The position numbers and the translations under genes were made by a program. From contig CP118523.1 in NCBI GenBank assembly GCA_029227815.1, forward strand, positions 4,278,001 through 4,342,000: a stretch of 64,000 nucleotides of DNA, given 5' to 3'. A model generated the notes under the pieces. It was not told where the DNA came from and searched no databases. It saw nothing but the letters and a program-made list of their open reading frames with translations. Below are positions 1 through 64,000 of this stretch, one piece after another. Numbering within the stretch: position 1 is the stretch's first letter; every line of letters starts with the position of its first letter. This stretch comes from Clostridiaceae bacterium M8S5 (lineage in GTDB: Bacteria > Bacillota > Clostridia > Tissierellales > MCWD3).

Positions 1-392
1 TTACATATTCCTTTTAAATAAAAATGATACTCATTAACTTCAAATCCATCTAAATCTTTGATAAAAGGCATTTCTACCTTGAAGTCATAGATTTCGTTAC
101 AGTGCCTACATTTAAAGTGTCCATGAAATGAGGTGTCTGCATCATACCTAGTTTCATTGTCTTCTATGTTTATCACTATCACTATGTTCTTTTCTACAAA
201 TAGTTTAAGTGTGTTATACACAGTTGTCTTTGACAATGTAGGTATTTCTAGAGCTAACTCTTTATATATCATATCAACAGTCGGATGATTTCTATGTTTT
301 ATCAAATACTCAAAAATCTTTACTCTTTGATAAGATGGTTTTATATCATTGGTTTTTAGATAGTTTGAAACATTATCAATTTTAAATTTCAT
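1..392 (-). CDS. perR: Fur-family repressor, PerR-like (partial, C-terminus off window)
   Basis: Metal-dependent repressor of the Fur family; the PerR branch senses peroxide by metal-catalysed oxidation of its regulatory-site ligands. Translation from the ATG at 392 gives a winged-helix N-terminus, then RYDADTSFHGHFKCRHCNEIYDF with the first structural zinc CxxC pair. The last visible residues, LKGIC, are the first cysteine of the second CxxC; the stop lies beyond base 1. The Asp after IY, where Fur proteins usually have Glu, matches the Asp that distinguishes PerR from Fur in Bacillus, so PerR is favoured (inference). A 7-1-7 operator covers its promoter, which suggests autoregulation. Family call is firm, PerR subtype moderately so. 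Confidence 0.85.
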   Translation of the reverse strand, partial: MKFKIDNVSNYLKTNDIKPSYQRVKIFEYLIKHRNHPTVDMIYKELALEIPTLSKTTVYNTLKLFVEKNIVIVINIEDNETRYDADTSFHGHFKCRHCNEIYDFKVEMPFIKDLDGFEVNEYHFYLKGIC

Positions 393-434
393 TAAACCAT
401 ACCTTCTTTCGAGTTATGTGTAATCATTTTAAAT

Positions 435-482
435 TTGTAATGATTACAATTTAATTGTAATATAAAACAACTACCTTGTCAA
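435..482 (-). promoter_or_regulatory. perR promoter with PerR/Fur-type box
   Basis: On the minus strand, -35 TTGACA (477-482), a 17-bp spacer and -10 TACAAT (454-459) form a good sigma-A promoter. A perfect 7-1-7 inverted repeat TTGTAATGATTACAA (435-449) lies over the expected start point and fits the PerR box pattern TTATAATNATTATAA. A second palindrome, ATTACAAT-TTA-ATTGTAAT, overlaps it upstream. Confidence 0.7.
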
Positions 483-665
483 TATGTTTTTGTAGTCGCT
501 CTTCTTTGTTAATATATATATACCCATGGTACTTATGTTTAAACATATTTTTTTATTTTTATATTATTTTTTGTTAACCATTGATTTTTAGCCTTTTTTA
601 GACTATTTCTCTATTTCTAATTTAAAATTTCCTGTTATTTTTCTATTATAATTTTTTACTTCTCT

Positions 666-1973
666 CTATTTCTTGTACTTTTTGATATTTTTAATGGTAA
701 ACACAAACATTGCTGTTATATTTAATGTGCCTACTATAAACATAAGTAAATCTGTTATGTCAAATATCATATTAAAATGTGTAACACTTAGTAATCCTGA
801 TAAACTTATTAACGACAAATACAGTAATATCCTATTGTTCTCATTTAGCTTTATGGTCTTATTGATAAAATGAAATGAACCAAGTATAGTGGTTAATCCT
901 GAAAATATAAAGAAAATCATTATTATAGCTTCTCCTGCAAACCCTGTAACTATCTTTGCACTTTTAAAGTATCCTGATATTCTATTAAAATTATTTTGAC
1001 TTAATACTATATTTGAAACATTATTTTTACCATATGTAAACACATAGGATGTTATTATTACTGCAATAAATATAGTCAATAATGTAGACATTGTCTGAAT
1101 TAAGGCTTCTCTTCTTGATGAGTTAAATCCTTCTGAGCTTGCTAGTGCACTTGTGCCAAGAGCTGTTTCGCTTATTTGTATTATTCTCTGAAACCCTATT
1201 ATCAAACCTATAGGTATACCTATAGCTGCCATCCTAAATGACATAAAGTCATCCCATATAATTAATAAATACTCTGGTATAAAACTCGCTGTTTTTATCA
1301 AAAATACTATAAAAAATAAACCATAGGAAATCAATACTAATCCAATCATTGATGATAAACTCTTTATAAATAATTCATGGTTTTTAGTTATCACTATAAT
1401 AGATGCGACAACAAGTAGCGGAAACACTATGTACAATAGTTCACCTGTTTGTGTAAAATTATATCCCAAGCTATTTTCCGATATATTTTTAACTACACTT
1501 TGTATACCTGTAAACTGAAATCCAACAAATCCAAATGTATATAGTATAACTAGACATATTGCATAAATAGTACCTGCTTTATTGTTAATATTGTAATCAA
1601 TAAACTCTCTAGGCTGTTTATTAGTTACTCTAGAAAATAAAACATCACAATATGTAATAGGTACTAGTATAATCATACCAATTAATATCCACATTACTAT
1701 GCTTTCTCCACCGATACCATCCTCAGAAGACTTATACATTGCCGTCAAAATTCCTATTATTGCTCCTGTACCTATTTTGGATGATAGTGATATTGAAACT
1801 GAATCCCTGATTTTAGACCATACCCATTTGTCATTATCTACATAGCTTATTTTTTTTCTGTATTTTATTGTTTTATATATTATAAATAACCCTAAAAGAA
1901 TAATTACTGGTAAAAAGATATTCCATATATATTCACTTGCTTTATTAATTAGGTTTCCAATTATATATACCAT
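666..1973 (-). CDS. AGCS-family sodium:amino acid symporter
   Basis: Polytopic membrane protein of about 435 residues, probably importing alanine, glycine or a related amino acid with Na+. The N-terminal third carries an AGCS-like motif (SLSSKIGTGAIIGILTAMY), followed by many hydrophobic segments. The ATG at 1973 is chosen because AGGAGAGG lies 6 bases upstream; an earlier in-frame start at 2006 has no such site. Many residues diverge from well-studied AGCS members, so the substrate is unknown. It stands alone between perR and a DUF1292 gene, and no clear terminator is visible downstream. Confidence 0.75.
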   Translation of the reverse strand: MVYIIGNLINKASEYIWNIFLPVIILLGLFIIYKTIKYRKKISYVDNDKWVWSKIRDSVSISLSSKIGTGAIIGILTAMYKSSEDGIGGESIVMWILIGMIILVPITYCDVLFSRVTNKQPREFIDYNINNKAGTIYAICLVILYTFGFVGFQFTGIQSVVKNISENSLGYNFTQTGELLYIVFPLLVVASIIVITKNHELFIKSLSSMIGLVLISYGLFFIVFLIKTASFIPEYLLIIWDDFMSFRMAAIGIPIGLIIGFQRIIQISETALGTSALASSEGFNSSRREALIQTMSTLLTIFIAVIITSYVFTYGKNNVSNIVLSQNNFNRISGYFKSAKIVTGFAGEAIIMIFFIFSGLTTILGSFHFINKTIKLNENNRILLYLSLISLSGLLSVTHFNMIFDITDLLMFIVGTLNITAMFVFTIKNIKKYKK

Positions 1974-2115
1974 ATTTACCTCTCCTAACTTAGTCGATAC
2001 AATCACTAAGGCAATATTTTCAGGTTATTTTATATCACATGTTTTATGTTTTTCATAATAAGTAAAAGTTATGTACTATTAATTTAATTAATCAAGCTAG
2101 AGTACTCCTTTAATA

Positions 2116-2147
2116 AAAAGAGCCTATCAATTATGACAGGCTTTTTT
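2116..2147. terminator. Bidirectional terminator hairpin
   Basis: GCCTATCA / TGACAGGC stem with an A-run on the left and a T-run on the right. On the minus strand it ends the DUF1292 gene. Confidence 0.75.
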
Positions 2148-2201
2148 ATAATTAAAGTATTATTTACTTATTAATATTTAATGTTTTTTGTTGTTATTAA
2201 A

Positions 2202-2468
2202 TTATTCCTTTATCTCTTCTATGTCTTCATCTTCTTCACATATTTCCATAAAAGCGTGTGAAACCATATCATATTCTTCATCTGATTCTATATGTGATAA
2301 TATTGGCTCGCCATTTTCTTCAATATACTTATATATGTACACTGTTTCTTCTTCATCTGGCAATAGTGCAATATACTCTTTGCTTTCTACTTCAAATACT
2401 GCTAGAACTGAACAATCAACTTTTTTTCCATCTTCTAGTTCTAAATGTATAACATTATTCTCATCCAT
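2202..2468 (-). CDS. DUF1292 family small acidic protein
   Basis: 88-residue, strongly acidic cytoplasmic protein matching the DUF1292 (YrzB-like) family of Firmicutes, whose function is unknown. Typical features are the LELEDGKKVDCSVLAVFEV opening, the YIALLPDEEE core and the acidic C-terminal tail. The start is set by GGAGG 6 bases before the ATG. In many Clostridia the gene sits near alaS/ruvX or fur genes; here it is an isolated unit with its own terminator. Confidence 0.85.
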   Translation of the reverse strand: MDENNVIHLELEDGKKVDCSVLAVFEVESKEYIALLPDEEETVYIYKYIEENGEPILSHIESDEEYDMVSHAFMEICEEDEDIEEIKE

Positions 2469-2617
2469 TTTAATCCTCCAATCATTTTATGCTATTATTA
2501 TACATCTTTATCAGCATAGTATACAACATATTAATTTGGTTAATTCAATAAATATACTTGTCACATTGAATTTACATTTGCATATATTAAATAAAGATTC
2601 TTAAAGGAGGATATATC

Positions 2618-3691
2618 ATGTATTTTTCATATTATAATCCTAATTCTTTTAATATAAATAGCTTTAGTTTTGTTACTTCTCCAAGATGGACGGATTTTCA
2701 AAATTGGATGGGAAATTCTAGTGATGCTATAAAAAATCTAGCTTTGAATAAATTATCTTTACCTGGAACTCATGATTCTGGAACTTATGAATTATTCACT
2801 GACGAAATATACAATGTCAATGATTTTACAGGAATAGCCCCTACTATAGCAGGTCCTATTATTAGAGCTATGGCTGTAACTCAAAATGCTAACATATACA
2901 CACAGCTTTTAGAAGGAAATAGGTATATAGATTTGCGGTTCGCCAAAGACCAAAAAGGTAGAATTAGAATTGTTCATACTGTTTTCGGTAACAGTGCCAC
3001 CAATGTTTTTGAACAAATAGCAACTTTTCTAAATAATAATCCTAATGAAGTCGTAATCATTGATATTCAATCTATTAATAATCTAAACGATTCTGACCAA
3101 ATTAATCTAAAAGCCACTATATTAAATACTATAGGTAAGTATCTTGCTTCAAGAAATTCTTTATCTACTAAATCAACTTTGAACGATTTTTATAAAGCAG
3201 GAAAAAATGCAGTTTTACTATATACTAATAGCAATATAGTTGACAGCGAACCTCTATACTGGTATCGTAACAATTCCACCATTTTAAACCCATGGTATAA
3301 TACCAATGATTATAACTATCTAATTAGTCAAATAGATACTAGTCTTAAAAATCTACCTTCTATTCGTGATTATATATATGTATCTCAATTGATTTTAACT
3401 ATTAACTCTTCTGAAATCAGAGATATAATACTAAATCTTCTCAAATGGCTACCTATACCAATCTACGGTCAAATTAGATTCACTGAAGAATTTAATAAAC
3501 TAGTTAACACTCCAGGTATTTATAATCTTATATCTCCACATTTTCAACATATAGAAGATTGGCTAAAAGCTCATTCTCCTACAATAAACCCTGGCCCTAA
3601 TGCTTATTTCCCTAATATTATAATACAAGATTTTTATCAAAGAGAATCAATTAAAACAATTATTGGCTACAATACTTCATATGGTAAATAA
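2618..3691 (+). CDS. Phosphatidylinositol-specific phospholipase C (PI-PLC X domain)
   Basis: Predicted to cleave phosphatidylinositol or GPI-type lipids into diacylglycerol and cyclic inositol phosphate. The PI-PLC X-domain motif LSLPGTHDSGT holds His52-Asp53. Asp105 and Arg107 lie in RYIDLRF, and the second catalytic His120 is in RIVHTVFG. The 13-residue Arg-to-His spacing equals that of Bacillus cereus PI-PLC (Arg69/His82). Length, 357 aa, is normal. AAAGGAGG precedes the ATG. There is no recognisable Sec signal peptide: the N-terminus is rich in Tyr, Asn and Ser with no hydrophobic core, which is odd for an enzyme family that is usually secreted. A second phospholipase-like gene follows 130 bp downstream. 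Confidence 0.88.
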   Translation: MYFSYYNPNSFNINSFSFVTSPRWTDFQNWMGNSSDAIKNLALNKLSLPGTHDSGTYELFTDEIYNVNDFTGIAPTIAGPIIRAMAVTQNANIYTQLLEGNRYIDLRFAKDQKGRIRIVHTVFGNSATNVFEQIATFLNNNPNEVVIIDIQSINNLNDSDQINLKATILNTIGKYLASRNSLSTKSTLNDFYKAGKNAVLLYTNSNIVDSEPLYWYRNNSTILNPWYNTNDYNYLISQIDTSLKNLPSIRDYIYVSQLILTINSSEIRDIILNLLKWLPIPIYGQIRFTEEFNKLVNTPGIYNLISPHFQHIEDWLKAHSPTINPGPNAYFPNIIIQDFYQRESIKTIIGYNTSYGK

Positions 3692-3823
3692 TAATGCATC
3701 CATAATGTGGTAATGTGTAAACTGAAATGCTCTTTAGTTTTGCTTTTAGCTTACTTGCACATTTATATATAAAGGTATAAAATTAGATTTGTAAGAAGTT
3801 ATTTTTATGAAGGGAGAACTAGA

Positions 3824-4504
3824 ATGGCAACTTGGATTACTCACTTACGTGTAGCAGAAAGAATATTGCACTATTATGATTTTAGTATGAAAGAATTTCT
3901 AGCAGGTAACATTGCTCCAGACAGCGGTGTCCATAATGAAAACGGGACAAGCTGTAATCCACCTAAGAAAGTAACTCACTGGATGTTTAAAGATAATAAT
4001 GGAAAAAATCAATTTGATGCGGAAGGTTTTTATAAAAAATATATTAGCGAAATGGAACGCGATGATAAAAAGCTATCTTTTCTGTTGGGTTACTACGTTC
4101 ATCTATTAACAGATATAAAATGGCTTCAGATGCATAGAGCAAAACAGTTACAAAACCTTAATTACAAAGAACGTCTAAAGAATGATCCTAACTTTATACA
4201 TGAAGTAAAACAAGATTGGTATGGATTAGATTTTGAATATATAGCAAATAAAAAAAATAATGTCTTTCATGATAAATACTTGAAAATAGATTCTATCAAT
4301 GATTATATTGATTACTTTCCTTTAGGTGCATTAACCTCGAAGATGAAGTTCATACATAACTTTTATCTGAACGATGCAGAAAGTTACACTCCAACGCATC
4401 GGTACTTAACAACTAAAGAAATGAATAATTTTGTTGATATCGCAAGTTCAGAAATAATTGAAATATTATGCAGTAAACTCTATAAATACAAAAAAATTGA
4501 TTAG
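3824..4504 (+). CDS. Zinc-dependent phospholipase C family protein
   Basis: 226-residue protein of the zinc-dependent phospholipase C / S1-P1 nuclease-like fold. Candidate metal ligands appear in family order: His7 (WITHLRVAE), Asp33 (NIAPDSG), His52 (VTHWMF), His93 and Asp97 (YYVHLLTDIKW). It has no signal peptide; many short members of this family in Clostridia are also leaderless and uncharacterised. A GGGAG site precedes the ATG. The stop is 16 bases before the start of the M3 peptidase gene, so the two are very likely co-transcribed. The true substrate is unknown. Confidence 0.8.
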   Translation: MATWITHLRVAERILHYYDFSMKEFLAGNIAPDSGVHNENGTSCNPPKKVTHWMFKDNNGKNQFDAEGFYKKYISEMERDDKKLSFLLGYYVHLLTDIKWLQMHRAKQLQNLNYKERLKNDPNFIHEVKQDWYGLDFEYIANKKNNVFHDKYLKIDSINDYIDYFPLGALTSKMKFIHNFYLNDAESYTPTHRYLTTKEMNNFVDIASSEIIEILCSKLYKYKKID

Positions 4505-4520
4505 CAAAGGAGATTAAACT

Positions 4521-6029
4521 ATGAATAAGGCAGAAAACATATCTAGCGAACTTCATAATCTTGGCATAAAATACAGTCAGTTATCTTGGACTCGATTTAC
4601 TACAAGTTTTGACTTTGGAGTCAATAAGGCATACGAAGAAATGATAACATTGCTTAAAAATACAGAATATTACGACTATATATGTAGTTTACTTGACAAT
4701 AACATGGATGATGTATCTAGACGTAAACTTTTATTACTAAAAAAAGAATTTGATCCTTTTCATAAATCAGAAGAAATTAATGCCTTACAGCTAGAAATAA
4801 ACAAGAAAGTTACAAAGCTTTCTCAAATACTCAATACACATCGCTGTGTTTTTGAAGGACGTGAGGTTTCAGCTGTAGAATTATCTCAAATATTAAAACA
4901 AGACTCTGACCGTAACCGTCGTAAAAAAGCTTACATGGCTAAAAATCAAGTGAACAAACCGCTTATCGATGCTGGTTTCTTAGACTTAGTAAAAATGCGT
5001 AAAAAACTTGCAAAGCTAAACGGTTTCGATAATTTTGTTGATTATAAGCTTGATGAAGCCGAACTTGAATCTACTACTTTTGATAGCTGGAAAAAAGAAC
5101 TATCTCAGGTGCTACCTAAAATAAAAGAAATTAGGGAAAAAATAGCTATGCGTTTTTTAAATGATACAAAGATATACCCATGGGATGAGCAATTTGTGAC
5201 TGCAAAGCTAGCTCCAAGTCTTAATACTCCAACCAACATGAGTACCTTTCACTCTCATTTAGTAGAGTTTTTTAACCAATTTGGTATTGATTTAGCATCT
5301 TTTAATATTACTTATGATGTTTTCCCAAGAATTAATAAATCTGAATGGGGTTATAACTTTGGTATTGAAACAGGTAAAGATTCTCGTATCTTAGCAAATG
5401 TAAAAGATTTATATAGTGAATACGGAGTGCTCCTTCACGAATCTGGACACGGTATACATTCATTTTTACTAAAACCAGAAGATATAATGATTAACCGAGG
5501 TGTTAGTGGTATAATTTCTGAAGGTATTGCTAATCTATTCCAAAGCTTTATGCTTGATAGTTTATTTTATAAGCAATTTTTTGATGACTCGGTTGCTGAT
5601 GAATTCAAAGAATTACAGCAATTCCAGTATATAGATAGTTTCAGAGCTATATTTAGAATATTTTTTGACCAACAGTTTTATAAAGAGGATTTGAGCAGTC
5701 TTGAAGATGTAAGCAATATGTATTGGCGTCTATATAAGGAGCTTTTGGACGAAGAACCTTTCTGCGATAATCCACCGTGGGCATTTACAATTCATCATAC
5801 TACTCACCCTATATATCTTCATAACTACTTTATGGGTGATGTAACTTGCACCATGCTCAAAAAAGTATTTAAGCAAAAATACAACGTAGCAAAAATATCT
5901 GAAGATCCTAAAGTATTTGGTCAATTTATAATTGATGAGGTTATATCTCCATCGGGACTTTATAAGTTCAATGAATTGTTTGAAAGGATTAGTGGAGATA
6001 AGTTTAGACTAGATTATTTGTTAGACTAA
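4521..6029 (+). CDS. M3 family oligoendopeptidase
   Basis: Cytoplasmic zinc metallopeptidase that would trim short peptides. The zinc motif HESGH (His306, Glu307, His310) lies in LLHESGHGIHSF, and the third ligand is probably Glu334 in IISEGIANLF. At 502 aa it is shorter than the roughly 600-aa PepF type but within the range of M3 carboxypeptidase-like and compact clostridial members. AAAGGAG is placed correctly before the ATG, 16 bases after the upstream stop. It ends the operon, followed by a long palindrome at 6195-6242. Confidence 0.85.
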   Translation: MNKAENISSELHNLGIKYSQLSWTRFTTSFDFGVNKAYEEMITLLKNTEYYDYICSLLDNNMDDVSRRKLLLLKKEFDPFHKSEEINALQLEINKKVTKLSQILNTHRCVFEGREVSAVELSQILKQDSDRNRRKKAYMAKNQVNKPLIDAGFLDLVKMRKKLAKLNGFDNFVDYKLDEAELESTTFDSWKKELSQVLPKIKEIREKIAMRFLNDTKIYPWDEQFVTAKLAPSLNTPTNMSTFHSHLVEFFNQFGIDLASFNITYDVFPRINKSEWGYNFGIETGKDSRILANVKDLYSEYGVLLHESGHGIHSFLLKPEDIMINRGVSGIISEGIANLFQSFMLDSLFYKQFFDDSVADEFKELQQFQYIDSFRAIFRIFFDQQFYKEDLSSLEDVSNMYWRLYKELLDEEPFCDNPPWAFTIHHTTHPIYLHNYFMGDVTCTMLKKVFKQKYNVAKISEDPKVFGQFIIDEVISPSGLYKFNELFERISGDKFRLDYLLD

Positions 6030-6194
6030 ACTAGAAATATTAAATGCAAAATGTTATAAATGCATCTTAGAGAATAGATCTTAAAAAAAACACAATCTTT
6101 TCATGTGTCTATTCTGTAAATACTGTTTAGTTTTCATGGCTATTATGTTACTTTATAAACCTTTTTAAGAAAATATTTTTAACAAATAACGTAA

Positions 6195-6242
6195 TATATA
6201 AATACAGGAATAATATCATGATATTATTCCTGTATTTATATA
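6195..6242. terminator. Perfect 48-bp palindrome, bidirectional terminator
   Basis: Two 24-base arms with no loop bases, centred between 6218 and 6219, core CAGGAATAATATCA / TGATATTATTCCTG. It lies between convergent genes ending at 6029 and 6250, which fits a shared terminator. Confidence 0.7.
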
Positions 6243-6249
6243 TTTTATT

Positions 6250-7230
6250 TTAGAAACCAAATTCCTCTCTTTTCGGTATAAGTCCTAGTAATCCACCTGT
6301 GTGTATGAATAGTATATTTTTAATATTTTTAAATGTGCCTTTCTTTATCTCATTTACAAGCCCGTATGCTGATTTACCTGTATATACTGGATCGAATATT
6401 ATACCATCTCTTTTGGCTACTTCTTTTATGAAATCTATTTCTTTTTTCGTGCTTATTCCATAGCCTTGTCCGACATATCCGTCTAAAATCATTATATCTT
6501 CAAGTCCATAAGTAATATTTGCCCCTAAATACTCATTAGCATCTTTAAGATGTTTATCTATGCAATTTACAAAATGTTCTTTATCTTTTGAAACATTGAT
6601 GCCATATATCTTTTTATTTGATTTGTTTACTAGATTAGCTAAAAAAAGGCCTCCATAAGTTCCTCCAGAACCTACTGCACACACAATAGCATCAAACTCA
6701 ATACCTATTTCTTTTTCTTGCCTTATTATCTCTTCAAATGCATGATAATATCCAAATGTACCTATACCATTAGATGCACCTTCTGGTATAATATATCCAT
6801 TTATATCCTCACTTTTTAGGTTCTGAACTAATTTATTCATTATTGTCTCTCTATCTTCATATTCTTTGGCTGTAACAAATATTATATTTGCTCCAAATAG
6901 CTTATCTAACAAATAATTACCATCTATACTGTCATTTTCATTTCCTCTAAGTATTAAATATGATTTTAAGCCAAGCTTTGCTGCTACTGCTGCTGTAGCC
7001 CTAGCATGATTAGACTGTGTTGCTCCACATGTTATTAGTGCATCACATCCTTGATCAAATGCTTCTTTGACTGCAAACTCCAACTTTCTAATCTTATTGC
7101 CTGATACCTCTATCCCTGAATAATCATCTCTCTTTATGTATACATTTATATTCTCATCTATACTTGATAAATATCTGGAAGCCTGTATTTTGGTAGGCAA
7201 ATTTGCTAAATCTAATCTTTTTGGTATCAT
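6250..7230 (-). CDS. D-cysteine desulfhydrase / ACC deaminase family PLP enzyme
   Basis: PLP enzyme of fold type II, predicted to break D-cysteine to pyruvate, sulfide and ammonia; ACC deaminase or another D-amino acid lyase is the alternative. The PLP lysine is Lys46 in SGNKIRKLE, followed by CGATQSNHARATAAVAAKLGL and the phosphate-binding glycine loop AVGSGGTYGG. The start ATG at 7230 overlaps the stop of the FmdE gene (ATGA) with GGAAGGAG just upstream; an in-frame earlier start at 7272 would overlap that gene much more. Translational coupling with FmdE suggests the two work together, possibly in sulfur handling (inference). Confidence 0.85.
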   Translation of the reverse strand: MIPKRLDLANLPTKIQASRYLSSIDENINVYIKRDDYSGIEVSGNKIRKLEFAVKEAFDQGCDALITCGATQSNHARATAAVAAKLGLKSYLILRGNENDSIDGNYLLDKLFGANIIFVTAKEYEDRETIMNKLVQNLKSEDINGYIIPEGASNGIGTFGYYHAFEEIIRQEKEIGIEFDAIVCAVGSGGTYGGLFLANLVNKSNKKIYGINVSKDKEHFVNCIDKHLKDANEYLGANITYGLEDIMILDGYVGQGYGISTKKEIDFIKEVAKRDGIIFDPVYTGKSAYGLVNEIKKGTFKNIKNILFIHTGGLLGLIPKREEFGF

Positions 7231-7748
7231 TTTGACACTCCTTCCTGGTATTTTATGTAGCAATCTGTACAAATATTCTTGTCATTAACTAAATACACCT
7301 TATTTTCTGCTACTCCTTCTTCGCATTTATCACATATGACTGTGTTATATATCTTTGCTTTTTCAGGTAGTACAGCTGTAGTTTCACTAAAATTAAATAT
7401 CTCTTCTATATTTGACTGTAATATGTATTTAATTTTTTCGTTCCTATTCATATTAGCATAATCCATAGGCTTAAGCGATATTTTGATATTATAATTATTT
7501 GTTCTATTATAAAAATTGAAAACCATCTTACCTGTATCTTTAAAAATCAAATTACCTTTTCCAAAGGTACACCCTATCAATACTTGTATCGCGTCTACTG
7601 CACACGTGTCATTTTCGGTGACACATACTATTTCTTCATCTAGAGAAAATTTAATATTCATTTTACTTATTACCGCTTGAGACACCTTTAATCCTATTGC
7701 TAAACCCGGACATTCGTGACCATGAAATTCTACACATTTATCCCACAT
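7227..7748 (-). CDS. FmdE family protein with C-terminal zinc ribbon
   Basis: 173-residue protein related to formylmethanofuran dehydrogenase subunit E. In bacteria these small proteins are linked to molybdenum or tungsten enzymes, but their role is not settled. The N-terminal signature is CVEFHGHECPGLAIG; a second conserved stretch is NDTCAVDAIQVLIGCTFGKGNL. The C-terminus has a four-cysteine zinc ribbon (CDKC ... CTDC). GGAGG lies 11 bases before the ATG. It overlaps the next gene by 4 bases. No methanogenesis or formate dehydrogenase genes are nearby. Confidence 0.85.
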   Translation of the reverse strand: MWDKCVEFHGHECPGLAIGLKVSQAVISKMNIKFSLDEEIVCVTENDTCAVDAIQVLIGCTFGKGNLIFKDTGKMVFNFYNRTNNYNIKISLKPMDYANMNRNEKIKYILQSNIEEIFNFSETTAVLPEKAKIYNTVICDKCEEGVAENKVYLVNDKNICTDCYIKYQEGVSK

Positions 7749-7862
7749 ATTTAATATAGCCTCCGTACTTCTATTATTTATATGTCATTATCGTACTATA
7801 TTATATAATTTTATTCAACAATGTAAGTTAATTATTTAAATTATAAATTTGCCAAGTAAATA

Positions 7863-7891
7863 TTGACATGCTTTACTAGAAAATATATAAT
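7863..7891 (+). promoter_or_regulatory. Sigma-A promoter of the ABC-2 operon
   Basis: TTGACA (7863-7868), exactly 17 bases, then a perfect TATAAT (7886-7891). It lies 43 bases upstream of the ATP-binding protein start. This is the strongest consensus promoter in the window. Confidence 0.8.
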
Positions 7892-7933
7892 ATATTTTGC
7901 ACTTTATAATTACATCACAAAAGGAGGTTCATA

Positions 7934-8911
7934 ATGATAAAGGTTGAACACTTAAATAAGAGTTTCAAGGTGTCAAAACGGCAATCGGGAATTAAAGCAG
8001 CTCTAAAATCCTTTGTTACCAGACAATACTCTATAGTTCATGCTCTTAAAGATATTTCCTTTGAAATTGATGAAGGAGAAATAGTCGGTTATATTGGTCC
8101 AAATGGAGCTGGTAAATCTACTACTATAAAAATCATCAGTGGTATACTAGTCCCTGATAGTGGTAAATGTAGCATCTTAGGAAATACTCCTTGGAAAAAC
8201 CGTATTAAACATGTTAAAAATATTGGTGTTGTCTTTGGCCAAAGATCTCAACTATGGTGGGATGTCCCAGTAATTGATTCCTTTGAATTATTAAGAGATA
8301 TATACAAGATTCCACAAAAAGAATACTCTAGTAACCTAGAATTATTAACTACTACACTTAATTTATCAAAACTACTCTATACTCCAGTTAGACAACTCAG
8401 CCTTGGGCAGAGAATCAGATGTGAAATAGGAGCTTCTCTTTTACATAGTCCTAAAATATTGTTTTTAGATGAACCAACCATTGGGCTCGACGCCGTTTCA
8501 AAAATAGCCGTAAGAAATTTCATTAAAACCATAAATAAAGAGAAAAAAGTTACTGTCATACTTACTACACATGATATGAGTGATATTGAAGCACTTGCTA
8601 ACAGAATAATGTTAATTGGCAAAGGAACATTATTGCTTGATACCACTTTAGATAGTCTTAAAACAAAATATATGACTAATAAAATTTTAACAATACACCA
8701 TTCTAATAGCCTCGAAGAAATCAATATAAATGGTGCCTCAATACTGTCTAGATCAAATGAGCGCATGACCTTATCTGTTGATCTAGCTAAAACCAAAGTA
8801 TCTGATGTCATAGGAATTCTATCTTCAAAACTGAGTATAATTGATATATCTGTTGAAAATCGTCCCGTCGATGAAATTATCGTTCAGTTATATAAGGAGT
8901 ATGCAATATGA
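7934..8911 (+). CDS. ABC-2 type exporter, ATP-binding protein
   Basis: 325-residue ATPase powering a two-permease exporter. Walker A GPNGAGKSTT (Lys61), signature LSLGQRIR, and Walker B ILFLDEPTIGLD with catalytic Glu180 are all intact. A roughly 80-residue C-terminal extension follows the ATPase domain, as in DrrA/NatA-like proteins of the COG4586 type. AAAGGAGG precedes the ATG. Its stop overlaps the next gene (ATGA). It belongs to a three-gene operon with a strong promoter and its own terminator. The exported substrate cannot be read from the sequence. Confidence 0.9.
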   Translation: MIKVEHLNKSFKVSKRQSGIKAALKSFVTRQYSIVHALKDISFEIDEGEIVGYIGPNGAGKSTTIKIISGILVPDSGKCSILGNTPWKNRIKHVKNIGVVFGQRSQLWWDVPVIDSFELLRDIYKIPQKEYSSNLELLTTTLNLSKLLYTPVRQLSLGQRIRCEIGASLLHSPKILFLDEPTIGLDAVSKIAVRNFIKTINKEKKVTVILTTHDMSDIEALANRIMLIGKGTLLLDTTLDSLKTKYMTNKILTIHHSNSLEEININGASILSRSNERMTLSVDLAKTKVSDVIGILSSKLSIIDISVENRPVDEIIVQLYKEYAI

Positions 8912-9708
8912 AGCCTTATTTTTCTCTTTTCAAAATTAGACTACTCAAAGGATTACAGTATAAAATCCCAGCATTAGCAGGTATATTAACTCAATTTTTT
9001 TGGGGATTTATAAGTATTATGGTATTTGAAGCTTTCTATAAAAGCTCTTCATCTGCTCCAATGCCTTTAAATGATTTAGTTGATTACCTTTGGTTAAGAC
9101 AAGGTTTCTTGATTTTAGTTATGCTATGGTTTAAAGATAATGAGTTGTTTAACCATATCAAAAACGGTACCATTGCTTATGAATTGTGCAGACCTACTGA
9201 TTTATATACTTTTTGGTACGCTAAACTAATAGCTCAAAGATTATCTGGTGCAGTACTAAGATGTCTTCCTATTCTAATAATTGGGATGTTATTACCTGAA
9301 CCTTTCAAATTAAATATACCTCCTAATATTATTTCTTTCATACTATTTATAATAACACTATTACTTGGACTAGTTTTAACCGTAGCAATTTCCATGTTAC
9401 TTTATATATCTGTATTTTATACTATGTCACCTGTAGGTTCTCAGATGTTGTTTGGTATGGTAGGTGATTTCTTTTCTGGAATCCTAATACCGATTCCTTT
9501 TATGCCAAAAATATTAAAAACTATCGCTCAAGTACTCCCTTTTAGTTATGCATGTGATTTACCATTTAGAATATATTCAGGGAATCTGAATCCGAAAGAA
9601 GCTGTTATCGGACTTGGTTTCCAAATTATATGGATAGTGATAATAATCGCTTTGGGTAAATTTTGGATGTCTAGAGCGCTGAAAAAAGTAATAGTTCAAG
9701 GAGGGTAG
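8908..9708 (+). CDS. ABC-2 family permease (DUF990/ABC2_membrane_6-like), subunit 1
   Basis: 266-residue membrane protein with about six hydrophobic segments and the charged loop NHIKNGTIAYELCRPTDLY, typical of the COG4587 permeases that pair with COG4586 ATPases and COG3694 permeases. The start overlaps the ATPase stop, implying translational coupling. The next permease starts 5 bases after its stop. Together they should form the heterodimeric channel of an exporter in the cytoplasmic membrane. Confidence 0.85.
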   Translation: MKPYFSLFKIRLLKGLQYKIPALAGILTQFFWGFISIMVFEAFYKSSSSAPMPLNDLVDYLWLRQGFLILVMLWFKDNELFNHIKNGTIAYELCRPTDLYTFWYAKLIAQRLSGAVLRCLPILIIGMLLPEPFKLNIPPNIISFILFIITLLLGLVLTVAISMLLYISVFYTMSPVGSQMLFGMVGDFFSGILIPIPFMPKILKTIAQVLPFSYACDLPFRIYSGNLNPKEAVIGLGFQIIWIVIIIALGKFWMSRALKKVIVQGG

Positions 9709-9712
9709 TTTT

Positions 9713-10495
9713 ATGAAACTATATTTAAAATATTTATCTATACTATTTAAAAGCCAGCTTGAATATAAAGTATCTTTTATACTTTTATGTTGTGTCCAAT
9801 TCTTCATGCCTTTCGTTTCATTTGCTACTATCTTTATTTTGTTTCAAAAATTTCCTCATATTGGGGGATGGTCGCTTCATGAAGTATTGCTTTGTTTCTG
9901 TGTTATACACATGTCAAGTGCTATAGCTGAATGTTTTGCTAGAGGCTTTGATTTGTTTTCTTCTATTATAGTAAATGGTGAATTTGACAGAGTTCTAGTA
10001 AGACCAAGAGGTACTATTATTCAAGTACTTGGTTCTAAATTTGAGTTCTCTAGGGTAGGAAGGCTCTTGCAAAATGTAATTTTACTTGTCTATGCTATTA
10101 ACAATCTATCCGTCACTTGGGACATATATAATATCATAACTCTTATTTTAATGATTGTAAGTGGTGTGTTTATCTTCTCTGGAATATATATGCTAGGTGC
10201 CACTATGAGTTTTTGGACAATAGAATGCTTGGAGATTACAAATATATTTACAAATGGAGGCAAGGCAATTGCTCAGTACCCACTCAGTATATATAGGAAA
10301 CCCATTAGAAAATTCTTTACCTACATTATACCTTTTGCTACAGTCAATTACTTGCCTTTGATGTCTGTTTTAGGAAGAGTTGATGGTAATAAGATGAGTT
10401 ATCTGTTTATACCTGTTTTAGGGACTTTATTTATCATACCCTGTATTTTGGTATGGAATCTAGGTGTTAAACATTATAAGTCTTCTGGTAGTTAA
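9713..10495 (+). CDS. ABC-2 family permease, subunit 2
   Basis: 260-residue membrane protein with about six transmembrane segments, matching COG3694-type permeases. The motif GEFDRVLVRPRGTIIQVLGSKFEF corresponds to the cytoplasmic loop seen in the partner permease (GTIAYELCRPTDLY). GGAGGG sits before the ATG, overlapping the end of the upstream gene. It is the last gene of the operon; a strong terminator follows about 50 bases later. Confidence 0.85.
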   Translation: MKLYLKYLSILFKSQLEYKVSFILLCCVQFFMPFVSFATIFILFQKFPHIGGWSLHEVLLCFCVIHMSSAIAECFARGFDLFSSIIVNGEFDRVLVRPRGTIIQVLGSKFEFSRVGRLLQNVILLVYAINNLSVTWDIYNIITLILMIVSGVFIFSGIYMLGATMSFWTIECLEITNIFTNGGKAIAQYPLSIYRKPIRKFFTYIIPFATVNYLPLMSVLGRVDGNKMSYLFIPVLGTLFIIPCILVWNLGVKHYKSSGS

Positions 10496-10542
10496 CTGTA
10501 TATATATTTGATAACTACTTGAATTGGCTACAACATAAAATC

Positions 10543-10577
10543 AACCAAGTAGCAAAACGACCTTAGCTACTTGGTTT
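10543..10577 (+). terminator. Terminator of the ABC-2 operon
   Basis: 11-bp stem AACCAAGTAGC / GCTACTTGGTT with a 12-base loop, followed by a T-rich tail. Confidence 0.75.
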
Positions 10578-10624
10578 AATTTAAAATCATCCAGCTAAAA
10601 TGATAAGGTAATAACTATTTGTTT

Positions 10625-11092
10625 CTATACTATTTCTCCTATTCTATTATTCCAAATAAAAAGCGATATTACTAAACAATATAAATTAAACAAGAAAAGT
10701 AACAGTATATTACTAAAACTATATATTCCTCCTAAAATATAATATGCAACATCTGTTGCTTGAAAAAACATATCTGATAAAGGTTTGACTAAATAACCCG
10801 AAACTATCATAAAAGATATGCTACCCAAAACAGCTAGTATAGGCTTCTTAATAACTACATTTATGAGCGAAATTATACCCAGCAAAGATAAATGAATTAC
10901 CAACAATATTAAATAATATTTAACATTGTATATAATTGAATCTAAACATCCTAGCTTCTCATTAATAAAAAAATAATTTGCAGATTGTACTTTAGGCATA
11001 AACAAAAATCCTATTATAGTTTTTGTTATTAATACACAACCTAAAGTAATCGTATATGTTATAGCTAGTGTTATCCATTTAGCCACTAACAA
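10625..11092 (-). pseudogene. C-terminal fragment of an ABC-2 type permease
   Basis: About 155 residues with four or five hydrophobic segments. The opening LLVAKWITLAITYTITLG resembles the middle of ABC-2 permeases, where the third helix follows a cytoplasmic loop ending in (S)K-(L)xxAK. The N-terminal half is absent: going upstream, a stop codon appears five codons before the TTG at 11092. There is no ribosome binding site. The break coincides within about 10 bases with the broken start of a divergent histidine kinase fragment, so both genes look truncated by one rearrangement. Confidence 0.55.
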
Positions 11093-11626
11093 GTGTGGGA
11101 TTTAGAGCGCCCTGGTTTGGTTTTAAATATACAAGAAACAAGAATAGTAGAATTCCTTTCTTCTATTAAAAAAAATATTTCTTGTTTTTGCGAAGATAAT
11201 AATGTGATCTTAAAAGTATCACATTCGTTTAAAGATAAAGATTGTAATTACTTTGATGCATTTAGAATTGAAGAAATGTTATTAAATATAGTCTCCAATT
11301 CTTTAAAGTATACAAAACAAGATGATGAGATTCTACTAGAGAGCTTTATTAAAAATAACTTGCTTGTTTTTAAAGTATCAGATACAGGAAAAGGCTTTAA
11401 AAGTCAAACTGATATGATATTTAATAAATACTATAAAGAAAATGAAAATACATCTCACAAAAACAGTTCAGGATTAGGTCTTTATATATGTAAACTTATT
11501 GCTGAAAAGCACAACGGAAACATTAATGCATATAACAATGCACAAGGTGGTGCAACTGTGGAGTTTTCAATACCTACAGATAATATATGCAATAGAACAG
11601 CCATTTACTCTGCGAATAAAAATTGA
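11093..11626 (+). pseudogene. C-terminal fragment of a sensor histidine kinase
   Basis: 177 residues covering the end of the dimerisation region and a complete HATPase_c domain: N-box EEMLLNIVSNSLKYT, G1 DTGKGF, and G2 SSGLGLYICKLIAEKH. Sensor, HAMP and HisKA regions with the phospho-accepting His are missing. The only upstream start is a GTG with no ribosome binding site, and a stop lies two codons before it. It cannot be a normal kinase; most likely it is a remnant cut by the rearrangement at about 11,095. Confidence 0.7.
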
Positions 11627-11866
11627 TAAATAGTTAAAGAATTATGAGAAAAACTTCAATAGTGTTATAGGAACAATGGTCACAATTAATTGGATGGGAA
11701 ATTCTATATACTATGAGTTTTCTGTGACAAAAAATCTTCTTTGAAACAAGTGATCTTTTAGGGATTGGATGCTAAATTATGTTTTGATAGAAGCATATTA
11801 GATTAGAAAAGACAAGGGGCATTTTTTTAATCCCCTCAACTTAACTCCTGTTAATTTAGTCATAAC

Positions 11867-11939
11867 CTACTTTTTCTTAACAATTTCACTATCTGCATTG
11901 AGTTCATAAAAAGAATAATACTCACCTTCCATAAATAAT
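11867..11939 (-). pseudogene. Duplicated internal fragment of the neighbouring copper-amine-oxidase-domain gene
   Basis: Directly after the stop of the next gene, the same strand reads LFMEGEYYSFYELNADSEIVKKK and a stop. This matches the middle of that gene (VIFMGEPIKD...SFYELNKVGNIVKRN). It is too short to be a gene and looks like the remnant of a paralog or a partial duplication. Confidence 0.5.
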
Positions 11940-11940
11940 A

Positions 11941-13329
11941 CTATTTACCCTCAATTACCACAGTATTAGTATCTTTATCAAAACTTACTTCTTGATTAAA
12001 AGCTTCCATAACAATCCTTATTGGTAAATATATCCTATCATTCACTATTATTGCTTTTGTATCACTTTCAATCTTTACTCCATTTTTAAATATATATTTT
12101 TCTCCTATTTTTACTTCTACTTCCGTATTACCTTTTGTCACTATAGCCTTCTTTGTATCTTGGTTCCACTCTACCGTTGCTCCAAGTTGCTCCATAGTTA
12201 CTCTAAGAGGAACTTGAGTACGACTATTTTTGTCTATAAATGGATATCCTTTATCGCTGTTGAATTTAATATATTCATCTCCATGTTTGATTCTTGTGTG
12301 TTTTCTTAGTTCTATAAATTTACCTGTTGTGATGTTTGATACACCCTTACTATCTATGTAATAAATCTGATTATTGTCATCAATATAACATTCTCCATAT
12401 GAATTTTTCTTTATTATTTCATTTCGCTTAACTATGTTCCCAACTTTATTTAACTCATAGAAGCTTTTTGTATCTTTAATAGGTTCCCCCATAAATATTA
12501 CTTTATCTTCTCTTATAGCTGCTAACATGAATTTACAATAACTGTATACTTCTTCAATCTTATCTTTGATATAATCCACCTTATAATCATTATTACTTTT
12601 ATACACATGTATTACACAACCTCCATCTGTATGTATCCCTGTAGGCGAATAACTATTAATTCCTGTAATAAAAATTCCTAGTTTATTAGAATATATACCG
12701 CTTAACCTAAAATCACTACCTAGTTCATATGCGAATACATTTTCTCCTTCTGCTATAACAATATTACTAAAAATCCCAGCACGTGGAGTAGCTGCAACAT
12801 TCATGAATACGCAATAAAGTTCTTTACCATCTTCTAGTTCATATTTATTAATTGATATAGCTAAAGGCTCTCTTTTAATATAATCACCCGTCCCTAAATT
12901 TATTAGCTTAAGTCTCCTTCCTCTATTGCTAGCTTCACGTTCTTTTGTTCTATCTTCGTGATTGTTTTCACCTTCATATATATCATAAAATCTGTCATTA
13001 TAATCATTGTATTCGGATATATCAAGGAGTTTTTGATTTTTGACATACAGTAAATTATTTACAATCTTTATATCTTCTTTATTTACATTTTGTCCTTCTA
13101 TTTCGTAATTCTTTTTATTGTTTATTATTTTTTCTTTTTCTTCTTTTGTTATATACTCTTGTTCATGTTTCAAATCCTTATTGATCTTAGTTATTTGGTC
13201 ATCTTGCTTTAAAAACAATGAATCTTTACTCTCGTAGTATATACTAGCTTTCCCATAGCTACTAGATGGTGCTACTACTAACATTAATACTGCAAAACTA
13301 ACTAATATAGTTCTTTTTAGCTTTAGCAT
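11941..13329 (-). CDS. Secreted protein with C-terminal copper amine oxidase N-domain (stalk domain)
   Basis: 462 residues. An N-terminal signal peptide (positive MLKLKR, hydrophobic core, cleavage probably after SYG) is followed by a charged linker and an unrecognised central domain of about 250 residues. The last 110 residues are a typical Cu_amine_oxidN1 domain: GYPFIDKNSRTQVPLRVTMEQLGATVEW, then a second half ending NDRIYLPIRIVMEAFN. In Clostridia such domains are common on exported or wall-associated proteins and do not imply amine oxidase activity. A related protein lies at 41157-42350. The central domain function is unknown. Confidence 0.8.
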   Translation of the reverse strand: MLKLKRTILVSFAVLMLVVAPSSSYGKASIYYESKDSLFLKQDDQITKINKDLKHEQEYITKEEKEKIINNKKNYEIEGQNVNKEDIKIVNNLLYVKNQKLLDISEYNDYNDRFYDIYEGENNHEDRTKEREASNRGRRLKLINLGTGDYIKREPLAISINKYELEDGKELYCVFMNVAATPRAGIFSNIVIAEGENVFAYELGSDFRLSGIYSNKLGIFITGINSYSPTGIHTDGGCVIHVYKSNNDYKVDYIKDKIEEVYSYCKFMLAAIREDKVIFMGEPIKDTKSFYELNKVGNIVKRNEIIKKNSYGECYIDDNNQIYYIDSKGVSNITTGKFIELRKHTRIKHGDEYIKFNSDKGYPFIDKNSRTQVPLRVTMEQLGATVEWNQDTKKAIVTKGNTEVEVKIGEKYIFKNGVKIESDTKAIIVNDRIYLPIRIVMEAFNQEVSFDKDTNTVVIEGK

Positions 13330-13541
13330 ACCTTCACTCCTTTACTGTTATACATAATAATTCATACAAGCATATTGTATCATAAACTAGTATACTTATG
13401 ATTTACAAGCATATTACATATAATATTAGTGTTTTTTATTACTATTAATAACAATTGACATAATTTTAATAAAAGTATACCATAATATATAGTTGTTCTT
13501 TTAAAATAGTAATTAAAACTTAAAGATAAGGAAGGTAAAGG

Positions 13542-15149
13542 ATGTCAGAAGATAAAATTTTTAGTTTTAAAGATGAGGTTAAAAGGAGAAGAACCTTCGC
13601 TATTATATCTCATCCTGATGCAGGCAAGACTACTTTGACAGAGAAATTATTATTGTACGGTGGCGCTATAAGATCAGCTGGCTCTGTTAAATCAAGACGC
13701 TCTAATAAACATGCAGTTTCTGACTGGATGGAAATAGAGAAAAAAAGAGGTATTTCAGTTACTTCTAGTGTTTTGCAGTTTAATTATGATAACTATTGTA
13801 TCAATATATTAGATACACCTGGTCATCAAGACTTTAGTGAAGATACGTATAGAACACTTATGGCAGCAGATAGCGCTGTAATGGTTATAGATTGCGCTAA
13901 AGGTGTCGAGGATCAAACCAAAAAGCTATTCCAAGTATGTAAAATGAGAGGTATTCCAATCTTCACATTTATAAATAAAATGGACAGAACAGGAAAAGAT
14001 CCTTTTGAGTTGATGGAAGATATCGAAAAGGTTCTTGGAATTCGTTCATGTCCTATCAATTGGCCTATAGGTACTGATGGTAACTTCAAAGGAGTTTATA
14101 ACCGTGAGCAAAAGCAACTAGAGTTATTCAATGACGGTAATCACGGTCAATCTATAGCTAAAGTTATCACAGGTAATTTAGATGATGAAGATATTAGCAA
14201 TACTTTAGGTAATGATATAGTAGGAAAGCTACGTGATGATATTGAGCTACTCGACATAGCTGGAGATAACTTTGACATAAACAAGATACTCAAAGGCGAA
14301 CTTACACCTATGTTTTTTGGTAGTGCATTGACCAATTTTGGAGTTGAGCCGTTCTTAAAGGAATTTTTAAATATTACTACTCCACCTAAAGCAAGGCCTA
14401 GTAATGCTGGTGATATTGATCCTGAATCAGATAATTTTTCAGGCTTTATATTCAAGATACAAGCAAATATGAACCCTGCTCATAGAGACAGGATTGCCTT
14501 TTTAAGAATATGCTCAGGCGAATTTGAAAAAGGTATGCTCGTAAACCACGTACAAAAAAATAAAAAAGTAAGGTTATCTCAACCACAACAATTCCTTGCT
14601 CAAGATAGAGCTATAGTAGATAAAGCTTATCCCGGAGATATAATAGGTATACATGACCCAGGAATATTTAATATAGGAGACACCCTTAGTGAAAAACAGG
14701 GTGATCTTAAATATAAGAATATTCCACAATTTGCACCTGAACATTTTGCTAAGATATACACCAAGAATTCTATGAAACGAAAGCAGTTTCTAAAGGGCAT
14801 CTCACAACTTGCTGAAGAAGGAACTATACAAGTCTACAAAAGACCTAATATCGGTATGGAAGAATTGATAGTTGGTGTCGTTGGTGTTCTTCAATTTGAA
14901 GTGCTAGAATATAGACTTAAAAATGAGTACGGAGCTGATATAATAAGGGAAAATCTACCTTATCGCTATATACGTTGGATACAGCCAAATACTTATGATA
15001 CTAGTAATTTCTCACTACCTATGGACTCTATGATAGTGGAAAACGAAAGCAAAGAACCTGTTTTACTATTCCAAAATGAATGGTCTATCAGACATGTTAC
15101 CGAAAGAAATGAAGGTATCGTCTTGCATGAAACTTCTATACAAGATTAA
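13542..15149 (+). CDS. prfC: Peptide chain release factor 3
   Basis: Translational GTPase that removes RF1/RF2 from the ribosome after peptide release. The G1 loop SHPDAGKTTLTEKLL (from about residue 23), switch region KKRGISVTSSV, G3 DTPGHQDF and G4 NKMDR are all intact. Domain 2 and the RF3 C-terminal domain with PNIGMEELIVGVVGVLQFEVLEYRL are present. Length 535 aa is typical. GGAAGG precedes the ATG. A single-gene unit with its own terminator. Confidence 0.95.
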   Translation: MSEDKIFSFKDEVKRRRTFAIISHPDAGKTTLTEKLLLYGGAIRSAGSVKSRRSNKHAVSDWMEIEKKRGISVTSSVLQFNYDNYCINILDTPGHQDFSEDTYRTLMAADSAVMVIDCAKGVEDQTKKLFQVCKMRGIPIFTFINKMDRTGKDPFELMEDIEKVLGIRSCPINWPIGTDGNFKGVYNREQKQLELFNDGNHGQSIAKVITGNLDDEDISNTLGNDIVGKLRDDIELLDIAGDNFDINKILKGELTPMFFGSALTNFGVEPFLKEFLNITTPPKARPSNAGDIDPESDNFSGFIFKIQANMNPAHRDRIAFLRICSGEFEKGMLVNHVQKNKKVRLSQPQQFLAQDRAIVDKAYPGDIIGIHDPGIFNIGDTLSEKQGDLKYKNIPQFAPEHFAKIYTKNSMKRKQFLKGISQLAEEGTIQVYKRPNIGMEELIVGVVGVLQFEVLEYRLKNEYGADIIRENLPYRYIRWIQPNTYDTSNFSLPMDSMIVENESKEPVLLFQNEWSIRHVTERNEGIVLHETSIQD

Positions 15150-15163
15150 TATTTAGAACTTAT

Positions 15164-15209
15164 AGCAGTTTTCTTAGGTTAATATCCCTCAGGAAACTGC
15201 TTAATTTTT
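15164..15209 (+). terminator. Terminator of prfC
   Basis: Stem AGCAGTTTTC / GGAAACTGCT around a roughly 20-base loop, followed by TTAATTTTTG. Confidence 0.65.
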
Positions 15210-15497
15210 GTAATCAAAATTGATAATTTAATAAATTCTATACAAAGTCCAAAGAATAAAGAAGAACTATGGTCATGCTTTACAATGTATATCGTTACTT
15301 CATGTGGGAAGCATTTTTTCTTAACCCTGTAAGAGTAGTGTTTCTTTCTATATTAGAAATAAGTGCTCTATGGAGTCAGTAAGAAATTAGGGTATGATTC
15401 TCACCAATCAGCAAAATATAACAAAGAACTTATGCTTTCAATCTCACAAAGCATTCCTCAAAGAAAATATCAACCAACCACCTTGAAGCTAACATTA
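15210..15497. other. Intergenic stretch without a recognisable gene
   Basis: Convergent intergenic space between prfC and a methyltransferase gene. Short open frames occur on both strands but with frequent stops and no ribosome binding sites. It may hold a decayed gene, but I recognise no family. Confidence 0.4.
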
Positions 15498-16691
15498 TTA
15501 CCCTACAAGTGTTAATATTACTACCTTTAAATAATCTCCCTCTTTATACTGCTTAATTGTCTTAAAATCTTTAGGCAGAGAGAACTTTTCTAATATTTCA
15601 TATTTCTTATTTGATTCTTTAAAAGCATCATGTATAAACCTCAAAAACCTATCCATATTAAACGAGCTACAATTTGAGGATGCTACTATTATTCCATTTT
15701 TGTTAGTTATCTGTATAGCTTGTTTTACCAAATCCTTGTAATCCTTTGAAGCACTAAATGTATACTTTTTCGACTTGGCAAAACTCGGTGGGTCTAATAT
15801 CACCATATCAAATTTCAGTTCTTTTCTTAAAGCATATTTGAAATATTTGAAAATATCTTCTACTATTATATCTTGTTCTTGTATATCAATATTATTTATA
15901 TCAAACTGTTCTATAGTTCTATTCCTACTCCTATTTGCTAAATCTACACTTGTTGTCTTGATAGCTCCACCTAAAGCACTAAATACTGAAAAAGCACCTG
16001 TATATGAAAATGTATTGAGTACTGATTTACCTTTTGAGTATTTGTCCCTTATCGCTTTTCTGACTTCTCTTTGGTCTATAAAGAACCCTACCATTGCACC
16101 ATCATTTAAATATACAGCAAAATTCACACCATTTTCTTTAACTATTATTCTATCTTCTGCTCTTTCTCCACATACAAAATCATCTTCCTCAATATACTTG
16201 CCACCTGTCTTGTATCTCTTCTTCTGATATATTCCTTTATAGTCTTCTAACTCTTTAAGTGAATTTATAATAAGCTCTTTGAATTCGTAGATACCTTTAC
16301 TATACCAATTTATTAGATAATAACCAGCATAATAATCTATAGTAAACCCGCCTACACCGTCACCTTCACCATTAAACACTCTAAATGCTGTTGTGTTTTT
16401 ATCTCTATATAATTCTTTTCTATAGTTTATAGCTCTTGCTATAGTCTTTAAAAAAAATTCTTGATTTATAGGTTGATTTTGATTAAGCGTTAATATCCAT
16501 CCTATACCCTTGTTTTGCTTTCCATAGTATCCCTTAGCTATAAATCTCTTGTTATCATCTATAAATTTGATTATGCTTCCTTCTTCTTTTAATTTGTGTT
16601 TCTCTGTTATATAATCCTTCTCTATTAAAGGGTATCCTTTATTAATCCTATTTTTGTATTTTTTGTTTAACCGAATAATTATTTCATTCAT
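15498..16691 (-). CDS. Class I SAM-dependent rRNA methyltransferase (RlmI-like)
   Basis: 397 residues resembling 23S rRNA m5C methyltransferases of the RlmI group. An N-terminal PUA-like RNA-binding part (KGYPLIEKDYI...FIAKGYYGKQNKGIGWILT) is followed by VFNGEGDGVGGFTIDYYAGYYLINW and a Rossmann methyltransferase core. SAM motif I is NTFSYTGAFSVFSALGGA and the catalytic motif IV is LDPPSFAKS. The ATG follows GGGTGG. The specific nucleotide modified in this organism is not certain. Confidence 0.85.
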   Translation of the reverse strand: MNEIIIRLNKKYKNRINKGYPLIEKDYITEKHKLKEEGSIIKFIDDNKRFIAKGYYGKQNKGIGWILTLNQNQPINQEFFLKTIARAINYRKELYRDKNTTAFRVFNGEGDGVGGFTIDYYAGYYLINWYSKGIYEFKELIINSLKELEDYKGIYQKKRYKTGGKYIEEDDFVCGERAEDRIIVKENGVNFAVYLNDGAMVGFFIDQREVRKAIRDKYSKGKSVLNTFSYTGAFSVFSALGGAIKTTSVDLANRSRNRTIEQFDINNIDIQEQDIIVEDIFKYFKYALRKELKFDMVILDPPSFAKSKKYTFSASKDYKDLVKQAIQITNKNGIIVASSNCSSFNMDRFLRFIHDAFKESNKKYEILEKFSLPKDFKTIKQYKEGDYLKVVILTLVG

Positions 16692-16972
16692 TGTTTAACC
16701 ACCCAAATTATAGTTTAACCTGAAAAATTCATGAACTACATAAATATGTTGTATTTACTGATTATTCTATGATTAATTCAAGCTTAGTATATAGTCTACA
16801 ATATTATATCACTAATATACTCAAGAGCTAAAGAAATTTGTAAAACTTATTATTGTAAATCGTATAAATAAAAGACCACCTATATAATTAATTCTAATAA
16901 ACTATTCTCTTATCTTTACCTAGTACTTCATTTCTAATTAAAAAATGTAAGCCTTAAATTGAACTATAATAC

Positions 16973-17932
16973 TTACTTTTCATATAATAAAAGAATATTT
17001 TTAATTTCATTCTTAGCAAACATTCTAATTTCTATAGGGCTTAATATCTCACAACTTATTATCATTGATATGTTATTCTTAGCATATTCGCTATTTTTCA
17101 TATCAATAGTCACTTCTATATATTCATCATCAATATGTTTTTTGCTTATTACCTCGAAAAAATTCAATGTACAAATTTTATCTTTTTTGACTTTTACTAC
17201 AACCGGATAAATTTCTCTTTGCTCACACATATCTTTAAACCGTTTCTTTGATGTATTCCAATATTCTATTATTGAAAAACCTTTAGGCATAGTAAAGTTT
17301 TCTTCTTGCAACACATCTTCAATTATTCTCTCGCATTTAAATGTCCTTATATCCTTGCTTTTTGTACAATATGCTATTAAGTACCATTCATCTTTTTTTA
17401 CTACTATCCCATATGGTAGTATTTTTCTTTCAGATATTTCTCCTGAAAACTTCTTGTATTTTATGTTAAGTGGTTTTGATTTAAAAACCCCATTTAGTAT
17501 ATTGTTAACATTTTTTATTCTTGATGCATTCCCCCACCAAGGCTTTTCATCAAAATAAAATCTTTGCTCGATAATATTAATTCGCTCTCTTTGCTTCAAA
17601 GAGGTCTTTTTTTGAAGCTTTAAGAGCGTATTATTTATTTTGAGTGCCATATCTGTATTTTTATCTGGCTTAATTCCTTTTCCTATTAGATGCATATTTA
17701 GTATATCTTCTTCGTTGAAATTTTTTAACCCTACCGTATATTCATCTATTAAGTATATGCCTCCATTTGGCCCAGTCGTTGTTACCACTGGTATTCCTGC
17801 TTCACATAACGCATCTATATCTCTATATACCGTCCTCTCAGATATCTCGAATTTCTGTGCTATTTCCTTTGCTTTTACTTTACCTCTTGATTCTATCAAT
17901 AGAAGTATTGAAATTAGTCTATGCACCCTCAT
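16973..17932 (-). CDS. WYL-domain transcriptional regulator (YafY/DeoR-type HTH)
   Basis: 319 residues. The N-terminal winged helix (KAKEIAQKFEISERTVYRDIDAL) binds DNA, and the middle WYL domain is marked by YGIVVKKDEWYLIAYC; a WCX-like C-terminal region follows. These regulators usually bind small ligands or nucleic acid. AAGGAG precedes the ATG. It is divergent from an oxidoreductase gene across 99 bases that contain a palindrome, so it probably controls that gene and itself. Confidence 0.88.
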   Translation of the reverse strand: MRVHRLISILLLIESRGKVKAKEIAQKFEISERTVYRDIDALCEAGIPVVTTTGPNGGIYLIDEYTVGLKNFNEEDILNMHLIGKGIKPDKNTDMALKINNTLLKLQKKTSLKQRERINIIEQRFYFDEKPWWGNASRIKNVNNILNGVFKSKPLNIKYKKFSGEISERKILPYGIVVKKDEWYLIAYCTKSKDIRTFKCERIIEDVLQEENFTMPKGFSIIEYWNTSKKRFKDMCEQREIYPVVVKVKKDKICTLNFFEVISKKHIDDEYIEVTIDMKNSEYAKNNISMIISCEILSPIEIRMFAKNEIKNILLLYEK

Positions 17933-17972
17933 ACTCTCATCTCCTTATCACAAATAATTATATATATATGAC

Positions 17973-17991
17973 ATAATGTTGTCAACAATAT
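17973..17991. promoter_or_regulatory. Candidate WYL-regulator operator
   Basis: Imperfect palindrome ATAATGTTG-T-CAACAATAT in the divergent region. It overlaps the likely promoter of the oxidoreductase gene, whose extended -10 TGTTATACT is at about 17993-18001. Confidence 0.35.
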
Positions 17992-18031
17992 ATGTTATAC
18001 TATTGTTATATTTAATTTAAGGAGTGATAAT

Positions 18032-18967
18032 GTGAATATAGGCATATTAGGAACTGGTTTTGGAAGGTATCACGCTCGTCTTTATAGAGAATTAGACAAG
18101 CAAAATTCTATAACAATATTTGGAAGAGATGAAGAAAAGCTTCTTGGGATTAGAAAAGAACTAAATATAAAAACTACCCCAAATATAGATGATATAATTC
18201 ATGATGATAATATAGATCTAGTAGACATATGTCTTCCTAGTTCTCTACACAAAGAATACGTTGTTAAAGCTTTAAAACATGGAAAACATGTGTTTTGCGA
18301 AACCCCTTTAAGTTTGCATATGGACGAAATACTATCAATGAAGAAAGCTGAGAAAAAGTATAATAAAAAAATATTTGTCAATCAGTTTATAAAACACGAA
18401 TATCCATATCAGTATTTATATGAAACTACTTTGAATAACTCTCTTGGAAAGCTTAAGGTATTGAACATAAGTAGAAAAACGCCTCCTTTATGGGGAAACC
18501 TAGGACTTGAAAACATAGTAACCAATTTTATGTTACATGAGCTTGACTTTGTGACATGGTTATTGGGAATGCCTAAAAATATCAGTGCATATGGTAATAG
18601 CTTAAATCCTGGTAAATCAAATGTATCATCATTACTTAAATATGATGACACTATTGTATCAGTCAAAGCCTCATCAATGATGCCTAATCATTCACCGTTT
18701 ACCGTAGAGTATGAAGCTATCTTTGATAAAGGAGCTATAAAATATTTTGAAGATGGCTACACTGATAAAACTGAAACCTCTTTAATCTTATTTACTAATA
18801 ATGAAAAAAAGGATATACCTATACTAAGCTCCAATTGCTATAAGAAATCAATCAAACATGTCCTTGAGTGTTGTACCAGTAACACTATTACAGTACAAGG
18901 GATAGATGATGCTATGATGTCTCTAAAGCTAGCTTTTGGTATTATGGATAGTATCAATAAACAATAA
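18032..18967 (+). CDS. Gfo/Idh/MocA family oxidoreductase
   Basis: 311 residues. N-terminal NAD(P)-binding Rossmann fold with GILGTGFGRYHARLYREL, then VDICLPSSLHKEYVVKALKHGKHVFCETPLSL, in which the Glu of CETP takes the place of the family EKP lysine motif (residues about 95-98), so the usual catalytic Lys is not obvious. The C-terminal alpha/beta domain follows. The start is GTG at 18032, with AAGGAG 7 bases upstream; the overlapping ATG runs straight into a stop. Probably regulated by the divergent WYL protein. Substrate unknown. Confidence 0.82.
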   Translation: MNIGILGTGFGRYHARLYRELDKQNSITIFGRDEEKLLGIRKELNIKTTPNIDDIIHDDNIDLVDICLPSSLHKEYVVKALKHGKHVFCETPLSLHMDEILSMKKAEKKYNKKIFVNQFIKHEYPYQYLYETTLNNSLGKLKVLNISRKTPPLWGNLGLENIVTNFMLHELDFVTWLLGMPKNISAYGNSLNPGKSNVSSLLKYDDTIVSVKASSMMPNHSPFTVEYEAIFDKGAIKYFEDGYTDKTETSLILFTNNEKKDIPILSSNCYKKSIKHVLECCTSNTITVQGIDDAMMSLKLAFGIMDSINKQ

Positions 18968-18984
18968 AAGGCCTAATAGCTCTT

Positions 18985-19596
18985 TTATTGTTTATATTCT
19001 TCTAAAATAAATAAAATCTCTTGCTTAACTAACTCTCTTATTTGATCTTGAGTTAGCACCATTATATTACCAAAATGCAGTGTCAACATGCCATAAACTG
19101 AACTAGTTATTATATGTGTCATCATTTTAGACTTATTAGAAGGCTCATTCTCATGCATTATGCTAGTTATAACTTTTAACACTATCTCATTTACCTCTAT
19201 AGCTTTTATACTATTTATTATTTCATTTGAAGGTTTAGATTGCATTGGATTTAAATAAAATTTGAAAATATTAGGATTTTTGAAATGATACTCAATATAT
19301 CGCATAAACAGTGTTACTAAATCTTCTACATTATAATCTTTGTCGCTATTATAGTCTTGAAACTGTTTTATGTAATCATCTCCAAAACTTATAGCTACAT
19401 GCCATAGAAGATTTTCTATACTATCAAAATAATTATAGACAGTAGCATATGAATAATCCATTTCTTTGCCTAGTCTCCTAGCTGTAACAGCTTTTGCACC
19501 TTCATTTATTAAGATTTTCTTAGCAATTTTAATATATTGCTTTCTCATTCGCAAACGCATTTCTTTATTTATCATTCTAATAAACTCTCCATCCAA
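18985..19596 (-). CDS. TetR/AcrR family regulator
   Basis: 203 residues with an N-terminal TetR helix-turn-helix (KKILINEGAKAVTARRLGKEMDYSYATVYNYFDSIENLL) and a variable helical ligand-binding part. AGAGG lies 9 bases before the first ATG; an ATG seven codons downstream with GGAG is also possible. Its stop is only 17 bases from the convergent oxidoreductase stop. No obvious target gene is adjacent. Confidence 0.82.
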   Translation of the reverse strand: MDGEFIRMINKEMRLRMRKQYIKIAKKILINEGAKAVTARRLGKEMDYSYATVYNYFDSIENLLWHVAISFGDDYIKQFQDYNSDKDYNVEDLVTLFMRYIEYHFKNPNIFKFYLNPMQSKPSNEIINSIKAIEVNEIVLKVITSIMHENEPSNKSKMMTHIITSSVYGMLTLHFGNIMVLTQDQIRELVKQEILFILEEYKQ

Positions 19597-19694
19597 TTTA
19601 ACCTCTTAATAATTAGTGTTAATTATATCACATAACTACAATATACGCTTTATATATTTTCTATTTGATATTGCCATAACTGTCATCTTAATAG

Positions 19695-20522
19695 TTACAA
19701 GCTTTGTATACTAAAATTTGTGCTATCAAAATAAAGTAACTCGCCATCTTTATAATGCCATTTTGCCTGTAACCTTGTTGGTCTATTAATATTTTTTTCT
19801 CTTTTATAATCAGATGCAATTACTTCCCAATCCTCGTATGATTTTGTTTCATCCGAAAATCTTTTTGCTTTAAAGCTTGTCATTTCATATCTTTCGTTAA
19901 AATAGAATACACCTGTTGCTGACTGTCCACGATTTGTTATAGTAGCTTCAACACTATAATTATCTAACTGTCTAAAATCAATGTTTGATTTTAATAAACC
20001 ACTTGGATGGAATATACTCTCTGCTAGATATGTTACTAATGCGCTCTTGTCCATATCTTTTCCGGTTACATCAAAAAGAGTAATATGCTTAGCAATAATT
20101 CCTTTCATTCTACCTCTTCCAATAATATATTCATCTATTCCCTCAAATGGTAAACCGTATTTGGTTGTATTTATAATAGCGCATCTTGAATTAGTTCTCA
20201 AAAAATTATAGACTGCATGTTCAATCTTTAATTTATCTTTACCTCTACCCATTTTAAAATCAGCTTCGTAAAACATAAAAATTATTGTTCCTGCATCACC
20301 TATATCGCAAAGACCATTGTTTACAAGGTATTTTTGAAGCACTTCTGGTAATTCATTTATATCATCCTTAGTAATTTTACGATTTTGTGGTAAAGATTCT
20401 TCTAGAAGCATTAATACCTTACTTTCAAACTCTTTTCTTGTCTTTGAAAATGGTAACTTAATATATATTATTATTAATATTGCTAGTATAAAGATACCCA
20501 ACAATAATTTTTTAAACGTCAT
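19695..20522 (-). CDS. Membrane-anchored protein, DUF6544-like
   Basis: About 275 residues. One N-terminal transmembrane helix (LLLGIFILAILIIIYI) anchors a beta-rich domain. The pattern LPEVLQKYLVNNG, then EYIIGRGRMKGIIAKHI, then ALVTYLAESIFHPSGLL resembles the DUF6544 family (unknown function); I am only moderately sure. The ATG at 20522 is preferred over the GTG three codons earlier because GAGGGG is better spaced. It begins 6 bases after the MarR stop, so it is the second gene of a MarR operon. Confidence 0.7.
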   Translation of the reverse strand: MTFKKLLLGIFILAILIIIYIKLPFSKTRKEFESKVLMLLEESLPQNRKITKDDINELPEVLQKYLVNNGLCDIGDAGTIIFMFYEADFKMGRGKDKLKIEHAVYNFLRTNSRCAIINTTKYGLPFEGIDEYIIGRGRMKGIIAKHITLFDVTGKDMDKSALVTYLAESIFHPSGLLKSNIDFRQLDNYSVEATITNRGQSATGVFYFNERYEMTSFKAKRFSDETKSYEDWEVIASDYKREKNINRPTRLQAKWHYKDGELLYFDSTNFSIQSL

Positions 20523-20527
20523 ACTAA

Positions 20528-20929
20528 TCACCCCTCTTCACTTAAATCTGATATATTTTGTTCTAATTTTTTCATTGTTTGATACATATCATCAACTTCT
20601 TCATCTGTTATACCTCTATACATATCTTTTATAAATGCTTGTTCCTTTACATATCTACTTTTTAGATATGCTATGCATTTATCAGTAATCTGAACTCGTA
20701 AAACTCTATTATCCTTTGCATCCTTTTTGAATTGTATGAATTCTTTTTCTTCTAATATTTTAGTGAGTTTTTTTACATTTTGTCTACTATAACCATTTAT
20801 ATCTGCTATCTCTGATAATGTAGGTTCTTTTACTCCACTTTTTAATATTGACGCAAGTAATATCCACTGTTTTACTGTGACTTCATCAAATAACTTGTCT
20901 CCAGCCTTTTGAAGCAAATTAGAAAACAA
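20528..20929 (-). CDS. MarR family regulator, N-terminus apparently frameshifted
   Basis: 133 visible residues with a MarR winged helix (PTLSEIADINGYSRQNVKKLTKILEEKEFIQF) and a C-terminal dimer helix. The only in-frame starts are weak TTG codons at 20929 and nearby. Just upstream, another frame reads ISEKKAYIFG, which joins naturally to SIFLFSNLLQ if one G is removed from the GGG at 20940-20942. A good Shine-Dalgarno (GGGGGGTGAT) precedes that other frame, whose first codon would be ATT at 20969. This suggests a single-base insertion or a sequencing error. It probably once regulated the downstream membrane gene. Confidence 0.72.
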   Translation of the reverse strand: MFSNLLQKAGDKLFDEVTVKQWILLASILKSGVKEPTLSEIADINGYSRQNVKKLTKILEEKEFIQFKKDAKDNRVLRVQITDKCIAYLKSRYVKEQAFIKDMYRGITDEEVDDMYQTMKKLEQNISDLSEEG

Positions 20930-21050
20930 GAAAATAGAGCCAAATATATAAGCCTTCTTTTCGCTAATAGTATCACCCCCCCTGCATAAGTAACTAGTTA
21001 CCTATATTTTATATATTAAATCTCTTCTTGTCAATATTTATAATTTTATC

Positions 21051-21081
21051 TTGACTCTAGAGTTACTCTATAGTTTATACT
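21051..21081 (+). promoter_or_regulatory. MerR-type promoter of the nitroreductase gene
   Basis: TTGACT (21051-21056), a 19-bp spacer and TATACT (21076-21081). The spacer region is a dyad ACTCTAGAGT-T-ACTCTATAGT with 9 of 10 matching positions. An overlong 19-bp spacer filled by a dyad is the hallmark of promoters activated by MerR-family proteins. Confidence 0.65.
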
Positions 21082-21113
21082 TAACATATAATAAAATATT
21101 GGGAGGATGAAAT

Positions 21114-22010
21114 ATGACTACTAAATACTCAAATGAAACTATGAGGCTACTTTATGAGCGTGCTAGTTGTAGGTCTTTTAAGGACAAAGAAATACCTAAA
21201 AATGTTTTAGATGAAGTTTTAATGGCAGGTATACATGGTGCTACTGGTGGGAATCTACAACCTTACTCTATAATTAAAATAACCGAAAAATCTACAAAAG
21301 ATAGGTTGGTTGACGAATGTGATATGCAACCAATTGTATCAAATGCTCCTGTTAATCTATTGTTCTGTGTAGACTGGCATAGAATAGGTCAATGGGCTAG
21401 AGCATGCAATGCTCCTTTTGTAGCCACAAATAGCTACAGACACTTTTGGATAGCATTACAAGATACTATTATAACAGCACAAAATATATGTACTGCTGCT
21501 GATTCTGTAGGTCTTGGTTCTGTATATATAGGGACTGTTGAAAGTTGTTTTATGGAGCTTAAATCGATCTTCGATATCCCAGAAGGTGTTTTCCCAGTTG
21601 TTTTATTGAGCCTTGGCTATCCTACTAAATATCCAAAACCTGCAAACAAGCTTGGTATAGAAGCAATTGTACATGAAGAAAAATACAAAGATTTGGATAT
21701 AGAAAGACTAAAACAACTTCAAGACGAAAAATATGATTATAGAACTTTACCTATGACCGAAGGTAAACTAGCTGAGATTTATGAAGTTGCTAATGATGTT
21801 GGCGGAAAAGAGTACGCAGAAAATATGGTCAATGGTATAAAGGAAGCTGGACATATCAATATGGCTCAGAGGTACTTTGGGTTACATTATAGAGCAAATT
21901 GGTCTTGTACTGGCAACAAATCTTTTATAGAAAGCTTATTGTCCTATGGTTTTACTTGGATTAATGGTATAGATTTCCCTAGTAATAAGGTAGAATCTAA
22001 AGACTGTTAA
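21114..22010 (+). CDS. Nitroreductase family protein
   Basis: 298 residues. The first 190 form a nitroreductase-like FMN flavoprotein domain: RASCRSFKDKEIP binds the FMN phosphate, GGNLQPYSIIK follows, and GLGSVYIGTVESC is the third motif. A further 80-residue C-terminal extension (residues about 215-298) is unusual for the family and not recognised. GGGAGG precedes the ATG. Its promoter has MerR-type architecture, and a MerR gene lies convergently just downstream, so the pair may form a regulatory unit. Confidence 0.85.
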   Translation: MTTKYSNETMRLLYERASCRSFKDKEIPKNVLDEVLMAGIHGATGGNLQPYSIIKITEKSTKDRLVDECDMQPIVSNAPVNLLFCVDWHRIGQWARACNAPFVATNSYRHFWIALQDTIITAQNICTAADSVGLGSVYIGTVESCFMELKSIFDIPEGVFPVVLLSLGYPTKYPKPANKLGIEAIVHEEKYKDLDIERLKQLQDEKYDYRTLPMTEGKLAEIYEVANDVGGKEYAENMVNGIKEAGHINMAQRYFGLHYRANWSCTGNKSFIESLLSYGFTWINGIDFPSNKVESKDC

Positions 22011-22032
22011 TAATACACCCTTTTATATTATT

Positions 22033-22061
22033 AAAAGAGCATTTATTTAAAATGCTCTTTT
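22033..22061 (+). terminator. Terminator of the nitroreductase gene
   Basis: Stem AAAAGAGCATTT / AATGCTCTTTT. A near-copy of this hairpin appears at 22152-22180 on the other side of a repeat element. Confidence 0.7.
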
Positions 22062-22151
22062 CAGGTTGTAGACAAAAGTCCAATTTCTGCGTTGTTGTTA
22101 AAATTGAACTCTTACTATACCCTGTTATTTTGATGACTTTGTCATCAATCT
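22062..22151 (-). repeat. Dispersed hairpin repeat, copy A (internally deleted)
   Basis: On the minus strand it begins AGATTGATGACAAAGTCATC and ends GACTTTTGTCTACAACCTG, the same ends as copies at 38790 and 40981. About 60 central bases are missing. It is flanked by two similar terminator hairpins (22033-22061 and 22152-22180). Confidence 0.75.
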
Positions 22152-22180
22152 AAAGAGAGTATTTATTTCAAATGCTCTCT
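22152..22180. terminator. Second copy of the flanking terminator hairpin
   Basis: AGAGAGTATTT / AAATGCTCTCT, a diverged direct copy of the hairpin at 22033. On the minus strand it lies beyond the end of the MerR gene and may terminate it. Confidence 0.5.
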
Positions 22181-22212
22181 ATATTTCTATGTTAGGAACT
22201 TCATCTTCTTAA

Positions 22213-23013
22213 CTACTTTAAAAGAATTTGTATCTGAGTCCTTCTCTTTTCTGCATTGTCTGTAACACAAGAGTTAATAACTAACACCTCTATTGCCGTA
22301 TCTTTAATCTTCATACCTTTGTCTTTGATATATTCCAGCAACTTTTTATAGCTACTTTCTATTGGTTTATCGTAACCAATGTGGTCTATCACGCCATACA
22401 TTCCTTCATCTAATATATAGACATCATTGTAACTGTAGTATAAACCATTTCTTTTTACAGCAAGATAATTTCGCAAACTTCTAACCCCTTTTTCGTTTAT
22501 CTGCATCAACCTTGTTGGTATATAAAATATATCTGCATTTGTATCATTCTTTTTCTCAAATTCGGATATAGTTCTTATTATTTCTAGTAAACTAGTATTA
22601 TCGTTCACATCAATAATATGTCCTTCTCTTCTTGGTATTTCAATTATTTGTGGCTTTATATAACAAGTGCCTTCTCTTGATTGCTTCATTTCCATTAGTT
22701 GCTCATCTAGATAACTCGCAACTTGATTTAGCCTATTAATTTTTTTATTCACTTCTTCTCTAATAAGCTTAAAGGAATCTTCCACTTCTTCTATTGTGCC
22801 TTGTAATAAATGTTGTATTTTTTTTAAAGGTACTCCAATTGATTTTAATGCTTTTATTTTAGTTAGCCTGTATAAACAATACTCATCATAATATCTATAG
22901 CCTGTTTTTTTATCCACTGTACTAGGTTTTAAAAGCCCTATTTCATCATAATACCTAAGTGTATGTATACTTATATTGAAAAGTTTTGACATTTCTCCAA
23001 TTTTAATCTTCAT
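22213..23013 (-). CDS. MerR family regulator with C-terminal effector-binding-like domain
   Basis: About 266 residues. The N-terminal MerR winged helix reads KIGEMSKLFNISIHTLRYYDEIGLLKP...TGYRYYDEY, followed by a coiled-coil dimerisation helix (about residues 85-120). The C-terminal 140 residues resemble GyrI-like ligand-binding domains such as those of BmrR-type multidrug sensors. The ATG at 23013 is favoured; an in-frame GTG lies three codons upstream. It follows cobI by only 20 bases, so both are probably on one transcript. Likely target: the 19-bp-spacer promoter at 21051 (inference). Confidence 0.82.
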   Translation of the reverse strand: MKIKIGEMSKLFNISIHTLRYYDEIGLLKPSTVDKKTGYRYYDEYCLYRLTKIKALKSIGVPLKKIQHLLQGTIEEVEDSFKLIREEVNKKINRLNQVASYLDEQLMEMKQSREGTCYIKPQIIEIPRREGHIIDVNDNTSLLEIIRTISEFEKKNDTNADIFYIPTRLMQINEKGVRSLRNYLAVKRNGLYYSYNDVYILDEGMYGVIDHIGYDKPIESSYKKLLEYIKDKGMKIKDTAIEVLVINSCVTDNAEKRRTQIQILLK

Positions 23014-23033
23014 ACTTTTCACACCCTAAAATA

Positions 23034-23744
23034 TTAAATATTTATCTTCTTTTTTATTAACATTGTTGAAAAATAAGGTATTTTCTTTGACTTAATTACT
23101 TCTATATCTCTTATTACTTCTTCTTCACTAGTCCCGCATTTTGACACTAAAACAAAATTATTCTCTAAATTACGCTTAATTAATTCTTCCGCGAGTTGTA
23201 CACAATTATTTGATGGTTTCATTACTATAATATTATCAAAATTGTCTAGTGCACTTGATAAATTATTGTCTACTCCTTTTCTTAATGGGACTATACAAAA
23301 GTTCTCTTCCCATTTAGAAATTGGTGTATTTACGCTACTTGCTACCGAGCAAAAAGATGTGACTCCAGGTATCGTCTCCACCTCTATATTTTGTTTTTTT
23401 ATGAATGGCATTATATACATATATGTGCTATATACTGTTGGATCTCCTAGCGTTATAAACGCTACTACATTACCTTCTTTGACTTTTTGAGCTATTAAAA
23501 GCGCATTTTCTTCCCATCTCTTTTGTAGTTCTTCATGCTCATACGTCATAGGAAAAAGTAACCTTAGAATTTGTGCCTTTTTGTTTATATAATCTTTTGC
23601 TATTTCCAATGCAAAACTATTTTTATTTTCTTTATAAGGACATATTATAATATCTGCTGATTTAAGTATTTTTGTAGCCTTAACTGTTAATAACTCTGGA
23701 TCTCCACATCCTATTCCCACTCCATATAGCTTTCCTTTTCTCAA
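23034..23744 (-). CDS. cobI: Precorrin-2 C20-methyltransferase (CobI/CbiL)
   Basis: 236-residue tetrapyrrole methylase adding the C20 methyl group to (cobalt-)precorrin-2 in cobalamin synthesis. The SAM-binding opening GVGIGCGDPELLTVKA, the FITLGDPTVYSTYMY motif and the GVTSF segment are typical of CbiL. The start is TTG at 23744 with AGAGGG upstream. No other cobalamin gene lies in the window, and the gene is paired with a MerR regulator, which is an unusual setting. No cobalamin riboswitch is visible upstream. Confidence 0.87.
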   Translation of the reverse strand: MRKGKLYGVGIGCGDPELLTVKATKILKSADIIICPYKENKNSFALEIAKDYINKKAQILRLLFPMTYEHEELQKRWEENALLIAQKVKEGNVVAFITLGDPTVYSTYMYIMPFIKKQNIEVETIPGVTSFCSVASSVNTPISKWEENFCIVPLRKGVDNNLSSALDNFDNIIVMKPSNNCVQLAEELIKRNLENNFVLVSKCGTSEEEVIRDIEVIKSKKIPYFSTMLIKKKINI

Positions 23745-23956
23745 GTTATTTTCCCTCTTTTCTCTGCTATTATTTTTATACTATTATATCTAAACAACAC
23801 ATTGATTTCAAATTATAATCTAACACTCTAACGGTATATTTTATGTTTGAATCGACGATTATAATTATGTAAATTTTTTAATTTCTTGCATCATTATACG
23901 TTTTTAAGGTATAATATTGAAGGCAGTCCTATATTACTTAGAAAGGAGTTTTTCGA

Positions 23957-24580
23957 GTGGAAAATTGGCTAGAATGGCTAGGATATTTAGCTTCACTTAT
24001 TGTATTGATATCATTATTGATGAGTTCTATCCTAAAACTTAGATGGATTAATCTTATAGGTGCTTTATTGTTTTCATTATACGGTTTTCTTATAAATGCT
24101 CTGCCTGTTGGATTTATGAACTTAGGAATTGCTTTCATTAATATTTATTATTTATTTAAAATATACCGTTCAAAGGAATACTTTAAAATATTGCCTATTG
24201 AAAACGATTCACTGTATTTTAAGAACTTTTTAAACTTTTATAAAGATGATATTGAAAAATACTCTGAAACAAAAATTGATATTGATAATTCTGACATAAG
24301 TTTTTATATATTACGTAACATGATCCATGCAGGATTATTTATAGGCTCACGCTACAATAACAATACGCTTAGAGTAAATCTTGATTTTGTTGTCCCTGAA
24401 TACAGAGATTTTAAAATAGCATCTTTTATATTTGGTCAAAACAGAGACTATTTTGTTAAAAAAGGATATTCTAAACTCATATGTTTTTCAACTGAAAATG
24501 AACACACGAAATATTTGACCAAAATGGGATTTGAAAAGAGTAGTATTGACGGTAAACAATGTTTCTTAAAAACTATATAG
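23957..24580 (+). CDS. YgjV-like membrane domain fused to a GNAT-like C-terminal domain
   Basis: 207 residues. The first 75 form three hydrophobic helices resembling the YgjV inner-membrane family (WLEWLGYLASLIVLISLLMSSI...FSLYGFLINALPVGFMNL). The remainder is soluble; LRVNLDFVVPEYRDFKIASFIFGQN and KLICFSTENEHTKYLTKMGFEKS look like a degenerate acetyltransferase fold, similarly arranged in related clostridial proteins. The start is GTG at 23957 with AAGGAG at good distance. A single-gene unit with terminator. Function unknown. Confidence 0.65.
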   Translation: MENWLEWLGYLASLIVLISLLMSSILKLRWINLIGALLFSLYGFLINALPVGFMNLGIAFINIYYLFKIYRSKEYFKILPIENDSLYFKNFLNFYKDDIEKYSETKIDIDNSDISFYILRNMIHAGLFIGSRYNNNTLRVNLDFVVPEYRDFKIASFIFGQNRDYFVKKGYSKLICFSTENEHTKYLTKMGFEKSSIDGKQCFLKTI

Positions 24581-24592
24581 AATAAATAAGAT

Positions 24593-24620
24593 GAGATTGA
24601 CTAACGGTCAGTCTCTTTTT
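24593..24620 (+). terminator. Terminator after the YgjV-like gene
   Basis: GAGATTGAC / GTCAGTCTC stem followed by TTTTTG. Confidence 0.75.
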
Positions 24621-24743
24621 GTATTGATACAATATAATAACCAACGATTTATATCTCCTTAATTAGTTGTTTACTGCTTATAATTTATATATAATAATTA
24701 TGTCTTTTAAGTTTTTTATTTTTCAACTAAGGAGGGACTACTA

Positions 24744-25592
24744 ATGAAAATGAATAGAAATAAAGCTATATTTTATCTTGTACTAGCCTCAATTTTATGG
24801 AGTATCGGCGGTTTATTTATTAAGCTAATTGATTGGCATCCTATGGCTATAGCCAGCGGTCGTAGTGCTATTGCTTCTATTGTAATGCTTTTTTATATAA
24901 AAAGGCCTTCAAAAACAGTATGCAAATATAAAATTTTAGGTGCATGCGCATATGCTATGCTCACAATTCTTTTTGTAACTGCTAATAAGTTCACTACTTC
25001 TGCTAATGCAATACTATTACAATTTACAGCCCCTATATGGATAGCGCTATTCTCTAGATGTTTTCTAAAAGAAAAAATATTAAAATCAGATTGGCTGACC
25101 ATCATAATCGTTCTACTTGGAATGTCACTATTTTTTGTTGGCGATTTAGACCGTGGAAATACTCTAGGCAACTGTATAGCACTTCTAAGTGGTGTAGCTA
25201 TGGCATTTGTTATAATCTTTTTAAAGCTTCAAAAAAAGAGCTCTCCAGTAGAAATGACTTTCTGGGGAAATATCTTAGTTTTTATAGGTGGTATTCCTTA
25301 CTTTTTCGCATCATCTGTAACTACAAAAACTATTATTTACATAATAATATTAGGTGTTTTTCAACTAGGGATATCGTACATATTATATAGCGTAGCAATA
25401 AAGTACGTTTCTGCTATTGAAGCAGTTCTTATACCTGTTATCGAGCCTTTACTTAACCCTTTTTGGGTATTTTTGATTACAAAAGAAGCGCCAGGGAAAT
25501 ATGCACTCTTAGGAGGATTTATTGTAATTATTACTATAATAGCTAATAGTCTTTATAAGCAGACTAGAAAAAAATACATACATAATGTTTAA
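24744..25592 (+). CDS. EamA/DMT family transporter
   Basis: 282-residue membrane protein with ten predicted helices in two EamA repeats, as in drug/metabolite exporters. Repeat 1 opens LVLASILWSIGGLFIKLIDWHPMAI; repeat 2 contains SGVAMAFVIIFLKLQ and ends VLIPVIEPLLNPFWVFL, a common EamA signature. AAGGAGGG precedes the ATG. Single-gene unit with a bidirectional terminator. Substrate unknown. Confidence 0.88.
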   Translation: MKMNRNKAIFYLVLASILWSIGGLFIKLIDWHPMAIASGRSAIASIVMLFYIKRPSKTVCKYKILGACAYAMLTILFVTANKFTTSANAILLQFTAPIWIALFSRCFLKEKILKSDWLTIIIVLLGMSLFFVGDLDRGNTLGNCIALLSGVAMAFVIIFLKLQKKSSPVEMTFWGNILVFIGGIPYFFASSVTTKTIIYIIILGVFQLGISYILYSVAIKYVSAIEAVLIPVIEPLLNPFWVFLITKEAPGKYALLGGFIVIITIIANSLYKQTRKKYIHNV

Positions 25593-25608
25593 CTACATGG
25601 CTATGTTA

Positions 25609-25650
25609 AAAAGAACTCAAGCATCTTTAATCTGACACTTGGGTTCTTTT
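25609..25650. terminator. Bidirectional terminator
   Basis: AAAAGAACTCAAG / CTTGGGTTCTTTT stem between convergent genes. Confidence 0.75.
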
Positions 25651-26424
25651 CTATTTTTGAAGCTCAAATATTCCATAAGTTGGTGTATCCAAAAATCCTT
25701 CATATCTTACCTTATTTCCTTGTTTCCACTCTATTGGAGGCATAGGCTCTACAAATTCTTTTAATATAAACCCTGCTCTTATGATACTGTTTATATAATC
25801 CCCCATTGTATGATGATAACTACTTGATAAGAAGTTGTCTATGTCAGAATTGTATTCTATCCATGGTTGTATATATGTTCTTTCACTCTTACATAAATAC
25901 CTAACTTTCCACTCTTCGTCTTTTGGAAAAGCTCCGTCCTTATGTTTTAGAGGATATTGAGCAGAATAAACAGGGTGAATAACTGATAATATACAAATAC
26001 CACCTATTTTAAGTATTCTATGTACTTCCTTCATAAAAGAGTTCAAATCCTTCAAGTAATGTAGCACCGTAAATGAGAACACTAAATCTACGCTATTTGT
26101 GTCTATCTGCGAAAGATTTTCTATGTCTCCTTTTATAAAATTAACCCTAGATCCTTTGCTTAAGGCTTTCTCTTTGGCTAAGGTTATCATTTCTTCAGAA
26201 ATATCTATACCTGTAACTTTCACTGGTTTATATTGCTCGAATAAAAATGAAAATCTACCTGTTCCACAGCCTAAATCAATGACTACTTTGTTATTTAAAT
26301 TTGGCATGAGTTTTTCTATTGCTGGCCATTCAATCATATTACTATAAGAATTTCTTGCGTTAGTGAAAACTTCATATGCCATCGCCATCTTGTTCCAGTT
26401 ACACTTAATATCATATTTTTTCAT
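25651..26424 (-). CDS. Class I SAM-dependent methyltransferase
   Basis: 257 residues with a UbiE/Methyltransf_11-type core. Motif I is VVIDLGCGTGRFSFLF, the acidic ribose ligand falls in VTGIDISEEMI, and motif IV/post-I region is VDLVFSFTVLHYLKDL. The C-terminal quarter (WKVRYLCKSERTYIQPW) resembles family members acting on small molecules. AGGAGG precedes the ATG. Substrate unknown. Confidence 0.85.
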   Translation of the reverse strand: MKKYDIKCNWNKMAMAYEVFTNARNSYSNMIEWPAIEKLMPNLNNKVVIDLGCGTGRFSFLFEQYKPVKVTGIDISEEMITLAKEKALSKGSRVNFIKGDIENLSQIDTNSVDLVFSFTVLHYLKDLNSFMKEVHRILKIGGICILSVIHPVYSAQYPLKHKDGAFPKDEEWKVRYLCKSERTYIQPWIEYNSDIDNFLSSSYHHTMGDYINSIIRAGFILKEFVEPMPPIEWKQGNKVRYEGFLDTPTYGIFELQK

Positions 26425-26519
26425 TCCATTACCTCCTATATTAATTCAATAAATAGATAGTATTTAGAATAATATGAGTATTATTATACATAGTGTTGAT
26501 TAATTAAATGATGTATATT

Positions 26520-26852
26520 CTATGCTTTTTTTACTACTGAAGATTTTAATTTCATTGCACCAAATCCAGGAATTTTACAATCTATATCATGGTCTCCTTC
26601 AACTAATCGTATATTCTTTACTTTTGTACCTATCTTTATTACAGATGAACTTCCTTTTACTTTAAGGTCCTTTATAACTGTAACTGTATCTCCATCGTTT
26701 AATATATTCCCATTGACATCTCTAATAGCTTTCTCGTCTTCATTTTTAGTACTCTCTGACCATTCATGAGCACACTCTGGACATACAAACAGGTTGCCAT
26801 CTTCATATGTATACTCTGAATTACATTTTGGACAGTTAGGTAATTCAATCAT
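26520..26852 (-). CDS. yjdM: Zinc ribbon protein YjdM (PhnA family)
   Basis: 110 residues from the ATG at 26852, which follows GGAGG; an upstream in-frame start lacks such a site. The N-terminal zinc ribbon has CPKC and CPEC pairs; the rest is the PhnA core with [34 protein letters not shown]. Despite the name phnA, the family is not a phosphonoacetate hydrolase and its role is unclear. Confidence 0.9.
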
Positions 26853-27189
26853 ATTAATTCCTCCATTTCTTTTATGCCTGAAACTATATGATATCATAAT
26901 ACATTAATTAAGACAAACATCAGTGTAATCAGAATTTATGCAACTTTTATATACTCATATATTTATCTATTGTTACTGACTATAAACTACTTTAATAAGT
27001 ATTTTACTCTAACATCATGTCTTATAAAATATAAAAAATAGCTCTGTACTATTTTTTATTTTATATTGTTACGAGTTGTCGTTTAATCTATGTATTATAA
27101 TATTCTTAACAAATTTCTTGTTTTATGTTATACTTTCATAAATAATTTATATAATCAGTTTTATTAACATGAGCTATAAAGGATGGTGA
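26853..27189. other. Divergent intergenic region
   Basis: AT-rich region between divergent yjdM and a hydrolase gene. It should hold both promoters. A short A/T-rich inverted repeat lies near 27025-27065, but I see no gene or conserved RNA. Confidence 0.4.
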
Positions 27190-27831
27190 ATGCTAAAGAT
27201 GAAAAAAGTTTTGTTTTTATGTGGATATGCATGTGAATCATGGATATGGAATGAAGTAGTTGAAGAACTACAAGATAATTTTACAATACAAAATATAGAT
27301 TGGCCTATAAACAAATGTACCCAATTTGATTCATTAAAAGACTTTGCTGTATGGATTGATAAGAACATAGATGATAATATTGATTACATAATAGGGCATA
27401 GTATGGGAGGTCTTGTCGCCTTACACTTAGCAAATATGAGATCTCATACAATTCAGAAGGTAATTTTAGTAGAAACTTTTATCACTTCACCAAGTGATTT
27501 CTTCAAAAACTTAGTTACTGATAAAACTCCAGATGAATTAAAATATAGATTAAATACAATGATGTCCAATAATAAAAGTAATTATTCAAAAAAGCTTTTA
27601 AAAGAATTAATAGATGTAAATGTTCTAAATCTTATTCAAAATATTAATAGTAAGTTATATGTAATCAATGGAGATAGGGGATGCGGTGACACAAAAAAAA
27701 TTATCAATGAGTTAAATTGGCCAAACAGCGTAAAAGAAAAAGTAGACTTACATATAGTTCATAACTCTTGCCATTTTCCAATGCTTGAAAATAAAAAAGA
27801 ACTAGTGAAAATATTATTTACTATATTATAA
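27190..27831 (+). CDS. Alpha/beta hydrolase (BioH-like fold)
   Basis: 213-residue single-domain alpha/beta hydrolase. The nucleophile is Ser71 in IIGHSMGGLVALHLA, and the catalytic His is probably in IVHNSCHFPMLEN near the C-terminus. The arrangement, LFLCGYACESWIWNEVVEEL at the start and no lid motif recognised, is like small carboxylesterases of the BioH type. The ATG at 27190 closely follows AAAGGATGG; the ATG three codons later is an alternative. Ends with a strong terminator. Confidence 0.82.
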   Translation: MLKMKKVLFLCGYACESWIWNEVVEELQDNFTIQNIDWPINKCTQFDSLKDFAVWIDKNIDDNIDYIIGHSMGGLVALHLANMRSHTIQKVILVETFITSPSDFFKNLVTDKTPDELKYRLNTMMSNNKSNYSKKLLKELIDVNVLNLIQNINSKLYVINGDRGCGDTKKIINELNWPNSVKEKVDLHIVHNSCHFPMLENKKELVKILFTIL

Positions 27832-27842
27832 TTCCATAAGAG

Positions 27843-27876
27843 AAGGACGATTCTTTCTGAGAATCGTCCTTTGTAA
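27843..27876 (+). terminator. Terminator after the alpha/beta hydrolase gene
   Basis: 12-bp stem AAGGACGATTCT / AGAATCGTCCTT with a five-base loop and a short T-rich tail. Confidence 0.75.
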
Positions 27877-28305
27877 TAATTTTTATTAGATTTATTTCAC
27901 CTCATACAGTTAGTTCTTAAATTCTTCTATTTATACTCAAAACTAAAAAAATCATAGTCATTTGGTTTTAAAAACATCTTTTATCAATGTCATTATCTCT
28001 TTCTAATGCTCGTTAGAAGTTATTATTTCAAAGAAGCTATCCATAACAATAATTCCAAATATTGATTGATTTATATACTCTATCTTTAAATATAAAAATT
28101 GATTTATGTTATCTTAATTTTTAGAGAATACTATTCATTAGTAGGCTTAAATTTATATATAATTATGTTTTGTAAAATAAAGTAATTTAAGATATAATAA
28201 CGATAAAACAAATAAATTGATTTATTCTTGTTGCTTTTATATTAGAGATTATTATATTAATGAGCGAGTTATTTGCCTAGTAACTAATAAGGAGTGAGAA
28301 TTATT
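27877..28305. other. 430-bp intergenic region
   Basis: AT-rich, without an open frame that has a ribosome binding site. The minus strand reads a short broken stretch (SFFEIITSNEH, stop, EIMTLIKDVFKTK) that may be a gene remnant. The right end carries the promoter region of the patatin gene. Confidence 0.35.
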
Positions 28306-29148
28306 ATGGAGAAAGAAAAAGTAGCATTAGTTGTAGAAGGAGGTGCTATGCGCGGTATTTTTGCCGCAGGTGTTCTTGATATATTTCTAGAAAAAGAATT
28401 TAATCCATTTGATATATACATAGGTGTTTCAGCAGGAGCAATAAATATAGCATCATATTTGGCAAAAGTTTATAAAAGAAATTATCACATATACAAGCAA
28501 TTTACAGGTTGCAAAGAATGTATCAGCATAAAAAAATTCATAAAAGGAGGACATTATTTCGATTTGGATTGGTTGTGGGAAAAATCAATGGAAAAATATC
28601 CTCTAGATTTAGAGCAGATATATAGTGAAATAGATAGATCTTTTATAGTCGGTGTAACTAACTGCAATACAGGAAATATAGAATATTTAAAACCTCAAAA
28701 AGATAATCTCGAAAATTGTTTAAAAGCTTCTAGCGCAATGCCAGTAGTATACAGAAGTAAATTACACTTTAATGGCGTGCGTTATTTAGACGGAGGATTA
28801 GCTGACCCTATACCAGTTAAAGAAGCCTATAATAGAGGAGCTAAGGAGATTGTTGTGATACGTTCTAAACCATCTTATTATAAGATTAAACCTACCAATA
28901 AAGCAGTAAGGTTACTGTTTAAGAACTTGCCTGAGGTTCAAAGAGCTTTAGATGAAAGAGTAGATACCTATAACAATGCTATTGATTTTATAAAGCAATC
29001 ACCTGAAGATGTCAAAATACATGATATATTTCCTACAGATGATTTTGAAGTATCAAGGTTTACTAAAGATCCAGATGTATTAGAAACTGGTTATCAAATA
29101 GGAAGGACTGTCGGAAAAAGCTTTTTAGCTAACAGAAATAGATGCTAG
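28306..29148 (+). CDS. Patatin-like phospholipase family protein (RssA/YjjU type)
   Basis: 280 residues; predicted cytoplasmic or membrane-associated acyl hydrolase with a Ser-Asp dyad. The oxyanion hole is EGGAMRGIFAAGVLD, the nucleophile is Ser42 in GVSAG, and Asp162 lies in the DGG motif (YLDGGLADPIPV). The ATG at 28306 is preferred to the in-frame GTG at 28294, which overlaps the ribosome binding site AAGGAG. It is the third phospholipase-like gene in the window. Confidence 0.88.
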   Translation: MEKEKVALVVEGGAMRGIFAAGVLDIFLEKEFNPFDIYIGVSAGAINIASYLAKVYKRNYHIYKQFTGCKECISIKKFIKGGHYFDLDWLWEKSMEKYPLDLEQIYSEIDRSFIVGVTNCNTGNIEYLKPQKDNLENCLKASSAMPVVYRSKLHFNGVRYLDGGLADPIPVKEAYNRGAKEIVVIRSKPSYYKIKPTNKAVRLLFKNLPEVQRALDERVDTYNNAIDFIKQSPEDVKIHDIFPTDDFEVSRFTKDPDVLETGYQIGRTVGKSFLANRNRC

Positions 29149-29211
29149 AGGGCAGTTGTATCTAGAGTTATTTTGAATTAAGCTATCTAAATGAATCAAT
29201 GGGAAATTTAT

Positions 29212-29250
29212 AAAAAAGACACCCAAGATTATACGTTCTTGGAATGTCAA
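29212..29250 (-). terminator. Weak terminator after the CD3324-type gene
   Basis: On the minus strand, imperfect stem GACATTCCAAGAA ... TCTTGGGTGTC followed by TTTTTT. Confidence 0.5.
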
Positions 29251-29254
29251 TTTG

Positions 29255-29527
29255 TTATTTATTTTTATTTTTAGTGTATACAATCTTCTTAATACTATGA
29301 ATAGATAGAAAAAATTCTTCTGACAACATTTGTATTGTTATGCCCTTATTATATCTTTGCCTTATATCTTCATTTCTCCTCTTTATACTTTCTCTACTAC
29401 CTGAATTTTCTCCCCATTTCTTCCTTTCAGAACTTGAAGGAATATATAGATACTCTCCCTGTATATATTTTTGTATCTCTTTTACAAGTGTATTAGGGAG
29501 TATATCCTTTGCATTTGTATAATTCAC
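29255..29527 (-). CDS. CD3324 family protein (Mor-like HTH)
   Basis: 90 residues. It matches the small CD3324-type family of Firmicutes: an N-terminal NAKDILPNTLVKEIQKYIQGEYLYIP segment followed by RKKWGENSGSRESIKRRNEDIRQRYNKGITIQMLSEEFFLSIHSIKKIVY, a Mor-transcription-activator-like helix-turn-helix. A putative DNA-binding protein; targets unknown. AAAGGAGCGG precedes the ATG. A small cysteine-containing frame and a large inverted repeat lie in its leader. Paralog at 34715-35002. Confidence 0.82.
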   Translation of the reverse strand: MNYTNAKDILPNTLVKEIQKYIQGEYLYIPSSSERKKWGENSGSRESIKRRNEDIRQRYNKGITIQMLSEEFFLSIHSIKKIVYTKNKNK

Positions 29528-29560
29528 TTACTCCGCTCCTTTAATTATCTATTATAAAGG

Positions 29561-29649
29561 ATGCAAAGTTTGTTTATACCTATTGATTATAGGTGATGTT
29601 TAATCTGTTTACCTCTATGCAACTATCACCTGTATCACAAACTTTGCAT
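29561..29649. repeat. Nested inverted repeat in the CD3324 gene leader
   Basis: Outer arms ATGCAAAGTTTGT (29561-29573) and ACAAACTTTGCAT (29637-29649) are perfect 13-bp complements. An inner pair AGGTGAT / ATCACCT (29591-29597, 29625-29631) nests inside. The structure covers most of the small frame at 29580-29687. It could be an operator pair or a leader RNA hairpin. Confidence 0.6.
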
Positions 29650-29687
29650 AGAGTACTGTCTATTTTTGAATATGTTAATCTACCCAT
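29580..29687 (-). CDS. Putative 35-residue cysteine-containing leader protein
   Basis: ATG at 29687 preceded by an excellent AAAGGAGG at the right distance; the frame encodes a small protein containing LCKVCDTGDSC, with three cysteines in a CxxC-x5-C pattern, and ends 52 bases before the CD3324 start. It is too short for routine gene calling. The strong ribosome binding site argues it is translated. Function unknown; it might be a leader peptide or small metal-binding protein. Confidence 0.5.
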   Translation of the reverse strand: MGRLTYSKIDSTLCKVCDTGDSCIEVNRLNITYNQ

Positions 29688-29770
29688 TTGTTTTCCTCCT
29701 TTTCAGATAAACATTTTATATAATTTTAACATAGTTTCTTTTTAATGTTCAAATTATGCTATTACTTTCA

Positions 29771-30268
29771 CTATCTCATTTTCATATCAATATATTTCCT
29801 CAATGCGCTGATATGCATTGGATATATTATGTTTGCATTATCCTGTAGTAATCTTGCTAATTCTTCTATCGGCATCCATGTGATATTTTGGGATTCATTA
29901 CTGCTTTCTAATAACTTTCCTTCTCCTTTACAGATAAATGTACTCACCATTATTGGATAGTCTCCACATATATTTTGTGTGTTACAAAATAGCTCGTAAG
30001 ATATTACTTTATATCCATTAGCTGTTATTGTGTTACTATCTTGCTCTCCACAAATTTCTGTTACATTTAAACCAGTTTCTTCTTTTACCTCTCTCCTGAG
30101 TGTATCATATATAGGTTCAAATGCCTTTATCTTACCAGCTGGTATTTCTAACAACCCCGTTTCCTTTGGTGCATCAATCTTTTCTCTATTTTGAACTAAT
30201 ATACATAGAATGCCTTCAATTCTCTTTTCTATAATTGCTGCAACTCCTGGTTTTGCTAAGATTTCCAT
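29771..30268 (-). CDS. Nudix hydrolase, ADP-ribose pyrophosphatase-like
   Basis: 165 residues. The Nudix box is complete: GKIKAFEPIYDTLRREVKEETGL. The preceding LLEIPAGKI resembles the substrate-specificity segment of ADP-ribose pyrophosphatases. Predicted to hydrolyse a nucleoside diphosphate linked to another group. GGAG sits before the ATG at 30268. Its 5' leader contains a ykkC-class riboswitch with an overlapping terminator, so expression is probably ligand-controlled by transcription attenuation. Confidence 0.88.
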   Translation of the reverse strand: MEILAKPGVAAIIEKRIEGILCILVQNREKIDAPKETGLLEIPAGKIKAFEPIYDTLRREVKEETGLNVTEICGEQDSNTITANGYKVISYELFCNTQNICGDYPIMVSTFICKGEGKLLESSNESQNITWMPIEELARLLQDNANIIYPMHISALRKYIDMKMR

Positions 30269-30302
30269 ATCAACTCTCCTTTTTATTTGTTTTTATGATA
30301 AT

Positions 30303-30456
30303 AATAAAAAGAGCCTAAGAAAAAAAGTGTACTCTAAATACTCCAAACTTTTCCCTCAGGCTTTTTAATCCAATAGTTGCCTTTTATTGTTCATACAATA
30401 AAATCCTGTAGCGCTTGGTCACAAACCCATAGTTTATGGTGGAACCCTAGCTACCT
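30303..30456 (-). promoter_or_regulatory. ykkC-class riboswitch, probably nucleoside-diphosphate (ADP/dADP) subtype
   Basis: Read on the minus strand. A P1-type stem GTAGC / GCTAC (30450-30454 with 30408-30412) encloses the conserved TAGGGTTCC and TGACCAAGCG region. A second hairpin TTTTATTGT / ACAATAAAA follows. Then comes GGATTAAAAAGCCTGAGGGA, which matches the hallmark ykkC segment GGxAxAAAAGCCYGRGRGA. AGCCTGAG (30355-30362) also pairs with CTTAGGCT (30312-30319) to form an intrinsic terminator with a TTTTTATT tail, so ligand binding should favour read-through. The canonical guanidine-I sequence ACTGGTCCGAGAG is altered here, and the downstream gene is a Nudix hydrolase; subtype 2c RNAs that sense ADP/dADP are known upstream of Nudix genes. 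Subtype is inferred. Confidence 0.75.
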
Positions 30457-30517
30457 ATGAAAGTTTAATTTCTTATAATATATTCTTTATTTTACTTCTA
30501 TAAGATATGGTTACTAA

Positions 30518-31993
30518 TTAATTTGCCATATTTTTTGCTAAATGATATAGGGGCGCTACTCCGACACCTGCTGCTCCACTTGACATGTAATCTTTTTTCT
30601 TGCTTAAATAAGAAGTACCCGCTATGTCTAAATGAATCCAAGGTATATCTCCTACAAATTTTTCTATAAACAACCCTGCTGTTATTGATCCAGGTCTATC
30701 AGGTATATTTGTTAAATCAGCTTCAGGATGTTTTAATAATTCATAGTATTCTTCGAAAACAGGCATCCTGCAAACATATTCTCCTGACTCATCGAAGCTC
30801 TTATTCATCTTATCACTAAACTCATCATTATTACTTACGCTTAGAGTACATACTGTTCCTAATGCAGCCACTACTGATCCTGTAAGTGTTGCTATATCTA
30901 CTACTTTGTCTACTTTCTCATGATTTATTATATAGTGCACAGCATCAATTAAAGTTAATCTTCCTTCTGCATCTGTATTTCCTATATATATTGTCTTTCC
31001 TCCCATTGAACCTATGATATCTCCAGGTTTATAGCTATTACCTCCTAACATATTTTCACATGCAGCTACAACAGCTATTAAATTCACTTTAAGTTTGCTC
31101 TGAGCTACAGCACACATCGCTCCTATAACATCTCCTGCTCCACCCATATCACATTTCATGGTTGACATACCCTTAGTAGGTTTTATGCTAAGACCACCAG
31201 CATCATATGTTAGTCCTTTACCTACAAAACCTAAAGTCTCTCCACCTGGATTGCCATGATATCTCATTATTATAAACTTAGGTGGCTCACTAGAAGCTCT
31301 AGCTACTGATAAGTAAGCTTCCATTTTTAACTCTTTAATCTTATCGTAGTCATAAATCTCTACATCAAATCCACTCTTTTCACCTAGCTTTATAACTCTA
31401 TTTGATAGTTCTGTTGGTGTTAACACATTTGCTGGTTGATTTGTCAGTTCTCTAGAAACTGTGATGTTATTTCCTACTATTATGCCTTCATCAAATCCAT
31501 TTATAAAATCTTCGTTAATATTATCTAATATTAGAGTAACTTCTTTTAGTTTATCTTCTTTCTTTTCTGTTTTATAATCATCAAAATTATAATCAGCTAT
31601 TAATATAGCTTGTACAGTATTTTTAGCTATAGTATAATTACAACTTACAGCATTTACTATCCCATTAAGATAAACCCCAATAGAAGAAACCTTCTTACTT
31701 TTAAGTTGTCTATATGCTTTTCCTATAGCTTTTTTATAGTTTCTTTGAGTTAGCTTTTCTTTCTCCCCTAGGCCTACTAGCATTACTTCAACATATTCAT
31801 TGTTTTGAATAAAACAATTTGTATAAGTTTCAAGTTTTTTTCCTTCGAATAATTTCTTATTCTTTAATCTCTCAGTAGGAATATCAATACTGAGATTATT
31901 AATGCTATAAGTGTTTTTTACACTATCTTTAAAGCATGGAATTATTATTCCTTCTGGAATAATAGCTTTTGAGTTTTTGTATAGGATATTCAT
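30518..31993 (-). CDS. pepA: Leucyl aminopeptidase (M17 family), paralog 1
   Basis: 491-residue cytosolic dizinc aminopeptidase. All key residues align with E. coli PepA at identical spacing: metal ligands Lys259, Asp264, Asp282, Asp341, Glu343 and catalytic Lys271 and Arg345 (in GKGLTYDAGG and NTDAEGRL). GGGGG precedes the ATG. A close paralog is 600 bp upstream on the same strand, separated by a MutT-like gene. Residue 265 is Ala (YDAGG) where the paralog has Ser. Confidence 0.93.
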   Translation of the reverse strand: MNILYKNSKAIIPEGIIIPCFKDSVKNTYSINNLSIDIPTERLKNKKLFEGKKLETYTNCFIQNNEYVEVMLVGLGEKEKLTQRNYKKAIGKAYRQLKSKKVSSIGVYLNGIVNAVSCNYTIAKNTVQAILIADYNFDDYKTEKKEDKLKEVTLILDNINEDFINGFDEGIIVGNNITVSRELTNQPANVLTPTELSNRVIKLGEKSGFDVEIYDYDKIKELKMEAYLSVARASSEPPKFIIMRYHGNPGGETLGFVGKGLTYDAGGLSIKPTKGMSTMKCDMGGAGDVIGAMCAVAQSKLKVNLIAVVAACENMLGGNSYKPGDIIGSMGGKTIYIGNTDAEGRLTLIDAVHYIINHEKVDKVVDIATLTGSVVAALGTVCTLSVSNNDEFSDKMNKSFDESGEYVCRMPVFEEYYELLKHPEADLTNIPDRPGSITAGLFIEKFVGDIPWIHLDIAGTSYLSKKKDYMSSGAAGVGVAPLYHLAKNMAN

Positions 31994-32099
31994 AATTTCC
32001 CCCTTTTATCTTTTATAAATCTGATTATGTATGTATTACTTTATTCTACAATGATATTTGTAGTCCTTCAATATAATCAAATATTATGAAAGTTTAACT

Positions 32100-32507
32100 T
32101 TATATTCGCTTTAAACTTTCCAACTCTTTTACTATAGGTATATCTGCTACTGCCCAATCAAGATCCCCAAGCTGATTACATTTAAGCCACTTATAATCTA
32201 TATGTTCTTTGCATACTATATCTTTACTTTGAACCTCGCATATATAAGAGTACATTTTTATTGTAAAATCCGGATATACGTGCTCAACAGTCATGAAGTG
32301 TTGCTCATTGCTTATTGTAACGTTTATATCTATTTCTTCTTTTAATTCTCTGCTTAGTGCTTCTTCTTTAGTTTCTCCTTCTTCAATCTTGCCTCCTGGA
32401 AACTCATATTTATAAGCCATGTAATCATATCTACAGCTTCCTCTTTGCATACATAATATTTCGTCATTGTATTTAATAATTCCAGCAACTACTTCGTATT
32501 TTTTAAT
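32100..32507 (-). CDS. MutT-like Nudix hydrolase, probable ATT start codon
   Basis: About 135 residues of the (deoxy)nucleoside triphosphate pyrophosphohydrolase type, probably cleaning oxidised or damaged dNTPs. The Nudix box is GGKIEEGETKEEALSRELKEEI, preceded by YKYEFP. The first canonical ATG (32450) would cut off 19 residues, KKYEVVAGIIKYNDEILC, that form the family's first beta strands. The reading frame of those residues begins ATT-AAA-AAA-TAC with GGAGGAG 6 bases upstream and no ATG, GTG or TTG in frame there. ATT is therefore the most likely start. It lies between two pepA paralogs. Confidence 0.8.
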   Translation of the reverse strand: MKKYEVVAGIIKYNDEILCMQRGSCRYDYMAYKYEFPGGKIEEGETKEEALSRELKEEIDINVTISNEQHFMTVEHVYPDFTIKMYSYICEVQSKDIVCKEHIDYKWLKCNQLGDLDWAVADIPIVKELESLKRI

Positions 32508-32575
32508 TGTTTTCTCCTCCTCAATTAAATTTACTAATATTATGGCTAATTATAAATTATAAATACAGAGTTATT

Positions 32576-32621
32576 AAAAAGAGAGTAAAGTTATTTATCA
32601 AACAACCTTATCTCTCTTTTT
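32576..32621. terminator. Terminator after pepA paralog 2
   Basis: AAAAAGAGAG-TAA ... TTA-TCTCTCTTTTT symmetrical stem; on the minus strand it ends the gene at 32629. Confidence 0.75.
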
Positions 32622-32628
32622 GTATTTT

Positions 32629-34107
32629 TTACTTTTCCATAAGCTTGGCAAGATGATATAGAGGACTAACTCCAATACCTGTTCCACCACTTGATATATA
32701 ATCTTTGCCTTTAGTATTATATGATGCACCTGCAATATCTAAATGTACCCAAGGTGTATCTCCTACAAATTCTCTTATAAATAAGCCCGCTGTTATTGTA
32801 CCTGGATTGCCCGGGGAATTCGTCAAATCAGCTTCGAAATGCTTTAATTGCTCTTTAAACTCAGGGAACGAAGGCATTAGCCAAACATATTCACCTGCTT
32901 TATCATAGCTTTTATTAACTTTAGCAAAAAATTCATCATTATTACTTACTGCCCCTGTAGTATCACTTCCAAGTGCTACTACTTTGGCTCCTGTAAGAGT
33001 AGCCATATCTACAACTTTATCTACCTTTTCGTTATTGATAATATAATATACTGCATCTACTAGTGTAAGTCTACCTTCCGCATCTGTACTACCAATAAAT
33101 ATAGTTTTTCCACCCATTGATCCTATTATATCTCCAGGTCTATAGCTATTTCCTGCAACCATGTTTTCACATGCTGCTACTACCGCGGTTACATTTACAT
33201 TTAGCTTATTTTCAGCTATAGCTCCCATTGCACCGATAACACCTGCTGCACCACCCATGTCACACTTCATTGTTTTCATTCCTGCAGGACTCTTTAAAGT
33301 CAACCCACCTGAATCATATGTTAAACCTTTGCCGACAAATCCGAGTGTTTCTCCTCCAGGATTACCTTTGTATCTCATTATTATAAACTTTGGTGGCTCT
33401 GCTGAGGCTCTAGTAACAGACAAAAATGCCTCCATTTTTAGTTCTTTAATTTTATCATATTCAAGTATTTCTACTTCAAATCCTGTTTTATCCCCTAGAC
33501 TCTTAACTCTATTTGCTAGTTCTGTTGGTGTCATAACATTTGCTGGCTCGTTAACTAGCTCTCTACAAAATTCCATGTTATTACCCAAACTAACACCTTC
33601 ACCAAAACCTTTTTTAAAGTTATCATCAATATTATTTGATACTAATGTGACAGTCTCTAATTTTTCTTCTTTTTTATCTGATTTTTGTGTTATATACTTA
33701 TAATCTGCCACCACTAAAGCTTGAGCAGTATTTTTCACTACTTCCTCTTCTGAATCAAATAATCCTTCTATTTCATTTAGATAAACTCCTATACTTACTA
33801 CTTTTTTACCTTTGAGTGATTTGTAAGCCTTGCCGATAGCTTTTTTAAAATCTCTTCTAGACAGCTCTTTTTTCTCTCCCAGCCCTACTAGCATTACTTC
33901 TAATCTTGCATTGTCTTTTATAAAGTTTAAGTTGTACGTTTCTTGCTTTTCTCCTTTGAATATCTTATCACTAACCAAAAACTCTGTTGGTATCTTATTT
34001 CCTTTTAAAATCTCTAACTGATTGTAGTTTTCTTTACATTCCTTAAAGTATGGCAATATTATACCTTCAAATGAAAGATCATTTTGGATACTATAATTTA
34101 TTTTCAT
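32629..34107 (-). CDS. pepA: Leucyl aminopeptidase (M17 family), paralog 2
   Basis: 492 residues, with the same full catalytic set as E. coli PepA: Lys260, Asp265, Lys272, Asp283, Asp342, Glu344 and Arg346. It differs from paralog 1 in places near the active site: STDAEGRL instead of NTDAEGRL, and LKSPAGMKTMK instead of IKPTKGMSTMK. AGGGGCGG precedes the ATG. A tandem duplication is the simplest origin; the differences may give distinct peptide preferences. Transcribed toward the MutT-like gene but separated from it by a terminator. Confidence 0.93.
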   Translation of the reverse strand: MKINYSIQNDLSFEGIILPYFKECKENYNQLEILKGNKIPTEFLVSDKIFKGEKQETYNLNFIKDNARLEVMLVGLGEKKELSRRDFKKAIGKAYKSLKGKKVVSIGVYLNEIEGLFDSEEEVVKNTAQALVVADYKYITQKSDKKEEKLETVTLVSNNIDDNFKKGFGEGVSLGNNMEFCRELVNEPANVMTPTELANRVKSLGDKTGFEVEILEYDKIKELKMEAFLSVTRASAEPPKFIIMRYKGNPGGETLGFVGKGLTYDSGGLTLKSPAGMKTMKCDMGGAAGVIGAMGAIAENKLNVNVTAVVAACENMVAGNSYRPGDIIGSMGGKTIFIGSTDAEGRLTLVDAVYYIINNEKVDKVVDMATLTGAKVVALGSDTTGAVSNNDEFFAKVNKSYDKAGEYVWLMPSFPEFKEQLKHFEADLTNSPGNPGTITAGLFIREFVGDTPWVHLDIAGASYNTKGKDYISSGGTGIGVSPLYHLAKLMEK

Positions 34108-34232
34108 TTTATCCGCCCCTTTTATTTCTTTATTAATTTAAATATTATCTTTGTTTATTCGACAATAATTTTATTTATCCTCTATATTTAGTTTGATTTT
34201 TCAAAATATTATATTAATTTAATAATATGTTT

Positions 34233-34562
34233 TTATTTTCTCAGTGTTATAGCTCCTGCTATAATGAGTAAAACCCCAGGAATAAATCCAAAAATAGAAA
34301 TAGATATAATAAGTGCTACTCCCGTTATAACTTGTCCCCATCCAGCAAGCTTCGGATTGACATGAACCATGAGTGAGGCTATTATAGCTATAATTGAAAA
34401 TCCAAAGGCTGATAGACTATTTTTAGCTAATTTTCCTGATGTACCAATTAAAAGTGCGCCAAATCCCCCTATAAAAAACGCTAAAATTCCTCCTACAATT
34501 CCCAATGCTCCACCTATAATACCTAAGACCATTTCTGTCGCTCTAACTCCCTTGTACTCCAT
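34233..34562 (-). CDS. DUF4064-like small membrane protein
   Basis: 109 residues with three or four glycine-rich transmembrane helices, opening EYKGVRATEMVLGIIGGALGIVGGILAFFIGG, a pattern typical of DUF4064 proteins. The ATG at 34562 follows AGGAGG; an in-frame ATG six codons earlier overlaps that site. Function unknown. Confidence 0.78.
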   Translation of the reverse strand: MEYKGVRATEMVLGIIGGALGIVGGILAFFIGGFGALLIGTSGKLAKNSLSAFGFSIIAIIASLMVHVNPKLAGWGQVITGVALIISISIFGFIPGVLLIIAGAITLRK

Positions 34563-34697
34563 AAATATCCTCCTATTCATATGATTATATTTAGAATTAT
34601 ATAACTACTTACTTAAATATTCTATAGCAATAATACATAATTTTGTAGTTTAGTTTGTTAGATTTACTGGTAAAGCAAATACATAACAAAATTTCAG

Positions 34698-34724
34698 AAA
34701 AAAAGGAAAGTATATCACTTTCCC
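34698..34724 (-). terminator. Terminator overlapping the end of the CD3324 paralog
   Basis: On the minus strand GGAAAGT-GATAT-ACTTTCC followed by eight T; the left arm is inside the coding end. Confidence 0.7.
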
Positions 34725-35002
34725 ATTTCAGCTTTTTTCTTTTCTTGATATATGATTCTCTGTATACTTTTTTTTGATAGATAAAACTCTATTATAAGTG
34801 CTTCTACAGTAGTACCATTTTTATATTTATTAAATATTTCTTTATTTCTACTTTTAATTTCATTTTTAATATTAGTGCTTTCCCCCCAAGCTTTTCTTTT
34901 TTCCTCTTTTCTTGGAATATATATATACTTACCATCAACATATTGCTGTATAGTCTCTATAAGTTCTTTCGGTAGCACCTCTTCAATTTTTACATAGCTC
35001 AT
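34715..35002 (-). CDS. CD3324 family protein (Mor-like HTH), paralog 2
   Basis: 95 residues, clearly related to the protein at 29255 (shared VLPKELIETIQQYVDGKYIYIP, KAWGES, NKYKNGTTVEALIIEFYLSKKSIQRIIYQ). The C-terminal half is a Mor-type helix-turn-helix. AGGAGGAG precedes the ATG. A leader hairpin (35037-35077) lies upstream, as for the paralog. Possible regulator of neighbouring small-protein genes; unproven. Confidence 0.82.
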   Translation of the reverse strand: MSYVKIEEVLPKELIETIQQYVDGKYIYIPRKEEKRKAWGESTNIKNEIKSRNKEIFNKYKNGTTVEALIIEFYLSKKSIQRIIYQEKKKAEMGK

Positions 35003-35036
35003 GTTGCTCCTCCTCTAGTTTGTTAATCTAAAGTTG

Positions 35037-35077
35037 AGCAAAGGCTACTATCATATTTTTATGCAATAGCCTCTGCT
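35037..35077 (-). other. Leader hairpin of the CD3324 paralog
   Basis: AGCAGAGGCTA / TAGCCTTTGCT on the minus strand, one G-T wobble, 19-base loop. It lies 35 bases upstream of the start codon and has no U-run, so it is not a standard terminator. Confidence 0.5.
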
Positions 35078-35278
35078 ATGCATTAGTGTATTCTCTCATA
35101 AAACACTGTCTTCCTTTCGTTTAATTTAGTTTGCTGATTTTATTATATACTATATTATTATATATGTCTATCGCACTACTCTACATGGCTTTGAACATAT
35201 TTACTGTCTTAGTTCTTTATTTTATTCTTAAACCATTTTACCATTCCTTATTCAGCTATAATATCATATGCTCTAAAT

Positions 35279-35494
35279 TTACTTCATTCCTAATAATGAC
35301 CTTTTAAATAATTTTATCTTAGCTAATATGCTTTGTGGCATTAATCCTTTAATATAAGCACTCATTGAAATACCAAATAATAGTCCTAATATCAATTCAT
35401 GAACATCAGTAAATCTGTACAATACCAAATACAATGCAAATGTCAATAATCCAACTTTAAACTCTAACTTTAACTCTTTATTACATTTTTTCAT
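35279..35494 (-). CDS. Small membrane protein, unknown
   Basis: 71 residues: a short charged N-terminus, then two hydrophobic helices (VGLLTFALYLVLYRF and ELILGLLFGISMSAYIKGL) and a basic C-terminal tail (KIKLFKRSLLGMK). No family recognised. GGAGG lies 8 bases before the ATG. Its promoter is embedded in three direct repeats at exact 23-bp intervals, which implies tight regulation by an unidentified DNA-binding protein. Confidence 0.7.
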   Translation of the reverse strand: MKKCNKELKLEFKVGLLTFALYLVLYRFTDVHELILGLLFGISMSAYIKGLMPQSILAKIKLFKRSLLGMK

Positions 35495-35521
35495 AGTATA
35501 ATCCTCCTCATCAAATGCAAT

Positions 35522-35579
35522 GCTTACTTTGCATTTTTAGCATAGTATACTTTGCATAATTTGTCAAGTACGCTTTGCA
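35522..35579 (-). promoter_or_regulatory. Promoter embedded in three 23-bp-spaced direct repeats
   Basis: On the minus strand, TGCAAAGCGTAC, TGCAAAGTATAC and TGCAAAGTAAGC occur at 35579, 35556 and 35533, exactly 23 bp apart. The -35 TTGACA (35562-35567) follows the first; the second fills the 17-bp spacer; the -10 TATGCT (35539-35544) precedes the third. This looks like a cooperative operator array. Confidence 0.65.
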
Positions 35580-35582
35580 AAT

Positions 35583-35953
35583 TTGTTGTTAGAAATTATG
35601 CTATACTGATATCAGAAATCAACCCTTACTATTTATCTCTTCGCATTAAAATAGTTTGACAAATAAACAGATTTATGTATTAAACCTCTTCTTTGGTGAT
35701 TTATAAGCTCATTGTTTTCTTATTTAGTTTATGATAAACTATTATTGCTAATTTCTTCTAATGAATCTTAAAAGTTCCTATAACAGTAGAACCCCGAGTG
35801 AAATAGGTATCATTCACTAGGCATAGTGCAGTAATTATTAGTATTAAAGTTAATGATGGATGGGGAATTAGTGATATTAATGTTAATCCTCTATGTATTG
35901 GTGAAAAAGGTTATTTAAGTAAATAAAATACAGGATATTTGGAGGTATAGCTT
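35583..35953. other. Intergenic region with a possible short coding remnant
   Basis: A plus-strand frame at about 35807-35926 reads SIKVNDGWGISDINVNPLC and ends in a stop, but has no start codon or ribosome binding site. It may be the end of a lost gene. Otherwise AT-rich. Confidence 0.35.
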
Positions 35954-36370
35954 TTGAATAATAAAAAACGATTAATAATCGCCACAGTAATTATCATTAT
36001 TGTAATAATTTTAGGATACTATTATGCAAATAAAGAAGATAATTTTTTTGTTATAAAAGAAATAAAAATATGCAATACGCCTGTAGGTGATAGCCATATA
36101 TCTTTAAAAAATGAAAAGTTAATTAATGAATTTAATGATAAATTTCAAGTATTAATTAAAGATGAAAATATTAAAGCTATTGAATCTGATATAAAAGGTT
36201 GGAAATACAGAGTAACTATTTTCTATAATGGATACTCAAGTGATGATTATATATTTCTGGAACACCTTGTAAATTTCGATGGTAAATGGCATACTATGAA
36301 TCACTCGGCCATCCGTTTTCTAGATGAGTTTTTTCATGATTACAATAATAATAAAAGAAATAATAACTAA
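35954..36370 (+). CDS. Hypothetical protein with N-terminal membrane anchor
   Basis: 138 residues. The start is TTG at 35954 with GGAGG 8 bases upstream. Residues 5-25 form one transmembrane helix (LIIATVIIIIVIILGYYYA); the remainder is predicted extracytoplasmic and hydrophilic with no cysteine lipobox. I recognise no family. A single-gene unit ended by a strong terminator. Confidence 0.65.
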   Translation: MNNKKRLIIATVIIIIVIILGYYYANKEDNFFVIKEIKICNTPVGDSHISLKNEKLINEFNDKFQVLIKDENIKAIESDIKGWKYRVTIFYNGYSSDDYIFLEHLVNFDGKWHTMNHSAIRFLDEFFHDYNNNKRNNN

Positions 36371-36391
36371 AAATTTATCCTTATTAGTATT

Positions 36392-36430
36392 ATTTAAACC
36401 CCTCAAATCAATTATATAAGGGGTTTAAAT
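36392..36430 (+). terminator. Terminator after the anchored hypothetical protein
   Basis: ATTTAAACCCCT / AGGGGTTTAAAT stem with a loop of about 15 bases. Confidence 0.7.
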
Positions 36431-36535
36431 AATTTATCATCTTACTTTCTAGATGTAAATCCATAATACTTATTCCTATATTATTTCTGTACTTAAAATG
36501 TATAAGTTAGATTATTTATATTATTCTATTCAGTC

Positions 36536-37105
36536 TTATTTTAGTAGTTTTCTTTTTTGAATTTCATTATCTATATACTCATAGACTCTTTTTATCTCAT
36601 CTTCATAATTATTATCAATTTCAAAGTACTTAACATTATCTTTTCCACATTTATGCCTGAATTTTTCATGTTTATTTATAAAGTGTGATATTGGTCTATC
36701 CTCTGGATATATTCTTTTTTCTACAACACTTCTAAAGCCTATGATATTTGATTCATATTTTTCTTTAATATACCTATTTGAAAATCCTATATATACTGAT
36801 ATTATATCTCTTAAGTATTGTTTATCAAAGGCATCCACTAAACTCGGCAATATATAGCATCCTTCTATTACTAGATGTTGCTCATTTTCTATAGCTGTCT
36901 TTATCATTTCTCTAACTATTGGCCAAAGCTTATCAGCTATAACTTCTTCACTATCCATAGGTGTAAATCCACATTCCTTGTTACTTCTGTATAGTCCCAT
37001 CTTTAAGTGATCCATAGATAAATAAGGTATTTTGTATTTCTCAAGTAGTTTTTGAGACATAGCTGTCTTTCCTGTACAACTGTATCCTCCTATCAAAATT
37101 ATCAT
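36536..37105 (-). CDS. P-loop kinase-like protein (2-phosphoglycerate kinase / zeta-toxin-like)
   Basis: 189 residues with a Walker A loop at the start (IGGYSCTGKTAMSQKLL) and YLSMDHLKMGLYRSN, which resembles the 2-phosphoglycerate kinase and adenylate-kinase-like families; HLVIEGCYILPSLV corresponds to strand 3. Substrate cannot be assigned. No antitoxin gene is adjacent, which argues against a zeta toxin. AAGGGAGAG precedes the ATG. Confidence 0.72.
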   Translation of the reverse strand: MIILIGGYSCTGKTAMSQKLLEKYKIPYLSMDHLKMGLYRSNKECGFTPMDSEEVIADKLWPIVREMIKTAIENEQHLVIEGCYILPSLVDAFDKQYLRDIISVYIGFSNRYIKEKYESNIIGFRSVVEKRIYPEDRPISHFINKHEKFRHKCGKDNVKYFEIDNNYEDEIKRVYEYIDNEIQKRKLLK

Positions 37106-37210
37106 ATATATCTCTCCCTTTATGTTTTATTTCATATATTACTTTGTAAATATATATGGAGTACTTTTGTTATACTATCTATCTCACGTTCATTATTATC
37201 ATTTACCACT

Positions 37211-38278
37211 TTAAGCTTTATTTTTTTGTCTTCTATTATAGTCCTTTTTTCTTTGTGATAGTATTTTTAGCTCTCGTAGCATTTTTTTATATCTATTATA
37301 CCTCTGTTGCGTTATCTTACCTGTTTTTATAGCTTCTATTATAGCACAACCTTCTTCACTACCATGAGTGCAATTACTAAATTTGCACTCTCTTTCAAGC
37401 TCTATTATATCTGAAAAAATCAGATTTAAATCTTCAACGTCTGCCCAAAGTTGAACTTCTTTTATTCCGGGTGTATCTATTATCATACCTCCTGAAGGAT
37501 GTATAAATATCTGTCTATTTGTAGTTGTATGCTTTCCCTTACCAGAAGCTTCGCTTACTTGATTTGTCTTTTGCATATTTTCATTAAACAATGCATTTAG
37601 TAGTGTTGATTTACCTACACCTGATGAACCTAATAACGCTATCGTCTTTCCCTTCTTTAAATATGGATTAATAGAGTCTAGTCCTTCTCTTGTCACAGAG
37701 CTAACTGCTATTACTTCTATCTCTTTATCTGCTTCCTTAGCTATATCTACATAGTGCTGATAATTTGTACACAAATCTTTCTTAGTTAGTACTATTATAG
37801 TCTTTACTTTGGATTTCTTAGCTAGTATCAAAAATCTTTCTATCCTAGATATATTAAAGTTACTATCTAGACCTGAAAGTATCATTATATAATCTAAGTT
37901 CGATGCTATAACCTGAGCCTGTGTACTACCACCAACTATTAATCCTCCACGTATTTTTCTTCCTCCTGATATAGGCATTTTTCGAGAAAAGGTATTTCTT
38001 CTTTTTAGGACATGTAATATCTCTGCTTTATCTTGCTCTATGTTTCTAGCTATAACAAAGTCTCCAACTGCTGGGTAATCACTGCTTTGTTTGACTTTAT
38101 GTCTAAATTTGCCTCTAACCAAACCACTTATTGATCCTGCCTCCGTTAAAATAGTATATATATTCCCTGTTAGTCCAATAACTCTTGCTGGATATTGTCC
38201 ACTAACATCTTTATATTTTTTGAATTCTTTTTTTAATTTATCATTATATCCATAATCTTCTAACATGATTTTATTCAT
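37211..38278 (-). CDS. rsgA: Ribosome small-subunit-dependent GTPase A
   Basis: 355 residues; circularly permuted GTPase that helps mature the 30S subunit. An N-terminal OB fold precedes the permuted G motifs: G4 LTKKDL, G5-like AVSSVT, G1 GSSGVGKSTLLNAL, G3 DTPG. The C-terminal zinc finger has the Cys-His pattern CKFSNCTHGSEEGC. AGGAGG precedes the ATG. Single-gene unit. Confidence 0.95.
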   Translation of the reverse strand: MNKIMLEDYGYNDKLKKEFKKYKDVSGQYPARVIGLTGNIYTILTEAGSISGLVRGKFRHKVKQSSDYPAVGDFVIARNIEQDKAEILHVLKRRNTFSRKMPISGGRKIRGGLIVGGSTQAQVIASNLDYIMILSGLDSNFNISRIERFLILAKKSKVKTIIVLTKKDLCTNYQHYVDIAKEADKEIEVIAVSSVTREGLDSINPYLKKGKTIALLGSSGVGKSTLLNALFNENMQKTNQVSEASGKGKHTTTNRQIFIHPSGGMIIDTPGIKEVQLWADVEDLNLIFSDIIELERECKFSNCTHGSEEGCAIIEAIKTGKITQQRYNRYKKMLRELKILSQRKKDYNRRQKNKA

Positions 38279-38301
38279 TTTTACCTCCTAAATTAAATAG
38301 A

Positions 38302-38338
38302 AAAAGGAATAGTCAAGAAACTCTTGATTATTCCTTTT
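38302..38338. terminator. Strong symmetrical terminator upstream of rsgA
   Basis: 17-bp stem AAAAGGAATAGTCAAGA / TCTTGATTATTCCTTTT. It lies just upstream of the rsgA start, so it would end transcripts entering from the remnant region to the right. Confidence 0.75.
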
Positions 38339-38431
38339 AGTCCAATTTTAAGTATCACAATTAAGCACATCAAAATATGTGTTTAATTTGCAATAAAATT
38401 CATCTAATAAAATGATCAAAAAGCCTTTGAT

Positions 38432-38488
38432 TTACTGGTATACCACCATTTCAATTTTCTCTTGAATCGTATCTGCCATATTTGCCAC
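38432..38488 (-). CDS. Possible 18-residue small protein
   Basis: GTG at 38488 with AAAGGAAGTGAT upstream; encodes MANMADTIQEKIEMVVYQ. The ribosome binding site is good but the frame is very short and no family is known. It lies between a kinase remnant and a terminator, so it may itself be a remnant. Confidence 0.3.
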   Translation of the reverse strand: MANMADTIQEKIEMVVYQ

Positions 38489-38553
38489 TTGATCACTTCC
38501 TTTCAGAGGTATTTTTTTGTTTATTACTATATTATATTATATTTTTTAGTATT

Positions 38554-38715
38554 TTACAATTCACATATCAGTCTAACTTCAAACATTGTTTCATCATCAT
38601 TGCTCTTCACTGTAACTTTTCTTTCATGTATATCTATTATCCGTTTTACTATAGAAAGCCCCAAGCCCGAACTGTGCTTCTTATCTCCTTTATAGAAATA
38701 GTCAAATATATATAT
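38554..38715 (-). pseudogene. C-terminal remnant of a sensor histidine kinase
   Basis: The minus strand reads FYKGDKKHSSGLGLSIVKRI and continues IIDIHERKVTVKSNDDETMFEVRLICEL before a stop. This is the G2 box and end of a HATPase domain. Nothing upstream encodes the rest of a kinase; the sequence degenerates before the repeat element at 38790. Confidence 0.75.
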
Positions 38716-38766
38716 GTAATATCTCTTAAGAAATAGGTTCCTGATAGTTTATTACCTGATAAAAAA

Positions 38767-38786
38767 ACTGCTTAGATTTAAGCAGT
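38767..38786 (-). terminator. Terminator hairpin, left flank of repeat copy B
   Basis: ACTGCTTA / TAAGCAGT with seven T on the minus strand. It probably terminates the phosphotransferase gene; a near-identical hairpin lies at 38942-38960. Confidence 0.65.
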
Positions 38787-38789
38787 CTT

Positions 38790-38941
38790 AGATTGATGAC
38801 AAAGTCATCAAGATAGCAGACTTTAGTAAAAGTTCAATTTCAAGGCGTGTTAAAATTGAGTAGCAGAGCTTACTTAGAGGTAAGTGAGCAACGGAAATTT
38901 TAACACGGGCGCAGAAATTGGGCTTTTGTCTACGGTCTGAA
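38790..38941. repeat. Dispersed hairpin repeat, copy B (full length)
   Basis: About 152 bp. Starts AGATTGATGACAAAGTCATC and ends GGGCTTTTGTCTACGGTCTG. Apart from its first 25 bases, which form a small hairpin of their own (GATGAC/GTCATC), the element is one long imperfect palindrome: CAGACTTTAGTAAAAG pairs with CTTTTGTCTACGGTCTG, GTGTTAAAATT with AATTTTAACAC, and the tip is CTTAC/GTAAG. No coding capacity. Resembles a MITE. Confidence 0.8.
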
Positions 38942-38960
38942 ACTGCTTAATTTAAGCAGT
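38942..38960. repeat. Hairpin duplicated at right flank of copy B
   Basis: ACTGCTTAATTTAAGCAGT, a direct copy (one base shorter) of the terminator hairpin at 38767-38786. Confidence 0.6.
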
Positions 38961-38984
38961 CTGTATTAAATATTCCATTTAGTA

Positions 38985-39875
38985 TTAATTTATATTAAGT
39001 ATTCTCTCTAAACGTTTATATAACTCTCCGCTCTTTAATATCTTTAAAGATTCTTTCCCCCATACCGGGAAACACTTTCTTTCGTACGCAAACATTAGAT
39101 TTATTAATATAGATATCCCATCATCAATTATTTTTTCATCCTCATTAAACTCACCATATTCGTCCAAAAATGCTTTTCTTGATGCTGGTGACAAAGCAGT
39201 ACAAACATTCCTAATATCACTATATCTATAACCCTTACCCATCAAGTTATAATCATACATCAAAGCTTCTGTCTTGTCCTTTCTGACTATAAGATTTGTC
39301 CAATAAAAATCATTATACGTCATAGTTAACTTAATGCTTGATATTATGTTCATAAGTTCATTAAAATTATCTAACAATAAACTCCAAACTTTATTGTCCT
39401 GTTCACTAGTTTTATCCTTTAGTCTAATTATACTATCTTTTTTAATGATGTTATGTTCACAATATAAATCTTCCAAATTTAAAACGTGCTGACCTTGATT
39501 ATGTAATGTTTTATACCATTTAGCTATTTTTCTAGCTATATAGCAATCATCAAGATCATCTGTAATACCAAGTCTATATATACTACTTTCACATATATCT
39601 TCTAATAGCAAACTTTTGTTTGTATGTTCAATAAGTCTTATTGTAGGTACTTTTATAGAATTAAGTATCTTATAATTACTTATCTCTCTAGCAAACTGAT
39701 TATCTGAAAAGTACTTTATTACATATGCATTATCATTAGCAATAACTCTATAAACATGTACACCATTCTTTTCCCGTATCATATTAAGTACTATATTATC
39801 ATTATTAATTCCCATATTAAGCAATTCATTTTTTAGAATATCTGTTATATTATCATTGTGGTCAATGGTAATCAT
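38985..39875 (-). CDS. Aminoglycoside phosphotransferase (APH/ChoK) family protein
   Basis: 296 residues with a protein-kinase-like fold. The catalytic loop is TYNDFYWTNLIV (Asp then Asn) and the metal-binding Asp is in LMYDYNLMG, as in APH-type kinases, though the usual HGDL is replaced by YNDF. An N-terminal VYRVIANDNAYVIKYF matches the ATP lysine strand. Substrate unknown; antibiotic resistance should not be assumed. GGGGG precedes the ATG. Confidence 0.78.
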   Translation of the reverse strand: MITIDHNDNITDILKNELLNMGINNDNIVLNMIREKNGVHVYRVIANDNAYVIKYFSDNQFAREISNYKILNSIKVPTIRLIEHTNKSLLLEDICESSIYRLGITDDLDDCYIARKIAKWYKTLHNQGQHVLNLEDLYCEHNIIKKDSIIRLKDKTSEQDNKVWSLLLDNFNELMNIISSIKLTMTYNDFYWTNLIVRKDKTEALMYDYNLMGKGYRYSDIRNVCTALSPASRKAFLDEYGEFNEDEKIIDDGISILINLMFAYERKCFPVWGKESLKILKSGELYKRLERILNIN

Positions 39876-39950
39876 ATTTCAACCCCCTATATTGCCAGAT
39901 TACTTTATTCTTACTATATACCAACATTCTAATTTATTATCTCTACCACT

Positions 39951-40286
39951 TTACCAATTTTTATTTCCCCATTCATGCATAGCTTCCAATATCGGCATTA
40001 CTGTATGTCCTTTTTCGTTAAGTGAATATTCTACTTTTGGTGGAATTTCATTGTACTGCTTTCTATCCACTAATTCATCTCGTTCTAGCTCTTTAAGTTT
40101 TTGACTTAATATCTTGTGTGTTATTCCTGGCATCAATCTTCTAAGCTCATTATATCTAAGTGTCCCTTTCTTTCCTAGATTCCAAAGTATAACCAGCTTC
40201 CATTTGCCCCCTATTATGGACAATGTATGCTCTAAACAACATTTTAATTTCCCATTTTCATCTATTCTAATTTCAGATTTACTCAT
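39951..40286 (-). CDS. HxlR family transcriptional regulator
   Basis: 111 residues from the ATG at 40286, which follows GGAGG; an in-frame ATG upstream has no such site. The HxlR winged helix is complete: CLEHTLSIIGGKWKLVILWNL ... RYNELRRLMPGITHKILSQKLKELERDELV. Tandem Cys16-Cys17 next to the helix recalls redox-sensing members such as YodB and HypR, but the sensing mode is not proven. Divergent from a nitroreductase gene; a 39-bp motif in between also occurs upstream of the VOC gene at 51757. Confidence 0.9.
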   Translation of the reverse strand: MSKSEIRIDENGKLKCCLEHTLSIIGGKWKLVILWNLGKKGTLRYNELRRLMPGITHKILSQKLKELERDELVDRKQYNEIPPKVEYSLNEKGHTVMPILEAMHEWGNKNW

Positions 40287-40302
40287 TTTTTCTCCTCCAT
40301 AG

Positions 40303-40341
40303 CTATCCTTTTGGATAGAGTCTATCAAAAAGGTGCATACT
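40303..40341. promoter_or_regulatory. Candidate HxlR operator (copy 1)
   Basis: CTATC-CTTTT-GGATAG, then CTATC-AAAAAG-GTGCATACT. A nearly identical 39-bp block lies at 51638-51676. It sits between the HxlR start and the nitroreductase, where an operator for both would be expected. Confidence 0.6.
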
Positions 40342-40434
40342 AGTAAATTATATCGTCCTAATATAAAATATTATATATCAATACTAAATATTTTATCAAG
40401 ATTTTGAAATGCATATTATAAAAGGAGGTTCTTT

Positions 40435-40944
40435 ATGAATACACTTGATTGTATATTAAACCGTAGAAGCATAAGAAAATACACTGATGAAGCTATATCA
40501 GAAGAAAAAATCAAAGAAATTTTAAAAGCTAGTATGTATGCACCATCTGGTGGTAATGCAAGACCATGGAGCTTTGTGGTCATTAAAAACAAAGATACCC
40601 TTAAGAAAATAACTGAGTTACATCCTTATTCAAAACCATTACTCGGTGCTGATTGCGCTATTATAGTTTGTGGAGATATGAAAAAGGAAAAATATAAGGG
40701 CTTATGGATTCAAGATTGCTCAGCTGCTACACAAAACATATTATTATCTGCAACAGAGCTAGGAATAGGCTCTGTATGGTTAGGGGTATATCCTGAAACA
40801 GATAGAGTTGATGGTATAAGAGAGCTTATTAATGCGCCAGAAAACATAATACCTTTCTCTATAGTAGCATTAGGTTATCCAGCAGAAGAAAAAAGCATAC
40901 CAGATAGGTTTGAAGAAAACAATATTCATTACAACGTATGGTAA
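40435..40944 (+). CDS. Nitroreductase family protein, short form
   Basis: 169-residue FMN-dependent nitroreductase. FMN-binding NRRSIRKYTDEAISEEKIKEILKASMYAPSGGNARPWSFVVI is typical of the NfnB-like short group, and ELGIGSVWLGVYPE is the second cofactor motif. AAAGGAGG precedes the ATG. Divergent from HxlR, a common arrangement in Firmicutes in which the regulator derepresses the reductase under electrophile or oxidant stress (known for HxlR relatives; inferred here). Confidence 0.9.
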   Translation: MNTLDCILNRRSIRKYTDEAISEEKIKEILKASMYAPSGGNARPWSFVVIKNKDTLKKITELHPYSKPLLGADCAIIVCGDMKKEKYKGLWIQDCSAATQNILLSATELGIGSVWLGVYPETDRVDGIRELINAPENIIPFSIVALGYPAEEKSIPDRFEENNIHYNVW

Positions 40945-40957
40945 ACTATATTTAATA

Positions 40958-40980
40958 ATAGGCTGCCTTTTGGCAGCCTT
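40958..40980 (+). terminator. Hairpin after the nitroreductase gene
   Basis: GGCTGCC-TTTT-GGCAGCC stem; copy C of the repeat starts immediately after it. Confidence 0.6.
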
Positions 40981-41126
40981 AGATTGATGACAAAGTCATC
41001 AAGATAGCAGACTATAGTAAAAGTTCCAGTGGGGGCGTATTTAAATTGAGTAGCGGAGCTTACTTAGAAGTAAGTCAGCCGGAAATTTAACTACAACGCA
41101 GAAATTGGGCTTTTGTCTACAGTCTG
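40981..41126. repeat. Dispersed hairpin repeat, copy C
   Basis: Starts AGATTGATGACAAAGTCATC and ends CTTTTGTCTACAGTCTG. Its first 33 bases are almost identical to copy B; the middle is diverged but keeps the long palindrome and the GAGCTTACTTAGAAGTAAG tip. Flanked by hairpins on both sides, though these two differ from each other. Confidence 0.78.
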
Positions 41127-41150
41127 AAACCTAAAAGGTTTAACTTTTTT
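41127..41150 (+). terminator. Terminator hairpin right of copy C
   Basis: AAACCT-AAA-AGGTTT followed by AACTTTTTT. Confidence 0.6.
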
Positions 41151-41156
41151 ATAAGG

Positions 41157-42350
41157 CTATTTATATTTCTCTTCTAGCTTTTTTTTCTTTTCAATCTCTT
41201 CATTTAGACCAGGTATAACATATTCTTCAATATCTTTTATATAAAAATATTTATCACCTTTACCTAAAGAAATAACTCTAATCTTGTTAAATTCTAAAAA
41301 TCCGTTTTTAAAATCATAATATCCAGAAAGGAAGTATCTATATATAACTGGGAAATGGAAGTATTCAAGGTATGGACTTCCCCCACCTCTAGGATTGCTA
41401 TCTAAATCCATTTTGTACTTTTCTCTTAAATCCCCTGATGAAATCCAATCTTTCTCGTTAATTTTAAAATTAATAGGATTAGGTAGTAATCTATCTTTTA
41501 TATATGCATTCACTTGTTCCTCTGCATATTGGCCTACATCCATTTTTCTTATCCAATCAGTATATACCTGTCCAAATGTATTCGCATACCACGACTGAGA
41601 AAATTCGCCATTATAAGTACCACCTAATGATGACATTAGTTCAGAAGTATCGCTAAATAATTCGTATAGTTCACTTCTTGTGTTAGTATGAGAAACACCA
41701 TCATAAGACCAAGTTATTTTTTCCTTTAAATTCTCTTGTTTTTTTATATCATAACACACCTGAGTTGACTCAAAATTACCCTCTACTGAGTGTTTAAAAT
41801 ATACTACATACTGGTTTTCTTTTGGATGTCCTCGCAAAATTTTGTATCCAGAATATTTACCAGTCCCATTTATAGTACTATATTGTAATTCTAACGTTGG
41901 ATGCGGTATCCCTGCATTTTCATTAATTGCCTTAACTGAACAAGTTTTAGAATCCCACTCAACTACAAAGCCAAACGCTTCTAGTACTTTACGAATAGGG
42001 CAATATGTTTTACCCTCTTTTAATATCGCTAATGTATCATTTTCGATTTTTTCATCATTTACGATTATATATTTTTCTCCTATAGGCGCATAAACCTTAA
42101 CACCATCATATGTAGCAAATGGCAACTTCTTTTCGTTATCCCATTCCACAACAGCTCCAAATGCTTCTAACGTTGCTCTAAATGGAACTTGAGTTCTGCT
42201 ATTTTCATCCACAAAAGGAAAACCAGTATCTTTAGAATATTCAACATTATACTCATTAATTGATACATTTATGTTTCCCTGAGAATATGCTATAACAGTA
42301 AGCATACACAAAACAAAAACCATTATAAACCCCTTACATGCTTTTTTCAT
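41157..42350 (-). CDS. Secreted protein with N-terminal copper amine oxidase N-domain
   Basis: 397 residues. Signal peptide KKACKGFIMVFVLCMLTVIAYSQG, then a Cu_amine_oxidN1 stalk domain (GFPFVDENSRTQVPFRATLEAFGAVVEW ... KTYCPIRKVLEAFGFVVEWD, residues about 40-140), then an unrecognised C-terminal domain of about 250 residues. Compared with the protein at 11941, the stalk domain is at the N-terminal end rather than the C-terminal end. GGAGAGAAGG precedes the ATG. Probably a cell-surface protein. Confidence 0.8.
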   Translation of the reverse strand: MKKACKGFIMVFVLCMLTVIAYSQGNINVSINEYNVEYSKDTGFPFVDENSRTQVPFRATLEAFGAVVEWDNEKKLPFATYDGVKVYAPIGEKYIIVNDEKIENDTLAILKEGKTYCPIRKVLEAFGFVVEWDSKTCSVKAINENAGIPHPTLELQYSTINGTGKYSGYKILRGHPKENQYVVYFKHSVEGNFESTQVCYDIKKQENLKEKITWSYDGVSHTNTRSELYELFSDTSELMSSLGGTYNGEFSQSWYANTFGQVYTDWIRKMDVGQYAEEQVNAYIKDRLLPNPINFKINEKDWISSGDLREKYKMDLDSNPRGGGSPYLEYFHFPVIYRYFLSGYYDFKNGFLEFNKIRVISLGKGDKYFYIKDIEEYVIPGLNEEIEKKKKLEEKYK

Positions 42351-42422
42351 TTAACCTTCTCTCCTTAGAAATATAAAATTGAAATTTCCTTATAATTCAT
42401 GAAATTTCTACATATTATTATA

Positions 42423-42627
42423 TTATATGGTGATATGTTTTTCAAACATTACTTTAATCACATTCAACAAGGGGATTATTTTATATTTTTGTAGTCTGCT
42501 TTTGTTCAAAATATCAAATACTAAGCTGGATTTACCTGAGCCACTCACTCCTGTGACAGCCACAAATTTATTTTTAGGAATATTAGCAACATTGTTTTTT
42601 AAGTTGTGAACATGAGCATTCTTAATT
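42423..42627 (-). pseudogene. Remnant of a UvrA-like ABC ATPase N-terminus
   Basis: The minus strand reads [20 protein letters not shown] and then [20 protein letters not shown], the unmistakable start of UvrA-family proteins with its Walker A loop, followed by about 25 unrelated residues and a stop. A full protein would need 750-950 residues. No start with a ribosome binding site is present. Confidence 0.8.
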
Positions 42628-42694
42628 ATGTGAAAAAGCCATTTTATTGAATTTGAAAGAATTTTCTGTTAAAATCAACAAAGGAGGTGGTTTT

Positions 42695-42799
42695 ATGAAA
42701 AATTATAAAATATTAAAAGAATATCTAAATTGTGATGGATATCAAAACCACCGTTTTGATCAAGCTACTCCATCATCACTAAAGGCTAATGATTATTAA
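42695..42799 (+). CDS. Putative 34-residue small protein
   Basis: ATG at 42695 with AAAGGAGGTGG ideally spaced. It encodes MKNYKILKEYLNCDGYQNHR followed by FDQATPSSLKANDY. Its stop is 20 bases before the isochorismatase-family start, which has its own ribosome binding site, so both are likely on one transcript. No family recognised; it may be a leader peptide. Confidence 0.5.
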   Translation: MKNYKILKEYLNCDGYQNHRFDQATPSSLKANDY

Positions 42800-42818
42800 C
42801 CAAAAGGAGATGTTAAAG

Positions 42819-43307
42819 ATGAGTATCGCTTTACTGATAATTGATATGCAAAAAGAATTTAACAATAATGAATCTTGTAAGAAATCTTTAAAAAATGCTT
42901 TAGAATATATCAACGAAGCCAGTAGTATGTTCCGAAATGCGAACAAACCAGTTATTATAATACAGGATGAAGAAGTAAACCATGGCCCTGATTCTGAGGG
43001 TTTTGAATTGATAGATGAGCTAGTTATTCATTCATCAGACCATAGAGTAACCAAACTTTATTCAAATGCATTTTGGAAAACAAGCTTGGCGGATTTACTT
43101 AAGTCACTTGAAGTGAATTTTGTTGTAATCAGTGGTTTCGCAGCAGAGCACTGCGTTTTATTTTCTTTAAACGGAGCTTTAGAAAGAGGTTTTAATGCTT
43201 CTATTCTTCAAAATGGTATTGCAGGATTTGATGAAGAAATCATCAAACAAACTCAATTATGTAGACCAATTATAAGTTTAGAAGCTTTGGATTATATCCT
43301 TAGTTAA
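42819..43307 (+). CDS. Isochorismatase-family cysteine hydrolase
   Basis: 162 residues. The catalytic triad of the family is visible: Asp9 in LLIIDMQKEF, Lys79 in RVTKLYSNAF and Cys112 in VISGFAAEHCVLFSL. Related enzymes hydrolyse nicotinamide, isochorismate or other amides; the substrate is not predictable here. The ATG at 42819 follows AAAGGAG; an earlier in-frame ATG at 42789 overlaps the upstream small frame. Confidence 0.88.
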   Translation: MSIALLIIDMQKEFNNNESCKKSLKNALEYINEASSMFRNANKPVIIIQDEEVNHGPDSEGFELIDELVIHSSDHRVTKLYSNAFWKTSLADLLKSLEVNFVVISGFAAEHCVLFSLNGALERGFNASILQNGIAGFDEEIIKQTQLCRPIISLEALDYILS

Positions 43308-43359
43308 AGCACTGTTTGGTAAGTTTACAGACTGATATATTTATATTAATTAAACCACT

Positions 43360-43391
43360 TAACCCACTGATAAAATTCTATCAGTGGGTTA
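43360..43391. terminator. Bidirectional terminator
   Basis: TAACCCACTGATA / TATCAGTGGGTTA stem between convergent genes. Confidence 0.78.
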
Positions 43392-43400
43392 TTATAGTTA

Positions 43401-45179
43401 TTAAAAAGTCCTATCTATTCTATTTAGACTAAAGTAAAACATCACCCCATCATCTGTGTTAATAACACCAAACTCACACTCATGATGCATTAATATCCCT
43501 TGCACTATTTTTAACCCTAGTCCTGTACCTCCTAACCTTCTGCTTCTGGATTTCTCTATACGATAAAATGGTTTCCAAATTTCGTTTATATCCTTTTCAT
43601 CTATATGAATACCTGTATTTTCTATAGTAAATTTTACTTTATTGTTTTCTTTGTCCTCGTTTATGGATATATTGATTTTTTGGTTACTTTTTGTGTATTT
43701 TATCGCATTGCTATATAAATTGGTTATTACTTGTTCTATTTTTTTTACATCTCCATAAACAATGACCTCTTTGACATCAATATTAACTAATATATGTTTA
43801 CTTTCAGCTAATCGTTTTAATTTATTATGGATTTTTAACACACTTATTGAAAGATCAAAAGCTTCTTTGTTAATTTTATATACGTCAGATTCTATCTTTG
43901 ATAACTCCAACATATCGTATATTATGTTACTCATCCTCTTTACTTCTTCAATTATTGATTCTATATATGCCTTATCATTACTGTTGTATACACCATCTCT
44001 TAACCCAGAGGATATTCCTTCGATTATTGTAAGTGGCGTTTTAAGTTCATGAGACATACTTGCTATTAATTCTTTTCTAGAATCCTCCAGCTTTTTTTCT
44101 TTAATAATATCTTCTTCTAATTTCTTATTAGCCATTTTTAAATCATTTATACTTTTATTCAGATTTGTAGACAATGTATTTAAGCTAGTTCCTAATTCAC
44201 CTATCTCATCCTGTGTTGTCACATCATATGTTGTCATAAAATCTAAATTAGCCATTTTCCTTGCAATATTGTTAAGTTTAATAAGCGGTCTTGAAATCTT
44301 TTTTGAATAAAAGAATACAACTATGATAGCTAAAAGTATTGCTATAAAAAAGAGATATTTGTTATATATCCTTATTATAGATATAGTATCATCAACTGAT
44401 TGAGAAGACATAGATGACAAAAATAAGTACCTATCTCCATTTATTACAGCTGTCTTTCTAAAAACAATATATTTTAATCCTGAATTTTTGTCAGTCATCT
44501 CTTTATATACAAAGCTATTATTTTCAATTTCTTTTTCTAAAGTATCTTTATTTTTCATTTCATCTACTACTTTATAAATATATTCAACCGTATATGCATT
44601 GTACTTGCTTATGTCTTCTGAATATTTAGATGTATCAACTATATCTGTTATAGTTCCATTTATGTCTATATAATCATTGTTATTTGACGCTCCATTATCT
44701 ACACTTGATTCCACCCCGTCTACATATATTTTATACGGATAAATATATCTGAACATAGTGCCATAATCATAAAGCATACCTTGCACATGCACTTTACTAT
44801 TTTTGCTTAGCTTCAATCCTTCTAAGCTTACTTGATATATTTTTTTGTCGTCTGCCATAACCTCAAAGTACGGTGAATTGTACAATGATATATCCCCTGA
44901 TATTACCCGTCCCTTTGAGTCCACCACTGCTGTAGAAATCTGATTATTTCTTGAAAACCTTACTAAGATTTCTTGTAATTTGTTAGGTGTTATCGTAGAA
45001 TTATTTATTTCGTCCATCAAAGAATTTATTTTATCTTCCATTAAATTAATCTTTACAGTTTTATAGTAACGTGACAATAGTAACTCTTGACCTAGAAGAT
45101 TTAAGAATAACAATCCTACAAAAAGCAATGTTGTAACTATAAATGTTTTGGTTGTCACACTTTTTAATCTTATTTTCAT
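43401..45179 (-). CDS. Two-component sensor histidine kinase
   Basis: 592 residues: transmembrane helix 1 (about 13-33), an extracytoplasmic sensor of about 240 residues, transmembrane helix 2 (about 273-291), a HAMP domain (KKISRPLIKLNNIARKMANLD), a coiled coil, HisKA with His377 in SMSHELKTPL, and HATPase_c with NLYSNAIKYT and GGTGLGLKIV. The start ATG overlaps the response regulator stop (ATGA), so synthesis is coupled. Architecture is like CssS/PhoR-type kinases; the signal is unknown. Confidence 0.93.
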   Translation of the reverse strand: MKIRLKSVTTKTFIVTTLLFVGLLFLNLLGQELLLSRYYKTVKINLMEDKINSLMDEINNSTITPNKLQEILVRFSRNNQISTAVVDSKGRVISGDISLYNSPYFEVMADDKKIYQVSLEGLKLSKNSKVHVQGMLYDYGTMFRYIYPYKIYVDGVESSVDNGASNNNDYIDINGTITDIVDTSKYSEDISKYNAYTVEYIYKVVDEMKNKDTLEKEIENNSFVYKEMTDKNSGLKYIVFRKTAVINGDRYLFLSSMSSQSVDDTISIIRIYNKYLFFIAILLAIIVVFFYSKKISRPLIKLNNIARKMANLDFMTTYDVTTQDEIGELGTSLNTLSTNLNKSINDLKMANKKLEEDIIKEKKLEDSRKELIASMSHELKTPLTIIEGISSGLRDGVYNSNDKAYIESIIEEVKRMSNIIYDMLELSKIESDVYKINKEAFDLSISVLKIHNKLKRLAESKHILVNIDVKEVIVYGDVKKIEQVITNLYSNAIKYTKSNQKINISINEDKENNKVKFTIENTGIHIDEKDINEIWKPFYRIEKSRSRRLGGTGLGLKIVQGILMHHECEFGVINTDDGVMFYFSLNRIDRTF

Positions 45180-45856
45180 TTGTTCACCTCAAATTTATAT
45201 CCCACACCAAAAACAGTTACAATAGTGTATGCCTTTTGCCTTAAAGACTTACGTAATTTCCTTATATAATTATCTACCACTCTAACATCTCCATAATATG
45301 GATATCCCCATATTGATGTCAATATAGATTCTCTAGTAAGTACCTTATCTTGATTTTCTATCAAATATACTAAAAGATCAAACTCCTTAGGTGTAGCTTT
45401 GACTGTATTTCCTTCTATTTTTAATTCTCTAGATAGTCTATTAATAGATATTCCATCTATATTGATGATTGATTGATCTTCTATAATTGTCCCATAAGTT
45501 CGATGTAATAGCATATTTGCTCTTGCCAACAAGACCTGAGGATTAAATGGCTTGACTATATATTCATCTGTTTTGAGTTCAAACCCCAGCAATACATCTT
45601 CGTCATCACCCCTAGCAGTTAACATGATAATCGGAACATCTGACTTTTTCCTTATTCGTCTGCATACTGACCACCCATCAATTTTAGGTAACATTATATC
45701 TAGTACAATTAAGTCTATTTTTTCATTATCAAACTTATAAAGTCCCATTTCTCCATCTTCTGCTTCAAAGACAGTATATCCGTCCATTGAAAAATAGTCT
45801 CTAATTATGGATCGTATTTTTTCTTCATCTTCAATTATTAATACATTACGGTGCAT
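45176..45856 (-). CDS. OmpR-family response regulator
   Basis: 226 residues. Receiver domain with Asp53 in LIVLDIMLPKIDGW and Lys in YIVKPF; the usual GADDY is changed to LKTDEY. C-terminal winged-helix effector domain with KEFDLLVYLIENQDKVLTRESILTSIWGY and DVRVVDNYIRKLRKSL. AGAGGTGAT precedes the ATG. First gene of the operon with the kinase; divergent from a secreted protein gene that may be a target. Confidence 0.94.
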   Translation of the reverse strand: MHRNVLIIEDEEKIRSIIRDYFSMDGYTVFEAEDGEMGLYKFDNEKIDLIVLDIMLPKIDGWSVCRRIRKKSDVPIIMLTARGDDEDVLLGFELKTDEYIVKPFNPQVLLARANMLLHRTYGTIIEDQSIINIDGISINRLSRELKIEGNTVKATPKEFDLLVYLIENQDKVLTRESILTSIWGYPYYGDVRVVDNYIRKLRKSLRQKAYTIVTVFGVGYKFEVNK

Positions 45857-46057
45857 TAAATATCACCTCTTATTTTTGAAAATTATACTTTGAATAAATC
45901 ATTATATCATTAAGATATGTCTTTTTTGTGTTTATATATATATATATTTCACGATAATTAACACATAATCAACATATTATATCTAAAACTCCTTGTTATA
46001 ATGATATTTGTAAATCGCGATTGAAAAACTATATATAAAATTAGGAGGATGATTATT

Positions 46058-46615
46058 ATGGCACTAAAAAAAGTAACTGCATTATCATTATCTGCTGTTA
46101 TGCTGTTTGGTATACTACCTACCGGTGCATTAGCGGCAACAACCAATACACAAAATACAGCGATTGTGCAAGAAGCCAACGATAACCATAGATATATGGG
46201 TAACATTACTTATGAAGAATACATGGAGCAAGTGCATTTAAAAGGGAATATACCAGGAGCAGATGAAACAAAATTAAAGAACATATACGGTGAAATCCAA
46301 AAATTAAGAAAAAATCCTTACAGCGAAGCTAACCACAAAGCATTTCTCGCAAAGTGGGATGCTTTTGACAAGATTATAGCAGATCATTATGTTAAGCCTG
46401 AACCTACTTTTATTGAGTTGGATGAAATATTATCAGCTTCTAAAATTATAGAAACTATAACTGAAAAAGATCACAAAGCTTTGCAAGTAATCTATAATAA
46501 AATTTGCGAATTTGACAAAGCAGGGAAAAAAGCAGAGTCAGAAGCAAAATGGACTGAGTTCTTTACAATCTATGATAAATACATTCCAGAGGTATTTCCT
46601 GAAGGCAATGTTTAA
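46058..46615 (+). CDS. Secreted protein of unknown function next to the two-component system
   Basis: About 185 residues. The ATG at 46058 follows AGGAGG. Clear signal peptide ALKKVTALSLSAVMLFGILPTGALA with an ALA-A cleavage site. The mature part is helical and charged, with two similar segments (DETKLKNIYGEIQKLRKNPYS and KDHKALQVIYNKICEFDKAGK), which suggests an internal repeat. No family recognised. A -10 TATAAT (45997-46002) lies in the divergent region, and AATCGCGATT (46013-46022) is a palindrome near the start point. Confidence 0.75.
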   Translation: MALKKVTALSLSAVMLFGILPTGALAATTNTQNTAIVQEANDNHRYMGNITYEEYMEQVHLKGNIPGADETKLKNIYGEIQKLRKNPYSEANHKAFLAKWDAFDKIIADHYVKPEPTFIELDEILSASKIIETITEKDHKALQVIYNKICEFDKAGKKAESEAKWTEFFTIYDKYIPEVFPEGNV

Positions 46616-46624
46616 AATCTAAGT

Positions 46625-46662
46625 AAAACCAAGAGTCGTATACTTTGGCTCTTGGTTTATTT
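46625..46662 (+). terminator. Terminator after the secreted protein
   Basis: AAACCAAGAG / CTCTTGGTTT stem followed by ATTTTTTAG. Confidence 0.75.
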
Positions 46663-46724
46663 TTTAGCTTTCATATATTTATCACAGATATAATGTCAAA
46701 AATGAGTTCTAAATATATCTATTC

Positions 46725-47072
46725 TAATCGTTCCGACTATGTTCAAAACTATACAAGAAGCTGCAGATAGTGCAAATCCAGATGATACGATATAATATTT
46801 GATAGCTCAAAAATTGCTATACTGCTAAAGCTAATATGATACAAAATGCTAATTTGGGTATATCAACAATTGATAGAATAATATATCATCAAATAACATC
46901 ACTGCTGCTTCAACTTATGGGATAATCTATTCAGGGAAAAGAGAACTTAGTTCAAGATAATATACTAATAGAAAACAATGTCGGAGTGGAGTCCTTGTTC
47001 TAAACGATAAAAACAAATTGGATTCTAATCAATTTTTTGATAACAAAACGGGCATAATACATGTTTAATATG
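46725..47072 (+). pseudogene. Decayed parallel beta-helix protein gene
   Basis: Broken plus-strand frames read PTMFKTIQEAADSANPDDTI then a stop, later NANLGISTIDRI, and VQDNILIENNVGVESLF then a stop. The first piece matches the opening of right-handed beta-helix (NosD/pectate-lyase-like) proteins, xxTIQxAVDxANPGDTI; the last resembles beta-helix coils. Several stops and frame changes show it is not functional. Confidence 0.55.
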
Positions 47073-47097
47073 AAACAGATTAATATATTCATAATAA

Positions 47098-47127
47098 TAA
47101 CCCACGGGGTCACTGCCAGTGGGTTTA
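47098..47127. terminator. Terminator
   Basis: AACCCAC / GTGGGTT stem with a GC-rich 13-base loop; on the minus strand it follows nothing, on the minus-strand gene at 47145 it is the downstream terminator. Confidence 0.6.
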
Positions 47128-47144
47128 TTATATCAATAACTTTT

Positions 47145-47765
47145 CTATTTTTTTATAGCGCCTTTTTTGATAACATCTATCATCATTCTCAAATCAGAAC
47201 TCATCATTTCCTCTAATTCATCAAAAGGCATATCTCTACTCATTTTTAATATAGTCTCTAAATTGTAACCTTCAATCATAAACCATGCTATCTTGATAAT
47301 ATTTTCTTTGCTTTCGTTATATTGAGACCAATTTATGTTTTTTGCTAAATCAAATTCATACATCTTGTCTATTTCTATTTTCATTACTCTAATCTCTTCA
47401 AAGCAAGGATTGCTTATATCATAGAAAGCATTCATCATGACTTTAAACTCTAATTGCTTATTTCTATAGTAATTAAACATATTGCATGCAACTTCATACA
47501 TTCGCTCAAAATAACATCTAATACTACTATCACAATTATCAGATTGATACTGTGTAATATCTTTAAAAGCTTTATATATAACATAAACATATAAATCTTT
47601 TTTGCTATCTATGTATTCAAACATCTCTTCTTTAGAAATCTTAGATTGAGCAGTTATATTGTCAAGTGAAATATCGTTATATGTATTTTTTGAAAATTCT
47701 TTTAAACACACGTTTACCAAGTTTGATTTCTTTTCCTCTGGTAATCTGAAAAAAGCCTTTTTCAT
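47145..47765 (-). CDS. TetR/AcrR family regulator
   Basis: About 206 residues from the ATG at 47765, which gives the common clostridial opening MKKAFFRLPEEKKSNLVNVCLKEF and is 8 bases after AGAGG; two in-frame ATGs upstream are less likely. The helix-turn-helix is YNDISLDNITAQSKISKEEMFEYIDSKKDLY. The C-terminal helical domain is variable. Targets unknown; a partly palindromic ACC-GACT-GGT site lies just upstream. Confidence 0.78.
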   Translation of the reverse strand: MKKAFFRLPEEKKSNLVNVCLKEFSKNTYNDISLDNITAQSKISKEEMFEYIDSKKDLYVYVIYKAFKDITQYQSDNCDSSIRCYFERMYEVACNMFNYYRNKQLEFKVMMNAFYDISNPCFEEIRVMKIEIDKMYEFDLAKNINWSQYNESKENIIKIAWFMIEGYNLETILKMSRDMPFDELEEMMSSDLRMMIDVIKKGAIKK

Positions 47766-47782
47766 CTTATTCATCCTCTCTG

Positions 47783-47798
47783 GAAACCAGTCGGTCTC
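47783..47798. promoter_or_regulatory. Candidate TetR-type operator
   Basis: GAAACCAGTCGGTCTC: partial dyad ACC-AGTC-GGT resembling TetR-family sites, immediately upstream of the TetR gene. Confidence 0.35.
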
Positions 47799-47914
47799 AA
47801 TTAGGATATCATCTTTTTTTGTCATTGTCAACATGAGAAGATTCATGTAATCATGATAAAATACTCTTTTTTACTTGGTTTAGTAACTTGAAGTACTGAT
47901 TTATTAACTTATTT

Positions 47915-48370
47915 TCATAAATTATAAACTTTATTATAATTAATGTATCCATCTTTTATATCCACTACCTCATACCCCATCTTATTAAAAAGATACTGTG
48001 CTTGATTAGTAACTAGAGTCGATAATGTTACCTTATTGTATCCACTATCAGTTACTTGTTTTTCTATACTATTTATCAACTTATTAGCAATTCCCTTACG
48101 TCTAAAATCCTCTGTAACATAGATACTATATACACAAGGTTCTTCTTTGTATATATTCCAGTAACTATGACCTACCAATTTATCTCCTACAGTAGCAACG
48201 TACATTCTATCTATACTACCAGATAATAGCTTCATAGTTTTATCTTTAACACTGTCCCACCTATCTAAATGCTCTGGTTCGTACTCTATCATATACTCTC
48301 TCTCAAATAAGTAAACTCTGTTTATATCATTACGTTTAGCTTTTCTTATTATAACTTCATCAACTTTCAT
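47915..48370 (-). CDS. GNAT family N-acetyltransferase
   Basis: About 151 residues with the GNAT acetyl-CoA site at VTEDFRRKGIANKLINSIE (Q/RxxGxG/A pattern) and the C-terminal LVTNQAQYLFNKMGYEVV. The ATG at 48370 or the one three codons earlier could start it; both follow AAAGG. Substrate unknown. Confidence 0.85.
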   Translation of the reverse strand: MKVDEVIIRKAKRNDINRVYLFEREYMIEYEPEHLDRWDSVKDKTMKLLSGSIDRMYVATVGDKLVGHSYWNIYKEEPCVYSIYVTEDFRRKGIANKLINSIEKQVTDSGYNKVTLSTLVTNQAQYLFNKMGYEVVDIKDGYINYNKVYNL

Positions 48371-48466
48371 ATTTTCCATCCTTTTATATAAAATATTAGA
48401 TAATAATCCAAATTTATTATATTATATAATTGATCTGTAGCTAACTTTATCTCTTTATATGCACTG

Positions 48467-49390
48467 TTAAAATTCAAACTGCCTCTGCGAAGTAAATACT
48501 TTGTCTACTTTTCTATTATTAATCTTCACATTGTCATTATGCACTCCATCAATATATGGAGAGTTGATATATTGTTTTACATCTATTAGTTTCTTATGAT
48601 TTGCATAACAATATACACATCCATTTCGACAAGTATTGTAAGTCCCTATATCAACACTCTTGATACAGCCACATTCTAATCTTTGGTTTGAGTCTTTTGG
48701 TACTTTCCCAGAGAAATTAAATAATTTTTTGATCAAATCATCATCAATACACTTACTATGCTTTATATCATACTGACTCAAATCAATTTTTTCTGAGCAA
48801 GTTTCAATAGCCAGATTATAACCATTTGCAATTTTAGAAAACCTCTCAGCAATTTCTTTCATTTCATTATTATTTAACTGTCTAATATTTTGAGAATACA
48901 GCCTTTGTTTTATTTTAGGATAAACATCAAGAAAGCTTATTATGCACTTATTAGTACTACCAGCAAGTTTACTTGCTAATAACTCAAACTTATTAAAATG
49001 ATCTTCTATCGTAATTTTATTTGATAGTAAAATCGGATCATATCTCCATATAACTTTTTCCCTACCTATTTTATTAGACAAGTGTTTAAATACAGGAACT
49101 AATTTGCTTTTTTTTATAAGCCCTCTCTCTATTTCTTCGTCATAGGATGTGAGACTAAATTGGAAATAGTAATTATAATCTTGTAATTGATCAATGTATT
49201 TAAACAGTGGGTATGGATTTTTAGTCCAGAAAACTATACACTCTACATCTTTTTTGGAAAGTGAAATTCTACTAACCTGATTATAATTCATAGGATTACG
49301 CACTAATACGTATTGATCTTTTAACCTATTTAAAAACCAATCGGAATAATAAGCAGGAATATCAGTCCTTCTACTAGCACTAATAATCAT
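48467..49390 (-). CDS. DUF1848 family protein
   Basis: 307 residues. Conserved opening SASRRTDIPAYYSDWFLNRL and VFWTKNPYPL are typical of DUF1848. The C-terminus carries a cysteine cluster, CGCIKSVDIGTYNTCRNGCVYCYA, which looks like a radical-SAM-type [4Fe-4S] ligand set placed at the wrong end, so the family may be permuted relatives of radical SAM enzymes. GGAGG precedes the ATG. Function unknown. A TetR gene lies 22 bases upstream on the same strand. Confidence 0.87.
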   Translation of the reverse strand: MIISASRRTDIPAYYSDWFLNRLKDQYVLVRNPMNYNQVSRISLSKKDVECIVFWTKNPYPLFKYIDQLQDYNYYFQFSLTSYDEEIERGLIKKSKLVPVFKHLSNKIGREKVIWRYDPILLSNKITIEDHFNKFELLASKLAGSTNKCIISFLDVYPKIKQRLYSQNIRQLNNNEMKEIAERFSKIANGYNLAIETCSEKIDLSQYDIKHSKCIDDDLIKKLFNFSGKVPKDSNQRLECGCIKSVDIGTYNTCRNGCVYCYANHKKLIDVKQYINSPYIDGVHNDNVKINNRKVDKVFTSQRQFEF

Positions 49391-49412
49391 AACGCGTGCC
49401 TCCTCTGTAGCA

Positions 49413-50000
49413 TCAAATGCTAGTTTTAATCAATTTTTCCACAAGTACAAGGTAATCACCTTCATACTCAATACTTTTTTTTAATATTAATATTGCTATT
49501 CCATGAATCATACTCCACATTGTCAACGTCTTTTGCATATACAGTTTTTTGCTTAGATTTATTTTTTGGAAATACTTCTGTGAACTCTCTTTAAATACCC
49601 TAAAGGCACTATCCTCACTGTAAATAAATTTATCGTCTTTTATCCTAATAGTGTATACATCATTTGATAAAAACATTAGTTTGAAATACTCAGGATTTTC
49701 CACCATAAATTTCACATACATTTTTCCCATTTCAACTATTTGTAATTTAGGGTCATTTGGATACAGCTTAGTTACTTCTAGCAAAGCTATATTAAACTTT
49801 TTCCAAACCTCTCTAATTATTTTATTTATAAGCTCATCTTTATCCTTAAAATGCTTATATGGGGCATTATGACTCACTCCGCACATACTTGCTACCTTTC
49901 TTAAAGAAAACCCTTCAATCCCCTTTTCATTTAGCAACAATAACCCTCTATTTATAAGCTTTTGTTTTAAATCTCCGTGATGATATGTCTTTTTATCCAC
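49413..50000 (-). CDS. TetR/AcrR family regulator (WHG-domain type)
   Basis: 195 residues. Start is GTG at 50000 with AAGGAGG 10 bases upstream. The opening KKTYHHGDLKQKLINRGLLLL and helix-turn-helix FSLRKVASMCGVSHNAPYKHFKDKDEL are characteristic; the WHG-type C-terminal domain has MWSMIHGIAILI. Divergent from an NAD(P)H-dependent oxidoreductase gene with paired operators between, so it very likely represses that gene and itself. Confidence 0.88.
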   Translation of the reverse strand: MDKKTYHHGDLKQKLINRGLLLLNEKGIEGFSLRKVASMCGVSHNAPYKHFKDKDELINKIIREVWKKFNIALLEVTKLYPNDPKLQIVEMGKMYVKFMVENPEYFKLMFLSNDVYTIRIKDDKFIYSEDSAFRVFKESSQKYFQKINLSKKLYMQKTLTMWSMIHGIAILILKKSIEYEGDYLVLVEKLIKTSI

Positions 50001-50064
50001 CGCTTTATGCCTCCTTAATACCAGAGAATATTCTTTATTATTCCTATACAGATTATATCACTCA

Positions 50065-50121
50065 ATGTTGACAATGTAAACTTAGAGGTGTATAATAAAT
50101 TAAAGTTTACAGCGTCAACAT
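50065..50121. promoter_or_regulatory. Divergent promoter with paired TetR operators
   Basis: Two 19-bp inverted arms (50065-50083 and 50103-50121; 17 of 19 match), each itself a near-palindrome of the form GTTGACA-A-TGTAAAC. The first contains the plus-strand -35 TTGACA (50068-50073), 17 bp before TATAAT (50091-50096). The second contains a minus-strand -35 TTGACG. Each operator thus covers the -35 of one divergent promoter. Confidence 0.72.
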
Positions 50122-50153
50122 AGTTTGAATACACTATAATTGGAGGTATTATA

Positions 50154-51542
50154 ATGAAAATAATAGTTCTAAATGGAAGCCCTAAAGGTAAAACCAGTGT
50201 CACTATGCAGTATATAAATTATATTCAAAAGAAATTTGAGCAACATGAACTAAAAATAATAAATATATCTCAACGTATCAATAATATAGAAAAAAATAGA
50301 AAAGTATTTGATAATGTAATCAATGATATAAAATCAAGTGATGGTATCATATGGGCTTTTCCTCTTTATGTATTTACTATCCACTCGAATTATCAAAGAT
50401 TTATAGAATTGATCTTCGAGAGAAATGTTAAAGATGTCTTTAAAAACAAATACACCTGTCTTCTTGCTACATCAATCCATTTTTATGACCATACCGCAAT
50501 AAACTATATGAACTCTATTTGTGATGATTTAGATATGAATTATGTAGATTATTTTTCACCATATATGCGTGATTTACAAAAAGAATATACAAGGAAAAAC
50601 CTACTCATGTATGCTCAGAACTTCTTTGACATAATAACTAATAAATCAACCACAATAAAAAATTACAGTAAAGTAAATTATAACCCTATATCATATATTC
50701 CTGAGATTACTCAAAATAAGATTAATACTTTAAACAAAAAAGTGATTATAGTAGTTGATTCTTTAGAAGATACTAACTTAAAAAACATGATAGATAAATT
50801 TAAAAATTCATTTGCAGATAATATAGAGCTAGTAAATCTTAAAAACGATGTTTCTATAATAGGAGGATGCTTAGGATGTTTACAATGTGGTTATAACTAT
50901 AAATGTATTTACGAAGGCAAAGATGATTTTATTGATTTTTACAATAATAAACTAAAAACTGCAGATATAATAGTTTTTGCTGGTGCTATAAAGTACAGAC
51001 ATCTATCTTCTACATGGAAAAAGTTCTTTGATAGAGGATTTTTCAATACTCATACACCGTCTCTTTCAGGAAAGCAAATGGGATTTATCATATCAGGTGC
51101 TTTGAATCAGATACCTAACTTAAGGCAGATTTTAGAAGCTTATACACAGTGGCAACGTTCTAATTTAGCTGGCTTTATAACAGACGAATACGATACTAGT
51201 AGAGAAATAGATACCCATTTATATGATTTTGCATGTAACCTTATCAAATTTTCATCTATGAATTATAGTAGACCAGCTACATTTCTTGGAGTAGCAGGAA
51301 ATAAAATTTTTAGAGATGAAGTATGGGGGAGGATAAGATTTCCATTTATTGCTGATCATAAAGCTTATAAAGCCATGAATGTGTATGACTTTCCGCATAA
51401 AGACTATAAATCTAGATTAATGAATTTCATATTTATACTGATGAGCAAATTTCCTTCTATAAGAAAAGAAATTTACACGAACAAAATGAAAGCTTCTATG
51501 ATCGAACCATTGAAGAAGGTCGTGGAAAGTGAAGATATCTAG
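50154..51542 (+). CDS. NAD(P)H-dependent oxidoreductase with two flavodoxin-like domains
   Basis: 462 residues. Domain 1 (about 1-165) begins IIVLNGSPKGKTSVTMQYI, the FMN phosphate loop of the FMN_red family, with WAFPLYVFTIHSNYQRFIE. Domain 2 (about 200-330) repeats the fold (VIIVVDSLEDTN, GCLGCLQCGYNYKCIYEGKDD, GAIKYRHLSSTWKKFFDR) and carries the CxxCxxC cluster common in iron-sulfur flavoproteins. A basic C-terminal tail follows. GGAGG precedes the ATG. Controlled by the divergent TetR protein (inferred from operators). Confidence 0.82.
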   Translation: MKIIVLNGSPKGKTSVTMQYINYIQKKFEQHELKIINISQRINNIEKNRKVFDNVINDIKSSDGIIWAFPLYVFTIHSNYQRFIELIFERNVKDVFKNKYTCLLATSIHFYDHTAINYMNSICDDLDMNYVDYFSPYMRDLQKEYTRKNLLMYAQNFFDIITNKSTTIKNYSKVNYNPISYIPEITQNKINTLNKKVIIVVDSLEDTNLKNMIDKFKNSFADNIELVNLKNDVSIIGGCLGCLQCGYNYKCIYEGKDDFIDFYNNKLKTADIIVFAGAIKYRHLSSTWKKFFDRGFFNTHTPSLSGKQMGFIISGALNQIPNLRQILEAYTQWQRSNLAGFITDEYDTSREIDTHLYDFACNLIKFSSMNYSRPATFLGVAGNKIFRDEVWGRIRFPFIADHKAYKAMNVYDFPHKDYKSRLMNFIFILMSKFPSIRKEIYTNKMKASMIEPLKKVVESEDI

Positions 51543-51637
51543 TTTTAATAGTTTTACTAAGATAACTTAATCACTGTGCTATGTTTTACTTGTCTTACCT
51601 TGCTGACATAATTTTTATTTTCGTCTATTTGATATAT

Positions 51638-51676
51638 CTATCTTTTTGGATAGTATATATCTAAAAAGTGCATACT
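51638..51676 (+). promoter_or_regulatory. Candidate HxlR operator (copy 2)
   Basis: CTATC-TTTTT-GGATAG then TATC-TAAAAA-GTGCATACT, matching the block at 40303-40341 over its whole 39 bp with few differences. It lies 80 bases upstream of the VOC gene. Confidence 0.6.
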
Positions 51677-51756
51677 TTTTAATAAGACTATATTTGTATA
51701 GAATATTATGTGAAAGAATAATATTAAATACTTTAAAGAAAGAAGGAGTATAAATT

Positions 51757-52254
51757 ATGAGCAACGTATATCCAAGAACTTTTTCACACATAGGTATCTC
51801 TGTACCAGACTTAGACAAAGCAGTACAGTTTTATAAAGAAGTGTTTGGTTGGTATGTATTGATGGAGCCAAGTGAAATAAAAAAAGATGATAGCGCAATA
51901 GGTATTATGTGCAACGACGTATTTGGCGATGCTTGGGAATCTTTTAAAATAGCTCACTTATCTACTGGTGATAGAATAGGGGTAGAAATATTTGAATTCT
52001 CACAAAACGAAACGCCAAAGAATAACTTTGAATATTGGAAAACAGGGTTATTCCACTTCAGTATACAAGATCCTGATATAGAAGGGCTAGTAAAAAAAAT
52101 AGTAGAACACGGTGGAAAGCAAAGAATGCCTATCAGGGAATATTACCCAGGAAAAAAGCCATATAAGATGTGTTATGTTGAAGATCCTTTCGGAAATATA
52201 TTTGAAGTATATAGTCATAGTTATGAATTAACTTATTCTTCAGGAGCATATTAA
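51757..52254 (+). CDS. VOC family (glyoxalase/dioxygenase-like) protein
   Basis: 165 residues with two beta-alpha-beta-beta-beta modules. His in FSHIGISVPDLDKAVQFYKEVFGW and the C-terminal YVEDPFGNIFEVYSHSYE (Glu) supply the usual metal ligands; the second module starts GLFHFSIQDPDIEGLVKKI. Such proteins include glyoxalases, dioxygenases and antibiotic-binding proteins; the substrate is not predictable. AAGGAG precedes the ATG. Likely co-regulated with the nitroreductase at 40435 through the shared operator. Confidence 0.86.
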   Translation: MSNVYPRTFSHIGISVPDLDKAVQFYKEVFGWYVLMEPSEIKKDDSAIGIMCNDVFGDAWESFKIAHLSTGDRIGVEIFEFSQNETPKNNFEYWKTGLFHFSIQDPDIEGLVKKIVEHGGKQRMPIREYYPGKKPYKMCYVEDPFGNIFEVYSHSYELTYSSGAY

Positions 52255-52302
52255 TTAAGATAAAATGTATAACTGAATTTAGAAAAATTTATAATATTAA
52301 AA

Positions 52303-52345
52303 GTTCATGAGCAACTATAGTAAATACATTCTAGTTGCTCATGAA
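52303..52345. terminator. Bidirectional terminator
   Basis: TTCATGAGCAACTA / TAGTTGCTCATGAA stem between convergent genes. Confidence 0.72.
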
Positions 52346-52355
52346 TTAAATATAA

Positions 52356-52901
52356 CTATTTTCCTTTCCAATCTTCTGCAAGCATGCCATAAACAAAAAG
52401 ATCTACATAATGGTCATATAACCACTCTGCTTGCCTTATACATCCTTCATTTACAAACCCCAATCTCTCAGGAATTTTCCTGCTTTTCTTATTTTTAGTT
52501 GCAACTCTAATTTCAACCTTGTTCAATTTCAAATAATTCACAGCATAATCAGTCAATGCTTTTGCCACTTTAGTCATGATTCCATTGCCTTGATACTTCT
52601 TATCCAACCAATAGCCAATTTGTACAGTTTTGTTTGCATGATTTATTATATTATAACCAGCTACACCAACAATTTCTTCCTTAAATATGATAACTGTATT
52701 CATGCTCTTATTTTCAGCAAAGCCCTTTAATGACATATTAATATATTCAATTGTATCATCTACTTTAGTAGAAAAATCCAGCCAAGGAAGCCATTCACGC
52801 AAGTATTCTCTTGAATTATCAATTAATTCAAAAACTGTTTGAGCATCTTTTAGCTCTATCAGCTTTAATGATAATTCACTATTGATTTCGTATAAAAACA
52901 T
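52356..52901 (-). CDS. GNAT N-acetyltransferase, RimJ/RimL-like
   Basis: 181 residues of the RimL/Acetyltransf_3 type. Typical features: LKDAQTVFELIDNSREYLREWLPWLD at the start, GYWLDKKYQGNGIMTKVAKALTDYA as the acetyl-CoA loop, and NKKSRKIPERLGFVNEGCIRQAEWL. In this class, members modify ribosomal proteins or small amines; the target is unknown. AGGAGG precedes the ATG. Confidence 0.88.
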   Translation of the reverse strand: MFLYEINSELSLKLIELKDAQTVFELIDNSREYLREWLPWLDFSTKVDDTIEYINMSLKGFAENKSMNTVIIFKEEIVGVAGYNIINHANKTVQIGYWLDKKYQGNGIMTKVAKALTDYAVNYLKLNKVEIRVATKNKKSRKIPERLGFVNEGCIRQAEWLYDHYVDLFVYGMLAEDWKGK

Positions 52902-53016
52902 ACTCTACCTCCTATTCTCAATAAATAGTTTTCCTTATATATTATCACACCCTAAATACTAAGCAAAACACTTTTTGTTATTTCCTACAATATTAGTTCA
53001 TCTATAAAGCATGCTT

Positions 53017-54342
53017 TTAATATATACTTTTTGGGTGAAAGATGCCTTTATCTTTAAGATAGTAATCAAAGAACTTTAGTACTATACTGTTCATCGTTTC
53101 AACCACATAAAATTTATTGGCTTTTTGTTTAATACCCACCTTCTCTACTTGGTTTGATATCATCCTCATAATAAAAGGCGAAAACATTGGCAAATCAGTC
53201 AAGCTCAAATGACTCGTTCCAGCTATATGCACTTCGTAAGCATCATGCGTGTTGTCTGCCAACATTTTTCGATGTTTAATAAAATTAGAATCTTTTACGC
53301 CATCAAGTAACTTTTTCATGTCATCAGTATAAATGCTTAATATAGGAGTTGGATAAATTTCCTGATTTATTATATGCTCACCATCCTTGAATCCATACTC
53401 ACCAAGTAAATCTGCATCTAAATTTATAACTGATTTTATATCTTTGCGGTTTCTTCCTATTTTTGCACTTGCCGCTCCTCCTAAAGAATGCCCCATTAAA
53501 CCTATTTTATTAACATCTATGAGCTGATATATATTGTCCGAATTACCATCTTTGGCATAACTTATAATCGTATCAAGAACAAAATTCATATCATCAGTTC
53601 GCACTTTCATCCATTTCTGCTCAATCTTATATGAAGTCTTTTCATCATAAACGCTGTTATTGACATCTACTATTTCTTGTACAAATGATTTGTCTACCAT
53701 CGTAAAATTACCATCAGTATCTATTGTTAACATAGAATGATACGGATGGCTAATAGAACATACAACATATCCATTGCTTGCTAAATTCTCACATGTTGAA
53801 GTATTGCTAGTTCCTATTCCAAAAGCACCATGCGAGAACACCACTAAAGGTTGTCTATCCTTTATTTCAGCTGGGTACCAAAACTCAACTGTAACCTTTC
53901 GTTTCTCTCCTTTGTCATTAAATGTTTCAACGTGTTTGTTATCTGTATAAGTATAAACAGCTGTGTTAATCTTGTATTGACCAGTAATCTTTATCTCTTT
54001 ATACTGTGGAAATATTAAAGCTGGTATCAAAGCTATTACTATAATCAACCACATAGCTATTCCCTTAAATATCGTTCTCACAGGTTTATAAATTTTCTTA
54101 TCCTGATTATTGCGTATAATTGATATACACGAAATTATAGCTAAAATCGATAATACTAATGCAAGCAACTTCCATCTGAAACTCCACTGAATTAATGATA
54201 TAAATACAAATAGAACAAATATACCAAATACAATTAACCTGATACAACTTCTTATTTTATTTTGATTAGATTTTGTTTTGACACACAATACCATAATTGT
54301 TATTTCTATAGCCGCTGCAATTATAAGTATAATTATTCCCAT
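53017..54342 (-). CDS. Membrane-anchored alpha/beta hydrolase (PAF acetylhydrolase-like)
   Basis: 441 residues. About 115 N-terminal residues form three or four transmembrane helices, then an extracytoplasmic hydrolase domain. The oxyanion region is PLVVFSHGAFGIGTSNTSTCENLASNGYVV, the nucleophile is Ser in GLMGHSLGGAAS, and the acid and His follow (LDADLLG; GTSHLSLTDLP). This pattern matches platelet-activating-factor acetylhydrolase-like enzymes. AGGGGG precedes the ATG. Substrate unknown. Confidence 0.82.
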   Translation of the reverse strand: MGIIILIIAAAIEITIMVLCVKTKSNQNKIRSCIRLIVFGIFVLFVFISLIQWSFRWKLLALVLSILAIISCISIIRNNQDKKIYKPVRTIFKGIAMWLIIVIALIPALIFPQYKEIKITGQYKINTAVYTYTDNKHVETFNDKGEKRKVTVEFWYPAEIKDRQPLVVFSHGAFGIGTSNTSTCENLASNGYVVCSISHPYHSMLTIDTDGNFTMVDKSFVQEIVDVNNSVYDEKTSYKIEQKWMKVRTDDMNFVLDTIISYAKDGNSDNIYQLIDVNKIGLMGHSLGGAASAKIGRNRKDIKSVINLDADLLGEYGFKDGEHIINQEIYPTPILSIYTDDMKKLLDGVKDSNFIKHRKMLADNTHDAYEVHIAGTSHLSLTDLPMFSPFIMRMISNQVEKVGIKQKANKFYVVETMNSIVLKFFDYYLKDKGIFHPKSIY

Positions 54343-54511
54343 AGTCTTACCCCCTTTTTTTTAATGTTTAAGTTAAAGTATAATTCCTTCTAACTCAGCA
54401 TATTATATGCATCACCAAATGTATATGATATAAACATTATTGTGTATCTATAAATAGGTAAAATGCAAAAAAGGGGTATTAAGTTGTCATTAGTTTTTTA
54501 GTTTTAGCGCT

Positions 54512-54937
54512 TCATTGATTCTTCATTACCTTCAATTTTTCATTAATGCTATGTGCATCTTTTTTATCTTCTGTCCAAGATAAAAATCGAACAACTATAT
54601 AAATTATAGCAATCTGTAATGCAAGTAAAAATGTCATTATTTTACTTGTTAATATATTTAATATATTCCCGAAAACCAGTAAAACTATTTCCAATAGTAC
54701 AAAATGTATTACCCTTCTAACTTTCATTTGTTTTTCAGATATTTCCTTTGGTGAATAAAAGATTAATCCTGGTAAACAGCTTATAAAAGCACATGTCATA
54801 TAAATAAACACTTCTTTTAACTCAAAATACTCGTTTGGTGCAAATATCTGTCGTAAAATAGTTATAAACATAACTATAATCGCAAACGTGATACAATAAT
54901 TATTAATAAATCTTTTAATATAATTTTTATATTTCAT
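54512..54937 (-). CDS. DUF3021 family membrane protein
   Basis: 141 residues with four predicted helices. DUF3021 genes are almost always immediately downstream of a LytTR regulator gene, as here (14 bases apart, same strand). They are thought to modulate the partner regulator, possibly by membrane sequestration; direct evidence in this organism is lacking. AGGAGG precedes the ATG. Confidence 0.82.
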   Translation of the reverse strand: MKYKNYIKRFINNYCITFAIIVMFITILRQIFAPNEYFELKEVFIYMTCAFISCLPGLIFYSPKEISEKQMKVRRVIHFVLLEIVLLVFGNILNILTSKIMTFLLALQIAIIYIVVRFLSWTEDKKDAHSINEKLKVMKNQ

Positions 54938-54951
54938 TTCTAATTAACCTC

Positions 54952-55389
54952 CTATAAATCTAACATCCTTTTTAATATAGATACATACTTCCTTGAAATA
55001 TATAATCTTTCTCCATTATCTAACTTTGCCTCAAACCTTCCACTCAAAGATGGTTTAACAAATGATATTTTTGTTAGATTTATAATTGTAGATTTAGATG
55101 CACGAAAAAATTTCTTTCCTCCACACATTTCTTCCAACTCATAAAGCTTATTCTTGGATTCAAACACCTTCTCTTTGCAGTATATAAACACTTTATTGTC
55201 TACTGCTTCGAAATAATATATATCTGTAATTCCAATTCTATGTATTTTGCTATCCTCATAGCCAAGTATGATATCTTTTCGTAGTCTTAACCCATTTATA
55301 ATTTTCAATATATCATCATTTACTTCATAACATCTAATGATGATTTCCTCTTCTTGCTCCTTACCAATAGGTTCAATTGATACTTTCAT
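54952..55389 (-). CDS. LytTR-domain DNA-binding protein
   Basis: 145 residues without a receiver domain. The LytTR domain covers residues about 45-145: ITDIYYFEAVDNKVFIYCKEKVFESKNKLYELEE ... FFRASKSTIINLTKISFVKPS ... NGERLYISRKYV. One-component regulator forming a pair with the downstream DUF3021 protein. AAGGTGG precedes the ATG. Confidence 0.88.
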   Translation of the reverse strand: MKVSIEPIGKEQEEEIIIRCYEVNDDILKIINGLRLRKDIILGYEDSKIHRIGITDIYYFEAVDNKVFIYCKEKVFESKNKLYELEEMCGGKKFFRASKSTIINLTKISFVKPSLSGRFEAKLDNGERLYISRKYVSILKRMLDL

Positions 55390-55772
55390 ATTTTACCACC
55401 TTATATTTAATTCAATATATAAATCTCATATCTTACATACAAGTTATAACTTTGTATGGACTATTAGCAAATGCTCTATATTGTGCTGTATTCAAAATGT
55501 AATTTATCACATTTGCGAAAATAAATAATCTGTATAAATAGTATAACACAATACTTTTATGATTTTTTAGCGGTGTTTCTTCTATAACTCTAATATATAA
55601 AAAGAAAGTAGCTTTTCATACTAGTTTAGTCATGAATATATATCTTACGATAAGAATGAATTATTCAACTTTTATTTTAAAAATTATAGAAAATATTTTA
55701 TATTTTGTTATATTTTTTATAAATAATATTATATTGTTATAATACGAATTTAATCTAAAGTAGGAAATATTA
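55390..55772. other. Divergent intergenic region
   Basis: Very AT-rich 383 bp between the LytTR gene and a peptidoglycan-binding protein. A -10-like TATAAT lies at 55738-55743, 30 bases before the latter's start. I see no gene or structured RNA. Confidence 0.4.
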
Positions 55773-56144
55773 ATGAAAAAAACTAACAGAAAAATGATTG
55801 CATTACTATTTATTCTCGTAATGACAATGGCATTAAGTAGTATTACAGCTTTTGCAGCTCCTAGTTGGCCGACTCTTAGAGAAGGTAAAAAAGGAGTTAA
55901 CGTTAGAACTTTGCAATGTTTATTAAATTTCCATAAGTGTTACACTGGCGTTGATGGTGAATTTGGTACAGGAACAAGGAGCGCTGTTAAAAAATTTCAA
56001 TCAAAAGTTAGACTAACGGCTGATGGTATTTTTGGATCTAAGACTAAAGAATATGTTAAAGATTTTCAAGCTAGATACAATCTTGATGTTGATGGTTATG
56101 TCGGTCCTGAAACATGGCTAAATTTAATTGGTCGTCTTAACTAA
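55773..56144 (+). CDS. Secreted peptidoglycan-binding protein
   Basis: 123 residues. Signal peptide KMIALLFILVMTMALSSITAFA, cut probably after FAA, then two PG_binding_1-like units: LREGKKGVNVRTLQCLLNFHKCYTGVDGEFGTGTRSAVKKFQ and a second with ADGIFGSKTKEYVKDFQ...VDGYVGPETW. No catalytic domain follows, so it is a stand-alone cell-wall binding protein. The ribosome binding site is weak (AGTAGGAAA). Confidence 0.87.
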   Translation: MKKTNRKMIALLFILVMTMALSSITAFAAPSWPTLREGKKGVNVRTLQCLLNFHKCYTGVDGEFGTGTRSAVKKFQSKVRLTADGIFGSKTKEYVKDFQARYNLDVDGYVGPETWLNLIGRLN

Positions 56145-56160
56145 CCCTTATATAGTTTGT

Positions 56161-56194
56161 AAGCTTATCTTGCAAAACAAGATAAGCTTTTTTT
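56161..56194 (+). terminator. Terminator of the peptidoglycan-binding protein gene
   Basis: 12-bp stem AAGCTTATCTTG / CAAGATAAGCTT followed by seven T. Confidence 0.85.
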
Positions 56195-56269
56195 ACACAC
56201 TTTAATATCATATATGCAAAACATAAACTATTTTTGTTATTGAAGGATTCATTGCTTTTATTTACAATA

Positions 56270-56301
56270 AAAATACTAGTAGCATCACCGCCACTAGTAT
56301 T
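56270..56301. terminator. Terminator of the MerR gene
   Basis: AATACTAGT / ACTAGTATT stem with a GC-containing loop; minus-strand U-rich tail. It follows the MerR gene at 56317. Confidence 0.6.
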
Positions 56302-56316
56302 CTTTCATTTATTAAT

Positions 56317-57117
56317 TTATTCAATAGGTACTAGGATCTTTGTTTCGTATTTCTTAGTATTTCCCGCCAATAACATTCCAGGGCCTTTTATATATATTTC
56401 TCTCGTTGGAGTTTTTGATTTTAAATCATTCTGTTTTATATAATCTGTAACTACTTTATAACTTGCAGATAACTTATCGTATGGTCCAATATGAGTTAAA
56501 CTAACACACTTTTGTTTGCTCAATATCCTGGAAGTTACATCTCCGTTATTAATAGGTTTTTTAACTGGTATAGCTACTTCTATGTCAGCATTTTCTTCTG
56601 TATAATCTTCATCATAATATAGTGCAAATGGCGCTGACTCCCCCTTGCCACCTACTTCTTTAAAAAGTTTTTCTATATAAGTTCCCATATCTTCATATCT
56701 ACCTTTGTATCGTATCGATGCAATTAATACCTCTTCTACTTCTACAACACTTACACCTTGCTCCTTGTTCATAATATTAACCTCCTTCAGATTTTTAATT
56801 TCATTTTGAATATTATTTTGCATTTTTCTAAAAGAAGCAATTTTCTTTTCTATTTGTTGATGCTTTTCTAGCAAATATTTTGTTATATCTTCTGAATCAT
56901 TTATACTAGGTATTATTTCTTGAAGTTCTTTAATACCAAACTCATAACTTCTAAGTAGTTTTATGTACATCGCCTTCTTAAAGTTCTCTTCATTATAATA
57001 CCTATAATTTGTTTCCTCATCAATTCTTGCTGGAATCAACAACCCAATATCATTATAATATCTTAGAGCTTTAACAGTTAGAAAAGTTATCTTAGAAAAT
57101 TCTCCGATTTTATACAT
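56317..57117 (-). CDS. MerR family regulator with GyrI-like effector domain
   Basis: 266 residues. N-terminal MerR helix-turn-helix (KIGEFSKITFLTVKALRYYNDIGLLIPARI...NYRYYNEENF), dimerisation helix, and a C-terminal GyrI-like ligand-binding domain (SVVEVEEVLIASIRYKGRYEDMGTYIEKLF ... GDVTSRILSKQKCVSLTHIGPYDKLSASYK). GAAAGGAG precedes the ATG. Its own promoter has a 20-bp MerR-type spacer, indicating autoregulation. Divergent from a flavoprotein gene that it may control. Confidence 0.9.
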   Translation of the reverse strand: MYKIGEFSKITFLTVKALRYYNDIGLLIPARIDEETNYRYYNEENFKKAMYIKLLRSYEFGIKELQEIIPSINDSEDITKYLLEKHQQIEKKIASFRKMQNNIQNEIKNLKEVNIMNKEQGVSVVEVEEVLIASIRYKGRYEDMGTYIEKLFKEVGGKGESAPFALYYDEDYTEENADIEVAIPVKKPINNGDVTSRILSKQKCVSLTHIGPYDKLSASYKVVTDYIKQNDLKSKTPTREIYIKGPGMLLAGNTKKYETKILVPIE

Positions 57118-57140
57118 CTCATTGCTCCTTTCTTAATTAA

Positions 57141-57172
57141 AGTATACTCCCTCTTGTGCAGGGTAGAGTCAA
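57141..57172 (-). promoter_or_regulatory. Autoregulated MerR-type promoter
   Basis: Minus strand: TTGACT (57167-57172), a 20-bp spacer and TATACT (57141-57146). The spacer contains the imperfect dyad CTACCCT ... AGAGGGAG. Long spacer plus dyad fits MerR-family activation. Confidence 0.62.
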
Positions 57173-57349
57173 GGATTTTATTATATGTTTTTATACTTTT
57201 TATTGTTTATTAGATCTTATAGATTTATCAACAACTATTTGGCTAAACAGATTTAATGGTTTAGTCGATCACATTACTATTAGACTAGGTAACCTCCTTG
57301 TCCTCTAATTCATAGTATGTATTGAAAATAATGTGAAAGGGGTTATCCA

Positions 57350-58672
57350 ATGCTTATAACAGGCGGTGTTGTCTGTAAAGACAATCCTATCTATCCTGAA
57401 GCTAGTAGTGATTTTAACCTAGCTTTTAAAAAATTCCCTCGTATTATAGTCTTTTGTTTTTCCGAAGAAGATGTCAAAAATGCGCTAAAATATGCAGTAT
57501 CAAATGATACTAAGTTTAGAGTCAGAACTGGAAGACATGATTACGAGGCAAATTCAAATGTTAATAAAGGAATGGTAATTGATATTAGTAATATAAATTA
57601 TACCATTGTTGATGAAATAAACAAAACTGCTAAGCTTGGCGGAGGAATTACAAGTGGAAAAATGTATTTTGATTTAGTTGATAAAGGTTATACTATCCCT
57701 TCTGGTACATGTCCAGATGTGGGCTTTGGCGCACTTACTTCAAACGGAGGAGTTGGTTTTGCATCAAGACTATTGGGTCTTGCCTGTGATAACCTTTTAG
57801 AAGCTGAATTGATAAATTATAAAGGCGATAAAATAGTTGCCAATAAAGATCGTAATAAAAACTTATTTTGGGCTATACAAGGTGGACTCGCTTCAAACTT
57901 TGGAGTACTTGTTTCATTGACTTATAAGATTACTCCAGTATGTAAGGTTTCAACTTATGTTATAACTTGGAATAATAAATACTTTGTTGATGTAGTTGCT
58001 GCTTGGCAAACTATCACTCCTGATGCTGATGTTCGGTTAACAAATACTATAAATTATGAAAAAAAACCTTCTGGTGAGATTATATTATCATCACGTGGGC
58101 AATTTTTTGGAAAACCAGAAAAATTAGAACAAATAATTAAACCGTTAATAGACGCTGCACCGATAGAATCAATAGATATAGAATATATTCCTTATAAAAA
58201 AGCTATAGAAAAGTGGGCTGATGACTGCTCTGGCCCTCGCAAATTCAAAGCAACAGGTTCTTTTATATTTGAGCCACTCAGTAAAAGAATGTTAAATCTT
58301 TTAAATGAGAAATTAATAAATGCTCCTAAAAACTCAGCTCAGTTCTATGAATTCATGGCACTTAACGGAAATGTGAGTAATGTAAAACCAAATGAAACAG
58401 CTTATGTTCATAGAGATGCCTTATATCTGCTAGAAATAGAATCTATATGGACTTTGGAACTTGATAGAAAAGATAATATCGATTGGACGAACAATGTCAA
58501 ATCCTCATTAGACACTGCTGGTGTAGGAACGTATAGAGGTTTTACTGATTTTCATCTTGTTGATTGGCAAAAACAATATTATGGAGACAATTATCTAAAA
58601 CTAAGAGAAGTTAAATCTAAATATGATCCTCAAAATATTTTTAATTTTCCACAGTCAATAAAGCCATTATAG
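57350..58672 (+). CDS. FAD-binding oxidoreductase of the BBE (berberine bridge enzyme-like) family
   Basis: 440 residues, FAD_binding_4 domain followed by a BBE C-terminal segment (YYGDNYLKLREVKSKYDPQNIFNFPQSI). Two attachment residues for a doubly covalent FAD are present: His63 in RTGRHDYE and Cys121 in SGTCPDVGFG. It lacks the usual GG after VG. Members oxidise alcohols, sugars or secondary metabolites with oxygen or other acceptors; the substrate is unknown and an oxygen-using type would be odd in a strict anaerobe. AAAGGGG precedes the ATG. Cytoplasmic; no signal peptide. Confidence 0.85.
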   Translation: MLITGGVVCKDNPIYPEASSDFNLAFKKFPRIIVFCFSEEDVKNALKYAVSNDTKFRVRTGRHDYEANSNVNKGMVIDISNINYTIVDEINKTAKLGGGITSGKMYFDLVDKGYTIPSGTCPDVGFGALTSNGGVGFASRLLGLACDNLLEAELINYKGDKIVANKDRNKNLFWAIQGGLASNFGVLVSLTYKITPVCKVSTYVITWNNKYFVDVVAAWQTITPDADVRLTNTINYEKKPSGEIILSSRGQFFGKPEKLEQIIKPLIDAAPIESIDIEYIPYKKAIEKWADDCSGPRKFKATGSFIFEPLSKRMLNLLNEKLINAPKNSAQFYEFMALNGNVSNVKPNETAYVHRDALYLLEIESIWTLELDRKDNIDWTNNVKSSLDTAGVGTYRGFTDFHLVDWQKQYYGDNYLKLREVKSKYDPQNIFNFPQSIKPL

Positions 58673-58710
58673 AAATGTGTAACCATATTAATCAATAGAT
58701 ATTAAAGGCT

Positions 58711-58740
58711 AAACCCCACAGAATCCATGTGGGGTTTTAT
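58711..58740. terminator. Bidirectional terminator
   Basis: AAACCCCACA / TGTGGGGTTT stem between convergent genes; ends the BCCT operon on the minus strand. Confidence 0.8.
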
Positions 58741-58764
58741 GTTACTATTATTTATTGTTCACAT

Positions 58765-60294
58765 TTATAAATTACCTATTTCATTATTTTTAATCGGTGT
58801 TGCTTTATAATCATTTATCATCCATTTTAGCCAACCATAAATCATGACAATCATTACTAAAATAATTGGTACACCAGTGATTATAGCCGCCGTCTTTATA
58901 GTTCCAAGCTCAGCCTTGATGAAGATCATTGTCAATGGAACTAGAGCTAATGCAATACACCAGAATAATCTATGCAATGGATGTGGTTCTTCGTTTTCTT
59001 TAAGACCTGGTGTGGCAGTTGATGCCATTGTAAAAGCTGCTCCATCCAATGTTGTTGCAAGAAACAATACTGACACGATACAGAATATTACCATAAACAC
59101 ACTACTAAGTGGCAATGTTTTTAATACTTCTATTATAGCAGAAACATCCTGCCCATTTCCGAGCATTCCTACCATGTCGACCAATCCTTTAATATGGCGG
59201 TCAATTGATAAACTAGATATTACTCCAAAGAATAGGAAACAACCTGCACTTCCACTAATTATTGTATTTATAATAACAGACCTCAAAGTTCTTCCCTTTG
59301 ATACCTTCGCGATAAATATGCCAGTAAATGGCGCATAAGTTATCCAATATAGCCAGTAAAAAATGGTCCAGTTTTGAGAAAACCCAGATTTTCCTATTGC
59401 ATCAGTGAATAAACTCATTTGAACAAAATTTTGAATCATTAAGCCCAAAGAATTTGTTGTATTAGCTAATATGAACAATCCTGGTCCTAAAATAACAATA
59501 CCTATACAGAAAACAATTGCTAATTTGGTATTCATATTTGATATCATAGCCATACCTTTTTTTAATCCTATATAAGAACTTAATGAATAAACCACTGAAA
59601 TTATTAAGATAAGCACTATATTCATAGTAAATGTAGGTGTGATTCCAAGTACTGAAGAAAGGATTCTAGAAACTAATGGAACTGATACCCCTAATGTTAT
59701 ACTTAATCCACCAAAGCATATAAAGATAAACATAATATCAACTATTCTTCCTATTATTCCATTTTGCTTAATGCCAGTAATCTGACTTATTATTGCGCTA
59801 AGGCTTAAACCTTTGTTTTTGCGAACATAAAAATGATAACAGATTGGTATTCCAACTAATGCATAAAGTGTCCATGCACTAAATCCCCAGTGAAACATGC
59901 TGTATGGTAAAGACATTTCAAAAGCTCTTTGTGTACCTTCTTTAATCCCTAATCCCGGAGTACCTATATAATATGCCCATTCTATAAATGCCCAGTACAC
60001 TGTCGCTGATCCAAGACCACAACTTATCATCATAGAAACCCATTTAAACGTAGAGTATTCAGGTTCACTATTTCCAAAACGGATGTTTCCGTATTTACTA
60101 GCTGCTATATATATCAATAATAAAAAGCCAAGAAACGTAAATAATAGCGTAAAAGACCCAAACCAACTAGTCATCTTACTAAAAATAGCATTTGCTACCC
60201 TTTGTGAAGCTTCTGGTTGTAAATATAATAGCCCAACTACAACTAATACAATACTCACACTCACAGAAATTAATAATTTATCTATTTTTTTCAT
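58765..60294 (-). CDS. BCCT family transporter (betaine/choline/carnitine type)
   Basis: 509 residues with twelve predicted helices. BCCT motifs: ISCGLGSATVYWAFIEWAYYIGTPGLG, close to the CaiT-like group rather than the Na+-coupled GMGxG group, and FYWLYWITYAPFTGIFIAKVSKGRT with the tryptophan/tyrosine cage for a trimethylammonium head group. No long regulatory tails. AGGAGG precedes the ATG, 11 bases after the UxaA stop. Last gene of the sigma-54 operon, so it probably imports the compound that the upstream enzymes degrade, or exchanges it with a product. Confidence 0.9.
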   Translation of the reverse strand: MKKIDKLLISVSVSIVLVVVGLLYLQPEASQRVANAIFSKMTSWFGSFTLLFTFLGFLLLIYIAASKYGNIRFGNSEPEYSTFKWVSMMISCGLGSATVYWAFIEWAYYIGTPGLGIKEGTQRAFEMSLPYSMFHWGFSAWTLYALVGIPICYHFYVRKNKGLSLSAIISQITGIKQNGIIGRIVDIMFIFICFGGLSITLGVSVPLVSRILSSVLGITPTFTMNIVLILIISVVYSLSSYIGLKKGMAMISNMNTKLAIVFCIGIVILGPGLFILANTTNSLGLMIQNFVQMSLFTDAIGKSGFSQNWTIFYWLYWITYAPFTGIFIAKVSKGRTLRSVIINTIISGSAGCFLFFGVISSLSIDRHIKGLVDMVGMLGNGQDVSAIIEVLKTLPLSSVFMVIFCIVSVLFLATTLDGAAFTMASTATPGLKENEEPHPLHRLFWCIALALVPLTMIFIKAELGTIKTAAIITGVPIILVMIVMIYGWLKWMINDYKATPIKNNEIGNL

Positions 60295-60305
60295 TTAGTA
60301 TCCTC

Positions 60306-61487
60306 CTACTTACATTTTTTAATTCCAATACCTAAATAATGTTCAAGACGTATGTCTTTTTGTATAAGACTACAATAAGAATATCCAATATCTTCTATCT
60401 TTGTTTTTTCCCCATTCGCTACCTTCAAAACTTCTTCCAAAATCATCTTGCCAATATCATCACATGATTTTTCGCCCTTCATCACTTTAGTTGCATCTAT
60501 ATCAATATCTTCATTGATTAAATCTTCATTACCACTAACACGAATAACTGGTATTAGAGGATTGTTGAATCCAGCTGCTCCACTTGTCCATAGTATCAAC
60601 TGAGCTCCAACAGCTGCAAAATGCATTGCCGAACCACCACAAAGCATTGTCGCTTCAGATAAATACATCCCGGGTTTAGTAGGTTTTTCATAACCAAGTT
60701 GATTAAATCTAAGAACTCCCTCAATAGGTCTTGATCCAGTCTTAGCAAGTGCTCCCAAAGATTTTTCTTCAATAGTTGTAAGTCCTCCGATACTATTACC
60801 AATGCTCATTGTTTCTACAGCTGCTCCCGGTACACTCCACCTCTTTTCTTCATCTGAAATTAACTGTCTAATATCAGATGCTACTTCTTCACTGACTGCT
60901 CTCTTACATAAAGCATCTTCGCAACCTATAAGTTCAAATAATTCACCTGATACAGCTGTTGCACCTGCATCTACTAATAAATCAACTGCTTTACCCACGC
61001 TTGGATTAGAAGCTATTCCAGAACTCGTATCAGATCCACCACATTTAACTCCAACAACTAATTTTGAAATATCTACTAATTGACGACCCAAACTATTTGC
61101 GTATATTTCTATTTCTTTTGCAAGTTCTATTCCCTTTTTAATGGTAGCTTTAGTTCCACCATTCTTAAAACAGACAAGCGTCTTTGATAATTTGCCTGTT
61201 TTATTTACTGGATCAGCTACTAAATCGGGATGAATACTTCCACATCCCATAGCAATTACTAACACCCCTGCAACATTAGGATTACATCCTGCACTAATCA
61301 TATTACTAAGAATTTCTTCATTTCCTCCTAGCATGCAAGTATAATGATTAGTAACAATTACAGCATTGTCTATTTCTTCAGATATTTTTCTCGCTATACC
61401 TTCGCAACATTCATCTACTGATATGATTAATATTTTGTTTCTAATCCCAACGCTTCCATCTGGTCTTAGATACCCGTGAAATTTCAT
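60306..61487 (-). CDS. UxaA family hydro-lyase, large (C-terminal domain) subunit
   Basis: 393 residues matching the C-terminal domain of altronate/galactarate dehydratases: FHGYLRPDGSVGIRNKILIISVDECC, VTNHYTCMLGG, VIAMGCGSIHPDLV, VVGVKCGGSDTSSGIASNPSVG. Conserved cysteines are likely metal ligands for the hydroxy-acid dehydratase reaction. The SAF domain is encoded separately by the preceding gene, 26 bases upstream. AAAGGAG precedes the ATG. Substrate presumably a sugar acid or similar polyhydroxy acid. Confidence 0.88.
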   Translation of the reverse strand: MKFHGYLRPDGSVGIRNKILIISVDECCEGIARKISEEIDNAVIVTNHYTCMLGGNEEILSNMISAGCNPNVAGVLVIAMGCGSIHPDLVADPVNKTGKLSKTLVCFKNGGTKATIKKGIELAKEIEIYANSLGRQLVDISKLVVGVKCGGSDTSSGIASNPSVGKAVDLLVDAGATAVSGELFELIGCEDALCKRAVSEEVASDIRQLISDEEKRWSVPGAAVETMSIGNSIGGLTTIEEKSLGALAKTGSRPIEGVLRFNQLGYEKPTKPGMYLSEATMLCGGSAMHFAAVGAQLILWTSGAAGFNNPLIPVIRVSGNEDLINEDIDIDATKVMKGEKSCDDIGKMILEEVLKVANGEKTKIEDIGYSYCSLIQKDIRLEHYLGIGIKKCK

Positions 61488-61513
61488 ACATGTTCTCCTT
61501 TTCTATTTATTAA

Positions 61514-61849
61514 CTAATCTACTTTAATTCCCATCTGCTCAATAATCATCTTTTTAGCTGTATTTGGTATATCAACTCTTTGACTTTTAACATTATGAAC
61601 ATGAACTAGTCTTCCTTTATCAATATTTTTAGTCGTTACACCTATAGGAAAACCATATTTGATTATCTTATCATCTTTTTTTATATCGATTATCGCAATT
61701 TTATTACCAAATGGGATTGCTTCCATTGTTTGAATTTCTTTAATGACTTCATTTTTGTCTGAAATTACAGTTACTATCTCATTACAACTAATGTTCGCTA
61801 ATGCTGTTGCAACATTATCTTCGCTATACTTTTTTATTACTTTTTTCAA
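61514..61849 (-). CDS. UxaA family hydro-lyase, small (SAF domain) subunit
   Basis: 111 residues with the SAF fold of altronate dehydratase N-terminal domains: IPFGNKIAIIDIKKDDKIIKYGFPIGVTTKNIDKGRLVHVHNVKSQR. The HVHN segment is a family hallmark. Start is TTG at 61849 with AGGAAGTG upstream. In split UxaA enzymes the two subunits form one dehydratase. Confidence 0.87.
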   Translation of the reverse strand: MKKVIKKYSEDNVATALANISCNEIVTVISDKNEVIKEIQTMEAIPFGNKIAIIDIKKDDKIIKYGFPIGVTTKNIDKGRLVHVHNVKSQRVDIPNTAKKMIIEQMGIKVD

Positions 61850-62038
61850 TTATGACACTTCCTATTTTAAAATTTTTTTCTAAACCAATTTAAAATAAAT
61901 ACAAGTATTACAAAACAATATTTTTCCAACTATTTTACTTTAAAATATTACGAAAATGTTTTCCTGAACTTTATGCTATCTATTTTATAAACACTAAATG
62001 TTGCTTTATTGATAAACCTATGTTTAGATTATCACGTA

Positions 62039-63157
62039 TTAGAAAATTCTATATTTTTTGATTACTTCTTCGTCCAATTCAATACCTAATCCTATACATT
62101 CGGGAACCTTCACATAACCATCTTTAAATTCAATCTTATTTTTAACTAAATCCTTATAAAGTGGACTAGTGCTTTGTGAATATTCAATTAAGTCTGTATT
62201 TTCACAAGCTGCTAAGAAATGTACAGTTGCAGCTATTAAAATACCTGTACTGAATCCATGAGGAACTAATTTTGTACCATGTTTTTCAGATAATTCATAT
62301 ATTTTTAAAGCTTCAGTTATACCACCACATCTAGTGACATCAGGCTGAACTAAATCTGGCTTTCCTACTTCTAAAAAATTCATGAATTCATACGTAGTTG
62401 TTAACGTTTCTCCACCAGCGATCATTGGCTTGATTGAATTCCCAAGCTTTCTATATCCTATCAAATCATCTGATCCTATAGGTTCTTCAATCCAGTTTAA
62501 GTTGAAGTCTTTTAATTTCTCTGCCATGTATAATGTGTGTTCCGGTGTTTTCCACTTAGCTGCTAAATCAATCTGTAGTTCAAAATCTTTACCTGCTTCT
62601 TCTCTAACAGCTTTTATTATTTCATAATCAGTATCTGGATCATCTCCTAAAACTCCGCCTCCAAATTTTAAACTGTTAAAACCTTTGTTCTTTAAATCTC
62701 TTACAATTTGCTTGTTTTCTTTAACCGTATCAGCAGGTATAAACGTACCGTAAGCTCGTATTTTATCTCTATATTTACCCCCAAGTAGTTTATACACAGG
62801 AACTTTGTGATATTTTCCAGCTATGTCCCAAAGAGCTATATCAATAGCACTTATGGCATGAATACCTGCGCCTCTCCTTCCCATATAATTAGATCCTTCA
62901 TACATCTTGTTCCACAGCTTTTCAATTTCAAGTGGATTTTCACCAATCAACAATTCTTTCAACCCAAAACATGCAAGATTTGAGTTTGGAGTTTCTATTA
63001 TACTCTTTACAACTAATGGTGATGAATCTGTTTCTCCAATTCCTACAATTCCTTCATCTGTATAAATTTTTACAATGACAGCATCTTCACCCCAAATACA
63101 TCGTTCTTCAATATTTGGGACTCTCAAGCAAATCACTTCAACCTCAGTTATCTTCAT
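62039..63157 (-). CDS. Enolase-superfamily enzyme, mandelate racemase subgroup
   Basis: 372 residues. The residues align with mandelate racemase at nearly the same numbers: metal ligands Asp197, Glu224 and Glu250, the Asp273-His300 dyad, and Glu319. Lys164 is present, but the second Lys of the KxK motif is replaced by Gly (LKFGG), so only the His-Asp base remains. This favours an R-specific acid-sugar dehydratase or a related one-sided reaction. AAAGGAGG precedes the ATG. First gene after the sigma-54 promoter. Confidence 0.88.
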   Translation of the reverse strand: MKITEVEVICLRVPNIEERCIWGEDAVIVKIYTDEGIVGIGETDSSPLVVKSIIETPNSNLACFGLKELLIGENPLEIEKLWNKMYEGSNYMGRRGAGIHAISAIDIALWDIAGKYHKVPVYKLLGGKYRDKIRAYGTFIPADTVKENKQIVRDLKNKGFNSLKFGGGVLGDDPDTDYEIIKAVREEAGKDFELQIDLAAKWKTPEHTLYMAEKLKDFNLNWIEEPIGSDDLIGYRKLGNSIKPMIAGGETLTTTYEFMNFLEVGKPDLVQPDVTRCGGITEALKIYELSEKHGTKLVPHGFSTGILIAATVHFLAACENTDLIEYSQSTSPLYKDLVKNKIEFKDGYVKVPECIGLGIELDEEVIKKYRIF

Positions 63158-63204
63158 TAATATTTTCCTCCTTTACGGGCCCTTTTGTCGACATCTTGCT
63201 ATAC

Positions 63205-63221
63205 TGCAATTGCTATGCCAA
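63205..63221 (-). promoter_or_regulatory. Sigma-54 promoter of the catabolic operon
   Basis: Minus strand TTGGCATAGCAATTGCA: GG at -24 and GC at -12 with exactly 10 bases between, one mismatch (T for C) in TGGCAC. It lies about 48 bases upstream of the enolase-superfamily start and next to a sigma-54 activator gene. Confidence 0.8.
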
Positions 63222-63263
63222 TTAAAAACACAGTTATCATGCCTCATAGCGCTTGTAGATGTC

Positions 63264-63279
63264 GAGTCATAAATGACTC
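63264..63279. promoter_or_regulatory. Candidate upstream activator site
   Basis: Perfect inverted repeat GAGTCAT-AA-ATGACTC about 45 bp upstream of the -24 element, a plausible activator-binding position. A nearby pair TCGACATCT / AGATGTCGA (63188 and 63258) brackets the promoter. Confidence 0.5.
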
Positions 63280-63330
63280 TCATATTACTTAGTATCATAA
63301 ATTAAATTACTTTCGTTATAAATTGCGCAT

Positions 63331-63387
63331 ATATAAAAGGTGAGTCAATATGCACTCATCGAGTTTATATTGACTCACCTTTTATAT
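63331..63387 (-). terminator. Terminator overlapping the end of the activator gene
   Basis: 20-bp perfect arms (ATATAAAAGGTGAGTCAATA and its complement) around a 17-base loop; the right arm contains the last codons and stop of the activator gene. Confidence 0.75.
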
Positions 63388-64000
63388 ATTTTCTATACAA
63401 TCTTGAAGCTTTTGATTGGCTAATCCCTAGTTTCTTTGATATTTTTCTTGTTGATTGGTACTCTTCATATGCCTTTTTTATAATATCTTTTTCGTAACTT
63501 TCCATAAGTTCGTCTAAAGTTGTGCCTCCATCAATATCAATATAATTATTTTTGACAGGTAACTCATATAAATGTTTTGGCAGATGCCATGGTCTTATAA
63601 CTACGTCCTTATTGACAACAACCAACCTTTCAACAACATGTGAAAGTTCTCTTATGTTTCCTTTCCATGAATAGTTTAAAAAAATGTTCTTGACTTCATC
63701 CGAAAAACGATGGGTTTTATTATATTTTTGATTATATTTATTTAAATAAAAATCACATAATACCAAAATATCATCTTTTCGCTGTCTAATTGGGGGAATG
63801 TTGAGCTCAAATACATTCAATCTGTAGTATAAATCTTCTCTAAAGCTTCCCATTTCAACCATCTTTTTTAAATCTTTATTTGTTGCGGTTATAATCCTAG
63901 TATCTACTTCTATAGGCTTAGTACCACCTACAGGATAGAACTTTTTGTCTTGTATGAACTGAAGTAATTTAGCCTGCATTTTATAGGGTAACTCAGAAAT
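63365..64000 (-). CDS. Sigma-54-dependent transcriptional activator (partial, N-terminus off window)
   Basis: The frame runs to the window edge with ISELPYKMQAKLLQFIQDKKFYPVGG, the middle of a sigma-54 AAA+ domain, then DLYYRLNVFELNIPPIRQRKDDI, the arginine-finger region, and a C-terminal Fis/TyrR-type helix-turn-helix (STRKISKKLGISQSKASRLYRKY). Sensor domain and the GAFTGA loop lie outside. It is transcribed in the same direction as the downstream operon, whose sigma-54 promoter it very probably activates. Confidence 0.92.
   Translation of the reverse strand: MSELPYKMQAKLLQFIQDKKFYPVGGTKPIEVDTRIITATNKDLKKMVEMGSFREDLYYRLNVFELNIPPIRQRKDDILVLCDFYLNKYNQKYNKTHRFSDEVKNIFLNYSWKGNIRELSHVVERLVVVNKDVVIRPWHLPKHLYELPVKNNYIDIDGGTTLDELMESYEKDIIKKAYEEYQSTRKISKKLGISQSKASRLYRKYIKGESI

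Follow-up and report, generated by a model that had tools for sequence, protein, structure and literature searches.

Three dyad operators that lie about 23–24 bp apart, centre to centre, and cover a promoter are familiar from OR1-OR2-OR3 of lambda. A second point of reference is Enterococcus faecalis, in which CylR2 is a repressor on an operator, with its release being tied to the membrane-bound CylR1 (PMC5454873). The locus presented here was found in a stretch of 64,000 nucleotides from the 4.68-Mb genome of Clostridiaceae bacterium M8S5, which we refer to as the window. Our analysis supports the proposal of a sequence-only reading that an operator array phased with a promoter is located there, ahead of an uncharacterised 71-residue membrane protein. 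The array (35517-35578) and the gene that follows it consist of these elements:

35563 to 35578, minus strand: operator O1, GCAAAGCGTACTTGAC, the right half of which holds most of the -35 hexamer; one mismatch to GYAAAGNNNNCTTTRC
35562 to 35567, minus strand: -35 hexamer TTGACA
35540 to 35555, minus strand: operator O2, GCAAAGTATACTATGC, within the spacer, its right half overlapping the -10
35539 to 35544, minus strand: -10 hexamer TATGCT, at a 17-bp spacer from the -35
35517 to 35532, minus strand: operator O3, GCAAAGTAAGCATTGC, at the expected (predicted) transcription start
35279 to 35494, minus strand: 71-aa membrane protein gene with two hydrophobic segments, the presumed regulated gene

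The heptamer TGCAAAG occurs three times on the minus strand (35579-35573, 35556-35550 and 35533-35527), at steps of exactly 23 bp around the promoter, which confirms the triple repeat described in the earlier reading. Neither a pair at this step nor a triple appeared in 200 windows simulated with a first-order Markov model, and the chance expectation per window is about 8e-4 for pairs and about 6e-8 for triples. The longer 12-mer TGCAAAGxxTxC that had been proposed holds for two of the three copies, while the third reads TGCAAAGTAAGC. The promoter itself, TTGACA-17-TATGCT, scores 10/12 and is one of seven promoter-like matches between 34600 and 35950, a count not above that of shuffled sequence.

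The repeats had been taken for direct repeats. Instead, each TGCAAAG supplies the left arm of a dyad of 16 bp (GYAAAG-N4-CTTTRC), to which O1, O2 and O3 have one mismatch each and whose right half serves also as the -35 in O1 and as the -10 in O2, and is free in O3. The pattern used to scan GTDB comprised O1, O2 and both promoter hexamers and left out O3. Among the matches listed, 77 of 121 arrays carry the left half of O3 without mismatch at +46 (90 if one mismatch is allowed), and at least five of the six letters of CTTTRC stand at exactly +57 in 76 of these 77, compared with at most one of 77 at the other offsets tried. The pairing of the O3 halves in these listed arrays, 5.1 of 6 in register, falls to 1.7 or less when they are shifted by one base. 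Since the letters CTTGAC and CTATRC are themselves imposed by the search pattern, it is from the O3 dyad that we infer the right halves of O1 and O2 to be the same half-site, bent into a -35 and a -10, respectively. Dyads alone are too common to provide specificity, with 165 matches per strand at up to two mismatches, and their reversed control (44 matches) is weak, as CG occurs in it. The sequence WTGCAAAGNNTNC has 40 matches in the genome, and most of the 30 examined lie in long open frames.

Two of the three occurrences of TGCAAAG-N16-TGCAAAG in the 4.68-Mb genome belong to the window array and one lies elsewhere, with no match to the reversed control. This single other array (G000:C1:2515294-2515323) is located 1.80 Mb away, in the promoter of a small XRE gene:

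G000:C1:2515041-2515256: the genome's own XRE gene, 72 aa, HTH_3 (E 5e-14)

The gene is followed by that of a 155-aa membrane protein without a Pfam or NCBIfam match above cut-off, and the pair occupies about 2.5146-2.5153 Mb of G000:C1. Its promoter, TTGACA-17-TATRCT, has O2 and O3 in the same register as the window and no recognisable O1. With no mismatch the register pattern is found at these two promoters, and at up to three mismatches at no further place in the genome. The window has the dyads at 23-bp spacing and in the -35/-10 register of CylR2-like XRE operons, and a matching XRE regulator with an array of its own is encoded in the same genome. No XRE gene is located directly downstream of the window array, or anywhere within the 3-kb locus, and the array, which is followed by the 71-aa gene, is classed here as a target site and not as an XRE operon.

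The GTDB scan yielded at least 120 stretches (121 places) with the array among the matches listed; the list was not drawn at random and shares genomes with our order and class searches. Record titles place the listed arrays mostly in Bacillota and include Ruminococcus, Acetobacterium, Paenibacillus, Butyrivibrio, Coriobacteriia, Thermotogae and Chloroflexi. XRE genes were called by blastp to the genome's own XRE (E<=1e-3): in 117 of the 120 loci among the matches listed, one begins within 450 bp of the array, at a median distance of 42 bp (78/80 in a count on 80 of these loci). The remaining three comprise L163 and L172, which end at the locus border, and L210, in which the XRE gene follows after about 1.4 kb; the array of L210 is present in tandem, with two copies that are exact and lie 94 bp apart, and others that are degenerate. 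The order search gave 25 places in 23 of 249 genomes and the class search 19 places in 18 of 391, the reversed control being 0 in both. Three loci (L076, L087, L097) had been set aside as chance matches before counting. An XRE gene is present in 37 of the 41 loci from both searches; it is missing from the window and from three weak matches, which deviate from the promoter-array pattern by 3-5 mismatches. In 134 of 136 loci, the half-site base agrees with residue 36 of the XRE protein: C accompanies Thr, and T accompanies Ile or Ser. We rejected this covariation as proof of binding, since the tree has only two changes of the base and the agreement is hence a clade effect and not independent proof.

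The 71-aa protein belongs to no Pfam or NCBIfam family above cut-off, and 11 of the 249 genomes of the order gave a sequence match. An un-iterated profile built from six members detected homologues in the array loci L119 (4e-16), L150 (6e-14), L115 (4e-12), L137 (2e-9) and L128 (1e-6). With the iterated profile (E<=1e-10), a homologue is located downstream of the XRE gene and its partner, as third gene of the operon, in seven of the 120 loci among the matches listed (L119, L123, L128, L137, L150, L187 and L202), a count that is partly circular because several homologues fed the profile. The same profile revealed a fragment in L176 and an upstream homologue in L115. Among the 41 order and class loci, the homologue lies downstream in L230, L234-L236, L090 and L093-L096, and L233 has the homologue as the first gene behind the array, then the XRE gene and the partner; owing to the overlap of the two sets their counts are not additive. 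Loci with partner-type or weak 71-aa matches, namely L114, L127, L142 and L151 from GTDB and L237, L240 and L091 from the order and class searches, were set aside before counting. Seven orphan homologues in other genomes (L005, L006, L008, L009, L098, L099 and L100) have no array upstream, and control by the array is consequently not universal for the family. A profile comparison likened the 71-aa protein to a shortened form of the first hairpin of the partner, with a probability of 87. Its frame, at E 0.4-0.7, nevertheless did no better than the background of 320 window ORFs, and we make no such claim.

Taken together, it is very probable that the array is a control region with three operators for a small XRE repressor of the CylR2-like kind, with the 71-aa gene as its target in trans. 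The array with its dyads, their phasing with the promoter, the company of XRE genes and the place of the 71-aa family in XRE operons can be read directly from the sequences. A dimer of the XRE/Cro-CI repressor (65-72 aa) would bind each GYAAAG-N4-CTTTRC dyad, and as O1, O2 and O3, with centres 23 bp apart, would cover the -35, the spacer with the -10, and the start site, their occupancy could shut RNA polymerase out. Cooperative binding, which had been deduced from the spacing before, is plausible. Usually the array would serve the autoregulation of an operon that consists of the XRE gene, a multi-pass membrane protein of about 130-170 aa and, in some species, the 71-aa membrane protein. As the XRE gene with its partner and the 71-aa gene are 1.80 Mb apart and each have their own array, repression of the 71-aa gene in trans appears most likely; it would then be induced together with the XRE operon, and the membrane partner may relay the inducing signal, by analogy with CylR1/CylR2. 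Judged by its sequence, the window holds an orphan target promoter of a small-XRE switch, with an array that is real, conserved and explained as to its class. Two features are unusual: the three operators are rigidly laid out, and the 71-aa gene stands apart from its operon.

A candidate third target was noticed at G000:C1:165506-165523 (L226), where TTGACA-17-TATACT is combined with a single strong operator, GCAAAGCTTGCTATGC, placed 4 bp after the -10 (5 bp in the array). It precedes a secreted protein that is TraB/GumN-like by eye.

One could also imagine that the array is a relic, left behind when the XRE gene and its partner were deleted from a duplicated operon, and that it regulates nothing. 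Among the 41 order and class places, the window array is indeed the only one that has a proper promoter but is not followed by an XRE gene. However, all three of its operators are nearly intact, more so than at the own XRE promoter with its missing O1, and the 71-codon ORF, which starts at 35494, has kept an intact frame and a Shine-Dalgarno sequence between array and start, which makes a relic improbable. Another small XRE paralogue could act as the main regulator instead of the one at 2.515 Mb, as the genome encodes three further paralogues with 43-45% identity, one of which, at 881 kb, is accompanied by operators of a related kind (TGTAAAG). These operators, however, carry T and not C, are 44 bp apart and lack O2, and the other two paralogues have no array, so that we give this possibility little credence.

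CD3324 (Mor-like) proteins as binders of the TGCAAAG repeats and regulators of the 71-aa gene might be suggested by the position of a CD3324 gene directly downstream of it (34715-35002) and by the recurrence of the heptamer upstream of another one. We reject this as highly improbable, since the array is found upstream of none of the four CD3324 genes of the genome and the two window CD3324 proteins have no relative among the 8013 ORFs of the array loci (E<=1e-3). The link drawn in the sequence-only reading does not hold: the genome-wide motif search led to an XRE promoter as the only other array, and it is small XRE genes that accompany nearly all of the arrays listed. The inverted TGCAAAG repeat described upstream of a CD3324 gene does exist but lacks the 23-bp phasing, and by eye its heptamer near 29650, one arm of the repeat, falls in a short ORF preceded by a Shine-Dalgarno sequence (29580-29687, minus strand). 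The downstream CD3324 gene has a promoter-like match of its own (11/12).

By eye, short ORFs with a Shine-Dalgarno-like sequence are present upstream of all four CD3324 genes (in the window at 29580-29687 and 35076-35099, both minus strand, and upstream of L043 and L044), in some cases with hairpin-like repeats and in none with an array. The ORF before the CD3324 gene that starts at 29527 has 35 codons with three cysteines, also by eye, and control by a leader peptide is possible for these genes. Two similar leucyl-aminopeptidase-like genes (by eye) are arranged in tandem at 30518-31993 and 32629-34107, minus strand.

A search of open-licence papers found no published description of the array switch. 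The pattern TGYAAAG-N4-CTTGACA-N5-TGYAAAG-N4-CTATNCT is a rigid code that marks one small-XRE switch in at least 120 genome stretches and by which its regulon can be read from sequence. With it, the 71-aa protein and the multi-pass membrane protein, both anonymous before, become partners whose regulator can be put to the test. More tentatively, and as an idea that we would not yet favour, this could be a one-component switch linked to the membrane that is widespread, mostly in Bacillota, and undescribed. It would be composed of a CylR2-like repressor, a sensor that crosses the membrane several times and a small membrane protein with two segments, with a rigid promoter in which the second halves of the operators are the -35 and the -10. 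The small protein would here have moved to a second site with a complete array, forming a dispersed regulon, and might modulate the sensor in trans.

Compared with the lambda operators, the window array shares three dyads at about 23–24 bp centre to centre and the covered promoter. It differs in having one promoter, with no divergent repressor/Cro pair seen near the array, and a 72-aa protein with no room for an oligomerisation domain; the viral contigs scanned for the array pattern gave no match. Dyad-like sites that start with GTAAAG also lie over the -35, and again after the -10, at the small XRE paralogues L223 and L007, which have two operators, with TGTAAAG 44 bp apart, and no O2. The closest solved structures to the own XRE protein are a PbsX-family regulator (9k3w) and CylR2, the latter an XRE repressor of about 66 aa that is homologous to it (phmmer E 5e-12) and likewise paired with a membrane protein. 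What distinguishes the present system from CylR2/CylR1 are three dyads phase-locked with the -35, the -10 and the start site, together with a presumably autoregulated operon.
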